Part shown: piece after piece, positions 1 to 64,000 of the stretch
How positions within the stretch are numbered: position 1 is the stretch's first letter
How the letters are laid out: each line of letters begins with the position of its first letter
NCBI GenBank assembly: GCA_900114805.1
Contig: FOZN01000003.1
Span: 248,001-312,000, forward strand
Origin: Agrococcus baldri
GTDB taxonomy: Bacteria > Actinomycetota > Actinomycetes > Actinomycetales > Microbacteriaceae
Length of the DNA: 64,000 nt
Direction: 5' to 3'
The notes under the pieces: model-generated
The model's input: the letters and a program-made list of their open reading frames with translations, nothing else
What the model was told of the DNA's origin: nothing
Databases searched by the model: none
Program-made: the position numbers and the translations under genes

Positions 1-471
1 GGGGGAGACGTCGCTGAGCCGCCGGTGGAAGGCCTCGTTGAGGGCAGTGAACTTGACCGGGTCGAAGGCCGCGAGCGACTCGCGCATCTGCTCGTTGATC
101 GTGCGCGCCTCATCGACGTCCGCCTTGGAGTAGAGGCCGGCGGCGAGCGAGATGGCGGCGCCCTCGACGAACGAGAGCGTCTCCATCGTGTCGTGGTACT
201 CGAGCTCGTCGATCTCCGCCACCCGGGCGCCGATGTTGCGCTCGAAGGTGACGAGGCCTTCGGCCTCGAGCCGCCGGATGGCCTCGCGGACGGGCACGAC
301 GCTCATGTCGAGCTCGCGGGCGATCGCGTCGAGCACCAGGCGGTAGCCGGGGGAGTAGGTGCCCTCGACGATGCGGTCGTGCAGCAGCTGGTAGGCGCGC
401 TGCGACTTCGACTGCGTGATGGCGCCTCCGGCCTCGTCGGCCGTGGCTGCCGTGAGCCGTCGGGGGCTCAC
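1..471 (-). CDS. GntR-family (FadR/FCD type) transcriptional regulator, 3' end cut off by window
   Basis: This is a DNA-binding repressor whose C-terminal ligand domain runs off the window. About 157 codons are present. Residues about 18-85 form a winged helix with the GntR signature VPVREAIRRLEAEGLV, followed by the first helices of an FCD domain. I start it at the GTG at 471 because this gives a GTGA overlap with the stop of the upstream hydrolase gene, so the two are translationally coupled. Inference: it controls the hydrolase operon it belongs to and the divergent MHS transporter, because both promoters carry ATCGTATA half-sites of the GTATAC type typical of FCD regulators. Confidence 0.88.
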   Translation of the reverse strand, partial: MSPRRLTAATADEAGGAITQSKSQRAYQLLHDRIVEGTYSPGYRLVLDAIARELDMSVVPVREAIRRLEAEGLVTFERNIGARVAEIDELEYHDTMETLSFVEGAAISLAAGLYSKADVDEARTINEQMRESLAAFDPVKFTALNEAFHRRLSDVSP

Positions 472-2012
472 GCGTGTTCCGGCCCGGTCTGGGCCGGCCC
501 GGCCTGGGCCGACGCCTGCTGGGTCGCCTCGTATTTCGCGCGCCACTCGGCGTTCATCGGGAAGAGTCCGTCGAGCGGCTCGCCGGCGTCCATCTGCTGC
601 GCGATGTACTCCTCGGCGCGCTCGGCCTCGATGCACTCGGCGACGAGCTCGCGCACCAGCGCCGGCGGGATGACGAGCACGCCGTCGCCGTCGGCGACGA
701 TGACGTCGCCGGCCTGCACGGTGGCGCCGCCGCAGGCGACGGTCTCGTCGAAGCTCCACGGCACGTGCAGGCGCCCGAGCACCGCGGGGTGGCCGCCGCC
801 GTGGTAGGTCGGCACGCCGATCTCGGTGACGACGTCGAGGTCGCGCACGCCGCCATCGGTGATGATGCCCGCTGCGCCGAGATGGCGCGCGCGCAGCGCG
901 AGGATGTCGCCGAGCGTGCCGGATCGGTTGTCGCCGCGCGCTTCGATGACGACGACGTCGCCCTCGTGCAGGTCGTCGAAGAGGCGCTTCTGCGCGTTGT
1001 AGCCGCCGCCGTGGCTCTTGAAGAGGTCCTCGCGGTTGGGCACGTACCGCAGCGTGCGCGCGGTGCCGACGATGCGCTTGCCCGGCTGCGTCGAGCGCAG
1101 GCCGTCGATCGAGACGTTGTTGAGCCCGCGCTTGCGCAGTGCGGAGGACAGGGTCGCCAGGGCGACGGTCGAGAGCTGCGCGCGCAGCTCGTCGTCGAGC
1201 ACCGGTGCGGCGGCCTGCTGGAACTGGGAGACCGGGCGCCCGGATGCGTCGGCCCACTGCTGCGGCGTCGGCTTCGGCTGGGCGGAGTATGCCGGCAGCC
1301 GCTGCTCGCCCACGCGCACGGTGGAGGCGAGGCGGCCGGTGGAGACCTGCTCGCCGTCGAGCGTCGTCGCGGTGACCTCGACCTCGACGGTCTGGCCGGG
1401 CGCGAAGGTGGAGGCGTTCGCGGGCGTGCCGGTCAGGATGACGTCGCCGGGCTCGAGCGTCACGAGCTGCGAGAGGTCGCTGACGATCTGCGCGAGCGAG
1501 AAGATCAGGGTCGAGGTCGAATCCGCCTGCACGAGCTCGCCGTCGAGCCAGGTGCGCACCTCGATGGCGTTCGGGTCGAGCAGCGCGGCATCCAGCAGCT
1601 TCGGGCCGATGGGGGTGAAGCCGTCGCCGCCCTTGGAGCGGAGGTTGGAGCCCTTGTCGACCCAGCGCAGGTCGAACACACCCAGGTCGTTCGATGCGGT
1701 GACGTGCGCGACGTGACCCCACGCATCCGCTTCGCTGACCGCACGCGCGGCGGTGCCGATGACGATCGCGATCTCGCCCTCGAAGCCGAAGATTTCCGTG
1801 CCCTCCGGCATGACGAGCTCGCCGCCGAGGGAGAGGGAGGTGGAGGGTTTGAGGAAGTAGCCGGGCGCCTCGGGGGTGCGGCCCTTCTGGGCGGCGCGGG
1901 CGCGGTAGCCGATGTGCATCGCGAAGATCTTCGAGGGCCGGGAGCCGAGCAGCTGCCAGGCGTCGACTGCGGCCTGAGGGGCGCCCGCTCGGGGCTGCGA
2001 CGATGCATCCAT
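468..2012 (-). CDS. Fumarylacetoacetate hydrolase-family / RraA-like aldolase fusion
   Basis: The product is a 514-residue two-domain enzyme. Residues about 30-240 are an FAH fold with the metal ligands E78-G-E80 and D109 (SNDLG). Residues about 275-480 are an RraA/HMG-aldolase domain with the Mg/pyruvate motif DGGVRD (R390, D391). FAH proteins hydrolyse or decarboxylate C-C bonds in ring-cleavage products, and RraA-like aldolases split 4-hydroxy-2-oxo acids, so one chain could do two successive lower-pathway steps. The exact substrate cannot be read from sequence. The ATG at 2012 lies 8 nt after a good -10 box, which suggests a leaderless mRNA and argues against the longer frame starting at 2078. 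It overlaps the GntR gene by 4 nt. Confidence 0.88.
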   Translation of the reverse strand: MDASSQPRAGAPQAAVDAWQLLGSRPSKIFAMHIGYRARAAQKGRTPEAPGYFLKPSTSLSLGGELVMPEGTEIFGFEGEIAIVIGTAARAVSEADAWGHVAHVTASNDLGVFDLRWVDKGSNLRSKGGDGFTPIGPKLLDAALLDPNAIEVRTWLDGELVQADSTSTLIFSLAQIVSDLSQLVTLEPGDVILTGTPANASTFAPGQTVEVEVTATTLDGEQVSTGRLASTVRVGEQRLPAYSAQPKPTPQQWADASGRPVSQFQQAAAPVLDDELRAQLSTVALATLSSALRKRGLNNVSIDGLRSTQPGKRIVGTARTLRYVPNREDLFKSHGGGYNAQKRLFDDLHEGDVVVIEARGDNRSGTLGDILALRARHLGAAGIITDGGVRDLDVVTEIGVPTYHGGGHPAVLGRLHVPWSFDETVACGGATVQAGDVIVADGDGVLVIPPALVRELVAECIEAERAEEYIAQQMDAGEPLDGLFPMNAEWRAKYEATQQASAQAGPAQTGPEHA

Positions 2013-2018
2013 GCGGGC

Positions 2019-2048
2019 ATCGTATACGATTCCGAATCTGGTCTGCAA
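2019..2048 (-). promoter_or_regulatory. Promoter and 12-bp palindromic operator of the FAH/RraA-GntR operon
   Basis: On the minus strand TTGCAG (2048-2043), a 16-nt spacer and TATACG (2026-2021) make a plausible -35/-10 pair. The -10 sits inside the perfect palindrome ATCGTATACGAT (2019-2030). GTATAC-centred palindromes are usual sites for FCD-type GntR repressors. Binding would cover the -10 and block a transcript that begins at or next to the ATG. Confidence 0.65.
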
Positions 2049-2094
2049 GGGGAGCTCGATCGATCCCGGGCCTGACATGCTTGGTTCGTCGCGC

Positions 2095-2122
2095 TTGACC
2101 GTCGTGCATGAAATCGTATATG
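2095..2122 (+). promoter_or_regulatory. Promoter of MHS transporter with ATCGTATA half-site
   Basis: TTGACC (2095-2100), a 16-nt spacer and TATATG (2117-2122) form a candidate promoter. The -10 overlaps ATCGTATA (2113-2120), which matches one arm and the centre of the palindrome in the divergent promoter, so both directions are probably controlled by the same GntR protein. Confidence 0.55.
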
Positions 2123-2173
2123 TTCCATCCAGTCCCGGGCCGACGCGGCCCTTCCCCTGACAAAGGAGTCAGC

Positions 2174-3586
2174 GTGTCCCACAGCACGACTCACCTCGCC
2201 ACCGGACGAGAGCGCAACAAGGTCCTCGCGGCGGTCGTCGTCGGCACCACCATCGAGTGGTACGACTTCTTCATCTACGCCTTCATGGCGAACCTGGTCT
2301 TCGCGCAGCTCTTCTTCGAGCCCGCCGGCCCGGGGCTCGGCCAGATCTTCTCGCTGCTCACGATCGGCATCTCGTTCCTGTTCCGACCGCTGGGAGCCTT
2401 CCTCGCCGGACACTTCGGCGACAAGCTCGGCCGTCGCCCGATGCTGGTCATCACGCTGCTGCTCATGGGTGGTGCCACCACGCTCGTCGGCGCGCTGCCC
2501 ACGTTCGACACCATCGGCGTCATGGCGCCGGTGCTGCTCATCCTGCTCCGCATCCTGCAGGGCCTCTCCGCCGGTGGCGAGTGGGGCGGCGCGGTGCTGA
2601 TGGCGATCGAGCACGCACCGGCCAACCGCCGCGGCCTCTACGGCTCGTTCGTGCAGGCCGGCGTGCCGATCGGCATGCTGCTCGCGACCGGCATCCTCGC
2701 CGCCATCCGGGCGATGTTCCCCGGAGACTCGTTCCTCGAGTTCGGCTGGCGCATCCCCTTCTTCATCTCGATCATCCTCGTGATCGTCGGCTTCGTCGTG
2801 CGCCGCTCGGTCGACGAGTCGCCGGTGTTCAAGGAGATCAAGGAGACGGCGCAGGAGTCGTCGGCACCGATCAAGATCGTCTTCAAGAAGTACGGCCACA
2901 TCGTGCTGTTCGCGGCGATGGTCTTCATGGCCAACAACGCCACGGGCTACATGACCACCGGCGGCTACGTGCAGGGCCTGGCATCGCGCCCGGTCGACGG
3001 CACCCCGCCCGGCCTCGGCTTCGACCCGGTCGGCGTGCAGCTCGCCGCCTTCGCAGGCTCGCTCTCGTGGCTGGTCTTCACGTTCGTGGCCGGCTGGCTC
3101 TCCGACCGCATCGGGCGCAAGCCGCTCTACTTCATCGGCTGGGCCACCCTCGCTGCCGGCATCCTGCCGCTGTTCGTGCTCGTGGAGCAGGGCGTCGCCG
3201 GCGTGGCCTGGGCCACCATCATCCTCGGCGCGGGCCTGGGCCTCACCTACGGCGCGCAGGCGGCGTTCTACGCGGAGTCGTTCCCGGCTTCGGTGCGCTA
3301 TTCAGGCGTCTCGATCGCCTACGCGATCGGCGCGGTGATCGGCGGTGCGTTCGCTCCCACGATCGCGCAGGCCCTCCTGAACGCCACCGGCACGACCTGG
3401 GTCATCGTCAGCTACCTGCTGACCACCGTCATCATCTCCGTGATCGGCACTGCGCTGATGCCCGATCGCACGGGCGTGCCGCTGTCGGTCGAGTACGAGC
3501 ACTCTGGGCACTGGGAGAAGTTCCGACGCGGCGACGAGTTCGAGGAGCTCTCGCCGGTCGACGCGCAGGCGCACCAGCAGCGCTAG
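2174..3586 (+). CDS. MFS transporter, metabolite:H+ symporter (MHS) family
   Basis: This is an inner-membrane proton-coupled uptake carrier of 470 residues with about 12 membrane segments. It has the MHS signature near the N terminus (GTTIEWYDFFIYA), the MFS loop motif GDKLGRRPML, the AGGEWGGAVLMAIEHAP motif of ShiA/ProP-like carriers, and a second GRKPLY motif in the second half. Start choice: GTG at 2174, 7 nt after AAAGGAG; the frame continues upstream to 2108 but would then begin inside the promoter. Divergent to the FAH/RraA fusion gene with a shared operator box, it probably imports the aromatic or organic acid whose breakdown that enzyme finishes. Confidence 0.88.
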   Translation: MSHSTTHLATGRERNKVLAAVVVGTTIEWYDFFIYAFMANLVFAQLFFEPAGPGLGQIFSLLTIGISFLFRPLGAFLAGHFGDKLGRRPMLVITLLLMGGATTLVGALPTFDTIGVMAPVLLILLRILQGLSAGGEWGGAVLMAIEHAPANRRGLYGSFVQAGVPIGMLLATGILAAIRAMFPGDSFLEFGWRIPFFISIILVIVGFVVRRSVDESPVFKEIKETAQESSAPIKIVFKKYGHIVLFAAMVFMANNATGYMTTGGYVQGLASRPVDGTPPGLGFDPVGVQLAAFAGSLSWLVFTFVAGWLSDRIGRKPLYFIGWATLAAGILPLFVLVEQGVAGVAWATIILGAGLGLTYGAQAAFYAESFPASVRYSGVSIAYAIGAVIGGAFAPTIAQALLNATGTTWVIVSYLLTTVIISVIGTALMPDRTGVPLSVEYEHSGHWEKFRRGDEFEELSPVDAQAHQQR

Positions 3587-3603
3587 CGTCGCTGCAGCAC
3601 GGG

Positions 3604-3629
3604 ACGGGCTCCGCTTCGGCGGGGCCCGT
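3604..3629 (+). terminator. Hairpin terminator with UUCG tetraloop after the MHS gene
   Basis: An 11-bp stem (3604-3614 with 3619-3629, one G-U pair) closes a C(UUCG)G loop, 15 nt after the stop codon. The T-tract behind it is weak, as is common in high-GC actinobacteria. It also lies just beyond the end of the convergent HtaA-like gene, so it may serve both. Confidence 0.75.
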
Positions 3630-3643
3630 TCTGCGTCTGCGAG

Positions 3644-4141
3644 CTACTGCACGACGACGATCGGATCGTCGAGGGGCGTGCCGGCGGTGTACGGCCCGAA
3701 GAAGAGATCGGCGCCGTCCTCGGTGAGAGCCGTGCCGCGAGCGCGCCGACCGTCGAACGCCTCGATGGTGGCGAAGCGGAGTCGGATGCTCGCGTCGTCC
3801 GGATCGGCGATCTCGAGCGCCCAGCTGCCGCCGCTCTCGACCAGCGCCGGGTCGGCGATGACGACGCGCATCATGCCGCTGTGGCCGGAGAGCACGACCG
3901 TGCCGCGGAACGCGTAGGGGGCGGATGCGTCGTCCCGGCGCCGGAAGCGGAACCCGCCCTCGGCGGCCGTGCCGTCGCCCGCCTCGGTGCCACCGGACGC
4001 ATCGGCACCGGCTGCATCGGCACCGGCTGCTGCCTCGGCGCCCGCCGATGCTTCGACGCTGCCGTCGGACATGCCGCGCACGTAGCTGAGCAGCGACGCC
4101 TTGATGCCCCAGACCAGGGCGCCAGTGCCGCTCGCCGTCAT
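3644..4141 (-). CDS. HtaA-domain (haem-binding) protein, cytosolic form
   Basis: The 165-residue protein consists of one HtaA-like domain. The opening LVWGIKASLLSYVRG matches the W-G-x-K-x-S-x-x-x-Y start of the family, with Y20 at the position of the haem-ligand tyrosine. FRGTVVLSGHSGMM carries the conserved G-H of the haem pocket (H87). An Ala/Asp/Gly-rich insertion covers residues about 33-62. I see no signal peptide, membrane anchor or sortase motif, whereas classical HtaA proteins are surface haem-uptake proteins. It overlaps the LysR gene by ATGA, and that operon diverges from a P450, itself a haem enzyme. Haem sensing or delivery is an attractive but untested role. Confidence 0.7.
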   Translation of the reverse strand: MTASGTGALVWGIKASLLSYVRGMSDGSVEASAGAEAAAGADAAGADASGGTEAGDGTAAEGGFRFRRRDDASAPYAFRGTVVLSGHSGMMRVVIADPALVESGGSWALEIADPDDASIRLRFATIEAFDGRRARGTALTEDGADLFFGPYTAGTPLDDPIVVVQ

Positions 4142-5061
4142 CGCGGCACCGACCAGGGCAGCGAGCGGGCGTAGTCGATGAGCGCTCGGGAGCGAGCGGT
4201 CGGGGCGGGAGTGCCGGGCCAGATGACGTCGACGCCGACCGGCGCGACCGGCGGCGCGATCTCCTTCATGGCCACAGGGTAGCCCTCGTAGCTCGCCGGG
4301 TTGGCGGGCCGCTGCACGAGGATGCCGTAGCCGAGCCCGCGCCCCACCAGTGCCCGCACGGCCTCGTAGCTCTGCACCCGGTGGCGCACCCGCGGGGCGA
4401 GTCCGCGGGCGGCGAACAGCGACATCGTGTGCTCGCTCGAGGGCGGCGCGTCGAGCAGGATCAGGTCGCGCTCGACGAGCTCCTCGAGCCGCACCGCGTC
4501 GGTGCTCGCGAGCGGATCGTCACCGGCGACCACCACGTGCGCGGGCAGCTCGAAGAGCTTCGCGCGCTGCGGCTCGCCGGGGATGAGCGTGTCGTAGACG
4601 AAGGCCACGTCGACCTGGCCCGCCTCGAGCCGGCCCTGCAGGCGGTCGTGGGTGGCCTCGACGATCGTGAGCTCTACGCGCGGGTGCGCCCGCCCGAAGC
4701 CCTGCAGCAGCGCGGGCAGGATCGTGGGCGCGAGCGTCGGGTAGCAGCCGACGGTGATGGGCCCGACCAGCTCGCCCGGAGCGCCGCGCAGCGATGCCTC
4801 GAGCTCGAGGGACGACGCGAGCAGCGCACGGGCGCGAGCGACCACATCCGCCCCCGTGCTCGTCAGCGTCAGGCCCCGGGCGCGACGCCGCACCGTCAGC
4901 TGCGTGCCGAGGCTGCGCTCGAGCTCGGTGATCGCCTCGGAGACCGCCGAAGGGGAGGCGTGCAGCCGCGCGGCGGCGGCGGCGATCGTCCCCTCGTCTG
5001 CGGCGCAGACCAGGAAGGAGAGCTGCCGGAGCGTGAAGGCGGGGGCTTCGAGCCGGTCCAT
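4138..5061 (-). CDS. LysR-family transcriptional regulator
   Basis: This 307-residue LysR protein has an N-terminal winged helix (residues about 8-68, AAAARLHASPSAVSEAITELE) and a periplasmic-binding-like effector domain from about residue 95. It starts at the ATG at 5061, preceded by GGAGG 7 nt upstream. It is transcribed away from the P450 fusion gene, the classical LysR arrangement, and shares the 117-bp spacer 5062-5178 with it. Its own operon continues into the HtaA-like gene. It most likely activates the P450 gene in response to its substrate. Confidence 0.9.
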   Translation of the reverse strand: MDRLEAPAFTLRQLSFLVCAADEGTIAAAAARLHASPSAVSEAITELERSLGTQLTVRRRARGLTLTSTGADVVARARALLASSLELEASLRGAPGELVGPITVGCYPTLAPTILPALLQGFGRAHPRVELTIVEATHDRLQGRLEAGQVDVAFVYDTLIPGEPQRAKLFELPAHVVVAGDDPLASTDAVRLEELVERDLILLDAPPSSEHTMSLFAARGLAPRVRHRVQSYEAVRALVGRGLGYGILVQRPANPASYEGYPVAMKEIAPPVAPVGVDVIWPGTPAPTARSRALIDYARSLPWSVPR

Positions 5062-5178
5062 CGTCGGTTCCTCCGATGTTAAAGTGTCGCAAAATCCGCT
5101 TTCCCAACGGTAGCCGACGCGGGCACACTGAGGACCGTGCGCGCGCTGATGCGCACCGACCACGAGGATGTGTGTGCC

Positions 5179-8100
5179 ATGTCGAGCAAGGAAGCTCCCG
5201 TCGCCGACTGGGTGACGATCCCGGATCTGTACCGCGACCCGTTCCCGATCTATGAGCGCCTGCGCGCCGAGGGCGGCGTGCACTGGGTGCCGGCAGTCGG
5301 GCGCTACCTGATCACCTCGTACCAGGCGGTGCACGAGACCGAGCTCGACCAGACGGTCTTCTCGGCCAACGAGCAGGGCTCGCTGCAGATCCGCGCGATG
5401 GGGCACTCGATGCTGCGCCGGGACGACCCCGAGCACTACCTCGAGCGCAGGGCCTGGCAGCCGACGCTGCGGCCGGGCGTCGTCAAGCGCCACTGGCGCG
5501 GCGTCTTCGAGCAGACCGCTGAGCGCTACCTCGACGAGCTGCTCGCGAAGGGCAGCGGCGCCGACCTGATCTGGGACTTCGCCGCCCCGTTCGCGGCCGA
5601 GAGCCTGCGGCAGATCATCGGCCTGCACAACGCCACGCAGCAGGATCTGCAGCGCTGGTCGCAGACCCTGATCGACGCCACCGGCAACTACGCCGACGAT
5701 CCCGAGGTGTGGGCGAAGGGCAGGCGCTCGTTCGACGAGGTCGACGCGGTGCTCGACGAGATGCTGCCGTGGCACGCGGCCAACCCGAACGAGTCGCTGC
5801 TGTCGCAGCTGCTGCGCATCCCCGGCTACGAGATGCCGATGGAGCGCATCCGCGCCAACGTCAAGATGACGATCGGCGGCGGGCTGAACGAGCCGCGCGA
5901 TGTGCTCGGCGTCGCCGCCTGGGGGCTGCTGTCGCACCCCGAGCAGCGCCGCGCCGTCGAGGCAGACCCGAGCCTGTGGCATGCGGCGTTCGACGAGACG
6001 CTCCGCTGGATCGCCCCGATCGGCCTCTACTCGCGTCAGACGACCCGCGAGGTCGAGCTCACCGGCGTGCGGCTGCCGGCCGGCGCGCGGCTGGGCATCT
6101 GCATCCTCTCGGCGAACCGCGACGAGCGCGTCTGGGATGACGCCTCCGCCTTCGACATCCGCCGCGAGGTCAAGCCGCACCTGGCCTTCAGCAAGGGCGT
6201 GCACGTGTGCCTCGGTGCCTGGGTCGCGCGCTCGGAGATCGCCGATGTGGCGCTGCCGATGCTGTTCGGGCGGCTGCAGGGGCTCGAGCTGGTGCCGGAG
6301 AACCCCGCAGAGATCGGCGGATGGGTCTTCCGCGGCATGCTGAAGATGCCCGTGCGCTGGTCGTCGGTGGTCTCGAGCACCGCCGCTGCGGCCACCGCGC
6401 CGGCTGCCGCGGCGCCGGCGGCCGGGCTCGCGCCGCGGATCGGCATCGTCGGCTCCGGTCCGGCCGGCTCGTTCACGGCGCAGGCGCTGCGCCGGCGGCT
6501 GCCGGCCGCCGAGATCGACGTGATCGACGCGCTGCCGGTGCCCTACGGGCTGATCCGCTCCGGTGTCGCCGCCGACCACGGCGGCACGAAGTCGGTCGCG
6601 CGCCAGTTCGACCGGCTGTTCCTGCACGAGGGCGTGCGCTTCCGTGGCAACCTGCGCGTCGACACGGGCTCTGTCGATGGCGCGGCCGACGGGGCCGTCT
6701 CGATCGACCGGCTGCGCTCGGCGTACGACGCGGTCGTGCTCGCCACCGGCCTGCGGCTCGACCGGCCGCTCGGCATCCCGGGCGATGCACTGGAGGGCGT
6801 GCACGGCGCCGGCCGCATCACCCGGCTGCTGAACGCGCACCCCGACGAGCCCGCCGCGCCGTCGCTGGGCACGACGACGCTCGTGGTCGGGCACGGCAAC
6901 GTCGCGATGGATGTCGTGCGACTGCTGGCCCGCGACGAGGAGGAGCTCGACGGCACCGACGTCGACGACGAGGCCCGGCGCGCGCTGGCCGCCGAGCTGC
7001 GCACCATCCACGTGGTCGGCCGCAGCGCGCCCACGGCCGCGAAGTTCGACCCTGTCATGGTGCGCGAGCTCGCCGGCCTCTCCGGGGTCGCGCACCACGT
7101 GCACGGCGCCGACCTGGGGCTCATCGCGGCTGGCAAGGACGCCCGGCTCGACGCGGTGCGGCTGCTCGACCAGAGGCGCCCGCGCCTGCCGCGCATCACG
7201 GTCCACTGGTGGTTCGGCCTCACGCCGGAGCGGCTGGAGGGCGACGGCTCGGTCGCGCGCATGGTGCTCCTGGGCGCCGACGCCGACGCCGAGGTCTCCA
7301 TCCCGACCGACTCGGTGGTGACGGCGGTCGGCTTCGCCGGCGACGTCGAGACGCTCGCGGAGCCCGGCGCCCATCAGGACGGCCGGGTGGAGGCGGGCCT
7401 CTACACCGCCGGCTGGCTGCGGCGCGGCCCGCGCGGCACCATCCCCGACCAGCGCACCGACGCGCGCGAGCTCGCCCGCACGATCGCCGAGGACCTCGAG
7501 ACCGGGGCGGTCGCGATCGGTGCGCCCGGCCTGCCGGCGGTCGCCGGCGAGACCGGCTTCGACGGCTGGCGCCGCATCGATGTGCGCGAGCAGCTGGGCG
7601 CCGCGCCCGGGCGCTCGCGAGCGAAGCTGCGCGGCCTGGCAGCGCTGCTCGAGGCCGCCGCCGACGCGACGATCCCGCTGCCCGAGATCGAGGCAGAGGC
7701 GGATGCGTCCGGTGGCGGCGGCGCGCCGGTCACGGTGGTGTTCGGCACCGAGTCCGGCGGCGCGGAGCTGGTCGCCGAGGAGCTGCGGCGCACGCTCGCG
7801 CACCGTGCGGACGTGGTGGTGCAAGATCTCGCCGATGTCGCACCCGACGACCTGGACGCATCCCGCCTGCACCTGGTGGTGTGCGCGACCTACGGCGACG
7901 GCGAGGTGCCGACCAGCGCCCGGCCCTTCCACCGGGCGCTCGCGGCGCTGCCCGAACTCGCCGGGCTGCGCTACGCAGTGTTCGGCATGGGCGATCGGAG
8001 CTACGCGAAGACCTATTCGCGCGGCTCGGAGCTGATCGACGAGGCGCTCACCGCGTGCGGCGCCACCCGGGTCGGCGAGTACGGCCGGCACGACGCCGGG

Positions 8101-8184
8101 GGGCCGGTGCCGGCGGCGGAGGCGGCCGCGGAGTGGGCCGATGCCGTGCTCACCGAGGCGCTCGCGCCGGTCGTGACGGTGTAG
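5179..8184 (+). CDS. Self-sufficient cytochrome P450: P450 - adrenodoxin-reductase-like FNR - flavodoxin fusion
   Basis: The product is a 1001-residue chain. Residues 1 to about 400 are a P450: E273-T-L-R276 (ExxR) and FSKGVHVCLG with haem-thiolate C344. An Ala-rich linker (about 397-418) leads to an FprA/adrenodoxin-reductase-like domain (about 419-840) with FAD motif GSGPAG (425-430), LPVPYGLIRSGVA and NADPH motif GHGNVAMD (571-578). Residues about 850-1001 are a flavodoxin with FGTESGGAE (from F855) and ATYGDGEVP. Electrons would flow NADPH to FAD to FMN to haem in one polypeptide. The I-helix reads GGLNEP (N237, E238) where A-G-x-D-T-T is usual. I choose the ATG at 5179; in-frame GTG 5137 and ATG 5149 have poorly placed ribosome sites. 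The substrate is unknown. Confidence 0.88.
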   Translation: MSSKEAPVADWVTIPDLYRDPFPIYERLRAEGGVHWVPAVGRYLITSYQAVHETELDQTVFSANEQGSLQIRAMGHSMLRRDDPEHYLERRAWQPTLRPGVVKRHWRGVFEQTAERYLDELLAKGSGADLIWDFAAPFAAESLRQIIGLHNATQQDLQRWSQTLIDATGNYADDPEVWAKGRRSFDEVDAVLDEMLPWHAANPNESLLSQLLRIPGYEMPMERIRANVKMTIGGGLNEPRDVLGVAAWGLLSHPEQRRAVEADPSLWHAAFDETLRWIAPIGLYSRQTTREVELTGVRLPAGARLGICILSANRDERVWDDASAFDIRREVKPHLAFSKGVHVCLGAWVARSEIADVALPMLFGRLQGLELVPENPAEIGGWVFRGMLKMPVRWSSVVSSTAAAATAPAAAAPAAGLAPRIGIVGSGPAGSFTAQALRRRLPAAEIDVIDALPVPYGLIRSGVAADHGGTKSVARQFDRLFLHEGVRFRGNLRVDTGSVDGAADGAVSIDRLRSAYDAVVLATGLRLDRPLGIPGDALEGVHGAGRITRLLNAHPDEPAAPSLGTTTLVVGHGNVAMDVVRLLARDEEELDGTDVDDEARRALAAELRTIHVVGRSAPTAAKFDPVMVRELAGLSGVAHHVHGADLGLIAAGKDARLDAVRLLDQRRPRLPRITVHWWFGLTPERLEGDGSVARMVLLGADADAEVSIPTDSVVTAVGFAGDVETLAEPGAHQDGRVEAGLYTAGWLRRGPRGTIPDQRTDARELARTIAEDLETGAVAIGAPGLPAVAGETGFDGWRRIDVREQLGAAPGRSRAKLRGLAALLEAAADATIPLPEIEAEADASGGGGAPVTVVFGTESGGAELVAEELRRTLAHRADVVVQDLADVAPDDLDASRLHLVVCATYGDGEVPTSARPFHRALAALPELAGLRYAVFGMGDRSYAKTYSRGSELIDEALTACGATRVGEYGRHDAGGPVPAAEAAAEWADAVLTEALAPVVTV

Positions 8185-8196
8185 CGGCGCGGCCGC

Positions 8197-9387
8197 TCAG
8201 CCCTCGGCCATCGGCTGCTTCGGCAGCCGCTTCACCCGCGCCCGGCGCTTCGGGCGGGCGGGGATCATCGAGCGCATCTCCTCCAGCCGGCCGAAGCACA
8301 GCAGTCGGTCCTCGGCCTGCAGCACCTTGCGACCCTTCGGGTTCGGGATCACCGCGGTGCCGCGGTGCAGCGTCAGCACTGTGATGTCGCGATCCCAGAG
8401 GCCTGACTCCTTGACGGTCTTGCCGACCAGGTCGGCGTCGCCGTGCACCTCGAGCTCGGCGACGCCGTAGCCGGTCGAGACGCTCAGCCGCTCGCGCACG
8501 TCGATCTCGGGGAAGGCCACCTGGTTGGCGATGTGGTCGATGATCGCGCCCGCCACGTCGAGCCGGGTCGCCGTCTCGATGCCCTCGAGCCCGGGCGAGG
8601 AGTTGACCTCCATCACCAGCGGCCCGTCGTCGCCCTCGAGCATGTCGACGCCCGCGACCTTGAGGCCCATGATCTGGGCAGAGCGCACGGCGACCCGCTC
8701 GTACTCGGGCTCGAGGGTGACCGCTTCGACGGTGCCGCCGCGGTGCACGTTCGAGCGGAACTCGTCGCCCTGCGCCGTGCGCCGCATCGCCGCGACGACG
8801 CGGTCGCCGACCACCAGCGCCCGGATGTCGCGCCCCTTGCTCTCGGCGACGAAGCGCTGGATCAGCACCTGCTGCCGCGTGCTCTGGAGCGTCTCGATGA
8901 TCGCCTCGGCCACCTTGATCGTCGGCGCGAGGATGACGCCGATGCCCTGCGTGCCCTCCAGCAGCTTCAGCACCACGGGCGCGCCGCCCACCCGCTCGAT
9001 CGCGGGGATCACGTCGGCGCGGTCGCGCACGAACGCCGTCGCCGGCATGCCGATGTCGTGCCGCGCGAGGATCTGCGTCGCGCGCAGCTTGTCGCGCGAG
9101 TTCGCGATGCCGTTCGCGGTGTTGGGCGTATAGACGTCCATCTGCTCGAACTGCCGCACGACGGCGGTGCCGAAGTAGGTGATGGAGTTGCCGATGCGCG
9201 GCAGGACCGCGTCGTAGTCGGTCAGCTGCCGGCCGCGGAACTGCAGGTCGGGCGCCTCGCCCGAGAGGTCGATCGCGAAGCGCAGCGTGTTCAGCACCTT
9301 CACGTCGTGGCCGCGCTCGACCGCCGCCGCGCGCAGGCGGCGCGTGCTGTAGGCGTGCGGCGCACGCGAGAGGATGGCGAGCCTCAT
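8197..9387 (-). CDS. rimK: RimK-family ATP-grasp ligase with C-terminal TrkA-C (RCK_C) domain
   Basis: This is a 396-residue ATP-grasp enzyme. Residues 1 to about 300 match RimK, the ligase that adds glutamate to the C terminus of ribosomal protein S6: N-terminal MRLAILSRAPHAYSTRRL, the ATP-grasp lysine motif VVLKLLEGTQGIGV, and the metal-binding EVNSSPGLEGIE. Residues about 310-380 form an RCK_C/TrkA-C fold (GVAELEVHGDADLVGKTV), which is not in E. coli RimK and suggests ligand control. It starts at the ATG at 9387 after AGGAACG. It is head-to-head with the protease and deacylase genes that accompany RimK in other bacteria. Confidence 0.88.
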   Translation of the reverse strand: MRLAILSRAPHAYSTRRLRAAAVERGHDVKVLNTLRFAIDLSGEAPDLQFRGRQLTDYDAVLPRIGNSITYFGTAVVRQFEQMDVYTPNTANGIANSRDKLRATQILARHDIGMPATAFVRDRADVIPAIERVGGAPVVLKLLEGTQGIGVILAPTIKVAEAIIETLQSTRQQVLIQRFVAESKGRDIRALVVGDRVVAAMRRTAQGDEFRSNVHRGGTVEAVTLEPEYERVAVRSAQIMGLKVAGVDMLEGDDGPLVMEVNSSPGLEGIETATRLDVAGAIIDHIANQVAFPEIDVRERLSVSTGYGVAELEVHGDADLVGKTVKESGLWDRDITVLTLHRGTAVIPNPKGRKVLQAEDRLLCFGRLEEMRSMIPARPKRRARVKRLPKQPMAEG

Positions 9388-9438
9388 GATCGAGCGTTCC
9401 TGCCTTCCCTGGTCGGGTTCTGCTGGTTGGATTGCCGC

Positions 9439-9927
9439 ATGGGCCGACACCATCCAAGCACCCCCGCGACCGCCGGCTGGCGCGAGTGGGTCGGGCTGCC
9501 CGAGCTCGGGGTCGCGCACATGAAGGCCAAGCTCGACACCGGCGCCCGCACGAGCGCGATGCACGCCTTCGACCTCGCGGAGTTCACGCGCGACGGCGCC
9601 GACTGGGTGCGCTTCGAGGTGCACCCGTGGCAGCGCTCCAAGGCGGATGCGGTGGTCGCCGAGCACGCCGTGCACGACCGCCGACGCGTCCGTTCATCGA
9701 CCGGGCACGAGCAGGAGCGCATCGTCATCCGCACCGCGATCACACTGCTGGGGCGCGACGTCACGACCGAGGTGACGCTCGCGAGCCGCGACGAGATGGG
9801 GTTCCGGATGCTCGTGGGGCGTGAGGCGCTCCGCCAGGGCTTCGCGGTCGACAGCGCGCACTCCTACCTGGGCGGCCGGCCGCCCCGCGAGGTGCGGCTG
9901 CGGAATCGGGGGCGCAGTGGCGCGTGA
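9439..9927 (+). CDS. RimK-associated retropepsin-like zinc protease (RimB / DUF785 type)
   Basis: The 162-residue protein has the DUF785 hallmarks: WVGLPELG, the aspartic-protease-like KLDTGARTSAMHA, and RMLVGREAL. Proteins of this family act with RimK; in Pseudomonas the equivalent RimB is reported as a protease that acts on modified S6. It begins at the ATG at 9439, 51 bp from the divergent rimK start. No strong ribosome site is visible, consistent with a short-leader mRNA. It overlaps the following deacylase gene by 11 bp, so the two are likely cotranslated. Confidence 0.85.
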   Translation: MGRHHPSTPATAGWREWVGLPELGVAHMKAKLDTGARTSAMHAFDLAEFTRDGADWVRFEVHPWQRSKADAVVAEHAVHDRRRVRSSTGHEQERIVIRTAITLLGRDVTTEVTLASRDEMGFRMLVGREALRQGFAVDSAHSYLGGRPPREVRLRNRGRSGA

Positions 9928-10879
9928 GTCGTTCGCGATCGGCGCGGTGCGGGTGCGTGCCGGTCAGGCGAAGAGCGTGGAGCTGCCGATCACCAAGCTC
10001 GTCACCGGCGGCGACGTCTCGCTGCCGGTGCGGGTGGTGCACGGCCGCGAGCCCGGGCCGACGGTCTGGCTCGACGCCGCGATCCACGGCGACGAGGTGC
10101 TCGGCGTCGAGGTCGTGCGGCAGGTGCTCGCCCTGGTCACGCCGCGCACGCTGCGCGGCACGCTGCTCGCGGTGCCGGTCGTCAATGTGCTCGGCTTCAT
10201 GACCGGCGATCGCACCCTGCCCGATCGGCGCGACCTCAACCGCTCGTTCCCGGGTGCGGCGCGCGGCTCGCTCGCGAGTCGCATCGCGCACCTGCTGATG
10301 ACCGAGGTGGTCGCCAAGTGCGACGTCGGCATCGACCTGCACACCGGCACCGACCACCGCGACAACCTGCCGCAGATCCGCGCCGACCTCGACCACTCGG
10401 AGACGCGCAGGCTCGCTGAGGCGTTCGCCGCACCCGTGATGCTGCACGCGAGGCTGCGCGACGGCTCGCTGCGGCAGGCGGCGCGCGAGGCGGGCGCCAT
10501 CGCCCTGCTCTACGAGGCCGGCGAGGCGCTGCGCTTCGGCGCCGAGCCGATCGCCGCCGGGGTCGACGGTGTGCTGCGCGTGCTCGCAGCGCTCGACATG
10601 ATCGACGACGCGCCCGAGCCCGCGGTCGCGCCCGAGGAGAGCCGCGCGAGCGGCTGGGTGCGGGCGCGCGGCACGGGCATCCTGCACCTCGACGTCGAGC
10701 TCGGCGACCGGGTGGAGGCGGGCGCCAGGCTCGGCAGGGTGGCGGATGCGTTCGGCACGTCCGGCCGCATCGTGCGTGCCGACCGCGCCGGCATCGTCAT
10801 CGGCCTCACCCGTGCCCCGATCGTGCACGCCGGCGACGCCGTCGCCCACATCGCGGTGCCGGTGGCGCTCGAGGCCTGA
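9917..10879 (+). CDS. Succinylglutamate desuccinylase/aspartoacylase-family deacylase
   Basis: This is a 320-residue zinc amidohydrolase of the M14-like AstE/AspA family. Zinc ligands are visible in AAIHGDEVLG (H, E) and IDLHTGTDHR (H), with NLNRSFPG-type DLNRSFPG in between. The C-terminal 80 residues are the beta-rich tail usual for the subfamily (LHLDVELGDRVEAG). The start is the GTG at 9917, which overlaps the 3' end of the protease gene by 11 bp. Its association with rimK and the DUF785 protease is a recurring genomic triad, and hydrolysis of a RimK-made amide bond is a reasonable inference. Confidence 0.85.
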   Translation: MARESFAIGAVRVRAGQAKSVELPITKLVTGGDVSLPVRVVHGREPGPTVWLDAAIHGDEVLGVEVVRQVLALVTPRTLRGTLLAVPVVNVLGFMTGDRTLPDRRDLNRSFPGAARGSLASRIAHLLMTEVVAKCDVGIDLHTGTDHRDNLPQIRADLDHSETRRLAEAFAAPVMLHARLRDGSLRQAAREAGAIALLYEAGEALRFGAEPIAAGVDGVLRVLAALDMIDDAPEPAVAPEESRASGWVRARGTGILHLDVELGDRVEAGARLGRVADAFGTSGRIVRADRAGIVIGLTRAPIVHAGDAVAHIAVPVALEA

Positions 10880-10893
10880 GCCAACCAGCGCGC

Positions 10894-10924
10894 TGCCGTG
10901 CACCCGCGCGCAAGTGCCGTGCAC
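10894..10924 (+). promoter_or_regulatory. Two TGCCGTGCAC direct repeats, 21 bp apart, upstream of aldehyde dehydrogenase
   Basis: TGCCGTGCAC occurs at 10894-10903 and again at 10915-10924, exactly two helical turns apart and 71-101 bp before the ATG. The same CGTGCAC core repeats with the same 21-bp period upstream of the amine oxidase gene (16206-16268). This spacing is what an AraC-family activator dimer would need. Confidence 0.5.
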
Positions 10925-10994
10925 GCAAGACATGTCGACGCCGGAGGCGTCGTGTGACGATGAGTGCGTTCCGTTCGAAGGAGAGTGAGGAACC

Positions 10995-12398
10995 ATGGAG
11001 ACCTACGAGTCCCTGCTGGCAGCGGTCAGCGTCCCTGAAGGCCAGCCGGTCATCGACCCGGCCACGGGCGAGGCGTTCGCACACGCGCCGGTCTCGACCA
11101 CGGCAGACCTGGAGCGGGCGATCGCGGCGGCGCAGGCCGCCCAGCCCGCATGGGCGGCGCTGAGCGACGACGAGCGCCGCGCCGCGCTCACCGCGGCGGC
11201 CGACGAGATCGAGGCGAACGCCGAGGCGCTCGCGCTCATCATCGCGCGCGAGCAGGGCAAGCCGCTCAGCGGACCCGGCGCACGATTCGAGGTCGGCGCT
11301 GTCGTCGGGTGGCTGCGGGCGACCGTCGCGACGCAACTCGAGCCCGAGGTCGTCGTCGACGACGAGCAGGCGAAGGCGACGATCTACTATCGCCCCATCG
11401 GGCTGGTCGGCGCGATCGGGCCGTGGAACTGGCCCGCGATGATCGCCACCTGGCAGTTCGCACCCGCCCTGCGGATGGGCAACGCCGTGGTGATGAAGCC
11501 CAGCGAGTTCACGCCGCTGAGCGTGCTGGCCACGGCGCTGCTGGTGAACCGGCACCTTCCCGAGGGCCTGTTCACCGTGCTCGCCGGCGACCGCGAGCTC
11601 GGCGAAGCCATCTCCTCCAACCCCGCCTTCGGCAAGGTCACGTTCACGGGCTCCGCCCGCACCGGCGCGGCGATCATGCGCGCCTCCGCCGACAACCTCA
11701 CGCGGCTCACGCTCGAGCTGGGCGGCAACGACCCCGGCATCGTGCTGCCGGATGTCGACCCCAAGGCGATCGCCGAGGGCCTCTTCTGGGGTGCGTTCAT
11801 CAACACCGGCCAGACCTGCGCGGCGCTCAAGCGCCTGTACGTGCACGAGGACGTCTATGACGACGTCGTGCGCGAGCTGGCGGCCGTGGCGGGCGCCATG
11901 CCGATGGGACCTGGCAGCGACGAGCAGAACGTGCTCGGGCCGCTCACCACTGAGCAGCAGTTCGGCATCGTCGACCGCCTCGTCGAGGACGCCAAGGCTC
12001 GCGGCGGCCGCGTGCTGGTCGGCGGCGAGCCCGATCGCGACGCGCCGGGCTGGTTCTACCCGGCGACGCTCGTCGATGGTCTCGACGACGACGCCGATCT
12101 CGTGAAGGAGGAGCAGTTCGGCCCCGCGCTGCCGATCCTGAAGTACTCCGACGTCGACGACGCCATCGAGCGCGCCAACCGCGGCGAGGCAGGCCTCGGC
12201 GCCAGCGTCTGGTCGGCGGACCCGGCACGTGCCCGCGAGGTCGCCTCGCGCATCCAGTCCGGCTCCGTGTGGATCAACTCGCACGGCACGATCCACCCGA
12301 TGGCGCCCTTCGGTGGCGTGAAGGGCTCCGGCTACGGCCTGGAGTTCGGCGTCGAGGGCCTCAAGGCGATGGGTGTGCCGCAGGTCATCCACGGCTGA
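10995..12398 (+). CDS. NAD(P)-dependent aldehyde dehydrogenase
   Basis: This 467-residue ALDH has the N-anchor GPWNWPAMI, the cofactor loop FTGSARTGAAIM, the general base in LELGGNDP, and the catalytic cysteine in NTGQTCAALKRLYV. It probably oxidises the aldehyde released by the copper amine oxidase encoded 2 kb downstream, as PadA/FeaB does for phenylacetaldehyde in enterobacteria; the aldehyde itself cannot be named. The start at 10995 has GAAGGAGAG upstream. A strong hairpin follows the stop. Confidence 0.9.
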   Translation: METYESLLAAVSVPEGQPVIDPATGEAFAHAPVSTTADLERAIAAAQAAQPAWAALSDDERRAALTAAADEIEANAEALALIIAREQGKPLSGPGARFEVGAVVGWLRATVATQLEPEVVVDDEQAKATIYYRPIGLVGAIGPWNWPAMIATWQFAPALRMGNAVVMKPSEFTPLSVLATALLVNRHLPEGLFTVLAGDRELGEAISSNPAFGKVTFTGSARTGAAIMRASADNLTRLTLELGGNDPGIVLPDVDPKAIAEGLFWGAFINTGQTCAALKRLYVHEDVYDDVVRELAAVAGAMPMGPGSDEQNVLGPLTTEQQFGIVDRLVEDAKARGGRVLVGGEPDRDAPGWFYPATLVDGLDDDADLVKEEQFGPALPILKYSDVDDAIERANRGEAGLGASVWSADPARAREVASRIQSGSVWINSHGTIHPMAPFGGVKGSGYGLEFGVEGLKAMGVPQVIHG

Positions 12399-12410
12399 GG
12401 CAGCGCACCG

Positions 12411-12440
12411 GGCGGGCGGCTCCGGAGGGAGCCGCCCGCC
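12411..12440 (+). terminator. Hairpin terminator after aldehyde dehydrogenase
   Basis: A perfect 13-bp GC-rich stem (12411-12423 with 12428-12440) with a GGAG loop begins 12 nt after the stop codon. It sits between two convergent transcription units and could act in both directions. Confidence 0.75.
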
Positions 12441-12504
12441 TCCGTGCGTGAGCGTGTGCGTGCGCGACGGACGCGGTGCGCACCGCCACGCGGTGCCGAT
12501 CGGC

Positions 12505-13281
12505 TCAGCCGAATGCGAGCGTCGGCACGTCCACGACGTGGGCGCCGCCGTCGATGACGATCGTCGCGCCGGTGAGGTAGGAGCTCGCAGGCCCGGCGAG
12601 GAAGCAGGCGAGCTCGGCGACCTCCTCGGGCTGCGCTGCCCGGCCCAGCGGCACGTCGCGCGTGACGAGCGCGTACGCCTCGTCGAGCGTCGCGGCGCGA
12701 CCCTGCTCGATCAGCACGCCCATCTCCTCGTCGGCCATGGGGGTGCGCACCCAGCCGGGGCACACCGCGTTCGCCCGCACGCCGTCGCGGCCCCCGTCGC
12801 GGGCGATCTGCCGCATGAGCCCCAGGAGCGCGTGCTTGCCCACGGTGTAGCCGGTCGTCTCCGGGGCAGCGCGGATCCCCGCGAGCGACGAGACGATGAC
12901 GATCGAGCCGCCGCCGTCCGCCAGCGCCGGCAGCGCCGCGCGGCAGGCGACGAACGCGGTCGTCAGGTTCGCCTGCAGCGAGGACGACCACTCCTCGTCG
13001 GTGGTCTCGGCCACCGACGAGTACCCGTGCCCGCCGGCGCTCGTGATGAGCGCGCCGAGCGGACCGGACTCGAGCGCGGTCTGCACCACCGCATCCATCG
13101 CCTGCCGATCGGACGCGTCGGCCGCCACGGCGCGGATGCGCTCGGGTGCCAGCGCGGCCGTGTCCTCGAGCGGCGCCGCGCGGCGGCCGGTGACGACCAC
13201 GTGCCAACCCTCGCGGGCGAGCTGCAGCGCGACGGCCCTGCCGATGCCGGTGCCGCCGCCCGTGACGATCGCGCCGGTCAT
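12505..13281 (-). CDS. Short-chain dehydrogenase/reductase (SDR)
   Basis: The 258-residue classical SDR has the cofactor motif TGGGTGIG at the N terminus, a Ser (IVIVSSLAG), Y-x-x-x-K (YTVGKHA) and the C-terminal FLAGPASSYLTGATIVIDGG. The arginine at TGRRAAP after the second strand suggests NADP preference. Its ATG at 13281 overlaps the moaF stop (ATGA), so it is the third gene of the amine oxidase operon. It may reduce or oxidise a carbonyl or alcohol in the same amine pathway. Confidence 0.88.
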   Translation of the reverse strand: MTGAIVTGGGTGIGRAVALQLAREGWHVVVTGRRAAPLEDTAALAPERIRAVAADASDRQAMDAVVQTALESGPLGALITSAGGHGYSSVAETTDEEWSSSLQANLTTAFVACRAALPALADGGGSIVIVSSLAGIRAAPETTGYTVGKHALLGLMRQIARDGGRDGVRANAVCPGWVRTPMADEEMGVLIEQGRAATLDEAYALVTRDVPLGRAAQPEEVAELACFLAGPASSYLTGATIVIDGGAHVVDVPTLAFG

Positions 13282-14045
13282 CTCTGGGGCTCCTCCACGA
13301 GGTAGGGAGTGGCGTTCACGACCTCGAAGCGGCTGCCGACCGGGAAGACGGTCGGGCTGCCGGGCTCGAACGCGTCGTCGCCGAACAGCGCCCCGTCGGA
13401 GCGCAACTGCTGCAGGTCGATGAGCACGGCCCCGAGCGTGGGCACGATCTTCTCCCGCCAGACGAACAGCACGAGGCCCTCGGCGACGCGGATGGCGTCG
13501 CACGCGTCCGTGTCGGCCAGGCCCGCCTCCACGCCCGAGAGGCAGTGCCAGGTGTACCGGTGCTCGGAGAGGTAGATGTGCTCGTACGACTCGGTGGGGG
13601 AGTAGGTGTAGCGGTTGCGCAGCCCGACCAGCTCGCGGGTGGGCGCGTGTCGGCTGCCGCCCGCGTCGACCAGGCCGTGCCGGAAGGCGGCCGTCACGCC
13701 GGTCGGATCGTCGCCGCGCTGCACGCGCGTCCAGGCGCTCTCGCGCGCGGTCGGGGCATCCGGCAGCCGTGCGGAGACGCGCGTGAACCCGCCGTCGGCG
13801 AGCACCAGCAGCTCCAGGCCCCGGTCGCCCGAGAGCTGCCTGGCCATCAAGACGCCCGGCCGGATCGCCGTGACGTGCGCGTCGCCCCGCTCGCCGCCGA
13901 GGTCGGCCGTGCCGTCCTCGCCGAACGCGATGCGCTCGCCCTCGAGGTCGAGCTCGCGGCCCGCGAGGGCATCCACGGCCGGCAGCACGTCGCCGTGCGC
14001 CTCCATGCCGCGCCCGAGATCGCCGACCGAGATGAACTCGCTCAT
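13278..14045 (-). CDS. moaF: MoaF-family protein (monoamine regulon)
   Basis: The 255-residue protein looks like MoaF, with a beta-barrel N half and a C half containing YTYSPTESYEHIYLSEHRYTW and EGLVLFVWREKIVPT. MoaF was named from the monoamine oxidase regulon of Klebsiella; the label molybdenum cofactor protein sometimes attached to it is misleading here. It is cotranslated between the amine oxidase (ATGA overlap at 14042-14045) and the SDR (ATGA overlap at 13278-13281). The family fold suggests small-ligand binding. Its biochemical role is not established. Confidence 0.8.
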   Translation of the reverse strand: MSEFISVGDLGRGMEAHGDVLPAVDALAGRELDLEGERIAFGEDGTADLGGERGDAHVTAIRPGVLMARQLSGDRGLELLVLADGGFTRVSARLPDAPTARESAWTRVQRGDDPTGVTAAFRHGLVDAGGSRHAPTRELVGLRNRYTYSPTESYEHIYLSEHRYTWHCLSGVEAGLADTDACDAIRVAEGLVLFVWREKIVPTLGAVLIDLQQLRSDGALFGDDAFEPGSPTVFPVGSRFEVVNATPYLVEEPQR

Positions 14046-16126
14046 CGGATCGCCACGTGGTCGTCGCCGTCGTCGCCGTGATGGCCGTGGTGGCCGTCGT
14101 GGTCCTCTCCGCGCTGGTGGCCGCCGTGGCCGTGCTCGTGACCGCCGTCGGGGCCGCACGTGCACGCGCCGCCGGCGCAGCCGCATCCGCCCCCTGCCTC
14201 CGGCACGTCGAGCGCCGGATTGCGGTCGAGGAAGCCGTAGGGCTTCACCCAGAAGCCCGAGTAGTCGACCGGCATGATGGGCCAGTCCTCGGGGCGCGGG
14301 ATGTGCGTGAGGCCGAACGAGTGCCACACCACGAGATCGCCGCCGTCGACTTCGCCGCCCGCCTCCACCGACGCGGGCAGGCCGGCGCCCCCGGAGTGCT
14401 GGTTGGGGTAGCGGCCGGCGGGATAGAGGTCGTCATCGCGGTGCGCCGTCACCCAGAGGTGCTCGGTGGCGAAGGTGGCGCGCGCGTGCACCGTCGAGGC
14501 CGGATCTGCCATGAGCGTCGCCCTGGCCTCGGGGATGAGCTGGAACTCCGTCGGCCTGCCGACCGCGTTGGTGCGGCTCGACGAACCGATGTGCCAGGTG
14601 CGGCCGAAGGCCCCGTCGCCCTGCATGCCGGATGCGGCCGTGATGCGATCGCGCCGGTAGCTGAAGGCGTTGCCCCACGGGTTCTCCTCGCCCATCGGCA
14701 CGCGCACCAGGTCGACCTGGTCGACGTAGTTGTCGGTGCCGTCGACGTCGAAGTCGAGCCGCGCGCAGAAGATGTGCTGGTGGATGGGCGCGAACAGGCC
14801 CGGTGCCATCTCGGTCGCGCTCGGCAGGATGCTGCCGGGAGCGTCGGCGCCCGCGAAGACGATGCCGGTCGCCTTCGCCTCGAACTGGATCGAGCCGTCG
14901 AGGTAGAGGTACCAGAAGAACCCGTAGTCGTAGTTGCCGACCGTCGCCCAGTAGGAGACGACGAGCCGGCGCGAGCGGCGGCCGTGGGTCGTCTCGCCGT
15001 CGAGCTCGCGGTGCTTCCAGAGCACCCCGTAGTCCTCCTCGTGCATGCAGATCGCGCGCGGGATGGTGATCGACTCGCCGGTGTCTGCAGCGACGTGCGC
15101 GTCGAAGTAGTGGATCGCGCCGACGCAGTCGCAGCCGAGCTGCAGCGAGTTGGCGTTCTTGCCCAGGTTGTACTCTCCGGCGTCGAAGTAGCTGATCCAG
15201 CGGCGGGTCTCGCTCGTGTCGCCGTAGGGCACCACCATCTCGGGCACGCTCGCCCGGTGCAGCACCGGCCGCAGCTCGTCGCCGTCCTGCCAGCCGAGCT
15301 GATGCAGCACGAGCCCCTCGCGCATCGAGAAGCCGACGCGGAACCGCCACTGCTCCCAGGTCACCTCGCTGCCGTCGACCGAGAAGCTCGGTCCCTCCGG
15401 CTGGGTGATCGAGAGCGGCTTGAGCGAGGTGCGGCGCTCGCCGACGGCCTCGTCGTCGTAGTTGAAGCCCTCGAGCACGGGCACCGGCACCTGCCGCTCG
15501 TCGACGAGCTTCACGACGCGCTGCTCGGTGACGTCCACCATCAGCACCAGCCCCTCGACGGGGAACGACCAGGGGTTGTCGTGCTCGCCGGGCGGCATGA
15601 ACGTCAGCGAGCGCATCATGCGCTTGCCGACTTCGTCGGTCTCGCCGAACTGCCCGGGTGCGAGCGGCACCACGAGCGCGTGCTCCCACTCGGTGAGTCC
15701 GCGCGCCTCCATGGCCCTGCGCCAGCCGGCATCCGCCTTCACCACGCGGTCGACCAGCTCGTACTCCTCGAACAGGTACGGCGGCTGCCCGTAGGGAGCC
15801 TCGGCGGTGGGCAGCGTCTGGATCGATTCGACCCTGTCGTCGTCGAGCGAGACGACCGCTTCGCGCACCCGGCCCGAGCCGGTGTCGAGCAGGGTCGTCA
15901 GCACGCGGCGGCCGAGCGGCTGGCCGGGTCGCCATGCCGCGAGCTGCGCCTTGGGCGCCTCGAGCAGCAGCTGCAACGGGAACCGGGTGTCGTCGAGCAG
16001 CTCGCCGGCGGCGTCGAGCGCTCGGCGCACCCTGTCGATCTCGGCAGGCGCGAGTGCGTCGAGCGGATGCGTCGCCTCGGCCAGGTGGGAGTCGCGCGCG
16101 CCATGGGTGTGCGTCGTGTCGGGCAT
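14042..16126 (-). CDS. Primary-amine oxidase (copper / topaquinone)
   Basis: This 694-residue copper amine oxidase deaminates primary amines to aldehydes with release of NH3 and H2O2. The TPQ precursor is Y399 in GNYDYG, the catalytic base is D315 in SYFDAGEYN, and the copper ligands are H449-x-H451 and H608 (THIPRPEDWP). The D315-Y399 spacing of 84 agrees with the Arthrobacter enzyme. No signal peptide is seen, so it is cytosolic. The last 50 residues are an unusual Cys/His/Asp-rich tail (GGGCGCAGGACTCG, then HEHGHGGH, GHHGHHG) that looks metal-binding. AGGAGG precedes the ATG at 16126. It is followed by moaF and the SDR gene. Confidence 0.93.
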   Translation of the reverse strand: MPDTTHTHGARDSHLAEATHPLDALAPAEIDRVRRALDAAGELLDDTRFPLQLLLEAPKAQLAAWRPGQPLGRRVLTTLLDTGSGRVREAVVSLDDDRVESIQTLPTAEAPYGQPPYLFEEYELVDRVVKADAGWRRAMEARGLTEWEHALVVPLAPGQFGETDEVGKRMMRSLTFMPPGEHDNPWSFPVEGLVLMVDVTEQRVVKLVDERQVPVPVLEGFNYDDEAVGERRTSLKPLSITQPEGPSFSVDGSEVTWEQWRFRVGFSMREGLVLHQLGWQDGDELRPVLHRASVPEMVVPYGDTSETRRWISYFDAGEYNLGKNANSLQLGCDCVGAIHYFDAHVAADTGESITIPRAICMHEEDYGVLWKHRELDGETTHGRRSRRLVVSYWATVGNYDYGFFWYLYLDGSIQFEAKATGIVFAGADAPGSILPSATEMAPGLFAPIHQHIFCARLDFDVDGTDNYVDQVDLVRVPMGEENPWGNAFSYRRDRITAASGMQGDGAFGRTWHIGSSSRTNAVGRPTEFQLIPEARATLMADPASTVHARATFATEHLWVTAHRDDDLYPAGRYPNQHSGGAGLPASVEAGGEVDGGDLVVWHSFGLTHIPRPEDWPIMPVDYSGFWVKPYGFLDRNPALDVPEAGGGCGCAGGACTCGPDGGHEHGHGGHQRGEDHDGHHGHHGDDGDDHVAIR

Positions 16127-16186
16127 GGGACCTCCTCGTCCAGCGTGCCTCCACGGTAGGCGGCAACCGGAGCGCTGGCTTGCCCG

Positions 16187-17209
16187 CTAGTGCAGGGCGC
16201 TTGCCGTCGCCTGCTCGTGCACGCCTGTCGCCTGCTCGTACACGCTCGTCGCCTGCTCGTGCACGCTGGCCGCGACCCGGTACTCGGTCGGGCTGTGACC
16301 GAACGTGGCGCGGAACAGGCGCGAGAAGTGCGCCGGGTTGACGAGCCCCCAGCGCGACGCGATGCGCGCGATCGGCAGATCCGCCAGCTGCGCATCGGTG
16401 AGGTCGCGGCGGATGCGCTCGAGGCGGCGCTCGCGGATCCATCCGGCGACCGTGATGCCGCGCTCGGCGAAGACCGCGTGGAGGTGGCGGGTGGAGATGA
16501 AGTGCGCGTCGGCGACCTGCGCCGGGGAGAGTTCCGGGTCACCGAGCAGCTCGTCGATGGTGCCGAGCAGCTCGTGCAGCAGCTGCCGTCGCGGGTCGCG
16601 CCGCACGCCCTCCTTGAGCTGGGTGTGGATGAGCGTCATCAGCAGGTCGAGCCCCGAGCGGGCGAGGCGCTGCCCGTGCTCGGCCGGCAGCTGAGCGAGG
16701 CTCTGGGCGAGACCGACGAGGAACGGGTTGACGACCCTGCCCAGCGGCGACTCGAGCGGGAAGGCCGTCGCCGTGACCGAGGCGAGCTCCTCGCGGGGGA
16801 TGTCGAGGTAGCCGTGGGGGAAGGTGATGACGACAAGGCTCGTCGTGCCGTCGAAGCGCAGGGTGTACGGGCGGGAGGTGTCGTAGATCGCGAGATCGCC
16901 CGGGTGCAGCAGGGCCACGCGGCCGTCCTGCTCGATCAGCTCCTCGCCCGAGAGCTGCAGGCTGACCTTGATGAGATCGGTGGCGCCGCGGCTGACGAGC
17001 GCCGGTGTGCGCGCCACGATGCTCGCGGTGTGCTCGATGCGGAAGACGGAGACCTCGCCGACGTCGACGCGGCTCGCGCGTGCCCGGAACGGGCTCTCGC
17101 CCAGCGGGTGCACGTCGAGCGGCACGAAGTTCTCGGTGGTGTCGCGCCGCCACTGCGCGAGGTCGACGAACGGCGCCTCCAGCGGCGGGAAGTCGAAGAT
17201 GTCGGTCAC
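16187..17209 (-). CDS. AraC-family regulator, FeaR-like, with C-terminal heptad repeat
   Basis: The 340-residue protein has an AraC-binding-like N domain (HPGDLAIYDTSRPYTLRF is typical of FeaR/TynR regulators) and two C-terminal helix-turn-helices (residues about 215-312, ending NPAHFSRLFRATFGHSPTEYR). In E. coli FeaR activates tynA and feaB; here it precedes the amine oxidase and opposes an APC permease, fitting the same job. The C terminus carries three 7-residue repeats (VHEQATS, VYEQATG, VHEQATA) after the DNA-binding domain, which the family does not need. The start at 17209 has GGAGGG close upstream. Confidence 0.88.
   Translation of the reverse strand: MTDIFDFPPLEAPFVDLAQWRRDTTENFVPLDVHPLGESPFRARASRVDVGEVSVFRIEHTASIVARTPALVSRGATDLIKVSLQLSGEELIEQDGRVALLHPGDLAIYDTSRPYTLRFDGTTSLVVITFPHGYLDIPREELASVTATAFPLESPLGRVVNPFLVGLAQSLAQLPAEHGQRLARSGLDLLMTLIHTQLKEGVRRDPRRQLLHELLGTIDELLGDPELSPAQVADAHFISTRHLHAVFAERGITVAGWIRERRLERIRRDLTDAQLADLPIARIASRWGLVNPAHFSRLFRATFGHSPTEYRVAASVHEQATSVYEQATGVHEQATASALH
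16206..16268 (-). repeat. Three tandem 21-bp repeats inside the 3' end of the AraC gene
   Basis: Units at 16206-16226, 16227-16247 and 16248-16268 differ at only a few positions; each begins GTCGCCTGCTCGT and contains CGTGCACG (CGTACACG in the middle one). They encode the C-terminal heptads of the regulator. They also lie 80-142 bp upstream of the amine oxidase start, and share the CGTGCAC core and 21-bp period with the direct repeats before the aldehyde dehydrogenase gene, so they may double as activator sites. Confidence 0.75.
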
Positions 17210-17378
17210 TGGGCCCTCCTGCGGCCGCCCCGTCGCGGCCGTGCTCCCAGGGTAGCTGTGCTATCGGGTGCCGGTGTCTGCGCGCCGACAGTCAATGCTT
17301 CAGCGCTCGCAGGCAATCGTCTGCGGACCCTATGGGGGCACCATGAGTGCAAATCGGTCCATCGAACGAAGGAGTCCC

Positions 17379-18875
17379 ATGGACACCGAAGTACAGCATG
17401 GTGCTCTCAAGGCGAACCAGCTCGGCGTCCCAGCCGTCGTGTTCCTCGTCCTCGCCGCGGTCGCGCCGCTGACCGTCGCGATCGTGGTCCTGCCGCTCGC
17501 GATCGGATTCGGCAACGGCGGCGGCATCCCGGTCGCGGTGATCGTCGTCGCGCTGGCGCTGCTGCTGTTCGCCATCGGCTACGCGCAGATGTCGAAGGAG
17601 CTGGTCAACGCCGGAGGCTTCTACGCCATCGCGGTGCGAGGGCTCGGCCGCACGGCGGGGCTGATCACCGGCCTGATCGCGACGTTGGGCTACAACTTCT
17701 TCGTCGCGGGTGCGCTCGGCACCATCGGCTTCTTCACCGGAGCGGTGGTGCTGCCCGCGCTGTTCGGCTTCGAGGTGCACTGGTTCATCGCCGGTCTCGT
17801 GCTGTTCGTGATCGTCTTCCTGCTGGCCCGCTCGGGCATCCACATGAGCGCCGTGGTGCTGGGCGTGGCCCTGGTGCTCGAGACGCTCATCCTGGTGGCG
17901 TTCGCGATCTCCGTCCTGGTGCAGACCGGGTTCAGCCTCGAGGCCTTCACGCTGGCGCTCAGCCCCGAGATCCTCATCGGCGGCTCGATCTGGATCGCGT
18001 TCCTCATGGTCGCGACGGCGTTCATCGGCTTCGAGGCGACGGCACTGTTCAGCGAGGAGGCCCGCGAGCCGCGCAAGACGATCCCGCGCGCCACCTACAC
18101 GGCGATCATCGCGATCGGCGTCATCCACGCGATCGTCGGCTGGGCGATCGTCAGCGCCGTGGGCGTGCAGGATGCGCAGGAGTCGGCGCTCGACCACCTG
18201 GCCGCTGGCGACATGACGCTCGTGCTGATCGACACCTACCTGGGGCCGGTCGTCGGCATGGTGGCGCTCGTGCTGCTCGTCGTAAGCCTGTTCGCGGCGC
18301 AGCTCGCCTTCCACAACTCGGCCGCACGCTACCTCTACGCGCTCGGACGGGCGCGCGTGCTGCCGCGCTGGCTCTCGAAGACGAACCGCAACGGCGCGCC
18401 CGAGCGCGCGCAGCTGGTGAACCTGGTCTTCGCGGTCGCCGTGGCCGGCATCTTCGCCATCTTCGTCGAGACCGACCCCGACGGCGCCCCGCTGCCTCCC
18501 GTGCTCACGCTCGTGCCGGTGGGGCTCGGCTTCGCCACGCTCGCGATCATGATCGTGCAGACGATCGCGGCGCTGGCGGTCGTCGTGTACTTCCGCAAGC
18601 GCTCCGACCCGCGGCTGTGGAGCACGCTGATCGCGCCCGGACTCGGCTTCCTCGCCCTGCTCGGGTTCAGCATCGGCGCGCTGTTCAACTTCACCCTGGT
18701 CGCCGGCTCCGAAGCGCTGTACGTGCGGCTGATGCCGTGGCTGCTGCTGCTGGCCGTGATCGGCGGCGTCGGCTACGCGGCGTACCTGCGCTCGCGGAAG
18801 CCCGAGGTGTACCGCGGGCTCGATGCGGACATCGAGCGGCTGGACGAGTTGGACGAGGAGCCCGTACGGGCCTGA
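17379..18875 (+). CDS. APC-family amino acid/amine permease
   Basis: This 498-residue membrane carrier has about 12 hydrophobic segments and family features: APLTVAIVVLPLAIGFGNGGG in segment 1, a Gly-rich NAGGFYAIAVRGLGR in segments 2-3, and FEATALFSEEAREPRKTIPRA after segment 6. It starts at the ATG at 17379, 5 nt after AAGGAG. Divergent from the FeaR-like regulator and beside the amine oxidase operon, it likely imports the amine oxidised by that enzyme. No GTGCAC direct repeats are seen in its 169-bp upstream spacer. Confidence 0.88.
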   Translation: MDTEVQHGALKANQLGVPAVVFLVLAAVAPLTVAIVVLPLAIGFGNGGGIPVAVIVVALALLLFAIGYAQMSKELVNAGGFYAIAVRGLGRTAGLITGLIATLGYNFFVAGALGTIGFFTGAVVLPALFGFEVHWFIAGLVLFVIVFLLARSGIHMSAVVLGVALVLETLILVAFAISVLVQTGFSLEAFTLALSPEILIGGSIWIAFLMVATAFIGFEATALFSEEAREPRKTIPRATYTAIIAIGVIHAIVGWAIVSAVGVQDAQESALDHLAAGDMTLVLIDTYLGPVVGMVALVLLVVSLFAAQLAFHNSAARYLYALGRARVLPRWLSKTNRNGAPERAQLVNLVFAVAVAGIFAIFVETDPDGAPLPPVLTLVPVGLGFATLAIMIVQTIAALAVVVYFRKRSDPRLWSTLIAPGLGFLALLGFSIGALFNFTLVAGSEALYVRLMPWLLLLAVIGGVGYAAYLRSRKPEVYRGLDADIERLDELDEEPVRA

Positions 18876-18888
18876 CGCCGACTGGGCA

Positions 18889-18920
18889 GGGGCGCATCCG
18901 TGTGGGCGGATGCGCCCCTT
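18889..18920 (+). terminator. Bidirectional hairpin terminator between APC permease and TauE/SafE gene
   Basis: A perfect 12-bp stem (18889-18900 with 18907-18918) around a 6-nt loop is followed by TTCCT. The two flanking genes converge on it, and it is close to the stop codon of each. Confidence 0.8.
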
Positions 18921-18922
18921 CC

Positions 18923-19675
18923 TCACGCCAGCAGCCCGAGCGCGCCCGTCACGATGAGCGCCGCCCCGCCGAGCACCGACAGCGCGATGATCGACCAGCG
19001 CACGACGGTGCGGTTCACGAGGTGCGCCAGCCGGTTGCCGAGCAGCACGCCCGCGACCACCGGCACGCAGAGCAGCAGCCACGCCCACAGCGGCCAGTCG
19101 GGGCTGCCCTCGGGCGCCACGAACGGCCGCACGGCGACGATGACGCCGCTGACGATCACCCAGAACGGCTGCATGGTGGCGACGAAGGTGCGGTCCTGCC
19201 AGCCGGAGAGCAGCGTGTAGACGCCGAGCGCGGGCGCGCCCATGCCGACGCTCGCGTTCAGCACGCCGATCGTCGCGCCGGTCGCGATCCGCAGCGCCGG
19301 TCCGTCGTGCGAGCGCTCGGCGGTCGTGAAGGCGACCGTGATGACGACGCCTGCCATGGCGATGACGCCGACGGCGATGCGCAGCACGTCGGTGTCGAGC
19401 CCCTTCGCCAGCAGCAGGCCCGGCACCATGAGCGCGACCGCGGGCACGGCCAGCCACAGCAGCCGCTTCCAATCGATGTCGTGCCAGACCTTCGGCAGGA
19501 TCACCATGCAGGCGAGCGCGCCGTAGAGGTTCACCACCAGCACCGCCGCGAGCGGGCCGGCGACCAGCGCGACCGCGGGCGTGACGACGAGGCCCCAGCC
19601 CATGCCGATCATGCGCTGACCGGCGGCGCCGATCAGCACGGCCACCAGCGCGACGACGAACGAGACGAGATCCAT
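18923..19675 (-). CDS. TauE/SafE-family sulfite/organosulfonate exporter-like membrane protein (copy 1)
   Basis: The 250-residue protein has about 8 hydrophobic segments and the family pattern near the N terminus (GAAGQRMIGMGWGLVVTPAVALVAGPLAAVLVVN). The family moves small anionic compounds such as sulfite, sulfoacetate or carboxylates. It is the second gene of an operon headed by the IclR regulator (13-bp gap). It is paralogous to the protein encoded at 20585-21346; both share QR-IG-G-GLV at the N terminus and MQPFWVI near the middle. Confidence 0.85.
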   Translation of the reverse strand: MDLVSFVVALVAVLIGAAGQRMIGMGWGLVVTPAVALVAGPLAAVLVVNLYGALACMVILPKVWHDIDWKRLLWLAVPAVALMVPGLLLAKGLDTDVLRIAVGVIAMAGVVITVAFTTAERSHDGPALRIATGATIGVLNASVGMGAPALGVYTLLSGWQDRTFVATMQPFWVIVSGVIVAVRPFVAPEGSPDWPLWAWLLLCVPVVAGVLLGNRLAHLVNRTVVRWSIIALSVLGGAALIVTGALGLLA

Positions 19676-19688
19676 GCGCGGCGACCCG

Positions 19689-20441
19689 CTAGCGCAGGTC
19701 GGCCTCGATCGCCCTGGCCGCACGCAGCACGGCGGCGCCCAGCGCCTGCGCGTCCGGCTCGCCGACCGTGACCACCGCGACCGACGCATCCGTCATGCCG
19801 CGCGCCCTGATCGGGGCGCCCACCGACGTGATGCCCTGGATCACCTCGTTCGCGCTCACCGCGAAGCCCTGCGCGCGCACGTCGGCGACCGCCGGGTGCA
19901 TGGGCTCGTCGTGGCCCAGCTCGCGCCAGGTGGCCTCGCTCAGCATGGCCTGCAGGGCGATGCCGGGCGCACCGAGCGCGATGGGGTGGCGGTGGCCGGG
20001 GTGCTGGGCGACGGATGCGTTGACGCCGCGGGGCACGGCCGTCACGAGGGTGACGGCGTCGTCGCCGTCGCGCACCGTCAGGAAGGCGGTCGCGCCGAGC
20101 TCGTCGGCGAGCTGCTGCAGGTGGGGGAGCGAGGCCGACTGCAGGTCGTGCTCGACGTCGCGCGCAAGGATGACCAGCTGCGGGCCGAGCGAGAGCATGC
20201 CGCCGCTGTCGCGCACCACCAGGCGGTGCTCTTCGAGGGTGCGCACCAGGCGGTAGGCGACCGAGCGGTGCACGCCGAGCAGCGCGGCGAGCGACTGGAT
20301 CGACTGGCTGCCGTGATCGGCCAGCAGCGACAGCGCGGTGAGGCCGCGCGAGAGCGTCTGCGAGCCGCTGGTCTCGGGCTTCGCTGCGGCGCCGGAAGCT
20401 GTCGCTGCGGGGCTGGCGGGCGTCGGCTTGGTCTCGGGCAT
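19689..20441 (-). CDS. IclR-family transcriptional regulator
   Basis: The 250-residue protein has a disordered Ala/Pro-rich N tail, a winged helix at residues about 30-90 (IQSLAALLGVHRSVAYRLVRTLEEHRL), and an IclR effector domain (residues about 100-245). It probably controls its own gene and the TauE/SafE gene directly behind it. A GAAC-ACAGC-GTTC inverted repeat lies about 65 bp upstream of its start. The effector is not known. Confidence 0.88.
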   Translation of the reverse strand: MPETKPTPASPAATASGAAAKPETSGSQTLSRGLTALSLLADHGSQSIQSLAALLGVHRSVAYRLVRTLEEHRLVVRDSGGMLSLGPQLVILARDVEHDLQSASLPHLQQLADELGATAFLTVRDGDDAVTLVTAVPRGVNASVAQHPGHRHPIALGAPGIALQAMLSEATWRELGHDEPMHPAVADVRAQGFAVSANEVIQGITSVGAPIRARGMTDASVAVVTVGEPDAQALGAAVLRAARAIEADLR

Positions 20442-20504
20442 CGTCGCTCGCTCTCGTCACCATCGCGCCGCGCGCGGTCGGACGCGGACTCATGATCGAG
20501 CATA

Positions 20505-20517
20505 GAACACAGCGTTC
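20505..20517 (-). promoter_or_regulatory. Inverted repeat GAACACAGCGTTC upstream of the IclR gene
   Basis: Arms GAAC and GTTC flank a 5-nt centre. On the minus strand TATGCT directly follows it and could be the -10 box of the IclR gene, so binding here would be autoregulatory. The half-site GAACAC also forms the arms of the operator before the flavoprotein monooxygenase gene. Confidence 0.35.
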
Positions 20518-20543
20518 AGATAGTGGATCTGTGAGCGTGCGCT

Positions 20544-20582
20544 TCAGGCGGCGTCGATGCCGGTCACGCCCGTCGCGAGCAT
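20544..20582 (-). pseudogene. Duplicated 3' end of a TauE/SafE gene
   Basis: Reading leftward just past the stop of the TauE/SafE copy 2, a 39-nt stretch encodes MLATGVTGIDAA-stop, an imperfect copy of that gene's own end (VIATGVSGIVGAA-stop). Nucleotide identity is high over about 36 bp. It is either a local tandem duplication or the last codons of a third paralogue that was deleted. There is no evidence it is translated. Confidence 0.6.
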
Positions 20583-20584
20583 CG

Positions 20585-21346
20585 TCAGGCGGCGCCGACG
20601 ATGCCGGACACGCCCGTCGCGATCACCGCGGCGCCGCCGATGAGCGAGAGCACGATGATCGTCCAGCGCGCGACGCGGGGCGAGATGTGATCGGCGATGC
20701 GGTGCGCGAACAGCGTGCCGACGGCGGCGGCGGCACCGGCGCCGAGCCACGCCCACCACGGCCACTGCGGGAAGCCGTCGGGCACCAGGAGCTGTCGCTC
20801 GGCGAGGGTCACGAGGTTGAGGATGACCCAGAAGGGCTGCATGGTGGCGGCGAGCACGCGCGGATCCCAGCGGCTCACCAGCGCATACGCGCCCACCAGC
20901 GGGGCGCCGACGCCGACCGCGGCGTTGAAGCCGCCGATCGCCACCCCGGAGACGAGCCGGGTGGTCGGCCCGTCGAGCGTGTGCGAGGTGCGGGTGAAGA
21001 CGACGGAGACCAGCACGCCCGCGATCGCGACGATCCCGATCGTGACGCGCAGCGCATCCGTCGACACCGCGCGCGCCAGCAGCAGCCCCGCGACGCTCGC
21101 CGGGATGGCGGGCGCGAGCAGCCATGCCATGCGGCGCCAGTCGATGTCGCGCCAGACCCCCGGCAGCATCAGGCTGCAGGCGACGACCGCGAAGATGCAG
21201 TTGAGCGGCACCGCGGCGATCGGGCCGGCGACGATCGCCGAGACCGGGCCCATGACCAGCCCGAAGCCCAGGCCGATGACGCGCTGCGCGACGGTCGCGA
21301 CGAAGAGGGCCGCCGCGTAGAGCAGCAGCGTGAAGGGATCGATCAC
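20585..21346 (-). CDS. TauE/SafE-family exporter-like membrane protein (copy 2)
   Basis: The 253-residue protein has about 8 membrane segments and family motifs AQRVIGLGFGLVMGPVSAIVAGP and VAIGGFNAAVGVGAPL. It is a clear paralogue of the copy at 18923-19675 (same MQPFWVI and LPGVWRDIDWRRM / LPKVWHDIDWKRL stretches). It follows the MBL-fold gene with a 40-bp gap and was probably duplicated together with the regulator region. Substrate unknown; a small anion is likely. Confidence 0.85.
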   Translation of the reverse strand: MIDPFTLLLYAAALFVATVAQRVIGLGFGLVMGPVSAIVAGPIAAVPLNCIFAVVACSLMLPGVWRDIDWRRMAWLLAPAIPASVAGLLLARAVSTDALRVTIGIVAIAGVLVSVVFTRTSHTLDGPTTRLVSGVAIGGFNAAVGVGAPLVGAYALVSRWDPRVLAATMQPFWVILNLVTLAERQLLVPDGFPQWPWWAWLGAGAAAAVGTLFAHRIADHISPRVARWTIIVLSLIGGAAVIATGVSGIVGAA

Positions 21347-21386
21347 GCGCCGGCGGCACCTGCCTGCGCGCGATCAGCGCGGCGGG

Positions 21387-22019
21387 TCAGAGCTCGATCG
21401 CGTCGCCGGGGGAGAGGCGGTGGTGCTCGCCGCCCCCCGCGCTGACCGCGCCCTCGATGCGCGCGTGCGCCATGGCCAGGCCCATCTCCGACAGTGGGGC
21501 GTCGTGCACGGCGAAGGTCATCTTCGGCGCGACCTCGCTCACGAAATCCATCACCTCGCCGATCTTCAGCCAGGGCGCGCCGGCGGGGGTCGCGAGCAGC
21601 TCGACCGGCACGTCGGGCACCGCGTAGGAGTCGCCCGGGTAGTAGAAGCGCTCGTTCACGAGCACGCCGAGGTTGTCGACCCGCGGGATCGAGCGGTGGA
21701 TCTCGGCGTGCGTGCCGCCGAAGAAGCGCAGCCTGAACGGGCTGGCGGTGACGCGCTCACCCGCCTCGACGACCGTCACGTCGAAGCCTTCAGCGGCCTC
21801 GGCGACGCCCGCGGGGCCGTAGATCGGCACATTCGGATTGCTGGCGCGCAGGGTGGCGAGGTGCTCGGCATCCCAGTGGTCGGCGTGCTCGTGGGTGATC
21901 ACGATCGCGACGAGTCCCGGCGCCGAGATCGGGCCGGTCTGGTTGCCCGGGTCGATGACCAGGCTCTGCCCTTCGTCGCCGAGGATCATGCACGCGTGCT
22001 CTCGCTTGGTCACTCGCAT
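21387..22019 (-). CDS. MBL-fold metal-dependent hydrolase (UlaG-like)
   Basis: This 210-residue metallo-beta-lactamase-fold protein has THEHADHWD as the H-x-H-x-D-H metal motif, further ligands in GGTHAEIH and PGDSY, and a terminal H in VHDAPLS. UlaG-like family members hydrolyse lactones or other esters; substrate unknown. I start it at the ATG at 22019 (an in-frame GTG at 22028 is possible). It is divergent from the lipid-kinase gene and upstream of TauE/SafE copy 2. Confidence 0.85.
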   Translation of the reverse strand: MRVTKREHACMILGDEGQSLVIDPGNQTGPISAPGLVAIVITHEHADHWDAEHLATLRASNPNVPIYGPAGVAEAAEGFDVTVVEAGERVTASPFRLRFFGGTHAEIHRSIPRVDNLGVLVNERFYYPGDSYAVPDVPVELLATPAGAPWLKIGEVMDFVSEVAPKMTFAVHDAPLSEMGLAMAHARIEGAVSAGGGEHHRLSPGDAIEL

Positions 22020-22120
22020 GCCAGCCACGATATCGGCCGCACGCCTGAGGGGTCGAGTCGCGCGTGTCCGGCGGTGCGGCGCGGCGCTTCCTGCGACGGC
22101 GGCGGCCGTAGGCTCAGACG

Positions 22121-23011
22121 GTGCAGGTCGTCGTCGCCTCCAACCCCACCGCGCGCTTCGGGCGCACCGCGCCGGTGGGCGCGATCGTGGCCGCCCGCAT
22201 CGCCGACCTCGGCCATGAGGTGCAGCACATCGCCGCCGTCGACTACGCCGGCCAGCTGGAGCAGACGCGCTTCGCGATGATCGGGGCGGATGTGCTGGTC
22301 GTGGTGGGCGGGGACGGCATGGTGCACCTGGCGGCCAACATCGTCGGCGGCACGTCCAAGCGGCTGATCATCGTGCCCAGCGGCAGCGGCAACGACTTCG
22401 CGAAGACCCTCGGACTCGGTTCGACGGAGCAGGTGGTCGCCTCGTTGGAGGCGCTGCTGGGCGCGGAGCCCGACCCCATCGACCTGGTGCGCATCGAGCA
22501 TCCCGACGGCGTAGCGCTGGCCGCCGGCATCGTCTCGGTGGGCTTCGACGCCGACGTCAACGTGCGCTCGTTCGGCTTCACCCGGGTGCCGAGCCGGCTG
22601 CGCTACCAGGCCGCCATCCTCGCCACCGTGCTGCGGCCGAGGCACCGCAGCTTCCAGGTGCGGCTCGACGGCGGAGAGGCGCGCACCTGGCGCACGCTGG
22701 TGGCCGCGATCGCCAACAACCGCATCTTCGGCGGCAGCATCCCCATCGCGCCGGGGGCCGATCTGCGGGACGGTCGGCTGACGGCGGTGTTCGCCGACGA
22801 GCTCTCCTACCCGCGCTTCCTGTGGCTGCTCGGCAAGGTGCTGCGCGGCCGCCACGAGGCCGATCCGCGCGTGCACGTGGTCGACTGCGAGACGGCCGAG
22901 CTGGCGAGCGGCGAGACCGTGATCGTGTGCGCGGACGGCGAGATCGTCGGGCGCCTGCCGGTGCGCTGCAGCGTCTTGCCGGGGGCGCTGCGGGTGCTGC
23001 GCATCCGCTGA
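22121..23011 (+). CDS. Diacylglycerol kinase-family lipid/sphingosine kinase-like protein
   Basis: The 296-residue protein has the DAGK catalytic signature VVVGGDGMVHLAANIV and the nucleotide-binding PSGSGNDFAKTLG. The C-terminal beta domain contains the family glycine stretch PIAPGADLRDGRL. It phosphorylates a lipid hydroxyl, in actinobacteria often an undecaprenol or diacylglycerol intermediate. Start GTG at 22121 follows directly on a short leader; MQVVVASNPTARFG is the usual N terminus of the family. Confidence 0.88.
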   Translation: MQVVVASNPTARFGRTAPVGAIVAARIADLGHEVQHIAAVDYAGQLEQTRFAMIGADVLVVVGGDGMVHLAANIVGGTSKRLIIVPSGSGNDFAKTLGLGSTEQVVASLEALLGAEPDPIDLVRIEHPDGVALAAGIVSVGFDADVNVRSFGFTRVPSRLRYQAAILATVLRPRHRSFQVRLDGGEARTWRTLVAAIANNRIFGGSIPIAPGADLRDGRLTAVFADELSYPRFLWLLGKVLRGRHEADPRVHVVDCETAELASGETVIVCADGEIVGRLPVRCSVLPGALRVLRIR

Positions 23012-23094
23012 TCGCGAGCGCGCCGCCGCCGATTTGGCGCACGGGCAGATCGTGTGGCAAACTATCCAGGTTGCAAACGCAAGTGAAGCGACAA

Positions 23095-23167
23095 GGCCCC
23101 ATCGTATAGCGGCCTAGTACGCCGCCCTCTCACGGCGGTAACGCGGGTTCGAATCCCGCTGGGGTCA
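23095..23167 (+). tRNA. tRNA-Glu (anticodon CTC)
   Basis: A full cloverleaf folds by eye. The acceptor stem is 23095-23101 with 23160-23166 (one G-U), T at 23102 is position 8, the anticodon stem is CCGCC/GGCGG (23122-23126, 23134-23138) with loop CTCTCAC and anticodon CTC at 23129-23131, and the T-arm is GCGGG-TTCGAAT-CCCGC. The discriminator is A23167 and CCA is not encoded. Confidence 0.96.
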
Positions 23168-23173
23168 CAGCAG

Positions 23174-23205
23174 AAGAGCCCCCGGTCCACGGACCGGGGG
23201 CTCTT
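23174..23205 (+). terminator. Strong hairpin terminator after tRNA-Glu
   Basis: A perfect 14-bp stem (23174-23187 with 23192-23205) closes a CACG loop 6 nt after the tRNA. The flanking AAGAG and CTCTT give an A-rich entry and short T-tract. It may also stop the convergent flavoprotein transcript. Confidence 0.88.
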
Positions 23206-23315
23206 CGCATGCGCGGGCAAGGATCCCGCGGGCAGACCGCGCGCTGCGCGGCCCGCGCCGAGCGCAGACGGGACGGGCCCCGGCCGCCGGCCGGAGCCCA
23301 TCCGCTCGCCCGTGG

Positions 23316-25208
23316 CTACCGCGAGGCGGGCCGCAGCGCGCCGCGGAAGAACGCCGCCAGCTCGGCCGTCGCGCCCAGCGGCAGGATGTGCGCCACGTAG
23401 TGGTCGGGGCGCACCACGACGACGGCGCCATCGCGCGAGATGCCGCGGATGTCGAAGATGTCGTCGTTCGGCAGCGCCGCGTAGACGTTCTCGAGGTTGA
23501 CGAGCTCGAACGGCCCCACGATCGGCTTGAACGCATCCGGCACCCGGTTGAGCCAGACGTCGTCGTGCTGCTGCTGGTAGATCGCCCGGATGTCGAACAG
23601 CGAGCTCGTGTCGGCACCGGCGGGCGTGTGCACGGCGATGGGCGACTCGGGGTCGTTCGCGATCCACTCCGCCCAGTCGGTCATCGCCGATGCCTCGCCC
23701 GGTGCGGCGGCGTCGGCGAACGCATAGATGCGCCAGCGGCCGTCGGCGGTGTGGAAGTGGCCGATGTGCACGTCGTTGGTGTCGGCCACCTTCGTCGCGC
23801 GCGCCGACTTGAAGCGCTTGCCGAGCGGGAAGCCGGTCGCGAGCTCCTGCTGCGCGCTGTCGGCGACGATCATCGACGGCTCGTACTCGGTCATGAAGCC
23901 GGCCGGGAACTCCATCGTCTGCGTGTAGAAGTCGGCGACCGCTTGCGGGTTCTCGAACTCGCTCGCGGGCTTCGCCATCAGCGTCGACCACTCCTTGTCG
24001 AAGTCGATGAGGTTCTGCGCGACCACCTGGCGCTCGAGCGAGTAGGTGTCGAGCAGCGCCTCGTCGGCCCGGCCGTCGAGCACGTGCCCGAGCTTCCAGC
24101 CGATGTTCCAGCCGTCCTGCATCGAGACGTTCATGCCCTGACCGGCCTTCGCGCTGTGCGTGTGGCACGCGTCGCCGGTGATGAACACGCGCGGCGTGCG
24201 CGTGCCGCGGTCCTCGGCGAGCACGTCGTCGAAGCGGTCGGTGATGCGGTGGCCGACCTCGTAGATCGAGCTCCAGGCGATGTTCTTCACGTCGAGCGTG
24301 TAGGGCGCGATGATCTCGTTCGCTCTGCGGATGACCTCTGCCATCGGCGTGCTGCGCACCTTGTGATCGTCGTCCTCTGGCACCTCGCCGAGGTCGACGT
24401 ACATCCGGAACAGGTAGCCGCCCTCCCGCGGGATGAGCAGGATGTTGCCGCCGGCGGAGGATTGGATGGCGCACTTGGTGCGGATGTCGGGGAAGTCGGT
24501 GTTGGCCAGTACGTCCATGACGCCCCACGCGTGGTTCGCCGACTGGCCGGCGAGCGTGCAGCCGATCGCGGCGCGCACCTCGCTGCGAGCGCCGTCGGCG
24601 CCGACGACGTACTTGGCGCGGATGGTGCGCTCGCCGCTGCGCTCGCCGTCGGTGTGCGCGACCGTCACCTCCACCGGGTACTCGCCCTCTCCGGTGACCG
24701 TCAGGCCCGTGAGCTCGTAGCCGTAGTCGGGCGTGACGCGTCCAGGCGCGAAGGCCGCGGCCTGGGCGAAGTAGTCGAGCACGCGCGCCTGGTTGACGAT
24801 CAGGTGCGGGAACTCGCTGATGCCGGCGGGGTCGTCCTCGGGGCTCGAGGTGCGGATGATGCGGGAGGGGTTTTCGGGGTCAGGGCCCCAGAAGGCCATC
24901 TCGCTGATGCGGTAGGCCTCGGCGATGATGTGGTCGGCGAAGCCGAACGCCTGGAACGTCTCGACGCTGCGCGCCTGGATGCCGTCGGCCTGGCCGATCG
25001 CGAGGCGGCCGGGCCGGCGCTCGATGATGCGCACGTTGACATCCGGGAACTGCGCGAGCTGCGCTGCCGTGATCATGCCCGCGGGGCCGGAGCCGACGAT
25101 CAGCACGTCGACCTCGTCCGGGAGGTCGGCCGGCCGGTCGAGGCCGATGCCTGCCGCGGGCTGCACGCGCGGGTCGGTGGATACGTATCCGTGGTGGTGG
25201 AACTGCAC
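23316..25208 (-). CDS. FAD-dependent aromatic monooxygenase (3-hydroxybenzoate 4-monooxygenase / phenol 2-monooxygenase type)
   Basis: The 630-residue class A flavoprotein hydroxylase has the GxGxxG dinucleotide motif DVLIVGSGPAGMI (about residues 34-46), the DG motif in YVVGADGARSEVR and the FAD-binding GDACHTHSAKAGQGMN. A C-terminal thioredoxin-like domain (residues about 420-630) is typical of phenol hydroxylase and MobA; the length matches MobA closely. It should insert oxygen into a phenolic ring ortho or para to OH; the substrate is not certain. The start is a GTG at 25208 after AGGAA. An inverted repeat at 25254-25274 marks its promoter. Confidence 0.85.
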   Translation of the reverse strand: MQFHHHGYVSTDPRVQPAAGIGLDRPADLPDEVDVLIVGSGPAGMITAAQLAQFPDVNVRIIERRPGRLAIGQADGIQARSVETFQAFGFADHIIAEAYRISEMAFWGPDPENPSRIIRTSSPEDDPAGISEFPHLIVNQARVLDYFAQAAAFAPGRVTPDYGYELTGLTVTGEGEYPVEVTVAHTDGERSGERTIRAKYVVGADGARSEVRAAIGCTLAGQSANHAWGVMDVLANTDFPDIRTKCAIQSSAGGNILLIPREGGYLFRMYVDLGEVPEDDDHKVRSTPMAEVIRRANEIIAPYTLDVKNIAWSSIYEVGHRITDRFDDVLAEDRGTRTPRVFITGDACHTHSAKAGQGMNVSMQDGWNIGWKLGHVLDGRADEALLDTYSLERQVVAQNLIDFDKEWSTLMAKPASEFENPQAVADFYTQTMEFPAGFMTEYEPSMIVADSAQQELATGFPLGKRFKSARATKVADTNDVHIGHFHTADGRWRIYAFADAAAPGEASAMTDWAEWIANDPESPIAVHTPAGADTSSLFDIRAIYQQQHDDVWLNRVPDAFKPIVGPFELVNLENVYAALPNDDIFDIRGISRDGAVVVVRPDHYVAHILPLGATAELAAFFRGALRPASR

Positions 25209-25253
25209 GGGGCTTCCTCACTCCTGTGTGAGACGACTGACGTCATCGTCAAG

Positions 25254-25274
25254 CGTGTTCTATATATGAACACG
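25254..25274 (-). promoter_or_regulatory. Inverted-repeat operator before the flavoprotein monooxygenase
   Basis: Arms CGTGTTC (25254-25260) and GAACACG (25268-25274) flank TATATAT, so a repressor here would cover the likely -10 region 46 bp before the start. This is the most AT-rich spot nearby. No regulator gene sits beside the monooxygenase; the IclR gene 5 kb to the left has GAACAC in its own upstream repeat. Confidence 0.65.
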
Positions 25275-25391
25275 TGCTTCGATTATTGTTCTCGAGCATA
25301 GAGCGGTCGCCCGTGTGAGACAAGCGCCAGCCGCGCCCCGTTCTGCGGCGAGCGCCCGCCCTCGCCGCGTCGCGTGCGCCACCGCCTCGGT

Positions 25392-25457
25392 GTCCCGAGC
25401 AGAGGAACGATTCGGGATCCGCTTCAGAACGAGGAGAAATCGTCCTCTGCTCGCGAC
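25392..25457 (+). repeat. 66-bp palindromic dispersed repeat, left copy
   Basis: The element starts GTCCCGAGCAGAGGA and ends TCCTCTGCTCGCGAC, so its ends are near-perfect inverted repeats of each other. Its reverse complement matches the element at 26647-26712 in both the GAGGACGATTTCTCCTCG block and the TCCTCTGCTCGGGAC end, with a 23-bp variable middle of identical length in both copies. The spacer from 25275 to the nuclease-like gene holds this repeat, the array below and no convincing gene. Confidence 0.75.
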
Positions 25458-25532
25458 GCTTCCTCTGCTCGCGACGCTTCCTCTGCTCGCGACGCTTCCT
25501 CTGCTCGCGACGCTTCCTCTGCTCGCGACGCT
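25443..25532 (+). repeat. Tandem array, five 18-bp units growing out of the palindromic repeat
   Basis: Five identical copies of TCCTCTGCTCGCGACGCT run from 25443 to 25532, followed by a 5-nt partial unit and another CCTCTGCTCGCG at 25559. The first unit overlaps the right end of the palindromic element, so the array looks like slippage amplification of its terminal inverted repeat. It is a direct tandem repeat without spacers, hence not CRISPR. Confidence 0.85.
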
Positions 25533-25673
25533 TCCTCCATTTCGTCCCTCGGTTGTATCCCTCTGCTCGCGCCTCGTCCTCCGCGCTGCGACTCGTGGCG
25601 CTCCCGGCCGGCGCTGTCCACAGGCGACGCCGTCCGGACCGCCCGCGACCGCGCCGTGTCGCATGATGCGACC

Positions 25674-26537
25674 ATGCGCGACCTGCGATCGGATCTGCTT
25701 GCCGCTGGCGGTGCCACGACCCGGGTCGCCTTGCGCGCCCTGGGGCACGCGGGCCGCAGCATCCGCGCAGCCGTCGAGCGCGGCGACCTGCAGAGCGTTG
25801 GTCGCAGGTGGGTCGTGCTCCCCGAAGCCGATCAGGCAATCATCACCGCGCTCGAAGCAGGTGGCGTGCTCGGCGGCGCGACTGCGCTGGCCAGCTACGG
25901 CGTCTGGGTCACGCACGTGCCGCGGCTGCAGATCGCGACGAGGCCGAGCACGGGTGCGGGAGCGATGACGACTGCGGATCGCATCTGGGCGCCGTTCGAG
26001 GTGGATGCGAAGCAGTGGCGCGTGGGCGTGCTGGATGCGCTGTTGCAGCACGCCAAGCGTGTGCCGCACGACGACGCGATCGCATCGATCGACAGCGCCT
26101 GGCATCAAGGGCTGATCGCCGAGGAGCAGATCGACGAGCTCTTCCGCCGACTGCCGCAGCGGTGCCGCCCCTGGCGTCGGCTCCTTGAGGCCAAAGCGCA
26201 ATCCGGCCTCGAGACGCTCGTGCGCGTGCCGTGCCTCGAGCGTGGCTGGCGCGTCGAGTCGCAGGTGGCGGCTCCAGGCGGCGGGTTCAGCGACCTGCTG
26301 ATCGACGGCTGGCTCTACGTGGAAGCCGATGGATCGGAGTGGCACGACGAGCCGAAGCAGGCCGCCAAGGATCGAAAGCGCAACCGCGCGATCACTGACC
26401 GCGGCGACCGCTGGCTGCGCTTCGGCTATGCGGACGTCGTGCATGACCGGCCGCGCACCATCGCCACCATCGCGGCAGTGATGGCGCAGGGACGACCTGG
26501 CGGTTCGGCAGCAGGGCGAGCGTGTTCGGCGGCGTGA
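25674..26537 (+). CDS. DUF559/VSR-like endonuclease-domain protein with AbiEi-like winged-helix N terminus
   Basis: The 287-residue protein has an N-terminal winged helix (residues about 1-50) like the AbiEi antitoxin domain and a C-terminal PD-(D/E)XK-type region. There, GFSDLLIDGWLYVEADGSEWH supplies D and E-x-D, and WLRFGYADVV resembles the last strand of VSR/DUF559 nucleases. Such proteins are common and poorly understood in Microbacteriaceae; neither toxin nor restriction activity is shown. The start is the ATG at 25674; the open frame upstream only reads through the tandem array. It stands alone, bracketed by inverted copies of the 66-bp repeat, which hints at a mobile or defence-linked cassette. 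Confidence 0.7.
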   Translation: MRDLRSDLLAAGGATTRVALRALGHAGRSIRAAVERGDLQSVGRRWVVLPEADQAIITALEAGGVLGGATALASYGVWVTHVPRLQIATRPSTGAGAMTTADRIWAPFEVDAKQWRVGVLDALLQHAKRVPHDDAIASIDSAWHQGLIAEEQIDELFRRLPQRCRPWRRLLEAKAQSGLETLVRVPCLERGWRVESQVAAPGGGFSDLLIDGWLYVEADGSEWHDEPKQAAKDRKRNRAITDRGDRWLRFGYADVVHDRPRTIATIAAVMAQGRPGGSAAGRACSAA

Positions 26538-26541
26538 CGAC

Positions 26542-26607
26542 CCCGTCGGCGGCGACCGGCGGCTCGACCACCCGTCGGCGGCGACGGCGGCTCGACGGCC
26601 GGTCGGC
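26542..26607 (+). repeat. Tandem repeat of about 28 bp behind the nuclease-like gene
   Basis: Units at 26542-26570 (29 bp) and 26571-26598 (28 bp) begin CCCGTCGGCGGCGAC and end GGCTCGAC, followed by a partial third copy. The 293-bp stretch 26538-26830 contains no recognisable gene and is nearly all repeats. Confidence 0.7.
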
Positions 26608-26646
26608 AGACGCACCGAGTGCGCGGATGTTCTGAGCAGAGGAGAT

Positions 26647-26712
26647 GGTGCGAGAAGAGGACGATTTCTCCTCGATCGGCGCCAGATCGGGAGGTCCTCC
26701 TCTGCTCGGGAC
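26647..26712 (-). repeat. 66-bp palindromic dispersed repeat, right copy
   Basis: In opposite orientation to the copy at 25392-25457 it repeats GCGAGAAGAGGACGATTT and TCCTCTGCTCGGGAC at the same spacing, with a diverged 23-bp centre. A further CTGAGCAGAGGAG arm stands just left of it at 26632-26644. Together the two copies form a large inverted repeat around the nuclease-like gene. Confidence 0.7.
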
Positions 26713-26788
26713 GGACGAGGCGGCCAGCCGGCCGGCGGCGGTACGTCGCAGCGGACGAGGCGGACGGCCGGCGGCGGCACGTCGCAGC
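26713..26788 (+). repeat. Two tandem units of about 38 bp
   Basis: 26713-26752 and 26753-26788 both begin GGACGAGGCGG and end ACGTCGCAGC, differing by a short deletion and substitutions. They abut the right copy of the palindromic repeat and end about 40 bp from the mdh stop codon. Confidence 0.7.
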
Positions 26789-26830
26789 GGACGGGGAGCG
26801 GAAGCGGGAAGCGTGCAGCCGTAGCGCGCG

Positions 26831-27829
26831 TCAGCCCATCGAGCCGAGAGCCCGCACTGCATCGCGCTCGGCAGCGAGCTCGGCCACCGAGGCGTCGAGC
26901 TGCGCGCGCACGTCGGCGTCCATCGCCAGGCCCTCCACGATCGACCATGCGCCGCCCGCGCACGTGACGGGGAACGACGAGACCAGCCCCTCAGGCACAC
27001 CGTATTCACCGCGCGAGACGACCGACATCGAAGTCCAGTCGTCGGCCGGCGTCCCCAGCATCCACGAGCGCACGTGGTCGATCGTCGCCGAGGCCGCAGA
27101 GGCCGCCGACGACGCGCCGCGGGCCTCGATGATGGCGGCACCTCGGTTGGCGACGGTGGGCACGAACGTGCCCGTCACCCACTCGCGCTCCACCAGCTCG
27201 ATCGCAGGCCGGCCATTGACCACGGCGTGCGTCAGGTCGGGCACCTGCGTCGCAGAGTGGTTGCCCCACACGATCATGCGGCGGATGTCGCCCACGGCGG
27301 CGCCGGTCTTGGCCGCCAGCTGCGCCAGTGCGCGGTTGTGGTCGAGGCGGGTGAGCGCCGAGAAGCGCTCCCGCGGGATGTCAGGCGCGGCCGCCGCCGC
27401 GATCAGCGCATTCGTGTTCGCCGGGTTGCCCGTGACGGTGATGCGGATGCCGGCGCTCGCGCGCTCCTGGATGGCGCGTCCCTGCGCGGCGAAGATGGCG
27501 CCGTTGGCGGCCAGCAGGTCGCCGCGCTCCATGCCCTTCCCGCGCGGCCGCGCGCCCACGAGCAGCGCGTGATCGGCCCCCTCGAAGGCGACCGCCGCAT
27601 CCGCCGTCGTCTCCACCGACGTCAGCAGCGGGAACGCGGCGTCGTGCAGCTCCATCACGACGCCCTCCAGCGCAGGCAGCGCCTGCTCGGTCTCGAGGAT
27701 GCGCAGCCGCACCGGCTGGTCAGAGCCCAGCATGTCGCCCGCGGCGATGCGGAACAGCAGCTGGTAGCCGATCTGGCCGGCACCGCCGGTGACGGTCACG
27801 GTCGCGGGGCGGGGTGCGGAGTCGTCCAT
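26831..27829 (-). CDS. mdh: Malate dehydrogenase
   Basis: The 332-residue enzyme is the long (about 330 aa) cytosolic-type malate dehydrogenase typical of actinobacteria and interconverts malate and oxaloacetate with NAD. It has the NAD motif [11 protein letters not shown], the substrate-binding arginines in [33 protein letters not shown] and the catalytic histidine in [11 protein letters not shown]. It starts at the ATG at 27829 and lies 26 bp behind corA in the same direction, so it may share its transcript. Confidence 0.93.
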
Positions 27830-27855
27830 GCCCTCATCCAACCGTGGCGGGCTCC

Positions 27856-28854
27856 TCACAGCCAGTGCTTGCGCTTGAACGCCACGTACAGCCCGGCCGC
27901 CAGCAGCGCCATCAGCAGCAGCGCGAAGGGATAGCCGAGCAGCCAGTGCAGCTCGGGCATGGTGCGGAAGTTCATGCCGTAGATGCCGGCGATCAGGGTG
28001 GGCGCGAAGAGGATCGCTGCCCAGGAGGTGACGCGCTTCGTCTGGTCGTTCTGCACCACCTGCTGCTCGGTCATGGCGCGCATCTCGTCGTTCTGCCGCT
28101 CGGTCACCCGGGCCGCGGCCAGCTGCAGGAGGCCGGTGAGCAGGTTGCGCATGCCGCCCGCGCGCGCGGCGGTGCGGCGCGCGTGGTCGTCGACGTCGCG
28201 CAGGTGGTGGCGCAGCTCGGCGGCAGCGTCGGGCAGCCGGGCGGCGAAGCGCTCGACGATGCCAGCGATGGGCTCGGCGACCCGCTCGAGCGCCAGCACT
28301 CGTCGCATCGCCCGGTATACGTCGACCGTCGCAGGGTCGGCGTCGCCGAAGAACGCTGCCTCGATCTCGACGACCTGCTCGCGCAGCTCCTCGGCGAGCT
28401 CGGCGTGCGCGTCGGCGGTCTCGTCCAGCAGCAGGTACAGCAGCGCCGTGGGGGAGCGGGGGATCGAGGGGATGCCCGCGGCGAGCCGCTCGCGCAGCGT
28501 CTCGAGCGGCGCACCCCACGAGACGGTCACGGCGCAGCGACTGGCGATGATGGCGTGCAGCTCCTCGGGCACGAGCGCATCATGCTGCCGCTCCAGCCGG
28601 TGCACGACGCAATAGGTGATGCCGTCATAGGGCTCGAGCTTCGATCGCTGCCCCTGCTGCAGCACGTCCTCGACGAGCAGGTGGTGCAGCTCGAGCTCGC
28701 GCGCGACGGCGAGCAGCTCGTCCTCGCTGGGGTCGACGAGCTCGATCCAGGCGAAGCCGTCGTGGCGGGCGGCGGATTCCAGCAGCTCGTTGAACGGCAC
28801 TCGGCCCGCGACCCTGCCATTGGCCGTCCAGACGGATGCGTCAGCGATGGCCAT
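27856..28854 (-). CDS. corA: CorA-family magnesium/cobalt channel
   Basis: The 332-residue protein has a large N-terminal cytosolic alpha/beta domain, long acidic/coiled helices ([17 protein letters not shown]) and two C-terminal membrane segments. The selectivity motif is YGMNF at the end of the first segment. As in the family, the C terminus is basic (FKRKHWL). It works as a homopentamer in the membrane. Start ATG 28854 has GGAGGGA upstream and a TATATT -10 box about 35 bp before it. Confidence 0.92.
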
Positions 28855-28885
28855 GTGCGATCCCTCCGGTGCGACTCACGCTCGC

Positions 28886-28891
28886 AATATA
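28886..28891 (-). promoter_or_regulatory. Candidate -10 box of corA-mdh
   Basis: TATATT on the minus strand stands out in a GC-rich spacer, 32 bp before the corA start. No good -35 hexamer is seen at 16-18 bp. The spacer 28855-29022 is shared with divergent leuC, for which TAGACT at 28953-28958 is a possible -10. I see no riboswitch fold in it. Confidence 0.4.
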
Positions 28892-29022
28892 GGCCCAGCG
28901 GTCCGCCTGCCACCCGGCGTTCGCCGAAAGAGGATCAGCACGGGCTCGCGCGTAGACTTGGCAGACGGGCCGCACTGCCTTCCTCGGTGCGCGGGAGCCC
29001 GTCCGTGTTGGGAGAGAACCGT

Positions 29023-30510
29023 ATGGGCAAGACGCTCGCTGAGAAGGTGTGGGACGACCACGTCGTCGTGAAGGGCGAGGACGGCGCGCCCGACCTCATC
29101 TACATCGACCTCCACCTCGTGCACGAGGTGACCAGCCCGCAGGCCTTCGACGGGCTCCGCCAGGCGGGCCGCTCGATGCGCCGCACCGACCTGACGGTCG
29201 CGACGGAGGACCACAACACCCCGACGCTCGAGATCGACAAGCCCATCCAGGATCCGACCAGCCGCAAGCAGATCGACACGCTGCGGCAGAACGCCGAGGA
29301 GTTCGGCGTCCGCATCCACTCGCTGGGCGACAAGGAGCAGGGCATCGTGCACCTGGTCGGCCCGCAGCTGGGGCTCACCATGCCCGGCATCACGGTCGTC
29401 TGCGGTGACTCGCACACCTCGACGCACGGCGCGTTCGGCGCGATGGCGTTCGGCATCGGCACCAGCGAGGTCGAGCACGTCATGGCCACGCAGACGCTGC
29501 CGCTGAAGCCCTTCAAGACGATGGCCATCAACGTCGAGGGCGAGCTGCGCCCGGGCGTGACGGCGAAGGACATCATCCTCGCCGTGATCGCCAAGACCGG
29601 CACCGGCGGCGGCGCCGGCTACGTCTTCGAGTACCGCGGCAGCGCCATCCGCGCGCTCTCGGTCGAGGGCCGCATGACGATCTGCAACATGTCGATCGAG
29701 GCGGGCGCCCGCGCCGGCATGGTCGCGCCCGACGAGACCACCTTCGCGTACGTCAAGGACAAGCCGCACGCGCCGCAGGGCGCGGACTGGGATGCGGCGG
29801 TCGAGTACTGGAAGACGCTGCCGACCGACGAGGACGCGGTGTTCGACAACGAGATCTTGATCGACGCGAACGAGCTCGAGCCCTTCGTCACCTGGGGCAC
29901 GAACCCCGGCCAGGGCGTCTCGCTCTCCGGCGAGGTGCCGGCGCCCGACTCGTTCACCGATCCGACCGACCGTGCCGCCGCCGAGCGCGCCCTCGAGTAC
30001 ATGGATCTGCAGCCGGGCACCAAGCTCAAGGACATCCCGGTCGACACCGTCTTCATCGGCTCCTGCACCAACTCGCGCGTCGAGGACCTCACGGCCGCCG
30101 CCGAGATCATCCGCGGCAAGCAGAAGGCGGATGGGGTGAAGGTCATGGTCGTGCCGGGCTCGGCACGGGTGCGGCTCGAGGCGGAGGCGCTGGGGCTCGA
30201 CAAGGTCTTCAAGGACTTCGGCGCCGAGTGGCGCTTCGCGGGCTGCTCGATGTGCCTGGGCATGAACCCCGACCAGCTCGCCCCCGGCGAGCGCTGCGCA
30301 TCGACCTCGAACCGCAACTTCGAGGGCCGCCAGGGCAAGGGCGGCCGCACCCACCTGGTCTCGCCGCTGGTCGCGGCCGCGACCGCGATCCGCGGCACGC
30401 TCTCGAGCCCCTGGGATCTGCAGGAGACAGAGGCCGAGGCGCGCAATGTGACCGCCGATGAGCTGCAGATCGCCGATGTGCAGACCCAGCAGCTGGCCGA
30501 GGAGGTCTGA
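29023..30510 (+). CDS. leuC: 3-isopropylmalate dehydratase large subunit
   Basis: This 495-residue aconitase-family enzyme carries the 4Fe-4S cluster for isomerising 2- to 3-isopropylmalate in leucine synthesis. The cluster cysteines are in [10 protein letters not shown] and [26 protein letters not shown] is another family block. It starts at the ATG at 29023 with GGGAGAG upstream and is followed 2 nt later by leuD, its partner subunit. Confidence 0.96.
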
Positions 30511-30512
30511 GC

Positions 30513-31121
30513 ATGGAGAAGATCAGCACGCTGACCGGCACGATCGTGCCGCTGGAGCGCTCGAACGTCGACACCGACCAGATCATCCCCGCGGTGTTCC
30601 TCAAGCGCGTCACGAAGACCGGCTACGACGACGCGCTCTTCCACTCGTGGCGGCAGGACCCCGAGTTCGTGCTCAACCAGGAGCCGTACACGCACGGCGG
30701 CGTCCTCGTCGTCGGGCACGACTTCGGCACCGGCTCGAGCCGCGAGCACGCCGTCTGGGCGCTGCGCGACTTCGGCTTCAGCGCCGTCCTCGGCCCGCGC
30801 TTCGGCGAGATCTTCCGCGGCAACGCCGGCAAGCAAGGCCTGCTCGTCGGCCAGATCTCCGAGGAGACGATGGAGGCGCTCTGGGCTGTTGCGAAGGCAA
30901 GCCCGGGTGCGCAGATCACCGTCGACCTCGAGGCGCGCACCGCGACCGCCGACGGCGTTACCCACGACTTCCAGATCGACGACTACACTCGCTGGCGCCT
31001 GCTCGAAGGCCTCGACGACATCGCACTGACCCTCCGCGAAGAGGCCGCGATCACGGCGTTCGAGGCGAAGCGTCCCTCCTGGATGCCGACCACGCAGCCC
31101 GTCAGAGAGGGAACGCAGTGA
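30513..31121 (+). CDS. leuD: 3-isopropylmalate dehydratase small subunit
   Basis: The 202-residue small subunit supplies the swivelling domain that completes the active site. Family motifs are [32 protein letters not shown] and [20 protein letters not shown] precedes its ATG. The stop overlaps the GTG start of murA (GTGA), linking leucine synthesis to the cell-wall genes in one operon, a layout seen across Microbacteriaceae. Confidence 0.96.
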
Positions 31122-32479
31122 ACCTCACCGAGTTCAGCAAGAGCGCGGGTGCCGCCGTCGGCATGAACGTCGACCGCATCACCGTGCGCGGCGGCAAGCC
31201 GCTCAAGGGCAGCATCCAGATGAAGGGCGCCAAGAACCTCGTCACCAAGGCGATGGTCGCGGCGCTCCTGGGCGAGGGCCCCTCCGAGCTGCGCAGCGTG
31301 CCGGAGATCAGCGACGTGCGCGTCGTGCAGGGACTGCTCGAGCTGCACGGCGTGAGCGTCGAGCGCGACGGCGACACGCTGCGGCTCGACCCCGCGAACG
31401 TGCGCACCGCGCACGAGACCTCGATCAACGCGCACGCCGGCTCCAGCCGCATCCCCATCCTGTTCTGCGGGCCGCTGCTGCACCAGCTCGGCGAGGCCTT
31501 CATCCCCGACCTGGGCGGCTGCCACATCGGCGACCGCCCGATCGACTTCCACCTCGACGTGCTGCGCAACTTCGGCGCCGTGGTCGAGAAGCTGCCCAGC
31601 GGCATCCGCATGACGGCGCCGAACGGACTGCACGGCGCCAAGATCGCGCTGCCCTACCCCTCGGTGGGCGCGACCGAACAGGTGCTGCTGGGCGCGGTGC
31701 GCGCGAAGGGCCGCACCGAGCTCGCCAACGCCGCCGTCGAGCCCGAGATCATGGATCTCATCGCGATCCTGCAGAAGATGGGCGCCGAGATCCAGGTCGA
31801 CACCGACCGCACGATCCGCATCGAGGGCGTCGACAAGCTGGTCGGCTACAGCCACACCGCCCTGTTCGACCGCAACGAGGCCGCCTCCTGGGCATGCGCG
31901 GCGCTCGCGACCGACGGCGACATCTTCCTCGAGGGCGCACGGCAGCCCGAGATGACGACGTTCCTCAACGTCTTCCGCAAGGCCGGCGGCGCCTTCCGTA
32001 TCCAGGACGACGGCATCCGCTTCTGGCACCCGGGCGGCGCGCTGAAGCCGGTCGTGGTGGAGACGGATGTGCACCCCGGCTTCATGACGGACTGGCAGCA
32101 GCCGCTCGTGGTCGCGCTCACGAAGGCCGAGGGCATCTCGATCGTGCACGAGACCGTCTACGAGCAGCGCTTCGGCTTCACCGAGGCGCTGGTGGAGATG
32201 GGCGCCTACATCCAGATCCACACCGACTGCCTCGGCAGCCACGCCTGCCGCTTCGGCCAGCGCAACTACGAGCACTCGGCAGTGATCGCCGGCCCGGTCG
32301 AGCTGCACGGCGCCGACATCACGGTGCCCGACCTGCGCGGCGGCTTCAGCCACCTGGTGGCAGCGCTCACGGCGGCGGGGACGAGCCACATCTCGAACGT
32401 CGGCATCATCGCGCGCGGCTACGAGCGCTTCATCGAGAAGCTGGAGGCGCTGGGCGCAGACTTCGACGTGGAGGGCTGA
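31118..32479 (+). CDS. murA: UDP-N-acetylglucosamine 1-carboxyvinyltransferase
   Basis: The 453-residue EPSP-synthase-fold enzyme adds enolpyruvyl to UDP-GlcNAc, the first committed step of peptidoglycan. The catalytic cysteine is present in [12 protein letters not shown], so it should be fosfomycin-sensitive, and [16 protein letters not shown] is the substrate-binding start. I use the GTG at 31118 (AGAGGG upstream, GTGA overlap with leuD); an ATG at 31163 giving [11 protein letters not shown] is closer to the usual family N terminus and cannot be excluded. Confidence 0.94.
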
Positions 32480-33234
32480 TGGCGCTGCCGGGGAAGCCGC
32501 CGAAGGGCGAGCGCACGCCTGTCTACATGGGGCTCGCGGCCACGATCATCCCGCCGATGACGGCGATGGCGAAGCTGCACATCCGCGGTCATGAGCACGT
32601 CCCGACCACGGGCGCCTTCGTGCTCTCGCCGAACCACTACAGCGAGATCGACCCGCTCGTGATGGCCATCGCCATCTGGAAGTCGGGCCGCGTGCCGCGC
32701 TTCATGGCGAAGGCCAGCCTGTTCAAGATCCCCGTGTTCGGTCGCATCCTGACGGCCGCCGGCCAGATCCCCGTCGAGCGCAGCGGCCGCGCCACGGTCG
32801 GCGGCGCGCCCATGGAGGCCGCGCGCACGCTCGTGCGCGAGGAGCTCGGCGTCATCATCTACCCGGAGGGCTCGCTCACGCGCGATCCGGATCTGTGGCC
32901 GATGCGCGGCAAGACGGGTGCCGTGCGCATGGCGCTCGAGGCCGGCGTGCCGCTCATCCCTGCCGCGCACTGGGGCACCCAGCACCTCATGCCGCGCTAC
33001 GGGAAGGGCATCCGCCCGTTCCCGCGCAAGCACATCCAGATCCTCTTCGGCCCGCCCATCGACCTGTCGGAGTTCGAGGGCAGGACCGACCAGCGGTCGA
33101 TGACCGCCGCCACCGAGCGGCTGATGGCGGCGATCGCCGAGCTGCTCGGTGAGCTGCGCGGCGAGACGCCGCCGGCGCAGCGGCACGACCCCGGCCAGCA
33201 CGGGCAGGCCGAGACGGGGCGGTTCGATGGCTGA
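32479..33234 (+). CDS. plsC: 1-acyl-sn-glycerol-3-phosphate acyltransferase (PlsC family)
   Basis: The 251-residue membrane-associated acyltransferase makes phosphatidic acid from lysophosphatidic acid. The H-x4-D motif is NHYSEIDP, and YPEGSLTRDPDL is the second acceptor-binding block. The tail is hydrophilic and disordered. It shares one base with the murA stop (TGATG) and overlaps gpsA by 8 bp, so glycerol-phosphate and phospholipid genes are coupled here. Confidence 0.92.
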   Translation: MALPGKPPKGERTPVYMGLAATIIPPMTAMAKLHIRGHEHVPTTGAFVLSPNHYSEIDPLVMAIAIWKSGRVPRFMAKASLFKIPVFGRILTAAGQIPVERSGRATVGGAPMEAARTLVREELGVIIYPEGSLTRDPDLWPMRGKTGAVRMALEAGVPLIPAAHWGTQHLMPRYGKGIRPFPRKHIQILFGPPIDLSEFEGRTDQRSMTAATERLMAAIAELLGELRGETPPAQRHDPGQHGQAETGRFDG

Positions 33235-34225
33235 CGCCGTCGTCCTGGGGGCCGGCAGCTGGGGCACCACGTTCGCAAAGGTGCTCGCCGACGGCGGCGC
33301 CGACACGGTGCTGTGGGCGCGCCGTCCCGAAGCGGCCAGGGAGATCGACGAGTCCCGCCGGAACACCCGGTACCTGCCCGGCATCACCCTGCCCGCCGGG
33401 CTGCGCGCGACGAGCGACATCCGCGCGGCCCTGGCCGACGCATCCGCCGTCTTCCTCGCCGTCCCCAGCCAGCAGCTGCGGCAGCTGCTGCGTGACCACG
33501 GCGACGCGATCGAGCGCGGGGTGCCGATCGTGACGCTGATGAAGGGCGTCGAGTCGGGCACCCGACTGCGCATGACCGAGGTGATCGCACAGGAGCTGCA
33601 GGTCGATGCCGCCCGCATCGCCGCGGTCTCCGGCCCCAACCTCGCGCTCGAGATCGCGCAGCAGCAGCCCACGGCCGCCGTGATCTCCTCGAGCAGCGGC
33701 GACACCGCCCGCGCGATCGCGAAGCTCGCGCGCAACGACTACTTCCACTCGTTCATCAACGCCGACGTGGTCGGCACCGAGTTCGGCGGCGTGCTCAAGA
33801 ACCTGGTCGCGCTCGCGATCGGCATCGTCGACGGCGTCGGCTACGGCGAGAACACCAAGGCCTCGATCATCACCCGCGGCCTCGCAGAGATGACCGACTT
33901 CGCCGTCGCGCACGGTGCCGAGCGCAAGACGATGCGCGGGCTCGCGGGCCTCGGCGATCTGATCGCCACGTGCGGCTCGCCGCTCTCGCGCAACTTCACC
34001 GCCGGCCGGCTGCTGGGCATGGGCTACTCGCGCACCGACGTCATCGCGCGCATGGAGCAGGTCGCCGAAGGGCTGGCATCGGTCGACCCGGTGGCAGAGC
34101 TCGCAGCCGCGAAGGGCGTGCGGATGCCTATCCTCGAGCAGGTGCGGCTGGTGCTCGACGGCGAGATGGACCCGCGCGACATCGCGCCGCACCTGACGAC
34201 CGACGACGAGCCGATCGAGGAGTGA
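33227..34225 (+). CDS. gpsA: Glycerol-3-phosphate dehydrogenase [NAD(P)+]
   Basis: The 332-residue enzyme reduces dihydroxyacetone phosphate to sn-glycerol 3-phosphate for phospholipid synthesis. It has the dinucleotide motif LGAGSWGTTFA, AVSGPNLALEIA, the catalytic lysine in GVLKNLVALAIGI, and the family block LAGLGDLIATCGSPLSRN. It starts inside the plsC 3' end. Three nucleotides separate its stop from the GTG of ddl. Confidence 0.95.
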   Translation: MADAVVLGAGSWGTTFAKVLADGGADTVLWARRPEAAREIDESRRNTRYLPGITLPAGLRATSDIRAALADASAVFLAVPSQQLRQLLRDHGDAIERGVPIVTLMKGVESGTRLRMTEVIAQELQVDAARIAAVSGPNLALEIAQQQPTAAVISSSSGDTARAIAKLARNDYFHSFINADVVGTEFGGVLKNLVALAIGIVDGVGYGENTKASIITRGLAEMTDFAVAHGAERKTMRGLAGLGDLIATCGSPLSRNFTAGRLLGMGYSRTDVIARMEQVAEGLASVDPVAELAAAKGVRMPILEQVRLVLDGEMDPRDIAPHLTTDDEPIEE

Positions 34226-34227
34226 CC

Positions 34228-35349
34228 GTGCCACAGCACGACGACCGGGTGTCCGGCCCGCCTGACCGCAAGACCCGCGTCGCGCTGCTGTTCGGCGGCC
34301 GCTCGAGCGAGCACACCATCTCGTGCGCGACCGCCGGCAGCGTGCTCGAGCACATCGACCGCGAGCGCTACGAGGTGGTGCCGATCGGCATCACCCGCGA
34401 TGGCCGGCTGGTGCTGCAGGCCGACGACCCCGCACCGCTCGCGCTCGAGCGCATGCCCGAGGTGACCGGGGGCGACGCGGTGCAGCTGCCCGCCTCCAGC
34501 ACCTCGCGCATGCTGACGGCGACGGATGCGTCCGGCCGCGTCCGCGAGCTGGGCGAGATCGACATCGTCTTCCCCATCCTGCACGGCCGCTTCGGCGAGG
34601 ACGGCACGGTGCAGGGTCAGCTCGACCTGATCGACATGCCGTACGTCGGCAACGGCGTGCTGGCGAGCGCGGTCGCGATGGACAAGCACTTCGCGAAGGC
34701 CGTGCTCGAGCACGTCGGCATCCGGGTCGCGCCGTGGATGACCGTCTCGCGCGCCGATTGGTCCGCCGACCGCGATGCGGTGCGCGCGCGGCTGGGCGAC
34801 TTCCCCATGCCGGTGTTCGTGAAGCCCGCCCGCGCCGGATCCTCGGTCGGCGTCAGCCGGGTCGCGAGCGTGCTCGACTTCGACGCCGCGATGGATCTCG
34901 CGCTCGCGGAGGACACCAGGGCGCTGGTCGAGGCGGGCGTGACCGGCCGCGAGATCGAGGTGGGCGTGCTCGGCGGGCACGACGGCGACCGCGCTCGCGC
35001 CTCGCTGCCGGGCGAGATCGTGCTCGACGAGGGCACCTTCTACGACTTCGACGCCAAGTACCGCGGCCTGCCCACGGCACGCACCGTGTGCCCTGCCGAC
35101 CTCGACGAGGCGACCGTCGAGGCGCTGCAGGCCACGGCCATCCACGCCTTCGAGGCGATCGACGGCTCGGGCCTGGCCCGCGTCGACTTCTTCGTCTCGC
35201 CCGAGCACGGCATCGTGCTCAACGAGGTGAACACGATGCCCGGCTTCACGTCGATCTCGATGTTCCCGGTGGTGTGGCAGGCGAGCGGCATCAGCTACGG
35301 CGAGCTGATCAGCGAGCTCATCGAGCTGGGACTGCGAGCGGCGCGATAG
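34228..35349 (+). CDS. ddl: D-alanine--D-alanine ligase
   Basis: The 373-residue ATP-grasp ligase makes the D-Ala-D-Ala dipeptide of peptidoglycan. It has LFGGRSSEHTISCATA at the N terminus, FPILHGRFGEDGTVQG, the ATP-binding KPARAGSSVGVS and the metal site GIVLNEVNTMPGF. Of two in-frame GTG codons (34222, 34228) the second has AGGAG at the proper 5-nt distance. The gene ends the leuC-to-ddl block. Confidence 0.95.
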   Translation: MPQHDDRVSGPPDRKTRVALLFGGRSSEHTISCATAGSVLEHIDRERYEVVPIGITRDGRLVLQADDPAPLALERMPEVTGGDAVQLPASSTSRMLTATDASGRVRELGEIDIVFPILHGRFGEDGTVQGQLDLIDMPYVGNGVLASAVAMDKHFAKAVLEHVGIRVAPWMTVSRADWSADRDAVRARLGDFPMPVFVKPARAGSSVGVSRVASVLDFDAAMDLALAEDTRALVEAGVTGREIEVGVLGGHDGDRARASLPGEIVLDEGTFYDFDAKYRGLPTARTVCPADLDEATVEALQATAIHAFEAIDGSGLARVDFFVSPEHGIVLNEVNTMPGFTSISMFPVVWQASGISYGELISELIELGLRAAR

Positions 35350-35357
35350 CCACCACG

Positions 35358-35894
35358 CTGCTCACGTTCGGCCACGGGCGCCTCGACGGCGAGGGCCTGC
35401 GGACGCTGCTGGCCGGTGCCGGCGTCGAGCTGGTGGTGGACATCCGCCGGTTCCCGGGCAGCCGCGCCAACCCGGCGGCGTCGCGCGACGCGATCGAGCA
35501 GGAGCTGGGCACCGGCGGCATCGACTGGCGCTGGGAGGAGCGGCTCGGCGGCCGCCGGCGGCTGAGGAAGGCGGAGGACGCCCTCTCGCCGGATGCGTGG
35601 TGGCGGGTCGCGGCGTTCCGCGCCTATGCGGACTGGACCCGCACGCCGGAGTTCGCTGCTGGCCTCGCCGCCGTGCTGGAGGCGGCCGGCGAGCGGCGCA
35701 CGGCGGTGATGTGCTCGGAGGCGGTGTGGTGGCGCTGCCACCGCCGCGTGGTGGCCGATGTGGCGAGCGTGCTGCACGGCGTCGAGGTGCTGCACCTCAT
35801 GCACGATGGAAGCCTGCGACCGCACCCGGTCAGCGAGACGGCACGGGTGGTCGGCTCCGGCGTGGAGTGGCCGCCCGAGCCGGCATCCGCGTGA
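35358..35894 (+). CDS. DUF488-family protein, start codon not canonical
   Basis: The reading frame encodes a full DUF488 domain of about 178 residues: LLTFGHGRLDGEGLRTLLAGAG at the start, VVDIRRFPGSRANP, and AVMCSEAVWWRCHRRVVAD with the conserved C-x-E. No ATG, GTG or TTG lies in frame near the expected N terminus; CTG at 35358 is the best candidate, and the nearest GTG (about 35274) would add 28 implausible residues within ddl. DUF488 function is unknown. Its 3' end overlaps the convergent DMT exporter gene by 65 bp. Confidence 0.65.
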   Translation: MLTFGHGRLDGEGLRTLLAGAGVELVVDIRRFPGSRANPAASRDAIEQELGTGGIDWRWEERLGGRRRLRKAEDALSPDAWWRVAAFRAYADWTRTPEFAAGLAAVLEAAGERRTAVMCSEAVWWRCHRRVVADVASVLHGVEVLHLMHDGSLRPHPVSETARVVGSGVEWPPEPASA

Positions 35895-36756
35895 GCGCCA
35901 CCCCGACCAGGCAGATGAGGCCGCCGACGAGCGCGAGCGGCGGCGGCACCTCGCCCAGCAGCGGCCATGCGGCGACCGTCGCGATCACGGGCACCAGGTA
36001 GGTGGTGATGATCAGCCGGCCGGCCGGCATCCGCTGCAGCGCGTAGGCCCACGCCAGGAACGCGATCGCCGTCGGCACCACGCCCAGGTAGACGACGCCG
36101 AGGGTGTCCGCCGCCGGCGCGACCGCCACCTGCGCGACGAGCGAGCCGCTCCAGGGCAGGCTGCCGACCGTGCCGATCGCGACGCCGATCAGCGTCACCT
36201 GCAGCCCGGGCAGCCGGTTGAGCAGCGGCTTCTGGATGAGCACCGCGATCGCGTAGGTGACGGCCGCGACGAGCGCGAGCAGCACGCCGACGATGCTGAG
36301 CGCACCGCTGGCGGTGGCGACGCCGATGAGCGCGATGCCACCGAAGGCGACCAGGGCGCCGACGATCAGCCATCGCTGGAAGCCCTCGCCCAGCAGCGTG
36401 CCGGCGATCAGCGCGACCAGCAGCGGGGCGACGTTCACCAGCAGCGCCGCGGTGCCGGGATCGAGCTCGTGCTCGGCGGCGTTGAGCGCCAGGTTGTAGA
36501 CCAGGAACCAGGCGATGCCGAAGACCGCCAGCAGCAGCCACTCACGACCGGTCGGCCGCACCCAGGCGCCGCGCCGCAGCAGCTGCACGGCGCCCAGCAC
36601 CAGCACCGCGACGGCCAGCCTGCCGAGCGTCAGCGCGCCCGGGTCGAAGGCGGGCGCGACCGCGCGGATGACGACGAACGCCGACGCCCACGCCAGCACC
36701 GCGACGACGACGGCGGCGATGACGATCAGGCGCTCGCGGAGGGGGGCTGCGGCCAT
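35830..36756 (-). CDS. EamA/DMT-family transporter
   Basis: The 308-residue protein has ten hydrophobic segments in two EamA repeats (VVVAVLAWASAFVVIRAVAP at the start of the first; YLGVVPTAIAFLAWAYALQRMPAGR in the second). These carriers export amino acids, nucleosides or drugs. The C terminus is a basic tail. The likely ATG is 36756. It follows the hydrolase gene with an 81-bp gap, possibly as part of the PadR operon. Confidence 0.85.
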   Translation of the reverse strand: MAAAPLRERLIVIAAVVVAVLAWASAFVVIRAVAPAFDPGALTLGRLAVAVLVLGAVQLLRRGAWVRPTGREWLLLAVFGIAWFLVYNLALNAAEHELDPGTAALLVNVAPLLVALIAGTLLGEGFQRWLIVGALVAFGGIALIGVATASGALSIVGVLLALVAAVTYAIAVLIQKPLLNRLPGLQVTLIGVAIGTVGSLPWSGSLVAQVAVAPAADTLGVVYLGVVPTAIAFLAWAYALQRMPAGRLIITTYLVPVIATVAAWPLLGEVPPPLALVGGLICLVGVALTRMPARAATPRRSRPPVPSR

Positions 36757-36837
36757 GAGCACGAGCCTAGGGTCGACCACCCACGAGCGTGAGCGGCAGC
36801 ACGGTCGCCGTCCGCCAAGATCCCGCCAGCAGCGGGC

Positions 36838-37614
36838 TCACACCGTGCGCAGCCACGGGTGCACGTCGCCTGCGAGCCAGGAGCGCTGCACGGCGTTCCA
36901 GTGCTCGACGTCCTCCACGTTCCAGACGTGGTGCATGCCGGGAGCGATGCGGGTGTGCGCGTGCGGCAGGGCTCGTTGCAGGGTCTCGAGCGAGCGCCGC
37001 AGGACTGCAGGCTCCTTCCCGCCCGCGACCAGCAGCATCCGCCCCCTGTAGGCGGCGAGGCCATCGGGCACACCGCCGGCGTACACGTCGGCAAGCATCG
37101 CCCGCGCGGTCTCGCGCCGCACGGACAGCCCGTGCTCGACGTAGAGCTCGTGGGAGTCGGCGGGCAGGCCGAAGGCGACGGCCTGGCCCTTCCAGAACCA
37201 GCGCTTGTCCCACAGTGCCAGCTGGAGGCCCGAGGTCGCCCGCGCGGCGCCGCCGACCCGCTCCACGGCGGCGCCGCTGGTGAGCACCGAGGCGACGAGC
37301 TCGGGGTGGCGGGCGGCGAGGTGCAGCGCGACCACGCCGCCGAGCGAGAGCCCGACGACGTCGACGGGGCCGTCTTCGGTCAGCGAGCGGATGCGCGCAG
37401 CCATGTCGTCGGCGGCAGCGGCGAGGCCGGGCCACGGCTCTGCGGTGCGCGCGCCGAAGCCCGGCAGGTGCGGCGTGACCGCGAGGCGGTCGGCGAGGGC
37501 AGGCAGCTGCGGATCCCACATCCAGTTGGCGACGTTGCCACCGTGCAGGAGCACGACCGGGCGGTGGCCGGCGGGGGAGGAGGGGTCGTGCGCTTCGGGG
37601 AAGTGCGCGGTCAT
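36838..37614 (-). CDS. Alpha/beta-hydrolase fold protein
   Basis: The 258-residue hydrolase has the oxyanion-hole motif LLHGGNVANW, nucleophile elbow GLSLGG (Ser), and a late histidine in GMHHVWNVED. The substrate is unknown. Its ATG overlaps the PadR stop (ATGA), so it is cotranslated with that regulator and probably is its target, perhaps together with the DMT exporter. Confidence 0.87.
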   Translation of the reverse strand: MTAHFPEAHDPSSPAGHRPVVLLHGGNVANWMWDPQLPALADRLAVTPHLPGFGARTAEPWPGLAAAADDMAARIRSLTEDGPVDVVGLSLGGVVALHLAARHPELVASVLTSGAAVERVGGAARATSGLQLALWDKRWFWKGQAVAFGLPADSHELYVEHGLSVRRETARAMLADVYAGGVPDGLAAYRGRMLLVAGGKEPAVLRRSLETLQRALPHAHTRIAPGMHHVWNVEDVEHWNAVQRSWLAGDVHPWLRTV

Positions 37615-38132
37615 GGCAGCTGCTCCTCGACGATGTCGAGCCACTCCAGCTCGGTGCGCACATGGCGCAGCCCGTGGTCGAGCGTGGCCAGCCGGAGGTG
37701 CTCGCCGCGGGTGCGAGCGGGGCCGGTCGACGCCTCGATCGCCTCGAGCGCCGCGAGCTGCCCGAGGGCGGCGGAGCGGCGGAGCTCGAGGAGTCGGCCG
37801 ACGGCCTCGTCGTCGAGGCTCTCGGCCAGGAAGATACGCGCGATGAATGCGTCACGCTCCGGCTGCCGATCGAGCTCGGAGGTGAGCCAGGCGACGAGCG
37901 CCGCGCGACCGGCATCGGTGATGCGGTGCTCCTGACTGTCGGGCGCGCCCGTGCCGGGCACCACGGTGACGCTCGCGAGCCCCTCGGCGACGAGCGCGGC
38001 CAGCGTGCGGTAGATCTGCGCCTTGTCGGCCGACCAGAAGTGGTTGACGGTGCTGTCGAAGTGTCGTTTGAGATCGGCGCCCGACAGGGGGGCGATGGCC
38101 AGCAGGCCGAGGATGATGCGGGAGAGGATCAC
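37611..38132 (-). CDS. PadR-family transcriptional regulator
   Basis: The 173-residue protein has the PadR winged helix (ILGLLAIAPLSGADLKRHFDSTVNHFWSADKAQIYRTLAALVAEGL) and a C-terminal helical VirR-like dimerisation region. I place the start at the GTG at 38132 by comparison with the usual M-x-L-x-x-x-I-L-G-L-L N terminus; the frame is open to 38168. A 26-bp inverted repeat lies directly upstream. PadR proteins usually repress a neighbouring detoxification gene, here the hydrolase. Confidence 0.85.
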   Translation of the reverse strand: MILSRIILGLLAIAPLSGADLKRHFDSTVNHFWSADKAQIYRTLAALVAEGLASVTVVPGTGAPDSQEHRITDAGRAALVAWLTSELDRQPERDAFIARIFLAESLDDEAVGRLLELRRSAALGQLAALEAIEASTGPARTRGEHLRLATLDHGLRHVRTELEWLDIVEEQLP

Positions 38133-38149
38133 CAGATCAGTGGAGCACA

Positions 38150-38175
38150 CCCCTAGTAGACTTGTCAACTAGGGG
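38150..38175. promoter_or_regulatory. Inverted repeat before the PadR gene
   Basis: CCCCTAGT (38150-38157) and ACTAGGGG (38168-38175) flank a 10-nt centre; the inner TAGT...ACTA arms fit PadR-type operators. A TTGACA hexamer on the minus strand overlaps the repeat, so a bound PadR dimer would autorepress. The repeat lies between the PadR and DinB genes. Confidence 0.6.
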
Positions 38176-38252
38176 GAAGCGATCGATGCCGACTGACAGG
38201 TCGCTTCCCCGAGCGTGGGTCGGGCCCCAGCGACCCGTGGCAGGATGCTCCC

Positions 38253-38834
38253 GTGCGCGACGACGAGAAGGCCCTGCTGGTGCGCTACCTGCGGCTGCAG
38301 CGCGATGCGCTGCGGTGGAAGCTGGAGGGCGTCTCGGAGCGCGATGCCCGGATGCCGATGACGGCGACCGGCACCAACCTGCTGGGGCTGGTGAAGCACG
38401 TCGCCTCCGTCTCGGTCGACTACCTGGGCGACTGTGTCGGCAGGCCGTCCGGCGAGGTGATGCCCTGGTCGGCCGATGGCGCCGAGGCGAACGCCGACAT
38501 GTGGGCCGGTCCTGACGAGACGATGGCCGGCGTGCTGGCGCTGTGGGATCGCGCGTGGGCGCACATCGACGGCACGCTCGAGGCGCTGCCGCTCGACGCG
38601 CCCGCGCACGTCCCGTGGTGGGGCGAGCGCGGCGATGTGACGATGCGGCTGCTGATCGTGCACCTGATCGCCGAGATCGCGCGCCATGCGGGCCACGCCG
38701 ACATCCTGCGCGAGCAGATCGACGGCGCGACGGGGCTGCGCGACGGCGTCTCCAACCTGCCCGACGGCGATGCGCGCTGGTGGGCGGGCTACGTGGCGCG
38801 GCTGCGCGCGACGGCCGAGGCGTCGGGCGCCTGA
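38253..38834 (+). CDS. DinB-family (DUF664) protein
   Basis: The 193-residue four-helix protein has the DUF664 pattern: LVRYLRLQRDALRWKLEGVSE, NLLGLVKHVASV with the metal-ligand histidine, and a C-terminal HLIAEIARHAGHADILREQIDG carrying two more histidines. Members are often thiol-dependent S-transferases (mycothiol or bacillithiol) but activity is rarely known. It starts at a GTG, 78 bp after the PadR inverted repeat. Confidence 0.87.
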   Translation: MRDDEKALLVRYLRLQRDALRWKLEGVSERDARMPMTATGTNLLGLVKHVASVSVDYLGDCVGRPSGEVMPWSADGAEANADMWAGPDETMAGVLALWDRAWAHIDGTLEALPLDAPAHVPWWGERGDVTMRLLIVHLIAEIARHAGHADILREQIDGATGLRDGVSNLPDGDARWWAGYVARLRATAEASGA

Positions 38835-38850
38835 CCGCCGCGCTGCCGCG

Positions 38851-39057
38851 TCAGCGGGCCGAGCGGCGCTCCGTCTGCGAGTCCTGCTGCTCGGGGGCGG
38901 TCGGGTCCCAGCCCTCCGCCGGGTTCTCCTTCGCGTCCTCGCCGACCGTGGGCTGCTCGACGTGCGCGCCGCCGTGCGCGCCGCCGTCGACCACGGAAGG
39001 GTCCTGCGCCGCGCTGTGATGCCGGTGCGTCGACTGGGGCTTGTGATCCTTGCTCAT
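38851..39057 (-). CDS. Small hydrophilic protein of unknown function
   Basis: The 68-residue product (MSKDHKPQSTHRHHSAAQD...) is rich in His, Asp, Glu and Gln and looks fully disordered. GGAGGAGGAC sits at the right distance before the ATG at 39057, which supports it being real. In amino-acid character it resembles the disordered proteins encoded at 42339-43226. I recognise no family. The gap 39058-39222 holds only its promoter region. Confidence 0.6.
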   Translation of the reverse strand: MSKDHKPQSTHRHHSAAQDPSVVDGGAHGGAHVEQPTVGEDAKENPAEGWDPTAPEQQDSQTERRSAR

Positions 39058-39222
39058 CGCCGTCCTCCTCCGGCGCGGCGTCGTCACCGCGCCACCGCCG
39101 ACGCTACGCCGACGCGCGCCGCCGCGCCATGGGCGGTCAGCGCGGGCGGTCGCCTGCGGCCCGCGAGTCGTCGGAGCGGCGACCGGAGCGACAGTCCCGC
39201 CCGGTGACGGCGGCCGGATGCG

Positions 39223-40287
39223 TCAGACGCCGACGCGCTGGCGCGCGCGGGCCGCGTCGATGCGCGCATAGGCGAGCGCCTCTGCGGCCTCGAGCGTCGT
39301 GGTGCCGTTGTCGCGGGCGCTCGCGAGCACCCTGCGCACGGTGTCGCCGATGCCGGTCAGGCGCTCGGCGATGGCGGGCCACTCGAGGCCGTGGCCGATG
39401 CCCTCGAGGTGGATGACGCCGCCGGCGTTGACGACGAAGTCGGGGGCGTAGACGATGCCGCGCTGCTGCAGGCGGGCGGCTCCGGATCGGTCCGCGAGCG
39501 GATTGTTCGCGGGGCCGACGACGGCTCGCACGGGCAGGGCGTCGATCGCCTCGTCGGTGAGGATGCCGCCCAGTCCCGCGGGCACGAGCACGTCGGCCTC
39601 GGTGGTCAGCGCGCGGTCGGGTGAGATCCACTTGGCGTCGAGCTCGCCGGCGAGCTGCTGCTTGCGGTCGTCGATGTCGGTGATGATGAGGCGGGCGCCC
39701 TGGCCGGCGAGCATGCGCGCGAGGCGGCCGCCGACCTGGCCGAGGCCGGAGATCACGAACGAGCGGCCCTCGATCTGCTCGGAGCCGAACGCGGCCTCCA
39801 GGGTCGGGCCGATGGCCGAGAAGACACCCAGCGCCGTGGCGCCGGCGGGCTCGCCTGCACCGCCCTTTTCGGCCGGCAGCCCGACGACATGCTCGGTGCG
39901 CTCGCGCACGACCACCATGTCGTGCTCGGTCGTGCCGACATCCTCGGCCGTGCGGTAGCGGCCGTCCATCAGCTCGACGAGGTCGCCCAGGTCGAGCAGC
40001 GCCGCACGGCGGCGGTCGCTGTCGACGTGCTCACCGATCGGGAGCGCGATGACGGACTTGCCGCCGCCCGCGTCGAGGCCCGCGGCTGCGTTCTTGAGCG
40101 TCATGGCGGCGGAGAGCCGCAGCGCATCCGCCTGCCCGTCCGCCCACGTCGGGTACGTCCACATGCGGCAGCCGCCCAGCGCGGGCCCGAGTGCGCTGGA
40201 GTGCAGCGCGACGGTGATGACGAGCCCGCTGCGGGCGCCCTGTGCTGTCAGGACGCGCTCGTGCGTGAACTCCGGGACTGCGCTCAT
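39223..40287 (-). CDS. Leu/Phe/Val/Glu dehydrogenase family (amino-acid dehydrogenase)
   Basis: The 354-residue enzyme belongs to the branched-chain/phenylalanine dehydrogenase branch. It has the substrate block GPALGGCRMW, the catalytic lysine regions MTLKNAAAGLDAGGGKSVI, the proline/aspartate motif AEDVGTTEHDM and NAD motif GLGQVGGRLA. It deaminates an amino acid to its 2-oxo acid. The start at 40287 follows AGGAG. Two inverted repeats lie upstream. Confidence 0.9.
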   Translation of the reverse strand: MSAVPEFTHERVLTAQGARSGLVITVALHSSALGPALGGCRMWTYPTWADGQADALRLSAAMTLKNAAAGLDAGGGKSVIALPIGEHVDSDRRRAALLDLGDLVELMDGRYRTAEDVGTTEHDMVVVRERTEHVVGLPAEKGGAGEPAGATALGVFSAIGPTLEAAFGSEQIEGRSFVISGLGQVGGRLARMLAGQGARLIITDIDDRKQQLAGELDAKWISPDRALTTEADVLVPAGLGGILTDEAIDALPVRAVVGPANNPLADRSGAARLQQRGIVYAPDFVVNAGGVIHLEGIGHGLEWPAIAERLTGIGDTVRRVLASARDNGTTTLEAAEALAYARIDAARARQRVGV

Positions 40288-40309
40288 GGTGCTCTCCTCA
40301 TTGAGTGCA

Positions 40310-40332
40310 TGCACCGCGTCGTGCGCGGTGCA
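40310..40332. promoter_or_regulatory. Inverted repeat 23 bp before the amino-acid dehydrogenase start
   Basis: TGCACCGCG (40310-40318) and CGCGGTGCA (40324-40332) are perfect 9-bp arms around 5 nt. It lies in the 5' leader of the dehydrogenase gene and could be an operator or a leader hairpin. Confidence 0.45.
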
Positions 40333-40411
40333 GCCGATATCGTGCCGCGGGTCGCGCGGTCACATCGATCTTGGAGCGGATGCGCGACGCGCGCAAGCGG
40401 GCGCGCCCGAG

Positions 40412-40428
40412 TTGCGCGGTGCGCGCAA
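40412..40428. promoter_or_regulatory. Palindrome TTGCGCG-GTG-CGCGCAA upstream of the amino-acid dehydrogenase
   Basis: Perfect 7-bp arms with a 3-nt centre, the size of an Lrp/AsnC or similar dimer site, about 125 bp before the start. A related GACGCGCGCAAGC stretch lies next to it at 40385-40398. No Lrp-like gene is in the window. Confidence 0.5.
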
Positions 40429-40486
40429 TGGGGGACGGATCGGCTGCGCGAGAATGCGCAGCTCGACCGCTGCGCCTGCCCATCGC

Positions 40487-41290
40487 TCACACGCGCCCGG
40501 GCGGCACCGCGGGCGGGCCCGCCCGCAGGTCCTCGACGACCGGGATGCTGGCGAACAGCAGCAGGATGCAGGCGGTCGGCACGACCGTGACGAAGCCGAT
40601 CGCGCCGTAGGCGAGCGCACCCGTCACGCCGCCGAGGAAGAAGGCGCCCACCAGCAGCAGGTGCAGCGAGAGGCGACCGAGGTGCGGCCGCACGGGCTCC
40701 GGGTCGTCGCGCCGGCGAGGGTAGAGGAGCTTGCCCAGCTCGATGCCGATGTCGGTGACCATGCCGGTCACGTGGGTCGTGCGGATCTGTGCGTTGGAGA
40801 TCTTCGTGATGATCGCGTTCTGCAGGCCCATCGTGAGACCGAGCAGCGCGATCAGCGCCCAGCTGCGCTCGGCAGCGGTGAGCTCGTGCGCCAGCAGGCC
40901 GATGAGCAGGATCAGCACAGCCTCGATCAGCAGCACGATGGCGTAGCGGCTCCGCAGCCCGCGGCGCCGTGCCCAGTTGAACAGCAGCGCGCAGCATGCG
41001 GCGCCCACGACGAATGCGGCCACGCCCACCAGCGCGAGCAGCGCGATATCGAGCGCACCCAGCACCAGGCTGTCCGCGATCATCGCCGTCAGGCCGGTCA
41101 TGTGCGAGGTGTAGAGCGCGATCGCCATGAAGCCGACCGAGTTGACGATGCCGGCCGTCAGGGCGAGCAGCACCGCCAGGTCGCGGTTGGTGCGGGCGTT
41201 GCGGTCCGGGCCGGCGATCGCTCGCAGATGGGCGAGGACGCCGGTGGACGCCGGCCCTCGATGCACCTCGTCCCGCTGCTCTGCTGCCAT
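40487..41290 (-). CDS. DUF1275 (YoaK-family) membrane protein
   Basis: The 267-residue protein has six or seven hydrophobic segments and the DUF1275 signatures GIVNSVGFMAIALYTSHMTG near the N terminus and GLQNAIITKISNAQIRTTHVTGMVTDIGIELG in the middle. The family is related to small-solute transporters but has no assigned function. It is the last gene of the leftward run from 43226; the gap to the PRC-barrel gene is 66 bp. Confidence 0.87.
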   Translation of the reverse strand: MAAEQRDEVHRGPASTGVLAHLRAIAGPDRNARTNRDLAVLLALTAGIVNSVGFMAIALYTSHMTGLTAMIADSLVLGALDIALLALVGVAAFVVGAACCALLFNWARRRGLRSRYAIVLLIEAVLILLIGLLAHELTAAERSWALIALLGLTMGLQNAIITKISNAQIRTTHVTGMVTDIGIELGKLLYPRRRDDPEPVRPHLGRLSLHLLLVGAFFLGGVTGALAYGAIGFVTVVPTACILLLFASIPVVEDLRAGPPAVPPGRV

Positions 41291-41356
41291 GACTGTCGAG
41301 GCTAGTGCGGCCGCCCGGCCCTCGGCCGAGCGGCCGCGCCGCCGAGCGTCTGCCCT

Positions 41357-42010
41357 TCAGCGCCGGTCGACGTCGTCGTCGGAGCCGATGCCCTCGCCCT
41401 CGACGACGATCTCCTCGCGCTGCACCGGCACCTGCACCGTCTGCATCTCGGTCACGATGCGCCGACGCAGGCGCGGGCCGCCCTCGTGCGAGCGCTGACC
41501 GGCTGCCGCTGCCGGCTCCTCGCCCGACCGCTGCACGTCCGCATCGCGCACGCCGCGCTCGTCGTGACGCTGCCTGTCCGCATCGCTGCGCTCGTCGTGA
41601 CGCTGCACGTCCGCGTCGCGCGTGCCGCGCTCGTCCTGCGGCTGATCGTCGATGCGGTGCGAGTCGCGGTCGCGATCGTCCATCGCACCCGGCGCGAGCC
41701 GGGGCGGCTCCACTCCGTAGTAGCGGTAGAGCTCCGCCTCCTGCTCGGCGGTCAGGTCGTCGGAGTCCCCGATGCGCGGCGCGTCCTTCACGAAGGCCTT
41801 GTCGTAGGCGACGATGAGCTCGTCGCCCCGCATGCTCGCCCCTGCGACCGGTACGAACGACTCCTGCATGCCGAACAGGCCGGTCTGCACGGCGACCCAG
41901 GTCGGCTCGTCCGTGCCCTGGAGCACGAACACCTGACCGACCTTGCCGAGCTTGTGGCCATCGCTGCCGAAGACCTCTGCGCCGTCCTCGATGTTGCCTT
42001 GGAATGTCAT
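41357..42010 (-). CDS. PRC-barrel protein with DUF2382-like tail
   Basis: The 217-residue protein has an N-terminal PRC-barrel (EVFGSDGHKLGKVGQVFVLQ, residues about 8-80), an acidic linker with an imperfect repeat of RDADVQRHDER (about residues 125-160), and a shortened DUF2382/YsnF-like end (RRRIVTEMQTVQVPVQREEIVVE). These stress-associated proteins are common in actinobacteria and have no known enzymatic role. The DNA of the linker is itself a tandem repeat (about 41530-41640), so its length may vary between strains. Confidence 0.85.
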   Translation of the reverse strand: MTFQGNIEDGAEVFGSDGHKLGKVGQVFVLQGTDEPTWVAVQTGLFGMQESFVPVAGASMRGDELIVAYDKAFVKDAPRIGDSDDLTAEQEAELYRYYGVEPPRLAPGAMDDRDRDSHRIDDQPQDERGTRDADVQRHDERSDADRQRHDERGVRDADVQRSGEEPAAAAGQRSHEGGPRLRRRIVTEMQTVQVPVQREEIVVEGEGIGSDDDVDRR

Positions 42011-42052
42011 GCCTGTCCTCCTTCATCGACGCCCGCTGCTGCGAACGATCGG

Positions 42053-42331
42053 TCATGCGATGCGGAATCCCGCGTCGCCGCGCGGGTCGACCTCGTCAGC
42101 CTCGACGTGATCGACTCGCGCCGATGGCGGGCCGTGGGCGAGCCATGCCGCCATCTCGTCCACCGCATCCGCGTCACCCTCGGCCTCTGCCTCGACCGTG
42201 CCGTCGAAGCGGTTGCGAGCGCTGCCGGCGACGCCCAGTCGTCGTGCCTCGACGGCCGCGGCCATGCGGAATCCCACGCCCTGCACGCTGCCGTGCACGA
42301 CGAAGCGCCGGCGGATGCGGTCGGTCGGCAT
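42053..42331 (-). CDS. acyP: Acylphosphatase
   Basis: The 92-residue enzyme hydrolyses acyl phosphates such as carbamoyl phosphate or 1,3-bisphosphoglycerate. The signature VVHGSVQGVGFR (with the phosphate-binding Arg) and ARNRFDGTVEAEAEG (with the catalytic Asn) are intact. The start is the ATG at 42331. It lies in the same direction as, and only 7 bp after, a disordered-protein gene. Confidence 0.93.
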   Translation of the reverse strand: MPTDRIRRRFVVHGSVQGVGFRMAAAVEARRLGVAGSARNRFDGTVEAEAEGDADAVDEMAAWLAHGPPSARVDHVEADEVDPRGDAGFRIA

Positions 42332-42338
42332 CGGCTGC

Positions 42339-42689
42339 TCAGCGCCCGGGCTCCTCGGGGTGCGCTTCACGCGCCTGGCCCTCGCCTGCCGGCCGCTGGT
42401 CGCGACGCAGCGCATCCGCTTGCGTCTCGGTGGCCGCCGGATCCGTGCCGGACGCCTCGCCCTGCTGCCAGTGCGCGGGCGGTTCCTCCATCGGCGTGCC
42501 GTCGCCGTGCACCGGCGCACCTGTCTCCCGGTCGTGCGCGGCCGCGTCGTGGCCCTCGCCGGGCGGGCCCTCGTTGTGCCGGTTGGCGAACGAGCTCGCG
42601 GTGCCGCTGTCAGCCGGCGGCCGCTCGTGGTAGACCGGGTCGCCCTGGCGGCGGTCGTAGTCCGGGTCGTTCTTCTGGTCTGCTGCCAT
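42339..42689 (-). CDS. Disordered hydrophilic protein, paralogue 1
   Basis: The 116-residue protein is made of polar and charged residues with no hydrophobic core. It shares with the next gene the block SSF-x2-RHNE-x-PPG-x-GH, then AAHD-x2-TG-x-PVHGDGT and WQQG-x-ASG-x-DPAAT, so the two are paralogues with a conserved central 55 residues. Function unknown; the composition resembles desiccation or general-stress proteins. Overall confidence is in the gene, not in a role. Confidence 0.7.
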   Translation of the reverse strand: MAADQKNDPDYDRRQGDPVYHERPPADSGTASSFANRHNEGPPGEGHDAAAHDRETGAPVHGDGTPMEEPPAHWQQGEASGTDPAATETQADALRRDQRPAGEGQAREAHPEEPGR

Positions 42690-42836
42690 GATCTGCGCCC
42701 CTTTCGCGTCGCGAGGGCCAATGGCCGCTCGTCGCTGTGGGGGTGACGGTACGCGGGCAACCTGAATGCGACAAGGGCGTCAGCGTCGGACCGCGGCGCC
42801 GCCGGAAGGATGGTCTGTCCCGGGTGGGCGCTGCGG

Positions 42837-43226
42837 TCAGCGGGTCGCGTCCCGCTGCTCCTCGTCGTCCTCCAGCTCGTCGGGCGAGCGCTTCTCCGGC
42901 ACCGCACCCGACCGCTCCTCGTCGTAGCGGTCGTCGTCGTCGCGGGGCGCGGCGACGTCGGTCGCGGCCGGATCCTGCCCGCTCGCCGCCCCCTGCTGCC
43001 AGTCGGATGGCTCCGTCTCGCTGGCTGTGCCGTCGCCGTGCACGGGCTCGCCGGTCTTCGGGTCGTGGGCGGCACCAGGGTGGCCATGCCCGGGCGGGAA
43101 CTCGTTGTGGCGTGCCGAGAACGAGCTCGGCTTGCCGCTGCCAGGGGGCACCTCATAGTGCTCGATGGACTCCTCGCCGCGGCCTTCCCGCTCGACCGGA
43201 TCCGGCGCGTGCTGATGCCAGCTCAT
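42837..43226 (-). CDS. Disordered hydrophilic protein, paralogue 2
   Basis: The 129-residue product (MSWHQHAPDPVEREGRGEESIEHYEVPPG...) shares the HGDGT / WQQG / DPAAT core with the neighbouring paralogue and ends in a strongly acidic-basic tail (DDDDRYDEERSG). GGGAGGGG lies before the ATG at 43226. It opens the leftward cluster of acylphosphatase, PRC-barrel and DUF1275 genes and is divergent from ychF. No known family recognised. Confidence 0.7.
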   Translation of the reverse strand: MSWHQHAPDPVEREGRGEESIEHYEVPPGSGKPSSFSARHNEFPPGHGHPGAAHDPKTGEPVHGDGTASETEPSDWQQGAASGQDPAATDVAAPRDDDDRYDEERSGAVPEKRSPDELEDDEEQRDATR

Positions 43227-43358
43227 CGTCCCCTCCCACCGTCGGGGGTCTCCTCGTGGCCCCACCCTAGGCCCGTCTGCGTCGGGTCTCCAGCCCTCAT
43301 CTCGCGCCCCGACGCATCCGTCTGCCGGGCACCTCTGTCGCCGGTAGGCTGGTCTGTC

Positions 43359-44432
43359 GTGGCACTCACCATCGGCATCGTCGGACTCCCCAACGTGGGC
43401 AAGTCGACCCTCTTCAACGCGCTGACCAAGAACACCGTGCTCGCCGCGAACTACCCGTTCGCGACGATCGAGCCGAACATCGGGGTGGTCGAGCTGCCGG
43501 ACGAGCGGCTGACGCGCCTCGCCGAGATCTTCGGCTCGCAGCGCATCCTGCCCGCCGCCGTGTCGTTCGTCGATATCGCCGGCATCGTCAAGGGCGCGAG
43601 TGAGGGCGAGGGGCTCGGCAACAAGTTCCTCGCCAACATCCGCGAGGCGGATGCGATCGCGCAGGTCGTGCGCGGCTTCGGCGACAGCGACGTGGTGCAC
43701 GTCGAGGGTGCCGTCGACCCGTCCTCCGACATGGAGACCATCAACACCGAGCTGATGCTCGCAGACATGCAGACGCTCGAGAAGGCGATCCCGCGGCTCG
43801 AGAAGGAGCTCAAGGGCAAGAAGATCGACGCCTCGGTGCTCGATGCAGCGGTCGAGGCGAACGAGATCCTGAATTCGGGCCGCACGCTCTCGCAGGCCGG
43901 CTTCGACACTGCGCCGATCCGCGAGCTGGGCCTGCTCACCGCGAAGCCTGTCCTGTTCGTCTTCAACGTCGACGAGGATGTGCTGGCCGACGACGCGAAG
44001 AAGGCCGAGCTGGCGGCGCTGGTCGCGCCGGCCAACGCCGTCTTCCTCGACGCGAAGGTCGAGTCGGAGCTCGTCGACCTGGAGCCCGAGGAGGCGCTCG
44101 AGCTGCTGCAGTCGCTCGGCCAGGATGAGTCCGGCCTCGACCAGCTCGCCCGCATCGGCTTCGAGACCCTCGGCCTCCAGACCTACCTCACTGCGGGCCC
44201 CAAGGAGGCGCGCGCCTGGACGATCCGGAAGGGCGACACCGCCCCGCAGGCCGCCGGCGTCATCCACACCGACTTCGAGCGCGGATTCATCAAGGCAGAG
44301 GTCGTCTCCTTCGTCGACCTCGACGAGCACGGCTCGATGGCCGACGCGAAGGCCGCCGGCCGCGTGCGCATCGAGGGCAAGGACTATGTGATGGCCGACG
44401 GCGACGTGGTGGAGTTCCGGTTTAACGTATAG
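43359..44432 (+). CDS. ychF: Redox-regulated ATPase YchF (OLA1 family)
   Basis: The 357-residue Obg-related P-loop ATPase binds ribosomes and is conserved almost everywhere. It has GLPNVGKSTLFNALT, the hydrophobic replacement of the catalytic Gln (DIAGIVKGASEGEGLGN), NVDED in place of NKxD, and a C-terminal TGS domain. It starts at a GTG (43359). The last codons, CGG TTT AAC GTA TAG, use third bases that are rare in this genome and come from the adjoining toxin-antitoxin island; a second copy of the ending lies at 45599-45623. Confidence 0.95.
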   Translation: MALTIGIVGLPNVGKSTLFNALTKNTVLAANYPFATIEPNIGVVELPDERLTRLAEIFGSQRILPAAVSFVDIAGIVKGASEGEGLGNKFLANIREADAIAQVVRGFGDSDVVHVEGAVDPSSDMETINTELMLADMQTLEKAIPRLEKELKGKKIDASVLDAAVEANEILNSGRTLSQAGFDTAPIRELGLLTAKPVLFVFNVDEDVLADDAKKAELAALVAPANAVFLDAKVESELVDLEPEEALELLQSLGQDESGLDQLARIGFETLGLQTYLTAGPKEARAWTIRKGDTAPQAAGVIHTDFERGFIKAEVVSFVDLDEHGSMADAKAAGRVRIEGKDYVMADGDVVEFRFNV

Positions 44433-44438
44433 CGTTAA
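44422..44438. promoter_or_regulatory. Operator of the higBA operon, overlapping the ychF stop codon
   Basis: TTAACG (44422-44427) and CGTTAA (44433-44438) are perfect arms around TATAG, which includes the ychF stop TAG. The position 28 bp before higB and the size fit a site for the HigA antitoxin. TTATAC at 44451-44456 may be the -10, which would make the toxin mRNA nearly leaderless. Confidence 0.6.
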
Positions 44439-44465
44439 TGACGGCTTCCGTTATACACTGGTCTC

Positions 44466-44747
44466 GTGATCAGATCGTTCGGCAGCAAGGACACCGAGCG
44501 CATCTGGCATGAGCAGTACGTCAAGCGCCTCGACCGGACGGTGCAGCGGGCGACCATGAGGAAGCTCGAGCTGATCCATGCGGCGAAGGATGTCGAGGAC
44601 CTCCGGGTCCCGCCGGGCAACCGCCTGGAGCGTCTGGTCGGCGACCGACGCGGGCAGCACAGCATCCGCGTCAACGCGCAATGGCGTCTCTGCTTCGTCT
44701 GGAGAGAGGGAGGTGCGGACGATGTCGAACTCGTCGACTATCACTGA
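44466..44747 (+). CDS. higB: HigB-type toxin (RelE superfamily mRNA interferase)
   Basis: The 93-residue toxin has the plasmid-maintenance killer pattern: MIRSFGSKDTERIWHEQYV, RKLELIHAAKDVEDLRVPPGNRLERL, and QHSIRVNAQWRLCFVW. RelE-fold HigB toxins cut mRNA on ribosomes. The start is a GTG at 44466. It precedes the antitoxin gene, as usual for hig loci, and overlaps it by 26 bp. Confidence 0.92.
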   Translation: MIRSFGSKDTERIWHEQYVKRLDRTVQRATMRKLELIHAAKDVEDLRVPPGNRLERLVGDRRGQHSIRVNAQWRLCFVWREGGADDVELVDYH

Positions 44748-45042
44748 GCACGACCTGATCGAGCCGATCCACCCGGGAGAGATCCTGATGGAGGATTTCA
44801 TCGAGGGGTTCGGGATCACTCAGAACAAGCTTGCCGTGTCCATCGGAGTGCCGCCGCGTCGGATCAATGAGATCGTGCACGGCAAGCGGGGGATCACCGC
44901 TGATACGGCGATCCGTCTGGCGCGCTACTTCGGAACGTCCGAGGAGCTCTGGATGAATCTGCAGTCGAACTACGAGCTTCGGCTTGAGCGCCGTGTGCTG
45001 CGCGACAAGGTTGCCGCGATCACCCCATTGCAGGTCGCATGA
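44722..45042 (+). CDS. higA: HigA-type antitoxin (XRE helix-turn-helix)
   Basis: The 106-residue protein has the HigA signature HPGEILMEDFIEGFGITQNKLAVSIGVPPRRINEIVHGKRGITADTAIRLARYFG: a full XRE domain that both neutralises HigB and represses the operon. The start is the ATG at 44722, with GAGGGAGG upstream inside higB. Its stop overlaps the ATG of the following P-loop gene (ATGA), making a three-gene operon. Confidence 0.92.
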   Translation: MSNSSTITEHDLIEPIHPGEILMEDFIEGFGITQNKLAVSIGVPPRRINEIVHGKRGITADTAIRLARYFGTSEELWMNLQSNYELRLERRVLRDKVAAITPLQVA

Positions 45043-45560
45043 CCGGGCATCTCATCGTGATCTCCGGTCTTCCCGGCGTCGGAAAGACAAGCGTTGCTGA
45101 GATCGCCGCCGCGCGCACAGGCTCGGTGCATCTGTCCATCGATGCCGTCGAGGAGTCAATTCTCGCCTGCGGTTTGCCGCGAGGATGGCAAGTCGGCGTT
45201 GCCGCGTACGAAGCGGCTCGCGCGATGGCGGAACTGAACCTTCGCCTCGGTCGTAGCGTCATCATCGATGCGGTGAACGACAGCGAGGATGCCAGGCAGA
45301 CCTGGCGTGCTGCGGCCGCGCGCACCAGTTCTCGTATCGACTTCGTACACTTGGTGGTCGCGGATTCGCAGGAGCATGAACGGAGGCTCAGCGGCAGGGA
45401 TCGCGGGCTCGCCTACGTCGGCGAGCCGACCTGGGCGGAAGTGCAGCGCCGTCGAGCTGACTACGCCGCGTGGTCCGACAAAGTCTTGGAGTTCGACACT
45501 GCAGCGCGGACTGCGGATGAGGTCGCAAACGCACTTTCCGCGCGCCTCAGCGCGAGATGA
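45039..45560 (+). CDS. P-loop kinase-like ATPase coupled to higBA
   Basis: The 173-residue P-loop protein of the zeta-toxin/AAA_33 small-kinase type has Walker A GLPGVGKTSVAE, DAVEESIL after strand 2, VIIDAVNDSED as the Walker-B-like strand, and a lid with RRLSGRDRG. Relatives phosphorylate nucleotides, sugars or antibiotics. Translational coupling to higA by ATGA suggests it belongs to the module rather than to the host. No antitoxin of the epsilon type is present. Function unknown. Confidence 0.8.
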   Translation: MTGHLIVISGLPGVGKTSVAEIAAARTGSVHLSIDAVEESILACGLPRGWQVGVAAYEAARAMAELNLRLGRSVIIDAVNDSEDARQTWRAAAARTSSRIDFVHLVVADSQEHERRLSGRDRGLAYVGEPTWAEVQRRRADYAAWSDKVLEFDTAARTADEVANALSARLSAR

Positions 45561-45598
45561 GGCCACGTCGTCGCTGATGGTTCTCCGTGCCGGAACTC

Positions 45599-45623
45599 GG
45601 TGGAGTTCCGCTTCAAGGTCTGA
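45599..45623 (+). pseudogene. Displaced 3' end of ychF
   Basis: 25 bp repeat the end of ychF. In frame they read V-E-F-R-F-K-V-stop against V-E-F-R-F-N-V-stop in the intact gene, with host-type codons (CGC TTC AAG GTC TGA). There is nothing of ychF before it, so it is a relic left on the far side of the island. Confidence 0.6.
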
Positions 45624-45647
45624 TCTGGCTCGGCCACGACTCGGCCA

Positions 45648-46088
45648 TCACTCAGGACGCGGGGGCCTGCGGTTCTGCTTGGTCTCTGAGCGCCGGATCT
45701 TCGCCGCACGCCGTCGTCGCCCCGAGCCCTTCGTGGGCTTGGTGGCGCGGCGAGCAGCGCTGGGCGCAACGGCCTCGCGCAGGAGCGCAAGGAGGCGTCG
45801 TCTGGCGGCTGCACGATTGTCGAGTTGCGAGCGGTGCTCGGAGGCGCTGATCGTCAGCACCGTGCCCGAGAGGCGCGCAGCCAGATGCGCGAGAGCGCGA
45901 GCCCGCTGGTCGTCGCTGAGCGCGGTCGTGCCGCCCAGGTCGAGGCTCAGCTGCACCCGGGAGTCGGTGGTGTTGACGCCTTGGCCGCCTGGCCCGGACG
46001 ATCGGGAGAACTGCTCGACCAGCTCGGCTGCGGGCACAACGATGCCGTCGGGCGCCCCGGGCCCGGGAGGCACGCGCAGGTCGTCCAT
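45648..46088 (-). CDS. arfB: Alternative ribosome-rescue factor ArfB / peptidyl-tRNA hydrolase
   Basis: The 146-residue protein releases stalled ribosomes. The catalytic GGQ is in SGPGGQGVNTTDSRVQL, and the C terminus is the basic tail (KPTKGSGRRRRAAKIRRSETK) that enters the empty mRNA channel. Start ATG at 46088. It is transcribed after the DksA-like gene. A partial copy of its tail is encoded at 51644-51820. Confidence 0.93.
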   Translation of the reverse strand: MDDLRVPPGPGAPDGIVVPAAELVEQFSRSSGPGGQGVNTTDSRVQLSLDLGGTTALSDDQRARALAHLAARLSGTVLTISASEHRSQLDNRAAARRRLLALLREAVAPSAARRATKPTKGSGRRRRAAKIRRSETKQNRRPPRPE

Positions 46089-46118
46089 GGGACCATTCTG
46101 CACCGATGCCGCGCGGTA

Positions 46119-46469
46119 TCAGCGGGCGTGGTCGATGCACTCGGTGGCGCCCGGGCGGGCGTCGAGCCGCGCGGCCGCGATCGGCTTGCCGCAGACGCTG
46201 CAGATGCCGTACTCGCCGCGCTCGAGGCGTGCCGCAGCATCATCGATCTCTGCGAGCGCTTCGAGCCGGGACTGGCGCAGCCCCTCGAGCCGCGACCATT
46301 CGGAAGACAGCGAGACGCCGTCGGGGTCGTGCTCGTCGTCGTCATGCAGCGACTCCCGCAGATGGCGCAACTCGGCGAGCTGCCGGTCGGCGTCCTCCAG
46401 CAGCGCCGCGAGCTCCTTGCGGCGATCGGCGACGCTCTTGGCGCGGGCTGCGGCGGAGGTGCGAGACAT
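46119..46469 (-). CDS. TraR/DksA-family zinc-finger protein
   Basis: The 116-residue protein has a coiled-coil N half (residues about 10-80) and a C-terminal finger YGICSVCGKPIAAARLDARP...CIDHA, i.e. C-x2-C and C-x2-H. RGEYGIC is the family signature. DksA-like proteins reach into the RNA polymerase secondary channel; actinobacterial members have been little studied. It is the first gene of a two-gene unit with arfB (30-bp gap). Confidence 0.9.
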   Translation of the reverse strand: MSRTSAAARAKSVADRRKELAALLEDADRQLAELRHLRESLHDDDEHDPDGVSLSSEWSRLEGLRQSRLEALAEIDDAAARLERGEYGICSVCGKPIAAARLDARPGATECIDHAR

Positions 46470-46556
46470 CCGGTCAGGCTAGACCCACTCGCTGAGGAGC
46501 GCCTCGGTGCGATTGGAGGGGTGGTGCGGCCGCATCGCGCCGCGCAAGATGGGGAC

Positions 46557-46868
46557 ATGAGCGACCCCAAGCACCTGCTGCCCGACGCGGACATCGCTGC
46601 GGCGGGACTCGACGATTGGCGCCATGCGGACGGCGCGCTGCACGCACGCTACGCATCGGGCGACTTCGCGGCCGGCCTCGAGCTCGTGAACCGCATCGGC
46701 GAGTCGGCGGAGGCCGCAGACCACCACCCCGACATCACACTCACCTATCCGGCGGTCGAGGTCACGCTCTCGAGCCACGACGCCGGCGGCGTGACGGCGC
46801 GCGACATCCGGATGGCGCGCGCCATCAGCGAGCACGCCTCCGCGCTCGGCATTGCGGCGAAGTCCTAA
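46557..46868 (+). CDS. Pterin-4a-carbinolamine dehydratase-like protein
   Basis: The 103-residue protein matches the PCD family: ADHHPDITLTYPAVEVTLSSHDAGGVTARDIRMARAI carries the active-site His-His-Pro. The family regenerates pterin cofactor or acts as a small folding partner. No pterin-dependent hydroxylase is encoded nearby. The start is the ATG at 46557. Confidence 0.9.
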   Translation: MSDPKHLLPDADIAAAGLDDWRHADGALHARYASGDFAAGLELVNRIGESAEAADHHPDITLTYPAVEVTLSSHDAGGVTARDIRMARAISEHASALGIAAKS

Positions 46869-46889
46869 CCGGTACGGCAGGCTGGGCGC

Positions 46890-47615
46890 ATGCCGAACCC
46901 GACCGCCGCCATGCTCGTCATCGGTGACGAGATCCTCTCCGGACGCACCCGCGATGCGAACGCCTACCACCTGGCGGGCCGGCTGGTGCAGGTGGGCATC
47001 GATCTCCACGAGATCCGCGTGGTGCCCGACGACCACGCCGTCATCGTCGAAGCGCTGCGCTCGCTCAGCGCTGCCTTCGACCACGTGTTCACCTCCGGCG
47101 GCATCGGCCCGACGCACGATGACATCACGGCGGATGCCGTGGCTGACGCGTTCGGAGTGGGCATCGACGTGCGCGACGATGCTCGCGCGCTCCTGCAGGC
47201 GGCGGTCGGGAAGGACCGGACGCTGACTCCCGAGCACCTGCGCATGGCGCGGATCCCGCACGGTGCCGACCTGATCGCCAATCCGCTGAGCGGCGCGCCC
47301 GGGATCAGCATCGGGAACGTCCACGTCATGGCGGGTGTGCCCACTATCTTCGTCGCCATGCTCGATGCCGTCCTGCCCAGTCTCGAGGCCGGACGACCGG
47401 TCCTCTCCCGCGAGCTCCGCTTCGAGGTGGGGGAGGGCCGAATCGCCGCGCCGCTGCGCCGCCTCGCCGAAGAGCTGTCCGACCTCAGCTTCGGCTCGTA
47501 CCCGTTCCGCGACGGCGCGGTCTATGGCACGAACATCGTCGTGCGCGGCACGGACGACGCGCTCATCGACCAGGCCATCGAGCGGCTCGAGGCCATCAGG
47601 CGCTCGCACCCCTGA
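46890..47615 (+). CDS. CinA-like molybdopterin-binding-domain protein
   Basis: The 241-residue protein has the MoCF/MPT-binding fold as in the N half of CinA: VIGDEILSGRTRDANAYHLAGRL, TSGGIGPTHDDITADAVADAFG and MAGVPTIFVAML. It lacks the C-terminal NMN deamidase domain of full CinA, so it is the short competence/damage-inducible-like form. It follows the dehydratase gene by 21 bp in the same direction. Confidence 0.9.
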   Translation: MPNPTAAMLVIGDEILSGRTRDANAYHLAGRLVQVGIDLHEIRVVPDDHAVIVEALRSLSAAFDHVFTSGGIGPTHDDITADAVADAFGVGIDVRDDARALLQAAVGKDRTLTPEHLRMARIPHGADLIANPLSGAPGISIGNVHVMAGVPTIFVAMLDAVLPSLEAGRPVLSRELRFEVGEGRIAAPLRRLAEELSDLSFGSYPFRDGAVYGTNIVVRGTDDALIDQAIERLEAIRRSHP

Positions 47616-47676
47616 GTGGGGCTCGCGCCTGGCACCTCCGGCTGGGTCACAGCGACTACGCGGAAGACTGGCGCAC

Positions 47677-50271
47677 GTGAATGCACCAGGAAACCCGACG
47701 CTGGACACCGAGCGCGTGCGCGTCCGCGGCGCCCGCGAGCACAACCTCAAGAGCGTCGACCTCGACATCCCGCGCGACGCGCTCGTCGCCTTCACCGGCA
47801 TCTCCGGCTCCGGCAAGAGCTCGCTCGCCTTCGGCACCATCTACGCCGAGTCGCAGCGCCGCTACTTCGAGTCGGTCGCGCCCTACGCCCGTCGGCTGAT
47901 CAGCCAGGTCGGCGCACCCGACGTCGACGCGATCGAGGGATTGCCGCCGGCGGTCGCGCTGCCGCAGCAGCGCTCGGGCGGCTCTGCTCGATCGACGGTC
48001 GGCAGCGCCACCACCATCGCCAACGTCCTCCGCATGCTCTACTCCCGCGTCGGCACCTACCCGCCGGGTGCGCCGATGCTGCTGGCAGAGGACTTCTCGA
48101 TGAACACCGTGCAGGGCGCCTGCCCGACCTGCCACGGGCTCGGGCAGGTGCATGACGTGCCGGAGGCACTCATGGTGCCGGACGACTCGCTCACGATCCG
48201 CGAGGGCGCGCTGGCTGCGTGGCCCACGGCATGGCATGGCAAGCAGCTGCGCGACAGCCTCATCTCGCTCGGCTACGACGTCGACGTCCCGTGGCGCGAC
48301 CTGCCTCGGGAGCAGCGCGACTGGGCACTGTTCACCGAGGAGTCGCCGCAGGTGCCGGTGTTCACCGATCGGGGGCCCGCGGAGGTGCGGAAGGCCGTCG
48401 CTGCCGGCGTCGAGCCGAGCTACATGAGCACCTTCCAGGGTGTGCGCAGCTTCGTGCTCAACACCTTCGCCAACTCGAAGAGCGCCCGGATGCGTGAGCG
48501 GGCGGCATCCTTCATGGTCAGCGTCCGGTGCCCCACCTGCGGGGGCAGGCGCTTGAAGCCGGAAGCGCTGGCGGTCACCTTCGAGGGCTTCGACATCACC
48601 GAGGTCGCCGCGATGCCGCTCGACGACCTCGCCGACCTGCTGCGCGCCGTGCTGGAACCTGACTGGACGCCTCGAGCCGACCCCGGCGCCACCGGGCGCG
48701 ACAGGATCGCACCCGAGCAGCTGCTGGCCGCGCAGCGGCTCGTCTCCGACCTGCTCTCTCGCCTGTCGCCGATCGTCGAGCTCGGGCTCGGCTCGCTCTC
48801 CCTCGATCGCACCACCTCGTCGCTCTCGTCGGGCGAGCTGCAGCGCATGCGCCTGGCGACGCAGGTGCTCTCGCAGCTGTTCGGTGTCGTCTTCGTGCTC
48901 GACGAGCCCTCGGCGGGTCTGCACCCCGCTGACACCGAGTCGCTGCTGCGGATCCTCGCGACGCTGCGGGACACCGGCAACACCGTCTACTTCGTCGAGC
49001 ACTCGCTCGACGTCATCCGCAAGGCCGACTGGATCGTCGACATCGGGCCCGGTGCGGGCGCCGAAGGCGGGACGGTCGTCTACTCCGGAGCGCTCGACGG
49101 GCTGCGGGATGCGAGCGGCTCCGTCACCCGCGACTACCTCTTCCCCGAGCCGGACAGCCAGCGCGCCGCGCGCACTCGCCGCAGCGGCGACGAGCGCCTC
49201 GAGCTGTCCGGCGTCAGCCGGCACAACGTGCGCGAGGTCACGGTCGCCTTCCCGCTCGGCGCGCTCACGGCCGTCACGGGCGTCTCCGGATCGGGCAAGT
49301 CATCGCTGGTCGTGCAGGCGCTGCCCGATCTGCTGCGGACTAGCCTTGCCAGCGAGCTCGACGAGCACGCGTCCGGTGCGGATGAGCCGGCTGACGACGA
49401 GGATCCGCTGTCGCAGGCTGGCGAGGCCACCACGAGCGGCCGGGCGCGCGGCCCGCGCGAGCGGCTGCGTCGCATCGTGCAGGTGAGCCAGGCGCCGATC
49501 GGCCGCACATCGCGATCGAACGTCGCCACCTACACGGGCCTGTTCGACCGCGTGCGAGCGCTGTTCGCAGCGACGCCCGAGGCACGTCGTCGTCGGTACA
49601 GCGCGAGCCGGTTCTCCTTCAACCTGCCCGCGGGCCGCTGCCCGACCTGCAAGGGCGAGGGCACGATGGCCGTGGAGCTCCTCTTCCTCCCGACGGTGCA
49701 CGCTCCCTGCGCCACCTGCGGAGGCAGTCGCTACAACCCGGAGACGCTCGAGATCGAGCTCGACGGCCGCACCGTTGCCGACGTGCTGGCGATGAGCGTG
49801 AGCGAAGCGCGGGCGTCGTTCACCGACGACGGCGAGGTCAATCGGCACCTCGACGCGCTGCTGGATGTGGGGCTCGGCTACGTGGCTCTGGGCCAGCCCG
49901 CGACCGAGCTCTCCGGCGGGGAGGCGCAGCGCGTGAAGCTCGCCTCGGAGCTGCAGCGCGGACAGCGCGGCGACACCCTGTACCTCCTCGACGAGCCGAC
50001 ATCCGGTCTGCACGCGGCAGACGCCGACCGGCTCGTCGCCCACCTGCACCACCTCGTCGACGGCGGCAGCACGGTCATCATGGTCGAGCACGACATGCGG
50101 ATCGTCGCGGAGGCCGACTGGGTCGTCGACCTGGGGCCGGGCGCCGGGCACGCCGGCGGCCGGATCGTCGCCGAGGGCACGCCGGAGCAGGTCGCGGCGA
50201 GCGATTCCGGCCGGACCGCCCCGTACCTCGCGGCGGCGCTGCAGCAGCTGTCCCCGCCCACGCGCGGTTGA
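47677..50271 (+). CDS. UvrA-like excinuclease ATPase, short class (UvrA2 / DrrC type)
   Basis: The 864-residue protein has two ABC ATPase halves, each with Walker A (GISGSGKSSLAFGT; GVSGSGKSSLVVQ) and ABC signatures (SSLSSGELQRMRLA; ELSGGEAQRVKLASEL), and zinc-finger cysteines (CPTCHGLG, CPTCGGRR, CPTCKGEGTM). At about 860 residues it lacks most of the UvrB-binding region of the 950-residue repair UvrA, placing it with UvrA2 proteins linked to drug or damage tolerance. The start is a GTG at 47677. Confidence 0.92.
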   Translation: MNAPGNPTLDTERVRVRGAREHNLKSVDLDIPRDALVAFTGISGSGKSSLAFGTIYAESQRRYFESVAPYARRLISQVGAPDVDAIEGLPPAVALPQQRSGGSARSTVGSATTIANVLRMLYSRVGTYPPGAPMLLAEDFSMNTVQGACPTCHGLGQVHDVPEALMVPDDSLTIREGALAAWPTAWHGKQLRDSLISLGYDVDVPWRDLPREQRDWALFTEESPQVPVFTDRGPAEVRKAVAAGVEPSYMSTFQGVRSFVLNTFANSKSARMRERAASFMVSVRCPTCGGRRLKPEALAVTFEGFDITEVAAMPLDDLADLLRAVLEPDWTPRADPGATGRDRIAPEQLLAAQRLVSDLLSRLSPIVELGLGSLSLDRTTSSLSSGELQRMRLATQVLSQLFGVVFVLDEPSAGLHPADTESLLRILATLRDTGNTVYFVEHSLDVIRKADWIVDIGPGAGAEGGTVVYSGALDGLRDASGSVTRDYLFPEPDSQRAARTRRSGDERLELSGVSRHNVREVTVAFPLGALTAVTGVSGSGKSSLVVQALPDLLRTSLASELDEHASGADEPADDEDPLSQAGEATTSGRARGPRERLRRIVQVSQAPIGRTSRSNVATYTGLFDRVRALFAATPEARRRRYSASRFSFNLPAGRCPTCKGEGTMAVELLFLPTVHAPCATCGGSRYNPETLEIELDGRTVADVLAMSVSEARASFTDDGEVNRHLDALLDVGLGYVALGQPATELSGGEAQRVKLASELQRGQRGDTLYLLDEPTSGLHAADADRLVAHLHHLVDGGSTVIMVEHDMRIVAEADWVVDLGPGAGHAGGRIVAEGTPEQVAASDSGRTAPYLAAALQQLSPPTRG

Positions 50272-50309
50272 GCACGGCACACTGACCTGCACGCGGAAGG
50301 AGGACTCGC

Positions 50310-51569
50310 ATGGATGCCGATGTGATCGTCGTCGGCGCGGGGCTGGCGGGACTGCAGAGCGCCCGCCGCCTGCAGGATCAGGGGTTCGACGCGCTGGTGC
50401 TCGAGGGGTCGGATGCGGTGGGCGGCCGGGTGCGCACCGACGTCGTCGACGGCTTCCGATGCGATCGCGGCTTCCAGGTGCTCAACCCCGCCTATCCGGC
50501 GGTCGACCGGTGGATCGACGTGCCGGCGCTCGAGCTGCAGCGGTTCGGCGTCGGTGCGATCGTGCGCGATGGCCGGAGCGCGACCACGCTCGCGCATCCG
50601 CTGCGCCATCCGCAGCACGCGCTCCGCACCCTCGCGAGCCGGCACGTGCCGCTGCGCGATGTGGCGGCGCTCGCGCGCTGGCTCGGGCCGACGCTCCTGC
50701 GGCCGCAGACGGCGACGCGCGCCGCGACCGACGAGACGCTCCGCGCCTCCCTCGACGCGGCAGGGCTCACCGGGCGGCTGCGGCGCGACGTCCTCGACCC
50801 CTTCCTGGCCGGCGTGCTCGCCGACAGCGGCGGCGACGCATCCGCCAACTACGTGCGGCTGCTGCTGCGCTCGTTCGCGCTCGGCGCGCCGGGTCTGCCG
50901 TCGCGCGGGATGCAGGCGCTGCCCGAGCAGCTCGCCGCGGGGCTGCACACCGCGGTACGGCTGAGAACCGCCGCGCGCGAGGTGCGCGAGGTGTCGAGTG
51001 GCGTCGAAGTCGCGACCGACGCTGGTTCGCTGCGGGCACGGGCAGCGGTCATCGCGGTCGGTCCGCAGCACGTCGCCGAGCTCGCATCGCTGCCCGCGCC
51101 TGCGACGCACGGCCTCACGACCTGGTGGTTCCGTGCCACCGGGCAGCCGCGCACCGGGCCCTTCCTGCTGCTCGATGCGTCGCGGCCGGGCGGCGGCCCG
51201 GCAGGCCCGATCTGGAACACGGCGGTCATCTCCCGCGTCGCGCCGTCGTACGCACCGCCGGGCGAGCATCTCGTGCAGGCGACGACGCTGCTCGGGGAGC
51301 CCGACGGTCGAGCCGACGAGCAGGCGGTTCGCCGTGACCTCGCCCGGCTCTACGGCACCTCGACGACACGGTGGGAGGTGCTCACGCACCACGTCGTGAC
51401 GCACACGCTGCCGGCGCAGCCACCCGGACCGATCGCCCGCGGACCGGTGTGGACGGGGGAGCGCGTGCTCGTCACGGGCGACCATCGCGAGACCGCATCG
51501 ATCCAGGGCGCGCTGGCCGCGGGTGTGCACGCGAGCCGCGCGGTCGCCGCCCGGCTCGGCCTCGCGTAG
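50310..51569 (+). CDS. FAD-dependent amine-oxidase-fold oxidoreductase
   Basis: This 419-residue flavoprotein has the Rossmann start VIVVGAGLAGLQSARRLQDQG, the VGGRVRTD motif after strand 2 and a C-terminal FAD block GERVLVTGDHRETASIQGALAAGVHASRA. It belongs to the flavin amine oxidase / phytoene-desaturase-like group; no carotenoid genes are near. AAGGAGG precedes the ATG at 50310, 38 bp after uvrA2, so the two may share a transcript. Confidence 0.88.
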   Translation: MDADVIVVGAGLAGLQSARRLQDQGFDALVLEGSDAVGGRVRTDVVDGFRCDRGFQVLNPAYPAVDRWIDVPALELQRFGVGAIVRDGRSATTLAHPLRHPQHALRTLASRHVPLRDVAALARWLGPTLLRPQTATRAATDETLRASLDAAGLTGRLRRDVLDPFLAGVLADSGGDASANYVRLLLRSFALGAPGLPSRGMQALPEQLAAGLHTAVRLRTAAREVREVSSGVEVATDAGSLRARAAVIAVGPQHVAELASLPAPATHGLTTWWFRATGQPRTGPFLLLDASRPGGGPAGPIWNTAVISRVAPSYAPPGEHLVQATTLLGEPDGRADEQAVRRDLARLYGTSTTRWEVLTHHVVTHTLPAQPPGPIARGPVWTGERVLVTGDHRETASIQGALAAGVHASRAVAARLGLA

Positions 51570-51643
51570 CGGAGTCCGTCGCCCGCCGCGCTCGCGCGGC
51601 CGAGGGCCCGCAGGCGCACGCACGGCCCGCACGCGCACGCAGC

Positions 51644-51820
51644 TCACTCCGAGGTCGGCGGCCTCCGGCTGCGCTTCGTCTCGGAGCGCTTGCTCTTGGC
51701 CTCGAGCCGCCGACGCTGCGACCCCTTCGTGGGCCGGGTCGGCCGCCGTGCGGCGCGAGGTGCGACCGTCTTGATCGTCGTGACGGTCAGACGTGCGGAG
51801 CGCAGCGGCGGAAGTGTCAT
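51644..51820 (-). CDS. Free-standing ArfB-tail-like small protein (possible gene remnant)
   Basis: The 58-codon frame ends in a sequence strongly similar to the C-terminal tail of the ArfB encoded at 45648-46088: VAP-x-AARR-x-T-x-PTKGS-x-RRR, then AK-x2-RSETK-x2-RRPP. The catalytic GGQ domain is absent. It has an ATG and an intact frame, and begins 3 nt after the stop of the upstream gene, as in an operon. It is either the surviving end of a second arfB or a real small protein made only of the ribosome-channel-binding tail. The spacer 51570-51643 shows nothing else. Confidence 0.55.
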   Translation of the reverse strand: MTLPPLRSARLTVTTIKTVAPRAARRPTRPTKGSQRRRLEAKSKRSETKRSRRPPTSE

Positions 51821-51823
51821 CCG

Positions 51824-52420
51824 CTATCGCGCCGCCGCCCAGCCGTCTGGGACCCAGTCGAAGTCGCGGGAGCGGGCCGTGCTGAGCTGGGCGACGGCAT
51901 CGCTGGCTGCGTCGGCCGCGAGAGATGCCAGCTGGTCCTCGATCCCGCGCTGCGCGAGCGCGCAGGCGAGCTCGCGCCGGAGGTCGACCGGCAGCTCGAC
52001 CGTGCTGGTGACGCATACGAGCGCGATCGCGAGCACGTGCTCGTCGGACAGCGCTTCGATGCCGCGGGAGCGCTGCTCGGCCCGCGTCTCCTGGCTGCGC
52101 TCCCAGGCCGTCTGCTCGCGCTGCGCCATCGCGGCGAGCCAGTCGTAGTCGCCGTGCTCGTCGAGCTGTCGCAGGCGGGGCAGGGCGAGCTCGGCGGTCA
52201 GCTGGCGCTCCTCGAGCGGCAGCATGCGGCGGATCTGCATCGGCAGGCTCGTCGGTGTGCGCCCGATCCGCCGCGCGATCTGCTCGATGGTCGCCCCGGA
52301 TCGGCAGGCCTGCATGATGGCGGCGAAGTCCTCCTCCGCCCACGGTTGTCCGCTCCGCGGGGTGGGCGTGTTGCGGAACTCAGCCAAGAGCTGGTCATCG
52401 TCGGAAGTGGGTTCATCCAT
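51824..52420 (-). CDS. Uncharacterised protein with N-terminal helix-turn-helix-like region
   Basis: The 198-residue protein is soluble and mostly helical. Residues about 26-66 (WAEEDFAAIMQACRSGATIEQIARRIGRTPTSL) resemble a Myb/SANT or GcrA-like trihelix. The rest, with VLAIALVCVTSTVELPVDLRRELACALAQRGIEDQLASL, matches nothing I know. The start is the ATG at 52420, divergent from the ABC-F gene. It is tightly coupled to the ArfB-tail frame behind it. Confidence 0.65.
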   Translation of the reverse strand: MDEPTSDDDQLLAEFRNTPTPRSGQPWAEEDFAAIMQACRSGATIEQIARRIGRTPTSLPMQIRRMLPLEERQLTAELALPRLRQLDEHGDYDWLAAMAQREQTAWERSQETRAEQRSRGIEALSDEHVLAIALVCVTSTVELPVDLRRELACALAQRGIEDQLASLAADAASDAVAQLSTARSRDFDWVPDGWAAAR

Positions 52421-52515
52421 GAGCGCACTGTGCACGCGATGGCGGGCGCGGCGCGTGAGGGCAGCGAGCAGGTGTGGAGAACGTCGGTCGGCGGCTGCGC
52501 TGAGAGGATGGCCGG

Positions 52516-54165
52516 ATGACCGCAACGCTCGTCGCCCAGTCGCTCGCCGGCGGCCACGGCCACCGCACCCTCTTCGACTCGCTCGACCTCACCGTCGCGC
52601 CCGGCGACGTCGTCGGCGTGGTCGGGGTGAACGGCGCGGGCAAGTCGACGCTGCTGCGCATCCTCGCAGGCATCGACGAGCCGCAGGCCGGCAGCGTCTC
52701 GCTCGCGCCGGCCGACGCCTTCGTCGGCTTCCTCCCGCAGGAGCACGAGCGCGTGCCCGGCGAGAGCGTCGTCGAGTACATCGGTCGCCGCACGGGCACC
52801 GCGCGGGCGACCAGGGAGATGGATGTCGCCGCAGCGGCGCTGGCCGACCCGGCACCCGCGAGCGGTGCGGACCCGGCCGACGTCTACGCATCCGCTCTCG
52901 ACCGATGGCTCGCCAGCGGTGCTGCCGACCTCGACGAGCGGCTGCCGATCGTGCTGGCCGAGCTCGGGCTCGAGGTGGACGGCGGGGCCATGATGACCTC
53001 GCTCTCGGGCGGGCAGGCGGCGCGCGTCGGGCTCGCCGCGCTGCTGCTGAGCCGTTTCGACATCGTGCTGCTCGACGAGCCCACCAATGACCTCGACCTC
53101 GACGGGCTCGAACGGCTCGAGGCCTTCGTGCAGGGTCTGCGCGGCGGCGTCGTGCTGGTCAGCCACGACCGCGAGTTCCTCGCGCGCTGCGTGACGCGCG
53201 TGCTCGAGCTCGACCTGGCGCAGTCGTCGAACCGCATCTACGGCGGCGGCTACGACTCCTATCTGGAGGAGCGGGCGACGGTGCGCCGGCACGCGCGCGA
53301 GCAGTACGACGAGTTCGCCGAGAAGAAGGCGGATCTCGTCGCGCGCGCCCGCACGCAGCGAGAGTGGTCGAGCCAGGGCGTGCGCAACGCCATGAAGAAG
53401 GCGCCCGACAACGACAAGAACCGCCGCCGGGCGATGACGGAGTCGAGCGAGAAGCAGGCGCAGAAGGTGCGGCAGATGGAGAGCCGCATCGCGCGGCTCG
53501 ACGAGGTCGAGGAGCCGCGCAAGGAATGGCAGCTCGAGTTCACGATCGGCGCGGCACCGCGGTCGAGCTCCGTCGTCTCGACGCTCAGCGGCGCCGTGCT
53601 GCGGCAGGGCGATTTCACGCTCGGGCCGGTGTCGCTGCAGGTGAACGCGGGGGAGCGCATCGGCATCACCGGCCCGAACGGGGCGGGCAAGTCGACGCTG
53701 CTGCGCGCGCTGCTGGGCACGCAGGCGCCCGATGAGGGGTCGGCGAGCCTGGGCGCGAGCGTGCAGATCGGCGAGATCGACCAGGCGCGCTCGCTGCTGG
53801 CGGGCACGCGGCCGCTCGCGACGGCCTTCGAGTCGCTCGTGCCGGAGATGGCATCTGGCGAGGTGCGCACGCTGCTGGCGAAGTTCGGGCTGCGCGCCGA
53901 TCACGTCGGCCGGCCGGTGGACGAGCTCTCGCCCGGCGAGCGCACGCGGGCGGCGATGGCGCTGCTGCAGGCCCGCGGCGTGAACGTGCTGGTGCTCGAC
54001 GAGCCGACGAACCACCTCGACCTGGTGGCGATCGAGCAGCTCGAGCAGGCGCTCGAGAGCTACGACGGCACGCTCCTGCTGGTGACCCACGACCGGCGGA
54101 TGCTCGCCACGGTGCGGACGGATCGGCATTGGCACGTCGATGGAGGCCGGGTCACCGAGCTCTGA
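52516..54165 (+). CDS. ABC-F family ATPase
   Basis: The 549-residue soluble protein has two ABC domains (Walker A GVNGAGKSTLLRIL and GPNGAGKSTLLRAL; signatures SLSGGQAARVGLA and ELSPGERTRAAMA; DEPTNDLDLD and DEPTNHLDLV) joined by a charged linker (residues about 250-345, KKADLVARARTQREWSSQG). There are no membrane segments. ABC-F proteins act on the ribosome; some confer antibiotic resistance by dislodging drugs. Linker length alone does not settle which class. Its ATG at 52516 is preceded by GAGAGG. Confidence 0.92.
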   Translation: MTATLVAQSLAGGHGHRTLFDSLDLTVAPGDVVGVVGVNGAGKSTLLRILAGIDEPQAGSVSLAPADAFVGFLPQEHERVPGESVVEYIGRRTGTARATREMDVAAAALADPAPASGADPADVYASALDRWLASGAADLDERLPIVLAELGLEVDGGAMMTSLSGGQAARVGLAALLLSRFDIVLLDEPTNDLDLDGLERLEAFVQGLRGGVVLVSHDREFLARCVTRVLELDLAQSSNRIYGGGYDSYLEERATVRRHAREQYDEFAEKKADLVARARTQREWSSQGVRNAMKKAPDNDKNRRRAMTESSEKQAQKVRQMESRIARLDEVEEPRKEWQLEFTIGAAPRSSSVVSTLSGAVLRQGDFTLGPVSLQVNAGERIGITGPNGAGKSTLLRALLGTQAPDEGSASLGASVQIGEIDQARSLLAGTRPLATAFESLVPEMASGEVRTLLAKFGLRADHVGRPVDELSPGERTRAAMALLQARGVNVLVLDEPTNHLDLVAIEQLEQALESYDGTLLLVTHDRRMLATVRTDRHWHVDGGRVTEL

Positions 54166-54230
54166 TCTGCTCGCCGGCCGGATGCGCGGGCGGCGGCCCC
54201 GTCGGGGTTAGCCTGTGCCCGGGAGGCACG

Positions 54231-54938
54231 ATGCTCTACGCGCTGCTCTGGGGCGGGATCGCCGCCTCGTCGCTGCTGATCGGCGCGGCGCTCGCCGTCG
54301 TGCGGCAATGGTCTGAGGTCGCGATCGGCGTCGTCCTCGCCTTCGGTGCCGGTGCACTGATGGCGAGCGTCGCCTTCGAGCTCGCCGAGGGCGGGCTGCG
54401 TGACGGCGGCCCGCTCGCCGTCGGGGCGGGCCTGGCCGCCGGCGCCCTCGCCTACTTCTTCGCCGATCGCGGTGTCGAGCGGTGGTCGGGTCGCAAGGGC
54501 GCGAGTGCCGCAGGAGCGCCGCTTGCGATCGGCGCGCTGCTGGACGGCATCCCCGAGCAGGCGGTGCTGGGGATCGGTCTGGCCGGTGGCGGCGCGGTCA
54601 GCATCGCGCTGCTGGTGTCGGTGTTCGTCTCGAACCTGCCCGAATCGATCGGCGCATCCGCCGACATGCTCGCCGTGGGGCGCTCGCGCCGCTTCGTGCT
54701 GCTGCTCTGGGTCGGGGTCGCAGCCGTGAGCGTGCTGGCGGCGGTGGCGGGCGCGCTGGTCGCGGACATCGCCTCGCCGGCGCTCGCGGGTGTCGTCGAC
54801 GGCTTCGCGGCGGGTGCGCTGCTGGTGATGCTCGTGGACGCGATGATCCCGGAGGCGAGGCAGAAGGCGCGGGACCTCGCCGGCCTCGCGACCGTGGTCG
54901 GCTTCGCCGTCGCCGCGGCGCTGTCGCTGCTCGTCTGA
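54231..54938 (+). CDS. ZIP-family metal transporter
   Basis: The 235-residue protein has seven or eight hydrophobic segments; ALLDGIPEQAVLGIGL and VFVSNLPESIGAS are degenerate forms of the ZIP segment IV and V motifs (HN-PEG, HN-PE), with both histidines missing and the prolines and glutamates kept. Substrate is therefore uncertain. It starts at ATG 54231 after GGGAGG and lies between the ABC-F and Crp/Fnr genes. Confidence 0.82.
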   Translation: MLYALLWGGIAASSLLIGAALAVVRQWSEVAIGVVLAFGAGALMASVAFELAEGGLRDGGPLAVGAGLAAGALAYFFADRGVERWSGRKGASAAGAPLAIGALLDGIPEQAVLGIGLAGGGAVSIALLVSVFVSNLPESIGASADMLAVGRSRRFVLLLWVGVAAVSVLAAVAGALVADIASPALAGVVDGFAAGALLVMLVDAMIPEARQKARDLAGLATVVGFAVAAALSLLV

Positions 54939-54973
54939 GGCATGCCGCGCCGGCGCGTGCCAGAGTGAGCCGT

Positions 54974-55753
54974 GTGAGCACGCAGACGAACCCGGCGTTC
55001 GAGCCGCCGGGCGGACGCCGGGTGATCCCCGTCCGGACCAGCTACGCGCCCTCGCACACGTGCTCGCCGGCGCTGCGCATGCGCGTGCTCCGGCAGACGC
55101 CGCTGTTCGCCGAGCTCTCCGACGACGAGCTGCGCTCGATCGACGCGCGGATGACGAACTTCCACGCGGATCCGAACGACATCATCCACCGGCAGGGTGA
55201 TCGCGCGCAGCACTTCTACGTGCTCGCCGCCGGGCGCATGAAGGCCTACCGCACCAGCTCAGAGGGACAGCAGGCGGTCGTGGACCTGCTCGGCTCCGGG
55301 GATGCCTTCGGCGGCGTCGACTCCTTCGGTCGCGCCGAGCACGCGGAGACGGTCGAGGCGCTCACGACCGCGTGCGTGCTGCGCATCGACGCCGACGGCT
55401 TCCACCGCATCCTGCGCGAGTTCCCGCCGGTGGCGCTGCGCCTGATCGATGACCTGGCCGATCAGCTGCTGGAGTCCCGCGAGGCCGTCACGCAGCGCTC
55501 GACCACCGTCACGCAGCGTGTCGCGGCCACGCTGCTGCGACTGGCGGCCAAGTTCGGCGAGCGCGACGATGACCGCGCCGGCATCCTCATCCAGCTGCCG
55601 CTGACCCGTGCAGACCTCGCCGGCATGACCGGCTCGACGGCAGAGTCGGTCTCCCGGGCGATGAGCCGGATGCGCTCGGCCGGCCTGGTCGAGTCGGGTC
55701 GACGCTGGACGCGGATCGTCGACGTCGCTGGGCTCCAGCGCCTCGCAGACTGA
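54974..55753 (+). CDS. Crp/Fnr-family transcriptional regulator
   Basis: The 259-residue protein has a cyclic-nucleotide-like beta barrel (residues about 45-165, DDIIHRQGDRAQHFYVLAAGRMKAY) and a C-terminal Crp-type winged helix (ADLAGMTGSTAESVSRAMSRMRSAGLV) in which E-x2-SR reads the TGA half-site. The N-terminal extension has a single cysteine, so an Fnr-type 4Fe-4S cluster is unlikely. It starts at GTG 54974. It probably governs the HMA chaperone/P1B ATPase genes that follow; a TGA-N6-TCA site lies before them. Confidence 0.88.
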   Translation: MSTQTNPAFEPPGGRRVIPVRTSYAPSHTCSPALRMRVLRQTPLFAELSDDELRSIDARMTNFHADPNDIIHRQGDRAQHFYVLAAGRMKAYRTSSEGQQAVVDLLGSGDAFGGVDSFGRAEHAETVEALTTACVLRIDADGFHRILREFPPVALRLIDDLADQLLESREAVTQRSTTVTQRVAATLLRLAAKFGERDDDRAGILIQLPLTRADLAGMTGSTAESVSRAMSRMRSAGLVESGRRWTRIVDVAGLQRLAD

Positions 55754-55800
55754 ACCACCGCATCCGCTCGACGAATGCCACGACGACGGATCTGCAGCAG

Positions 55801-55816
55801 CATGACGGGCGTCATG
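55801..55816. promoter_or_regulatory. Crp/Fnr-type operator before the HMA chaperone gene
   Basis: CATGAC-GGGC-GTCATG is a perfect palindrome with TGA and TCA exactly 6 bp apart, the Crp/Fnr half-site geometry. A TAGATT -10-like box follows at about 55836-55841, so a bound regulator would sit at an activator position. The Crp/Fnr gene ends 48 bp upstream. Confidence 0.55.
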
Positions 55817-55888
55817 GTCGGTTCGCTGCCCGCTTCCTAGATTGAGATCGAGCCTCCAGCCGGAGGCCGATCCAGGAGGAGGATGGTC

Positions 55889-56125
55889 ATGACCACCACG
55901 ACGACACCCACGCACACGAAGCTCCGCGCGGAAGGCTTCTCCTGCCCCTCGTGCGTGACGAAGATCGAGAAGCAGGTCGGGCGGCTGGATGGCGTCGAGG
56001 CCGTGCAGGTGCACTTCGCGTCCTCGCGCATCGAGGTCGAGCATGACGCCGCCAAGGTGAGCGTCGACGAGATCGTCGACGCGGTCGCCAAGGCCGGCTA
56101 CGTCTCGAAGCCCTCGGCCTTCTGA
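55889..56125 (+). CDS. Heavy-metal-associated (HMA) copper-chaperone-like protein
   Basis: The 78-residue ferredoxin-like HMA domain has the metal motif F-S-C-P-S-C (M-x-C-x2-C type with Phe in place of Met) and ends AVAKAGYVSKPSAF. It would carry Cu(I) or Zn/Cd to the ATPase encoded downstream, which has no N-terminal metal domain of its own. Of two ATGs (55883, 55889) the second has AGGAGGAGG at a good distance. Confidence 0.9.
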   Translation: MTTTTTPTHTKLRAEGFSCPSCVTKIEKQVGRLDGVEAVQVHFASSRIEVEHDAAKVSVDEIVDAVAKAGYVSKPSAF

Positions 56126-56130
56126 GCCCC

Positions 56131-56160
56131 GCCGCCGCAGAGCAGCGTCTCTGCGGCGGC
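56131..56160 (+). terminator. Hairpin between the HMA chaperone and P1B ATPase genes
   Basis: A perfect 12-bp stem (56131-56142 with 56149-56160) with a 6-nt loop starts 6 nt after the chaperone stop. No T-tract follows. It may partially terminate or stabilise the upstream message, giving more chaperone than ATPase. Confidence 0.65.
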
Positions 56161-56208
56161 CCATCCGTCGCAGCGTACGAGCAGAGCTGAGCAGAGAAGA
56201 GCAGGACC

Positions 56209-58137
56209 GTGAACAGGTTGCGGAAGGTCGCGGCAGGGCGATGGTTCGTCCCCGCAGTGTCGGGCACGCTGATCGTGCTGTCGTTCGTCGCCGATCGCGC
56301 GCTGGGGATGACCCTCGCGGGCGACCTCCTGATGGTCGCGGCGGCCCTCGTCGCAGGCAGGCGCATCGCCGTCGGCGCGGTGCGATCGCTGCTCGCGAAG
56401 CACATCGGCATCGACCTGCTGGTGTCGGTCGCCGCGATCGGCGCGATCATCATCGCCAACTACTGGGAGGCGGCCGCCGTCACGTTCCTGTTCGCGGTCG
56501 GGCACGCGCTCGAGGCCGCGACACTGAACCGCACGCGCGCTGCCCTCGCCGCGCTCGTCGCGGTCGCCCCCGACGTCGCCGTCGTGCTTCGCGACGGCCG
56601 ACAGGTCGAGGTGCAGGCCGGCGCGGTAGTGCCCGACGAGACGGTGCTGGTGAAGAACGGTGCGAAGGTGCCTGTCGATGGCATCGTGATCGACGGCTCC
56701 GCAGGCATCGACGAAGCCTCCATCACGGGTGAGTCGATTCCGGTCGAGAAGTCGGCCGGCGACCGGGTGTTCGCCGGCACCGTCTCGCGCAGCGGCTTCC
56801 TGCAGGTGCGCGCGACCGGCATCGGCGCCGACACCACGCTCGCGCGCATCATCCACCGCGTGGAGGAGGCGCAGGACGCGAAGGCGAAGACGCAGTCGTT
56901 CATCGACCGCTTCTCGCGCTGGTACACGCCCGGCGTGATGGTGCTGGCGCTCGCCGCCGGCCTCGTCAGCGGCGACGTCGTGCTGGCGCTCACGCTGCTG
57001 GTCATCGGCTGCCCGGGCGCGCTCGTGATCTCGATCCCGGTCGCCATCGTGGCGGGCATCGGCCGCGCCGCCAAGGACGGCATCCTCATCAAGGGCGGCG
57101 AGTTCCTCGAGACCTCCGCGAGGATCGACGTGGTCGCGGTCGACAAGACCGGCACCATCACCGAGGGGCGCCCGGAGCTGACGGATGTCGTCGTGCTCGA
57201 CCCGACGCTCGAGCGCTCCGACGTGCTGCAGTGGGCGGCGCGCGCCGAGGCCGGCTCCGAGCACCCGCTCGCCAAGCCGATCCTCGACGCCGCAGACGCC
57301 GAAGGGCTCCGCTACGCCCTGCCGGAACGCATCGAACCGATCGTCGGCAAGGGGATCGCGGTCACGTCCGGGGGCCGTCGCGTGCTCATCGGCAACGCCG
57401 CGCTGCTCGAGCAGTTCGGCATCGTCGACGACGGCAGCGCCGCGCGTGCTGCCGAAGCGCTCGCGCGCCGCGGGCGGACGCCGATGATCATCGCGGTCGA
57501 CGACGCCGCCATCGGTGTCGTGGCGGTCGCAGACACGCTGCGCGCCGACGCCGCAGCGATGGTGGCGAGCCTGCACGAGGCGGGCGTGCGGCGCGTCATC
57601 ATGCTCACCGGCGACGTGCAGCCCGTCGCCGACGCGATCGCCGACGCCACCGGCATCGACGACGTGCGCGCGGGACTGCTGCCGGAGGACAAGCTCGATG
57701 CCGTCCGCGAGCTGCAGCGGGCCGGCCACACGGTCGCGATGGTGGGCGACGGCGTCAACGACGCCCCGGCGCTCGCGATCGCCGACATCGGCGTCGCGAT
57801 GGGTGCGGCAGGCTCCGCCGTGGCGGTCGAGACCGCCGACATCGCACTCATGGGCGACAACCTGCTGAAGCTGCCCGAGGCGATCTCGCTCGCGAAGCGC
57901 ACCGTGTCGGTCATGCGGCAGAACATCGCGATCGCGCTCATCACGGTGGTGGCGCTGCTCGCAGGCGTCTTCCTGGGCGGCGTGACGATGGCCATCGGCA
58001 TGCTCGTGCACGAAGGATCCGTGCTCGTGGTGATCGCCAACGCGATGCGGCTGCTGCGCCGGCGGACGGCGGCTGCCTCCGCTCGCCGGGTGGCGCGAGC
58101 GGCCGAGCGCGACCGGCTGCCCGCAAGGACGAGCTGA
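56209..58137 (+). CDS. P1B-type heavy-metal-translocating ATPase with CPG metal motif
   Basis: The 642-residue membrane pump has the TGES loop, the phosphorylated D312 in DKTGT, SEHPLA (the HP motif of P1B pumps) and GDGVNDAPAL. The intramembrane metal motif is C268-P269-G270 (IGCPGALVIS), where CPC, SPC or CPH are usual. It has no N-terminal metal domain. About eight membrane segments are expected; it exports a soft or divalent metal, which one is unclear given the CPG motif. It starts at GTG 56209; convergent with the next gene after 16 bp. Confidence 0.92.
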   Translation: MNRLRKVAAGRWFVPAVSGTLIVLSFVADRALGMTLAGDLLMVAAALVAGRRIAVGAVRSLLAKHIGIDLLVSVAAIGAIIIANYWEAAAVTFLFAVGHALEAATLNRTRAALAALVAVAPDVAVVLRDGRQVEVQAGAVVPDETVLVKNGAKVPVDGIVIDGSAGIDEASITGESIPVEKSAGDRVFAGTVSRSGFLQVRATGIGADTTLARIIHRVEEAQDAKAKTQSFIDRFSRWYTPGVMVLALAAGLVSGDVVLALTLLVIGCPGALVISIPVAIVAGIGRAAKDGILIKGGEFLETSARIDVVAVDKTGTITEGRPELTDVVVLDPTLERSDVLQWAARAEAGSEHPLAKPILDAADAEGLRYALPERIEPIVGKGIAVTSGGRRVLIGNAALLEQFGIVDDGSAARAAEALARRGRTPMIIAVDDAAIGVVAVADTLRADAAAMVASLHEAGVRRVIMLTGDVQPVADAIADATGIDDVRAGLLPEDKLDAVRELQRAGHTVAMVGDGVNDAPALAIADIGVAMGAAGSAVAVETADIALMGDNLLKLPEAISLAKRTVSVMRQNIAIALITVVALLAGVFLGGVTMAIGMLVHEGSVLVVIANAMRLLRRRTAAASARRVARAAERDRLPARTS

Positions 58138-58153
58138 CGGGTGCGCCCGCGTA

Positions 58154-58936
58154 TCAGCCGTGCAGCGCCAGCTTGGCACGCGTCGTGCGTCGGCGCACGA
58201 GCCCGAGCCGGTCGTCGATGCGGGCGCGGGCGGTGAGCCTGCGAGTCGTCCATGGTGCGGTCATGATCGCCCACACGACGGCAACCATCAGCGCCTCCCA
58301 GCCGATGTAGATCGGCCACGGCCCGAGCGCGTCCAGGATCGATGGACCCTCGGGCGCGCGGCTGAGGTAGCCGTAGTTCGCGCCCGTCACCGAGTTGGCC
58401 ACCAGGGCGACGGCAGCCCAGCCAACGGTCAGCACGAAGGCGGTGCCGTAGCCGAACCAGGTGGGCTGGAAGCCGAGCCCCCAGACCAGCACCACGGGGG
58501 CGAGCAGGGCGGCGATGTGCAGCAGCCAGTACATCGCGAACTCCAGCGCCGGCACCTGGAAGTAGTTGAGGTCGGGGGTGACGAACGACTGCAGGTTCAG
58601 CGTCAGGCCCCAGAAGTACGACACCGCGATCGCCCAGCCCGATCGGGTGATGAGCGCGATGGCCGTGACCAGCCGCAGGGCGTCCGAGAAGTGGAACGGG
58701 AGCGACTCGTTGATGTCCCAGTTCGCTGGCAGTATGCCCCACGCCATCCACAGCAGCGTCAGCACGAGCAGGATCCAGCCGGAGCGCGTGATCCACCTCT
58801 CCGCGCGCCGGACGTCTTTCGCCCTGCGGATCGCGAGGGGGAGCGCGACGATCAGCGCGACGGTCACCGCGAGCACGAGCAGGTGCTCCACGCCATATGG
58901 CTGCATGCGGTCGATCGGCACGACGCGGAGGATCAT
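58154..58936 (-). CDS. TIGR02206/YwaF-family membrane protein
   Basis: The 260-residue protein has six or seven hydrophobic segments. The N terminus GVEHLLVLAVTV and block LPFHFSDALRLVTAIALIT, then FWGLTLNLQSFVTPDLNYF, are typical of the YwaF family, which has no known function. The start is the ATG at 58936. Confidence 0.85.
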   Translation of the reverse strand: MILRVVPIDRMQPYGVEHLLVLAVTVALIVALPLAIRRAKDVRRAERWITRSGWILLVLTLLWMAWGILPANWDINESLPFHFSDALRLVTAIALITRSGWAIAVSYFWGLTLNLQSFVTPDLNYFQVPALEFAMYWLLHIAALLAPVVLVWGLGFQPTWFGYGTAFVLTVGWAAVALVANSVTGANYGYLSRAPEGPSILDALGPWPIYIGWEALMVAVVWAIMTAPWTTRRLTARARIDDRLGLVRRRTTRAKLALHG

Positions 58937-58985
58937 TCTTGCAGTCTAGGCAAAAGGTTGGGCCGCGCGGTGCAGCGCTGCACGG

Positions 58986-59537
58986 TCAGCCGCCGAGCGG
59001 CAGCGTGGCCACCACCTCGTGCAACGGGCGTCGGCCCCGACCGAGCAGCTGGGAGTCGATTAGCTCGACCTCCTCCACCTGCCACTCGCGCGAGCGATAG
59101 GTGTCGAGCACGCGCACCCACCGCAGCGCGCTGCGCCCGCGCGGGGGACGGGCGAGCGTCAGGTGCGGCACGAAGCGCCGGCCCTCGGGCACCGCGCCCG
59201 CGTCGTTCGCGGCACCGCGCACGCGACGCGCAATGCCGTCGAGCTCGGCACGGCCGCGCTCGACGCCCAGCCACAGCACCACTGGGCGGTCGGGATGCGG
59301 GAACGCGCCCGCCCCGCCCAGCCGGCACCCGAACGGCACCAGGTCGGCGACCGCGATGCGCAGCCGCTCCTCGAGCGGTTCGAGGATGCTCTCGGGCACG
59401 TCTGGCAGGAAGGCGAGCGTCAGGTGCATGCGGTCCGCGGACGTCCAGTGCAGCCCTTCGCGCACGTCGAGGAACTCGGCGAGGTCCTCTCGCACATCCT
59501 CGGGCGGCACGGCCGCCACGAACATCCGCCGTCCCAT
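58986..59537 (-). CDS. thpR: RNA 2',3'-cyclic phosphodiesterase (2'-5' RNA ligase family)
   Basis: The 183-residue two-histidine phosphoesterase has two H-x-T/S-x motifs, MHLTLAFLPDV and PHLTLARPPRG, which build the active site. It opens 2',3'-cyclic phosphates on RNA. The start is the ATG at 59537 (MGRRMFVAAVPPEDV). It follows no operon partner closely; 49 bp separate it from the YwaF-like gene downstream. Confidence 0.92.
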   Translation of the reverse strand: MGRRMFVAAVPPEDVREDLAEFLDVREGLHWTSADRMHLTLAFLPDVPESILEPLEERLRIAVADLVPFGCRLGGAGAFPHPDRPVVLWLGVERGRAELDGIARRVRGAANDAGAVPEGRRFVPHLTLARPPRGRSALRWVRVLDTYRSREWQVEEVELIDSQLLGRGRRPLHEVVATLPLGG

Positions 59538-59640
59538 GCGCCAACGGTAGAGGGTGCCGGCGCCGGGTGCCGTGTGAGCCGTGTCGGCGGTCGGACATAG
59601 CCTGACCACGTCCGTCTCCACACCCCAGCAAGGAGCATCC

Positions 59641-60018
59641 ATGTCGCTCGAGACCGCAGCCATCACAGCTTGGACATTCGTCGCAGAATGCCCCATTCCG
59701 GAGGACGTCCGGCCGATGCTCGTGGAGGGCGAGCAGCCGATCGCCGCGTACAAGACGTTCCGCGACTCGGCGGTGTTCACGAACAAGCGGCTGATCGTTC
59801 GGGATGCGCAGGGGATGACCGGGAAGAAGGTCGAGATGTACTCGCTGCCGTACTCGACCGTGAACATGTGGTCCTCCGAGAACGCCGGCACACTCGACTT
59901 CAACTCAGAGCTCGAGCTGTGGACCAGGGCCGGTCACATCAAGATCAAGGTCGGCAAGGGCGTCGACGTCCGTCGGCTCGATCATCTGATCGCCCACGTG
60001 GTGCTGGGCGGGCACTGA
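59641..60018 (+). CDS. PH-domain protein (bacterial pleckstrin homology, DUF-type)
   Basis: The 125-residue protein has one bacterial PH domain (YKTFRDSAVFTNKRLIVRDAQGMTGKKVEMYSLPYSTVNMWS), including the T-N-K-R-L-I core. Such proteins are cytosolic and form oligomeric rings; function is not known. AAGGAG lies before the ATG at 59641. Confidence 0.88.
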   Translation: MSLETAAITAWTFVAECPIPEDVRPMLVEGEQPIAAYKTFRDSAVFTNKRLIVRDAQGMTGKKVEMYSLPYSTVNMWSSENAGTLDFNSELELWTRAGHIKIKVGKGVDVRRLDHLIAHVVLGGH

Positions 60019-60081
60019 GTCACGCGAACGGCCGGATTGGAGCCGTCGACGTCGAGCGCCGACCGCCGTAGGCTCGGCCAC

Positions 60082-60537
60082 ATGGACGAGCTGCGCATCC
60101 GCACCACGATTCTGCAGGAGGGGCCCGCTGCCTCGATCCGACTGACGGACCAGCAGGTGAGCGCGCTCGGAGGGGCGCGCAATGCTCCCGTCACGGTCAC
60201 CATCGGCGACCGCACCGCGCGGCTGCGCATCGGGCAGATGGGCGGCGAGAGCATGGTGGGGCTCAGCAAGGCCTCGCGGGCCGAGCTGGGCGTCGAATAC
60301 GGCGACGAGGTGGAGGCGATCATCGCGCTCGACACCGCTGATCGCCCGGTCGAGCTGCCGCCGGAGCTGGAGGCGGCGCTCGCCGAGGATCCGGCCGCGC
60401 GAGCGGCGTTCGACTCGCTCGCGCCCTCGAAGCGCAAGGAGATGGCACGCGGCATCGCCGATGCCAAGGCGGCGGAGACCAAGCAGCGCCGGCTGGAGAA
60501 GGCGCTCGAGCAGCTGCGCGCGATCACCGCGGGGTGA
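60082..60537 (+). CDS. DUF1905/YdeI-like protein
   Basis: The 151-residue protein combines a DUF1905 beta domain (residues about 5-95, TVTIGDRTARLRIGQMGGESMVGLSKASRAELG) with a bacteriocin-protection-like YdeI helix pair (FDSLAPSKRKEMARGIADAKAAETKQRRLEKALEQL). Function unknown. The stop overlaps the GTG of the DUF488 gene (GTGA). Confidence 0.88.
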   Translation: MDELRIRTTILQEGPAASIRLTDQQVSALGGARNAPVTVTIGDRTARLRIGQMGGESMVGLSKASRAELGVEYGDEVEAIIALDTADRPVELPPELEAALAEDPAARAAFDSLAPSKRKEMARGIADAKAAETKQRRLEKALEQLRAITAG

Positions 60538-60893
60538 CGGGATTCGTGATCACGATCAAGCGCGTCTACGACGAGCCCGCGGGCGATGACGGACTGCGCG
60601 TGCTCGTCGATCGGCTGTGGCCGAGGGGCGTCAGCAACGAGCGCGCGGCGATCGCGGCGTGGCCGAAGGACGCGGCGCCGACGGCCGAGCTGCGGCAGTG
60701 GTTCCACGGCGGCGGCGTCAGCTTCGAGCAGTTCGCCGTCCGCTACCGCGACGAGCTCGACGCGGGGGAGGGCGGCGCCGACCTCTCGGCCGAGCTGGAG
60801 GGGCACGACCGCATCACCTTCGTGACCGCGGCGACCGATCCCGAGCGCAGCAACGCATCCGTGCTCCGCGACTGGCTCTCGGCGCGGCGCTGA
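60534..60893 (+). CDS. DUF488-family protein (short, YeaO-like)
   Basis: The 119-residue protein has the YeaO-type DUF488 pattern KRVYDEPAGDDGLRVLVDRLWPRGVS, then WPKDAAPTAELRQWF and a C-terminal VTAATDPERSNASVLRDWL. It is distantly related to the longer DUF488 encoded at 35358-35894. It overlaps the YdeI-like gene by 4 nt. Function unknown. Confidence 0.9.
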   Translation: MTGFVITIKRVYDEPAGDDGLRVLVDRLWPRGVSNERAAIAAWPKDAAPTAELRQWFHGGGVSFEQFAVRYRDELDAGEGGADLSAELEGHDRITFVTAATDPERSNASVLRDWLSARR

Positions 60894-60948
60894 CGCCAAA
60901 GGCTGACCCCTCAGCGCCGACCCATCGGGCCGACACTGCCGGCTGACC

Positions 60949-60969
60949 GAGCGCTGATCCCGAGCGCTC
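60949..60969. terminator. Hairpin terminator between convergent genes
   Basis: GAGCGCT (60949-60955) and AGCGCTC (60963-60969) form a perfect 7-bp stem with a 7-nt loop, overlapping the stop of the leftward gene and 56 nt after the DUF488 stop. Position rather than strength supports it. Confidence 0.5.
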
Positions 60970-61303
60970 AGCCGCCGTCCTGCGCGGCCGATGGCGCTGC
61001 CGCGTCGAGCCGAGCGAGCCGGTCGAGGGCGCGCGCCCGCCGCTCCGCCTGCGGCAGCTCCCACCAGGCGGTGCCTCGCTCGCCGAGCCCCTCCTTCGCG
61101 AGCTGCACCCGGTCGCGCGCAGCGCGCACGGCCCGCTCGTCGGCAGCGGTGCGGACGGCCGAGCGAGCACGCCCGAGGTGCGAGCGCAGGCGCGCCGCGA
61201 CGTCGGCGTCCAGCGCCGGATCCTCGGCTCGCCAGCGGCGCCCGTCGACGACGATCCAGTGCCCGTCGGCCGTGTGGGGCGCGCCCGCCGCGTCGCCGTT
61301 CAG
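60968..61303 (-). CDS. Actinobacterial 'Tol biopolymer transporter'-like small protein, CTG start
   Basis: The frame encodes DGHWIVVDGRRWRAEDPALDADVAARLRSHLGRARSAV, a block found in small actinobacterial proteins that databases call biopolymer transporter Tol, followed by helical RDRVQLAKEGLGERGTAWWELPQAERRARAL. I see no membrane segment, so the database name is doubtful. No ATG/GTG/TTG is available; CTG at 61303 overlaps the Hsp20 stop as CTGA, the same geometry as the window's ATGA couplings, so it is probably a coupled CTG start. About 111 residues. Confidence 0.65.
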   Translation of the reverse strand: MNGDAAGAPHTADGHWIVVDGRRWRAEDPALDADVAARLRSHLGRARSAVRTAADERAVRAARDRVQLAKEGLGERGTAWWELPQAERRARALDRLARLDAAAPSAAQDGG

Positions 61304-61722
61304 CGGCGCTCGATCGGTACGTGGCGCAGCTTGGCTGTCACCGGGCCCAGGCCGACGCGCACGGTCAGCACGCCGTCCTCGTAGAAGGCGGTGATGTCGT
61401 CGTCGTCGGCGCCCTGCGGCAGGCGGATGTCGCGGGCGAGCGCGCCGTAGCGGAACTCGGTGCGCTGCGGCTCGCGCTTGTCGGGATGCCGCTCGGCGTG
61501 GATGCGCAGCACCCCGTGCTCGACCGTCACGTCGATGTCGCGCTCGGGCTCGAGCCCGGGCAGCTCGGCATGCACCGTGAAGGCCTCGTCGTCCATGACC
61601 TCCTCGACGCGGATGCCCGGCAGCGGGCTCTTGCCGTCCCAGCCGCCCATGAGCGCGAACGCGTCGACCCACTCCGTGAAGGGCGGGAAGATCGGGTACT
61701 TTCGCGAAGTCTCCGCAGTCAT
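61300..61722 (-). CDS. Hsp20/alpha-crystallin small heat-shock protein
   Basis: The 140-residue protein has a short N arm, an alpha-crystallin domain (residues about 38-130, EAFTVHAELPGLEPERDIDVTVEHGVLRIHAER, and the late block FYEDGVLTVRVGL). It forms oligomers that hold unfolding proteins. There is no CIRCE or HAIR box that I can see in 61723-61857. The start is the ATG at 61722. It is coupled to the small gene behind it. Confidence 0.92.
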   Translation of the reverse strand: MTAETSRKYPIFPPFTEWVDAFALMGGWDGKSPLPGIRVEEVMDDEAFTVHAELPGLEPERDIDVTVEHGVLRIHAERHPDKREPQRTEFRYGALARDIRLPQGADDDDITAFYEDGVLTVRVGLGPVTAKLRHVPIERR

Positions 61723-61857
61723 GGTGAACTCCCCTCCTCGGCCTCGGTGCCTGCCCCATGTCTACTCCGCTTCCGGCAGCGCCTCAATGGCCCTCGGGCG
61801 GATGCGCTGCGCGCGTCCCGATGGCGGGTTGCGGGGCGCTCGTGGTTCGATGGCCGC

Positions 61858-62307
61858 ATGAGCGACGCCACCGAGACCCGCATCGTCGAGGCCAGCCGCG
61901 TGATCGCGGCACCGGCCGACGTCATCTTCGAGCAGATCGCCGACCCGGCGAAGCAGCCCGCCTGGGACGGCAACGACAACCTGGGCGAGGCGCCCGAGGG
62001 GCAGCGGGTGCGCGCGACGGGCGAGGTGTTCTCGATGACGCTGACCAAGGGCGCGGTGCGCGAGAACCACGTGGTCGAGTTCCAGGAGGGCCGCCGCATC
62101 GCCTGGAAGCCGGCGGAGGAGGGCAAGCCGCCCATCGGCCAGCTGTGGCGCTGGGAGCTGGAGCCCGAGGGCACCGGCACGCGCGTGACCCACACCTACG
62201 ACTGGAGCGAGCTGCAGGACGAGAGCCGGCTCGATCGTGCGCGCAACACGACGCCGGCGAACCTGCTGGCCTCGGTCGACCGGCTCGCGGGGCTGCTCGA
62301 GGGCTGA
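61858..62307 (+). CDS. SRPBCC/polyketide cyclase-like START-fold protein
   Basis: The 149-residue protein has the SRPBCC beginning VEASRVIAAPADVIFEQIADPAKQPAWDGNDNL and a C-terminal helix (NLLASVDRLAGLL). Family members bind hydrophobic ligands or condense them; no partner gene is near. It starts at ATG 61858, divergent from hsp20. Confidence 0.88.
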   Translation: MSDATETRIVEASRVIAAPADVIFEQIADPAKQPAWDGNDNLGEAPEGQRVRATGEVFSMTLTKGAVRENHVVEFQEGRRIAWKPAEEGKPPIGQLWRWELEPEGTGTRVTHTYDWSELQDESRLDRARNTTPANLLASVDRLAGLLEG

Positions 62308-62537
62308 CCCTCACCTCCTGCCGAGGGCTCAGCGGTGCCGCTGAGCGAAATGCTGCTGCGAGCGGGTAGCATGGGTGCAGGCGTCAGCTTGCCGGTCACC
62401 GTCGGTGCCGCATCACGGCATCCCGTGCACCGCAGCCGCCGTCACCCGCTCACCGGGTCGCCGTCATGTGCACGGCGCCCTCCGCAGCATGAACGCCGGG
62501 GCCCGAGCATCGCGGCCCCGCCTCGAATGGAGGACAT

Positions 62538-64000
62538 GTGGCAGACGCCGCAACCATCGATGCGTCGCAGACGGACGAGAACCCGTCGGACGCATCCACC
62601 GGGCCGTCGCGCGACCGCGATGCGCTCATCCCGCAGCTCGCCCGCGCCGTCCGGCAGGTCGAGGCGGGCGTCAAGCGCGGGGCCGCCTCGCGCTCGACGC
62701 GCGTGAAGCTGCAGGTCGTCGCGCAGCTCGCCCGCGAGGAGCGAGCGCGCGTCAAGAGCGATGCCGCTCTGACGCCCGCCGAGCGCACCGAAGACCTCAA
62801 GCGGCTCGACGGCATCGCCGTCATCCTGGCCAAGGCTGCGAGCCGCGAGCCCACGCTGCTGCCGCTGCTGGGCGAGGGCGCCCCCGTCACCGACGCGGTG
62901 AAGGAGCGCAAGCGCGAGATGCTGCTCGCCGCCGGCCTCGAGCCCGAGCCGGAGCCCGAGCCCGTGGCCGAGCCCGAGTCGCAGGAACCGCAGGCGCCGC
63001 AGGTGGTGCCGCCGTCGGTGCACCGCGTCACGCTCGCGAACCCCTTCCTCGAGCCCGACCTCACGCACCTGCGCCGCAGGCCAGAGCGCGACCGGCTGGC
63101 GGGCTTCGACCTGCTCTCGCCGCTCTACCTCTCGTTCGAGGTGGCGGCTGACGGCAAGCCCGCCTGCATGCCGATGCCCGAGCCCAAGCAGCGCGTCGCC
63201 CCCGGTGGCGAGGAGCTCATGCACCATCAGGCGCAGCTCGTGCAGGCCGCCCGCGACGGGCACCGCTCGTTCCTGCTGGCCGACGAGCCGGGCCTGGGCA
63301 AGACCGCGCAGGCGCTGCTCGCGGCACAGGCGGCGGATGCGTTCCCGCTGCTGGTCGTCGCACCGAGCGTCGTGAAGATCAACTGGGCGCGTGAGACCGA
63401 GCGCTGGGTGCCGGGCCGCCGCGCCGCGGTCGTGCAGGGCGACGGCAACGAGCTCGATGCGTTCGCCGACGTCGTGATCGTCAACTACGAGGTGCTCGAC
63501 CGCCACCTGGGCTGGCTGGAGCGCTTCGGCTTCCGCGGCATGGTCGTCGACGAGGCGCACTTCATCAAGAACACCCGCTCGAAGCGGTCGCGCCACGTCC
63601 TGCAGATCGCCGCCGCCATGCGTGAGCGGGTCGGCAACCCGCTGCTGATGGCGCTGACGGGCACGCCGCTCATCAACGACATCGAGGACTTCGGCGCCAT
63701 CTGGCGGTTCCTGGGCTGGATCGACCACAAGGAGCCGAACGCCGAGCTCACCGACGACCTGGAGGAGATCGGGCTGACGCCCATGGACCGCGGCTTCTAT
63801 CCCGCGGCCCGCAAGGCGGTCATCGACATGGGCATCGTGCGGCGCCGCAAGATCGATGTCGCCAGCGACATCCCCGCTCGCCGCATCGCCGACATCCCCG
63901 TCGAGCTCGACGAGTCCGAGGTGCGCTCCATCCGGGCCGCCGAGCGCGAGCTCGTCGACCGCATGCTGCGCCGCTACGACGCCGCCATGCTGCAGCGCTC
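62538..64000 (+). CDS. SNF2/DEAD-box-type helicase, 3' end cut off by window
   Basis: At least 487 residues are visible. The first 140 are acidic and disordered with a helical KRGAASRSTRVKLQVVAQLAREERARVK segment and a Glu-Pro run. From about residue 215 a helicase core starts with Q-like MHHQAQLVQAARDGHRSFLLADEPGLGKTAQ (Walker A with E-P before G-L-G-K-T), VVAPSVVKINWARE, the DEAH box VVDEAHFIKN and TGTPLIND (motif III). This is the N half of an SNF2-type ATPase as found in Microbacteriaceae. The start is the GTG at 62538 after TGGAGG. Substrate, DNA or RNA remodelling, unknown. Confidence 0.88.
   Translation, partial: MADAATIDASQTDENPSDASTGPSRDRDALIPQLARAVRQVEAGVKRGAASRSTRVKLQVVAQLAREERARVKSDAALTPAERTEDLKRLDGIAVILAKAASREPTLLPLLGEGAPVTDAVKERKREMLLAAGLEPEPEPEPVAEPESQEPQAPQVVPPSVHRVTLANPFLEPDLTHLRRRPERDRLAGFDLLSPLYLSFEVAADGKPACMPMPEPKQRVAPGGEELMHHQAQLVQAARDGHRSFLLADEPGLGKTAQALLAAQAADAFPLLVVAPSVVKINWARETERWVPGRRAAVVQGDGNELDAFADVVIVNYEVLDRHLGWLERFGFRGMVVDEAHFIKNTRSKRSRHVLQIAAAMRERVGNPLLMALTGTPLINDIEDFGAIWRFLGWIDHKEPNAELTDDLEEIGLTPMDRGFYPAARKAVIDMGIVRRRKIDVASDIPARRIADIPVELDESEVRSIRAAERELVDRMLRRYDAAMLQR

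Follow-up and report, generated by a model that had tools for sequence, protein, structure and literature searches.

Does a single open reading frame of Agrococcus baldri encode a cytochrome P450 together with its entire electron supply, in a domain order that sets it apart from other self-sufficient P450s, and which reaction would such an enzyme catalyze? In the 64,000-nt stretch of DNA analyzed here (the window), the open reading frame at 5179–8184 on the forward strand encodes 1001 aa and its translation contains zero internal stops; a GTG at position 5137, 42 bases upstream, represents a possible other start. Pfam matches along the protein were ordered p450, Pyr_redox_2/NAD_binding_8, and Flavodoxin_1 (aa 853–976), and phmmer matched aa 5–401 to the P450 6g71, aa 421–824 to M. 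tuberculosis FprA, and aa 418–663 to adrenodoxin reductase, in agreement with the original prediction, which had placed three domains in this order on one chain. Judged from its sequence, the protein would be self-sufficient, with a P450 and a complete electron chain on one polypeptide.

Domain organization and occurrence of the fusion

The following features were assigned to the fusion:

5179–8184, forward: three-domain fusion P450–FprA/adrenodoxin-reductase-like–flavodoxin, 1001 aa (translation, Pfam, phmmer, Foldseek)
5179–6380, forward: P450 domain, about aa 1–400; nearest solved relative 6g71 (CYP1232A24) (sequence and Foldseek)
5872–5901, forward: I-helix motif IGGGLNEPRD, aa 232–241, with N237-E238-P239 (translation, tree rows, alignment)
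6187–6216, forward: heme-binding loop FSKGVHVCLG with C344 (translation, alignment)
6376–6423, forward: Ala/Pro-rich linker from P450 to reductase, variable in length and sequence (alignment; low pLDDT at 400–415)
6424–7668, forward: FprA/adrenodoxin-reductase-like domain, about aa 416–830, with GSGPAG, GHGNVAMD, and GRS at 614–616 (Pfam, phmmer, Foldseek, alignment)
7720–8181, forward: flavodoxin domain, about aa 848–1001, related to MioC and CysJ flavodoxins (Pfam, NCBIfam, alignment)

An AlphaFold2 model built from a 26-row alignment was of moderate quality over the whole chain (pLDDT 76.6, pTM 0.57), and its domain packing is unreadable because of low-confidence P450 stretches and the low pTM. 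The Foldseek list for this model was topped by P450 and FprA folds: as with phmmer, the first part matched CYP1232A24 and the second part matched FprA/adrenodoxin reductase; a flavodoxin fold was absent from the best 50 rows. An NCBIfam scan of the flavodoxin part placed MioC and CysJ among its relatives, all under curated cut-offs.

A scan of one genome per species (84,980 species) with six exact query peptides, which yields counts that are lower bounds, returned at least 33 loci; 28 of these match all three domains, 25 of them in a single open frame. The loci belong to Agrococcus, Leucobacter, Gulosibacter, [Zimmermannella], Microbacterium, Labedella, Serinicoccus, one Arthrobacter, and "Micrococcales bacterium 31B". 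The interrupted copies (L022, L027, and L029, with L027 coming from a metagenome bin) may reflect either sequencing error or decay. In whole-genome samples, where calls were based on match range and open frame, the fusion was found in 11 of 299 genomes of the window's family and in 10 of 396 genomes of its order (two already in the family count). It was also found in at least 15 of 245 genomes of a second family (f6), which we infer from its Arthrobacter-like genes to be Micrococcaceae; this number is a lower bound because, among the 78 matches listed, 30 were inspected as loci along with G1092 and G1036, while the other 46 were judged by open-frame length alone. Every one of the 15 f6 fusions reads through from the P450 to the FprA part without leaving the frame, and in 14/15 the same frame also includes the flavodoxin. 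The total for the window's order is 34 sampled genomes, of which 33 show the complete three-domain fusion, while in the remaining one (G1148) the contig stops ahead of the flavodoxin. A class sample of 394 genomes searched at E 1e-60 presented the fusion solely in the window's genome and one congener.

The original prediction had allowed that an assembly join might have linked domains that close relatives encode separately, and had proposed a full-length search for the same three-domain order. This order was recovered in one frame in 25/28 loci and in 34 genomes, which leaves the doubt about a join unsupported; an assembly or annotation artefact joining three genes was thus rejected, its probability being negligible. 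Rhodococcus pyridinivorans L041, which carries a P450, an FAD oxidoreductase, and a flavodoxin as three separate genes in the same order, would speak for such a join, but its P450 is only 24% identical to that of the fusion.

Catalytic residues and relation to known P450 systems

The P450 domain is about 60% identical over 395 aa (E 3.2e-168) to CYP1232A24 (PDB 6g71, "Structure of CYP1232A24 from Arthrobacter sp."), with 61% identity in the Foldseek alignment, and carries the identical I-helix motif IGGGLNEPRD; by convention, a P450 belongs to the subfamily of a named P450 with which it shares more than 55% identity, here CYP1232A. The chain in 6g71 comprises only the P450 (405 residues), in contrast to the three-domain fusion. 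Among the 245 f6 genomes, the closest P450 to 6g71 was 63% identical, the genome of CYP1232A24 itself not being among them. The next P450 matches after 6g71 were SyoA and GcoA, about 29–30% identical to the fusion P450 (Foldseek). GcoA/GcoB and SyoA (CYP255A) resemble the fusion in an I helix where an amide precedes E-P (QEP, as LQEP in SyoA and MQEP in GcoA) and in aromatic O-demethylation, the reaction proposed here. The respective papers describe GcoA as an NADH-driven O2 enzyme served by a separate ferredoxin-FAD reductase, GcoB (PMC6021390), and syringol as the preferred substrate of SyoA (PMC13101465).

When the window protein was aligned with 25 intact relatives (26 rows), N237, E238, P239, E273, R276, and C344 were each present in 26/26, and all can be seen in the translation; the residues named in the original prediction therefore stand where it had placed them, and both P450 hallmarks, ExxR (E273–R276) and the heme cysteine (C344), are conserved. 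The heme, FAD, NAD(P), and FMN-loop positions checked were present in 26/26, save T857 (24/26) and T904 (25/26), which are otherwise S. At aa 614–616 (window 7018–7026), the FprA-like domain reads G-R-S, with R615 and S616 each in 26/26, while G-R-R serves the NADPH 2′-phosphate in canonical FprA and adrenodoxin reductase; this replacement may have changed the preference for NADPH versus NADH.

The Asn-Glu of NEP departs from the acid-alcohol pair common in P450s; in P450cin (CYP176A1), Asn replaces the I-helix Thr. IGGG[LVI]NEPRD was found in 49/49 rows of a P450 tree built from a selection of loci rather than from all relatives (32 fused, 16 stand-alone, and 6g71). Because CYP1232A24 and all 49 rows have NEP, we read NEP as a family trait, and GcoA, with QEP, is NADH-driven; the original prediction, which had treated it as peculiar to the fusion protein, does not hold on this point.

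Regarding the order of domains, the original prediction was borne out: it differs from those of CYP102 and CYP116B as well as from that of XplA/XplB. CYP102A1 (P450 BM3) is likewise a single chain with the P450 first and with FAD and FMN carriers, but its reductase is a CPR-type diflavin reductase with the FMN domain beside the heme domain and FAD last, whereas here the reductase is of the FprA/adrenodoxin reductase type, with the FAD domain central and the flavodoxin at the C-terminus. CYP116B (P450 RhF type), also a single chain with the P450 first, has an FMN reductase with a C-terminal [2Fe-2S] domain; Pfam (E 0.001) found no [2Fe-2S] ferredoxin domain in the fusion, and CYP116B, an FMN/[2Fe-2S] type, is not taken as the same architecture. 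XplA/XplB is similar in that a flavodoxin and an FAD reductase serve a P450 that has lost the Asp/Glu-Thr motif; it differs in its flavodoxin N-terminal to the P450, its separate reductase, and its reductive denitration (PMC8081977), while Pfam places the P450 first and the flavodoxin last in the fusion. PMC9405906 describes flavodoxin and flavodoxin reductase partners for P450cin, unlike the fusion encoded by separate genes of one operon, and presents CYP116B3 as fused to P450 and flavodoxin reductase; the latter description shows that the general idea of a P450–reductase–carrier fusion is already known. Artificial flavodoxin–reductase fusions exist as well (PMC4503991 and PMC5575160). Among the open-licence PMC papers searched, none was recognized as describing a natural P450–FprA-like–flavodoxin architecture. 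Of the two characters in which the original prediction saw novelty, the motif thus turned out to be that of a named CYP with a structure (CYP1232A24), whereas the architecture had no such match among the types compared. The protein is a real, conserved three-domain fusion, apparently of single origin, and is unmatched in architecture by the self-sufficient P450 types compared.

Gene neighborhood and proposed reaction

The genes surrounding the fusion in the window include the following:

468–2078, reverse: HpaG-like domain of the FAH family fused in frame to an RraA-like domain (NCBIfam NF009399 over cut-off)
2108–3586, forward: MFS metabolite/H+ symporter-like (match under curated cut-off)
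4138–5061, reverse: LysR-type regulator, divergent, start codon picked by eye (profile match)
10995–12398, forward: aldehyde dehydrogenase, proposed for an aryl-acetaldehyde step (no curated cut-off reached)
14042–16126, reverse: primary-amine (copper) oxidase (798.8 bits, cut-off 651)
16187–17209, reverse: FeaR-like regulator (below curated cut-off)
17268–18875, forward: APC-type permease (below curated cut-off)

A RimK-family glutamate ligase gene (8197–9384, reverse) is convergent with the fusion and is followed by a deacylase-related gene (9860–10879). Just upstream of the window, on the same contig (L038), are genes for HpaE (654 bits, cut-off 638.35), HpaD (440.2 bits, cut-off 321.4), and an HpaH-like protein (below cut-off). 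As predicted from these profile matches, the Hpa genes beside the fusion are homoprotocatechuate meta-cleavage genes. Among the 28 loci, a LysR match is found upstream of the fusion in 24 and a symporter relative nearby in 19. At least one Hpa gene lies in the available flank of 13 loci (HpaD in 11, another Hpa gene in L011 and L023), and none in 15, including all those of Leucobacter and Gulosibacter, several flanks being short; none was found in the 16-kb f7 locus L064 either.

In the window's family, HpaD exceeded the cut-off in 11/11 fusion genomes and in 99/288 others (Fisher p 1.2e-5, genomes taken as independent), although two genomes of the window's genus (G119 and G174) have HpaD and no fusion. 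HpaD is present in 32 of the 34 fusion genomes, the two without it being draft assemblies that are 91 and 88% complete. In f6, HpaD was found in 13/15 fusion genomes and 15/16 stand-alone genomes; as it is near-universal there (223/245), co-occurrence is informative in the window's family only.

We consider it probable that the protein is a self-sufficient CYP1232A-type O-demethylase that would use O2 and electrons passed from NAD(P)H through FAD and FMN to heme, with homovanillate-type arylacetates as substrates. NAD(P)H would reduce the FAD predicted in the FprA-like domain, electrons would move on to the predicted FMN of the C-terminal flavodoxin and then to the P450 heme, and heme and O2 would hydroxylate an aryl O-methyl group, which would be lost as formaldehyde; the N237-E238 amide-acid pair, located at the usual acid-alcohol site, would have to take over proton delivery, here and in the other family members alike. 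The likeliest substrates would be methoxylated phenylacetates, e.g., homovanillate and perhaps 3,4-dimethoxyphenylacetate; these could arise from methoxy-phenethylamines through the amine oxidase and the aldehyde dehydrogenase encoded nearby. The neighboring HpaD would then cleave the product, homoprotocatechuate, and HpaE and the HpaG-like and HpaH-like proteins would degrade it further. O-demethylation is proposed because the nearest solved relatives are CYP1232A24, SyoA, and GcoA; CYP1232A24 reportedly demethylates homovanillate-type acids (Dubiel et al. 2019) and is reported to be a 3,4-dimethoxyphenylacetate/homovanillate O-demethylase from papaverine degradation.

The same self-sufficient monooxygenase might instead perform another reaction, either ring hydroxylation (for example, forming homoprotocatechuate from 4- or 3-hydroxyphenylacetate) or the demethylation of a different methoxy-aromatic, with HpaD being just one neighbor. 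This is a possible but rather unlikely reading: another hydroxylase would be useful because 21/34 fusion genomes presented no HpaB-family match at E 0.001, and the 15 loci with no Hpa gene nearby also suit it, while the O-demethylases GcoA, SyoA, and (reportedly) CYP1232A24 being the nearest solved relatives argues the other way. A single HpaB-family match (122.5 bits) was recorded for the window's genome, and the P450 is therefore not necessarily the sole route to homoprotocatechuate.

Two further readings concern the heme chemistry itself. Peroxygenase-type or substrate-assisted catalysis, in which the N-E pair would let the heme use H2O2 and the flavin domains would be auxiliary, draws on the missing acid-alcohol pair and on SyoA, reportedly a peroxygenase, with QEP; we judge it very unlikely, as the flavin-site residues are nearly invariant in the 26 fusions, a pattern that would be anticipated if NAD(P)H-driven reduction were under selection, and as GcoA, also with QEP, forms aldehyde about 1:1 with NADH on five substrates (PMC6021390). 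The original prediction had named reductive chemistry as in XplA among the possibilities suggested by the missing acid-alcohol pair, and XplA is indeed a P450 that lacks the Asp/Glu-Thr motif, carries a flavodoxin, and depends on XplB as its reductase (PMC8081977). Because NEP is family-wide, stand-alone P450s included, this function was rejected as the leading reading and is hardly credible here, given also that the P450 of an XplB/XplA-like pair (L039) is just 25% identical and that the surroundings point to aerobic aromatic catabolism. Conventional O2-dependent O-demethylation, in homovanillate/homoprotocatechuate catabolism, is thus the most likely chemistry suggested by these comparisons.

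Redox partners and origin of the fusion

The 30 f6 loci divide evenly between 15 P450s that continue in frame into the FprA-like domain and 15 that stop 0–3 codons past the P450. Genes for a [2Fe-2S] ferredoxin and a ferredoxin reductase adjoin the stand-alone Micrococcaceae-type P450s in 17/17 cases examined (15 plus two); in the fused clade, FprA and flavodoxin take their place. Stand-alone loci elsewhere have incomplete partners, with neither match in L063, the ferredoxin only in L057, and the reductase only in L074. A first P450 tree placed the fused P450s on one side of a single branch (99/94), and in the 49-row tree one branch (100/99) likewise splits fused from stand-alone rows; the fused branch with 6g71 outside received 98/93, 6g71 being a sister row whose long branch is flagged as uncertain. 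In a reductase–flavodoxin tree, the 16 fused parts share one branch against nine two-gene pairs (100/99). The simplest history thus looks like a single fusion event in the window's order together with an exchange of partners, presumably from the iron-sulfur to the flavin form.

On balance, we lean slightly toward an undescribed natural class of self-sufficient P450s (P450–adrenodoxin-reductase-like–flavodoxin) that would have a single origin within the window's order, in an O-demethylase of the CYP1232A type that swapped its iron-sulfur partners for a covalent two-flavin chain free of iron-sulfur centers. One P450 family would then occur naturally both as a stand-alone enzyme served by a [2Fe-2S] ferredoxin and its reductase and as a fusion with an FAD reductase and flavodoxin, which offers a ready comparison of redox-partner exchange and fusion on a near-constant catalytic domain. 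If the proposed substrate is correct, methoxy-arylacetates derived from lignin and catecholamines could be O-demethylated with a compact biocatalyst of this kind, and the fusion would provide another system for testing how O2 is activated when an Asn-Glu pair stands in for the acid-alcohol pair.

Separate genes for an FprA-like protein and a flavodoxin were also observed in L061 (4468–7808) and L065 (6029–9367), divergent from a different P450 (26% identical), which this pair may serve; a glutamine-synthetase-like gene and a permease gene are close by in L061. L039, on plasmid pLRE138 of Rhodococcus erythropolis R138, encodes the XplB/XplA-like FAD oxidoreductase followed by a flavodoxin–P450 fusion (5926–8919), with genes for an aldehyde dehydrogenase and an APC permease as neighbors.
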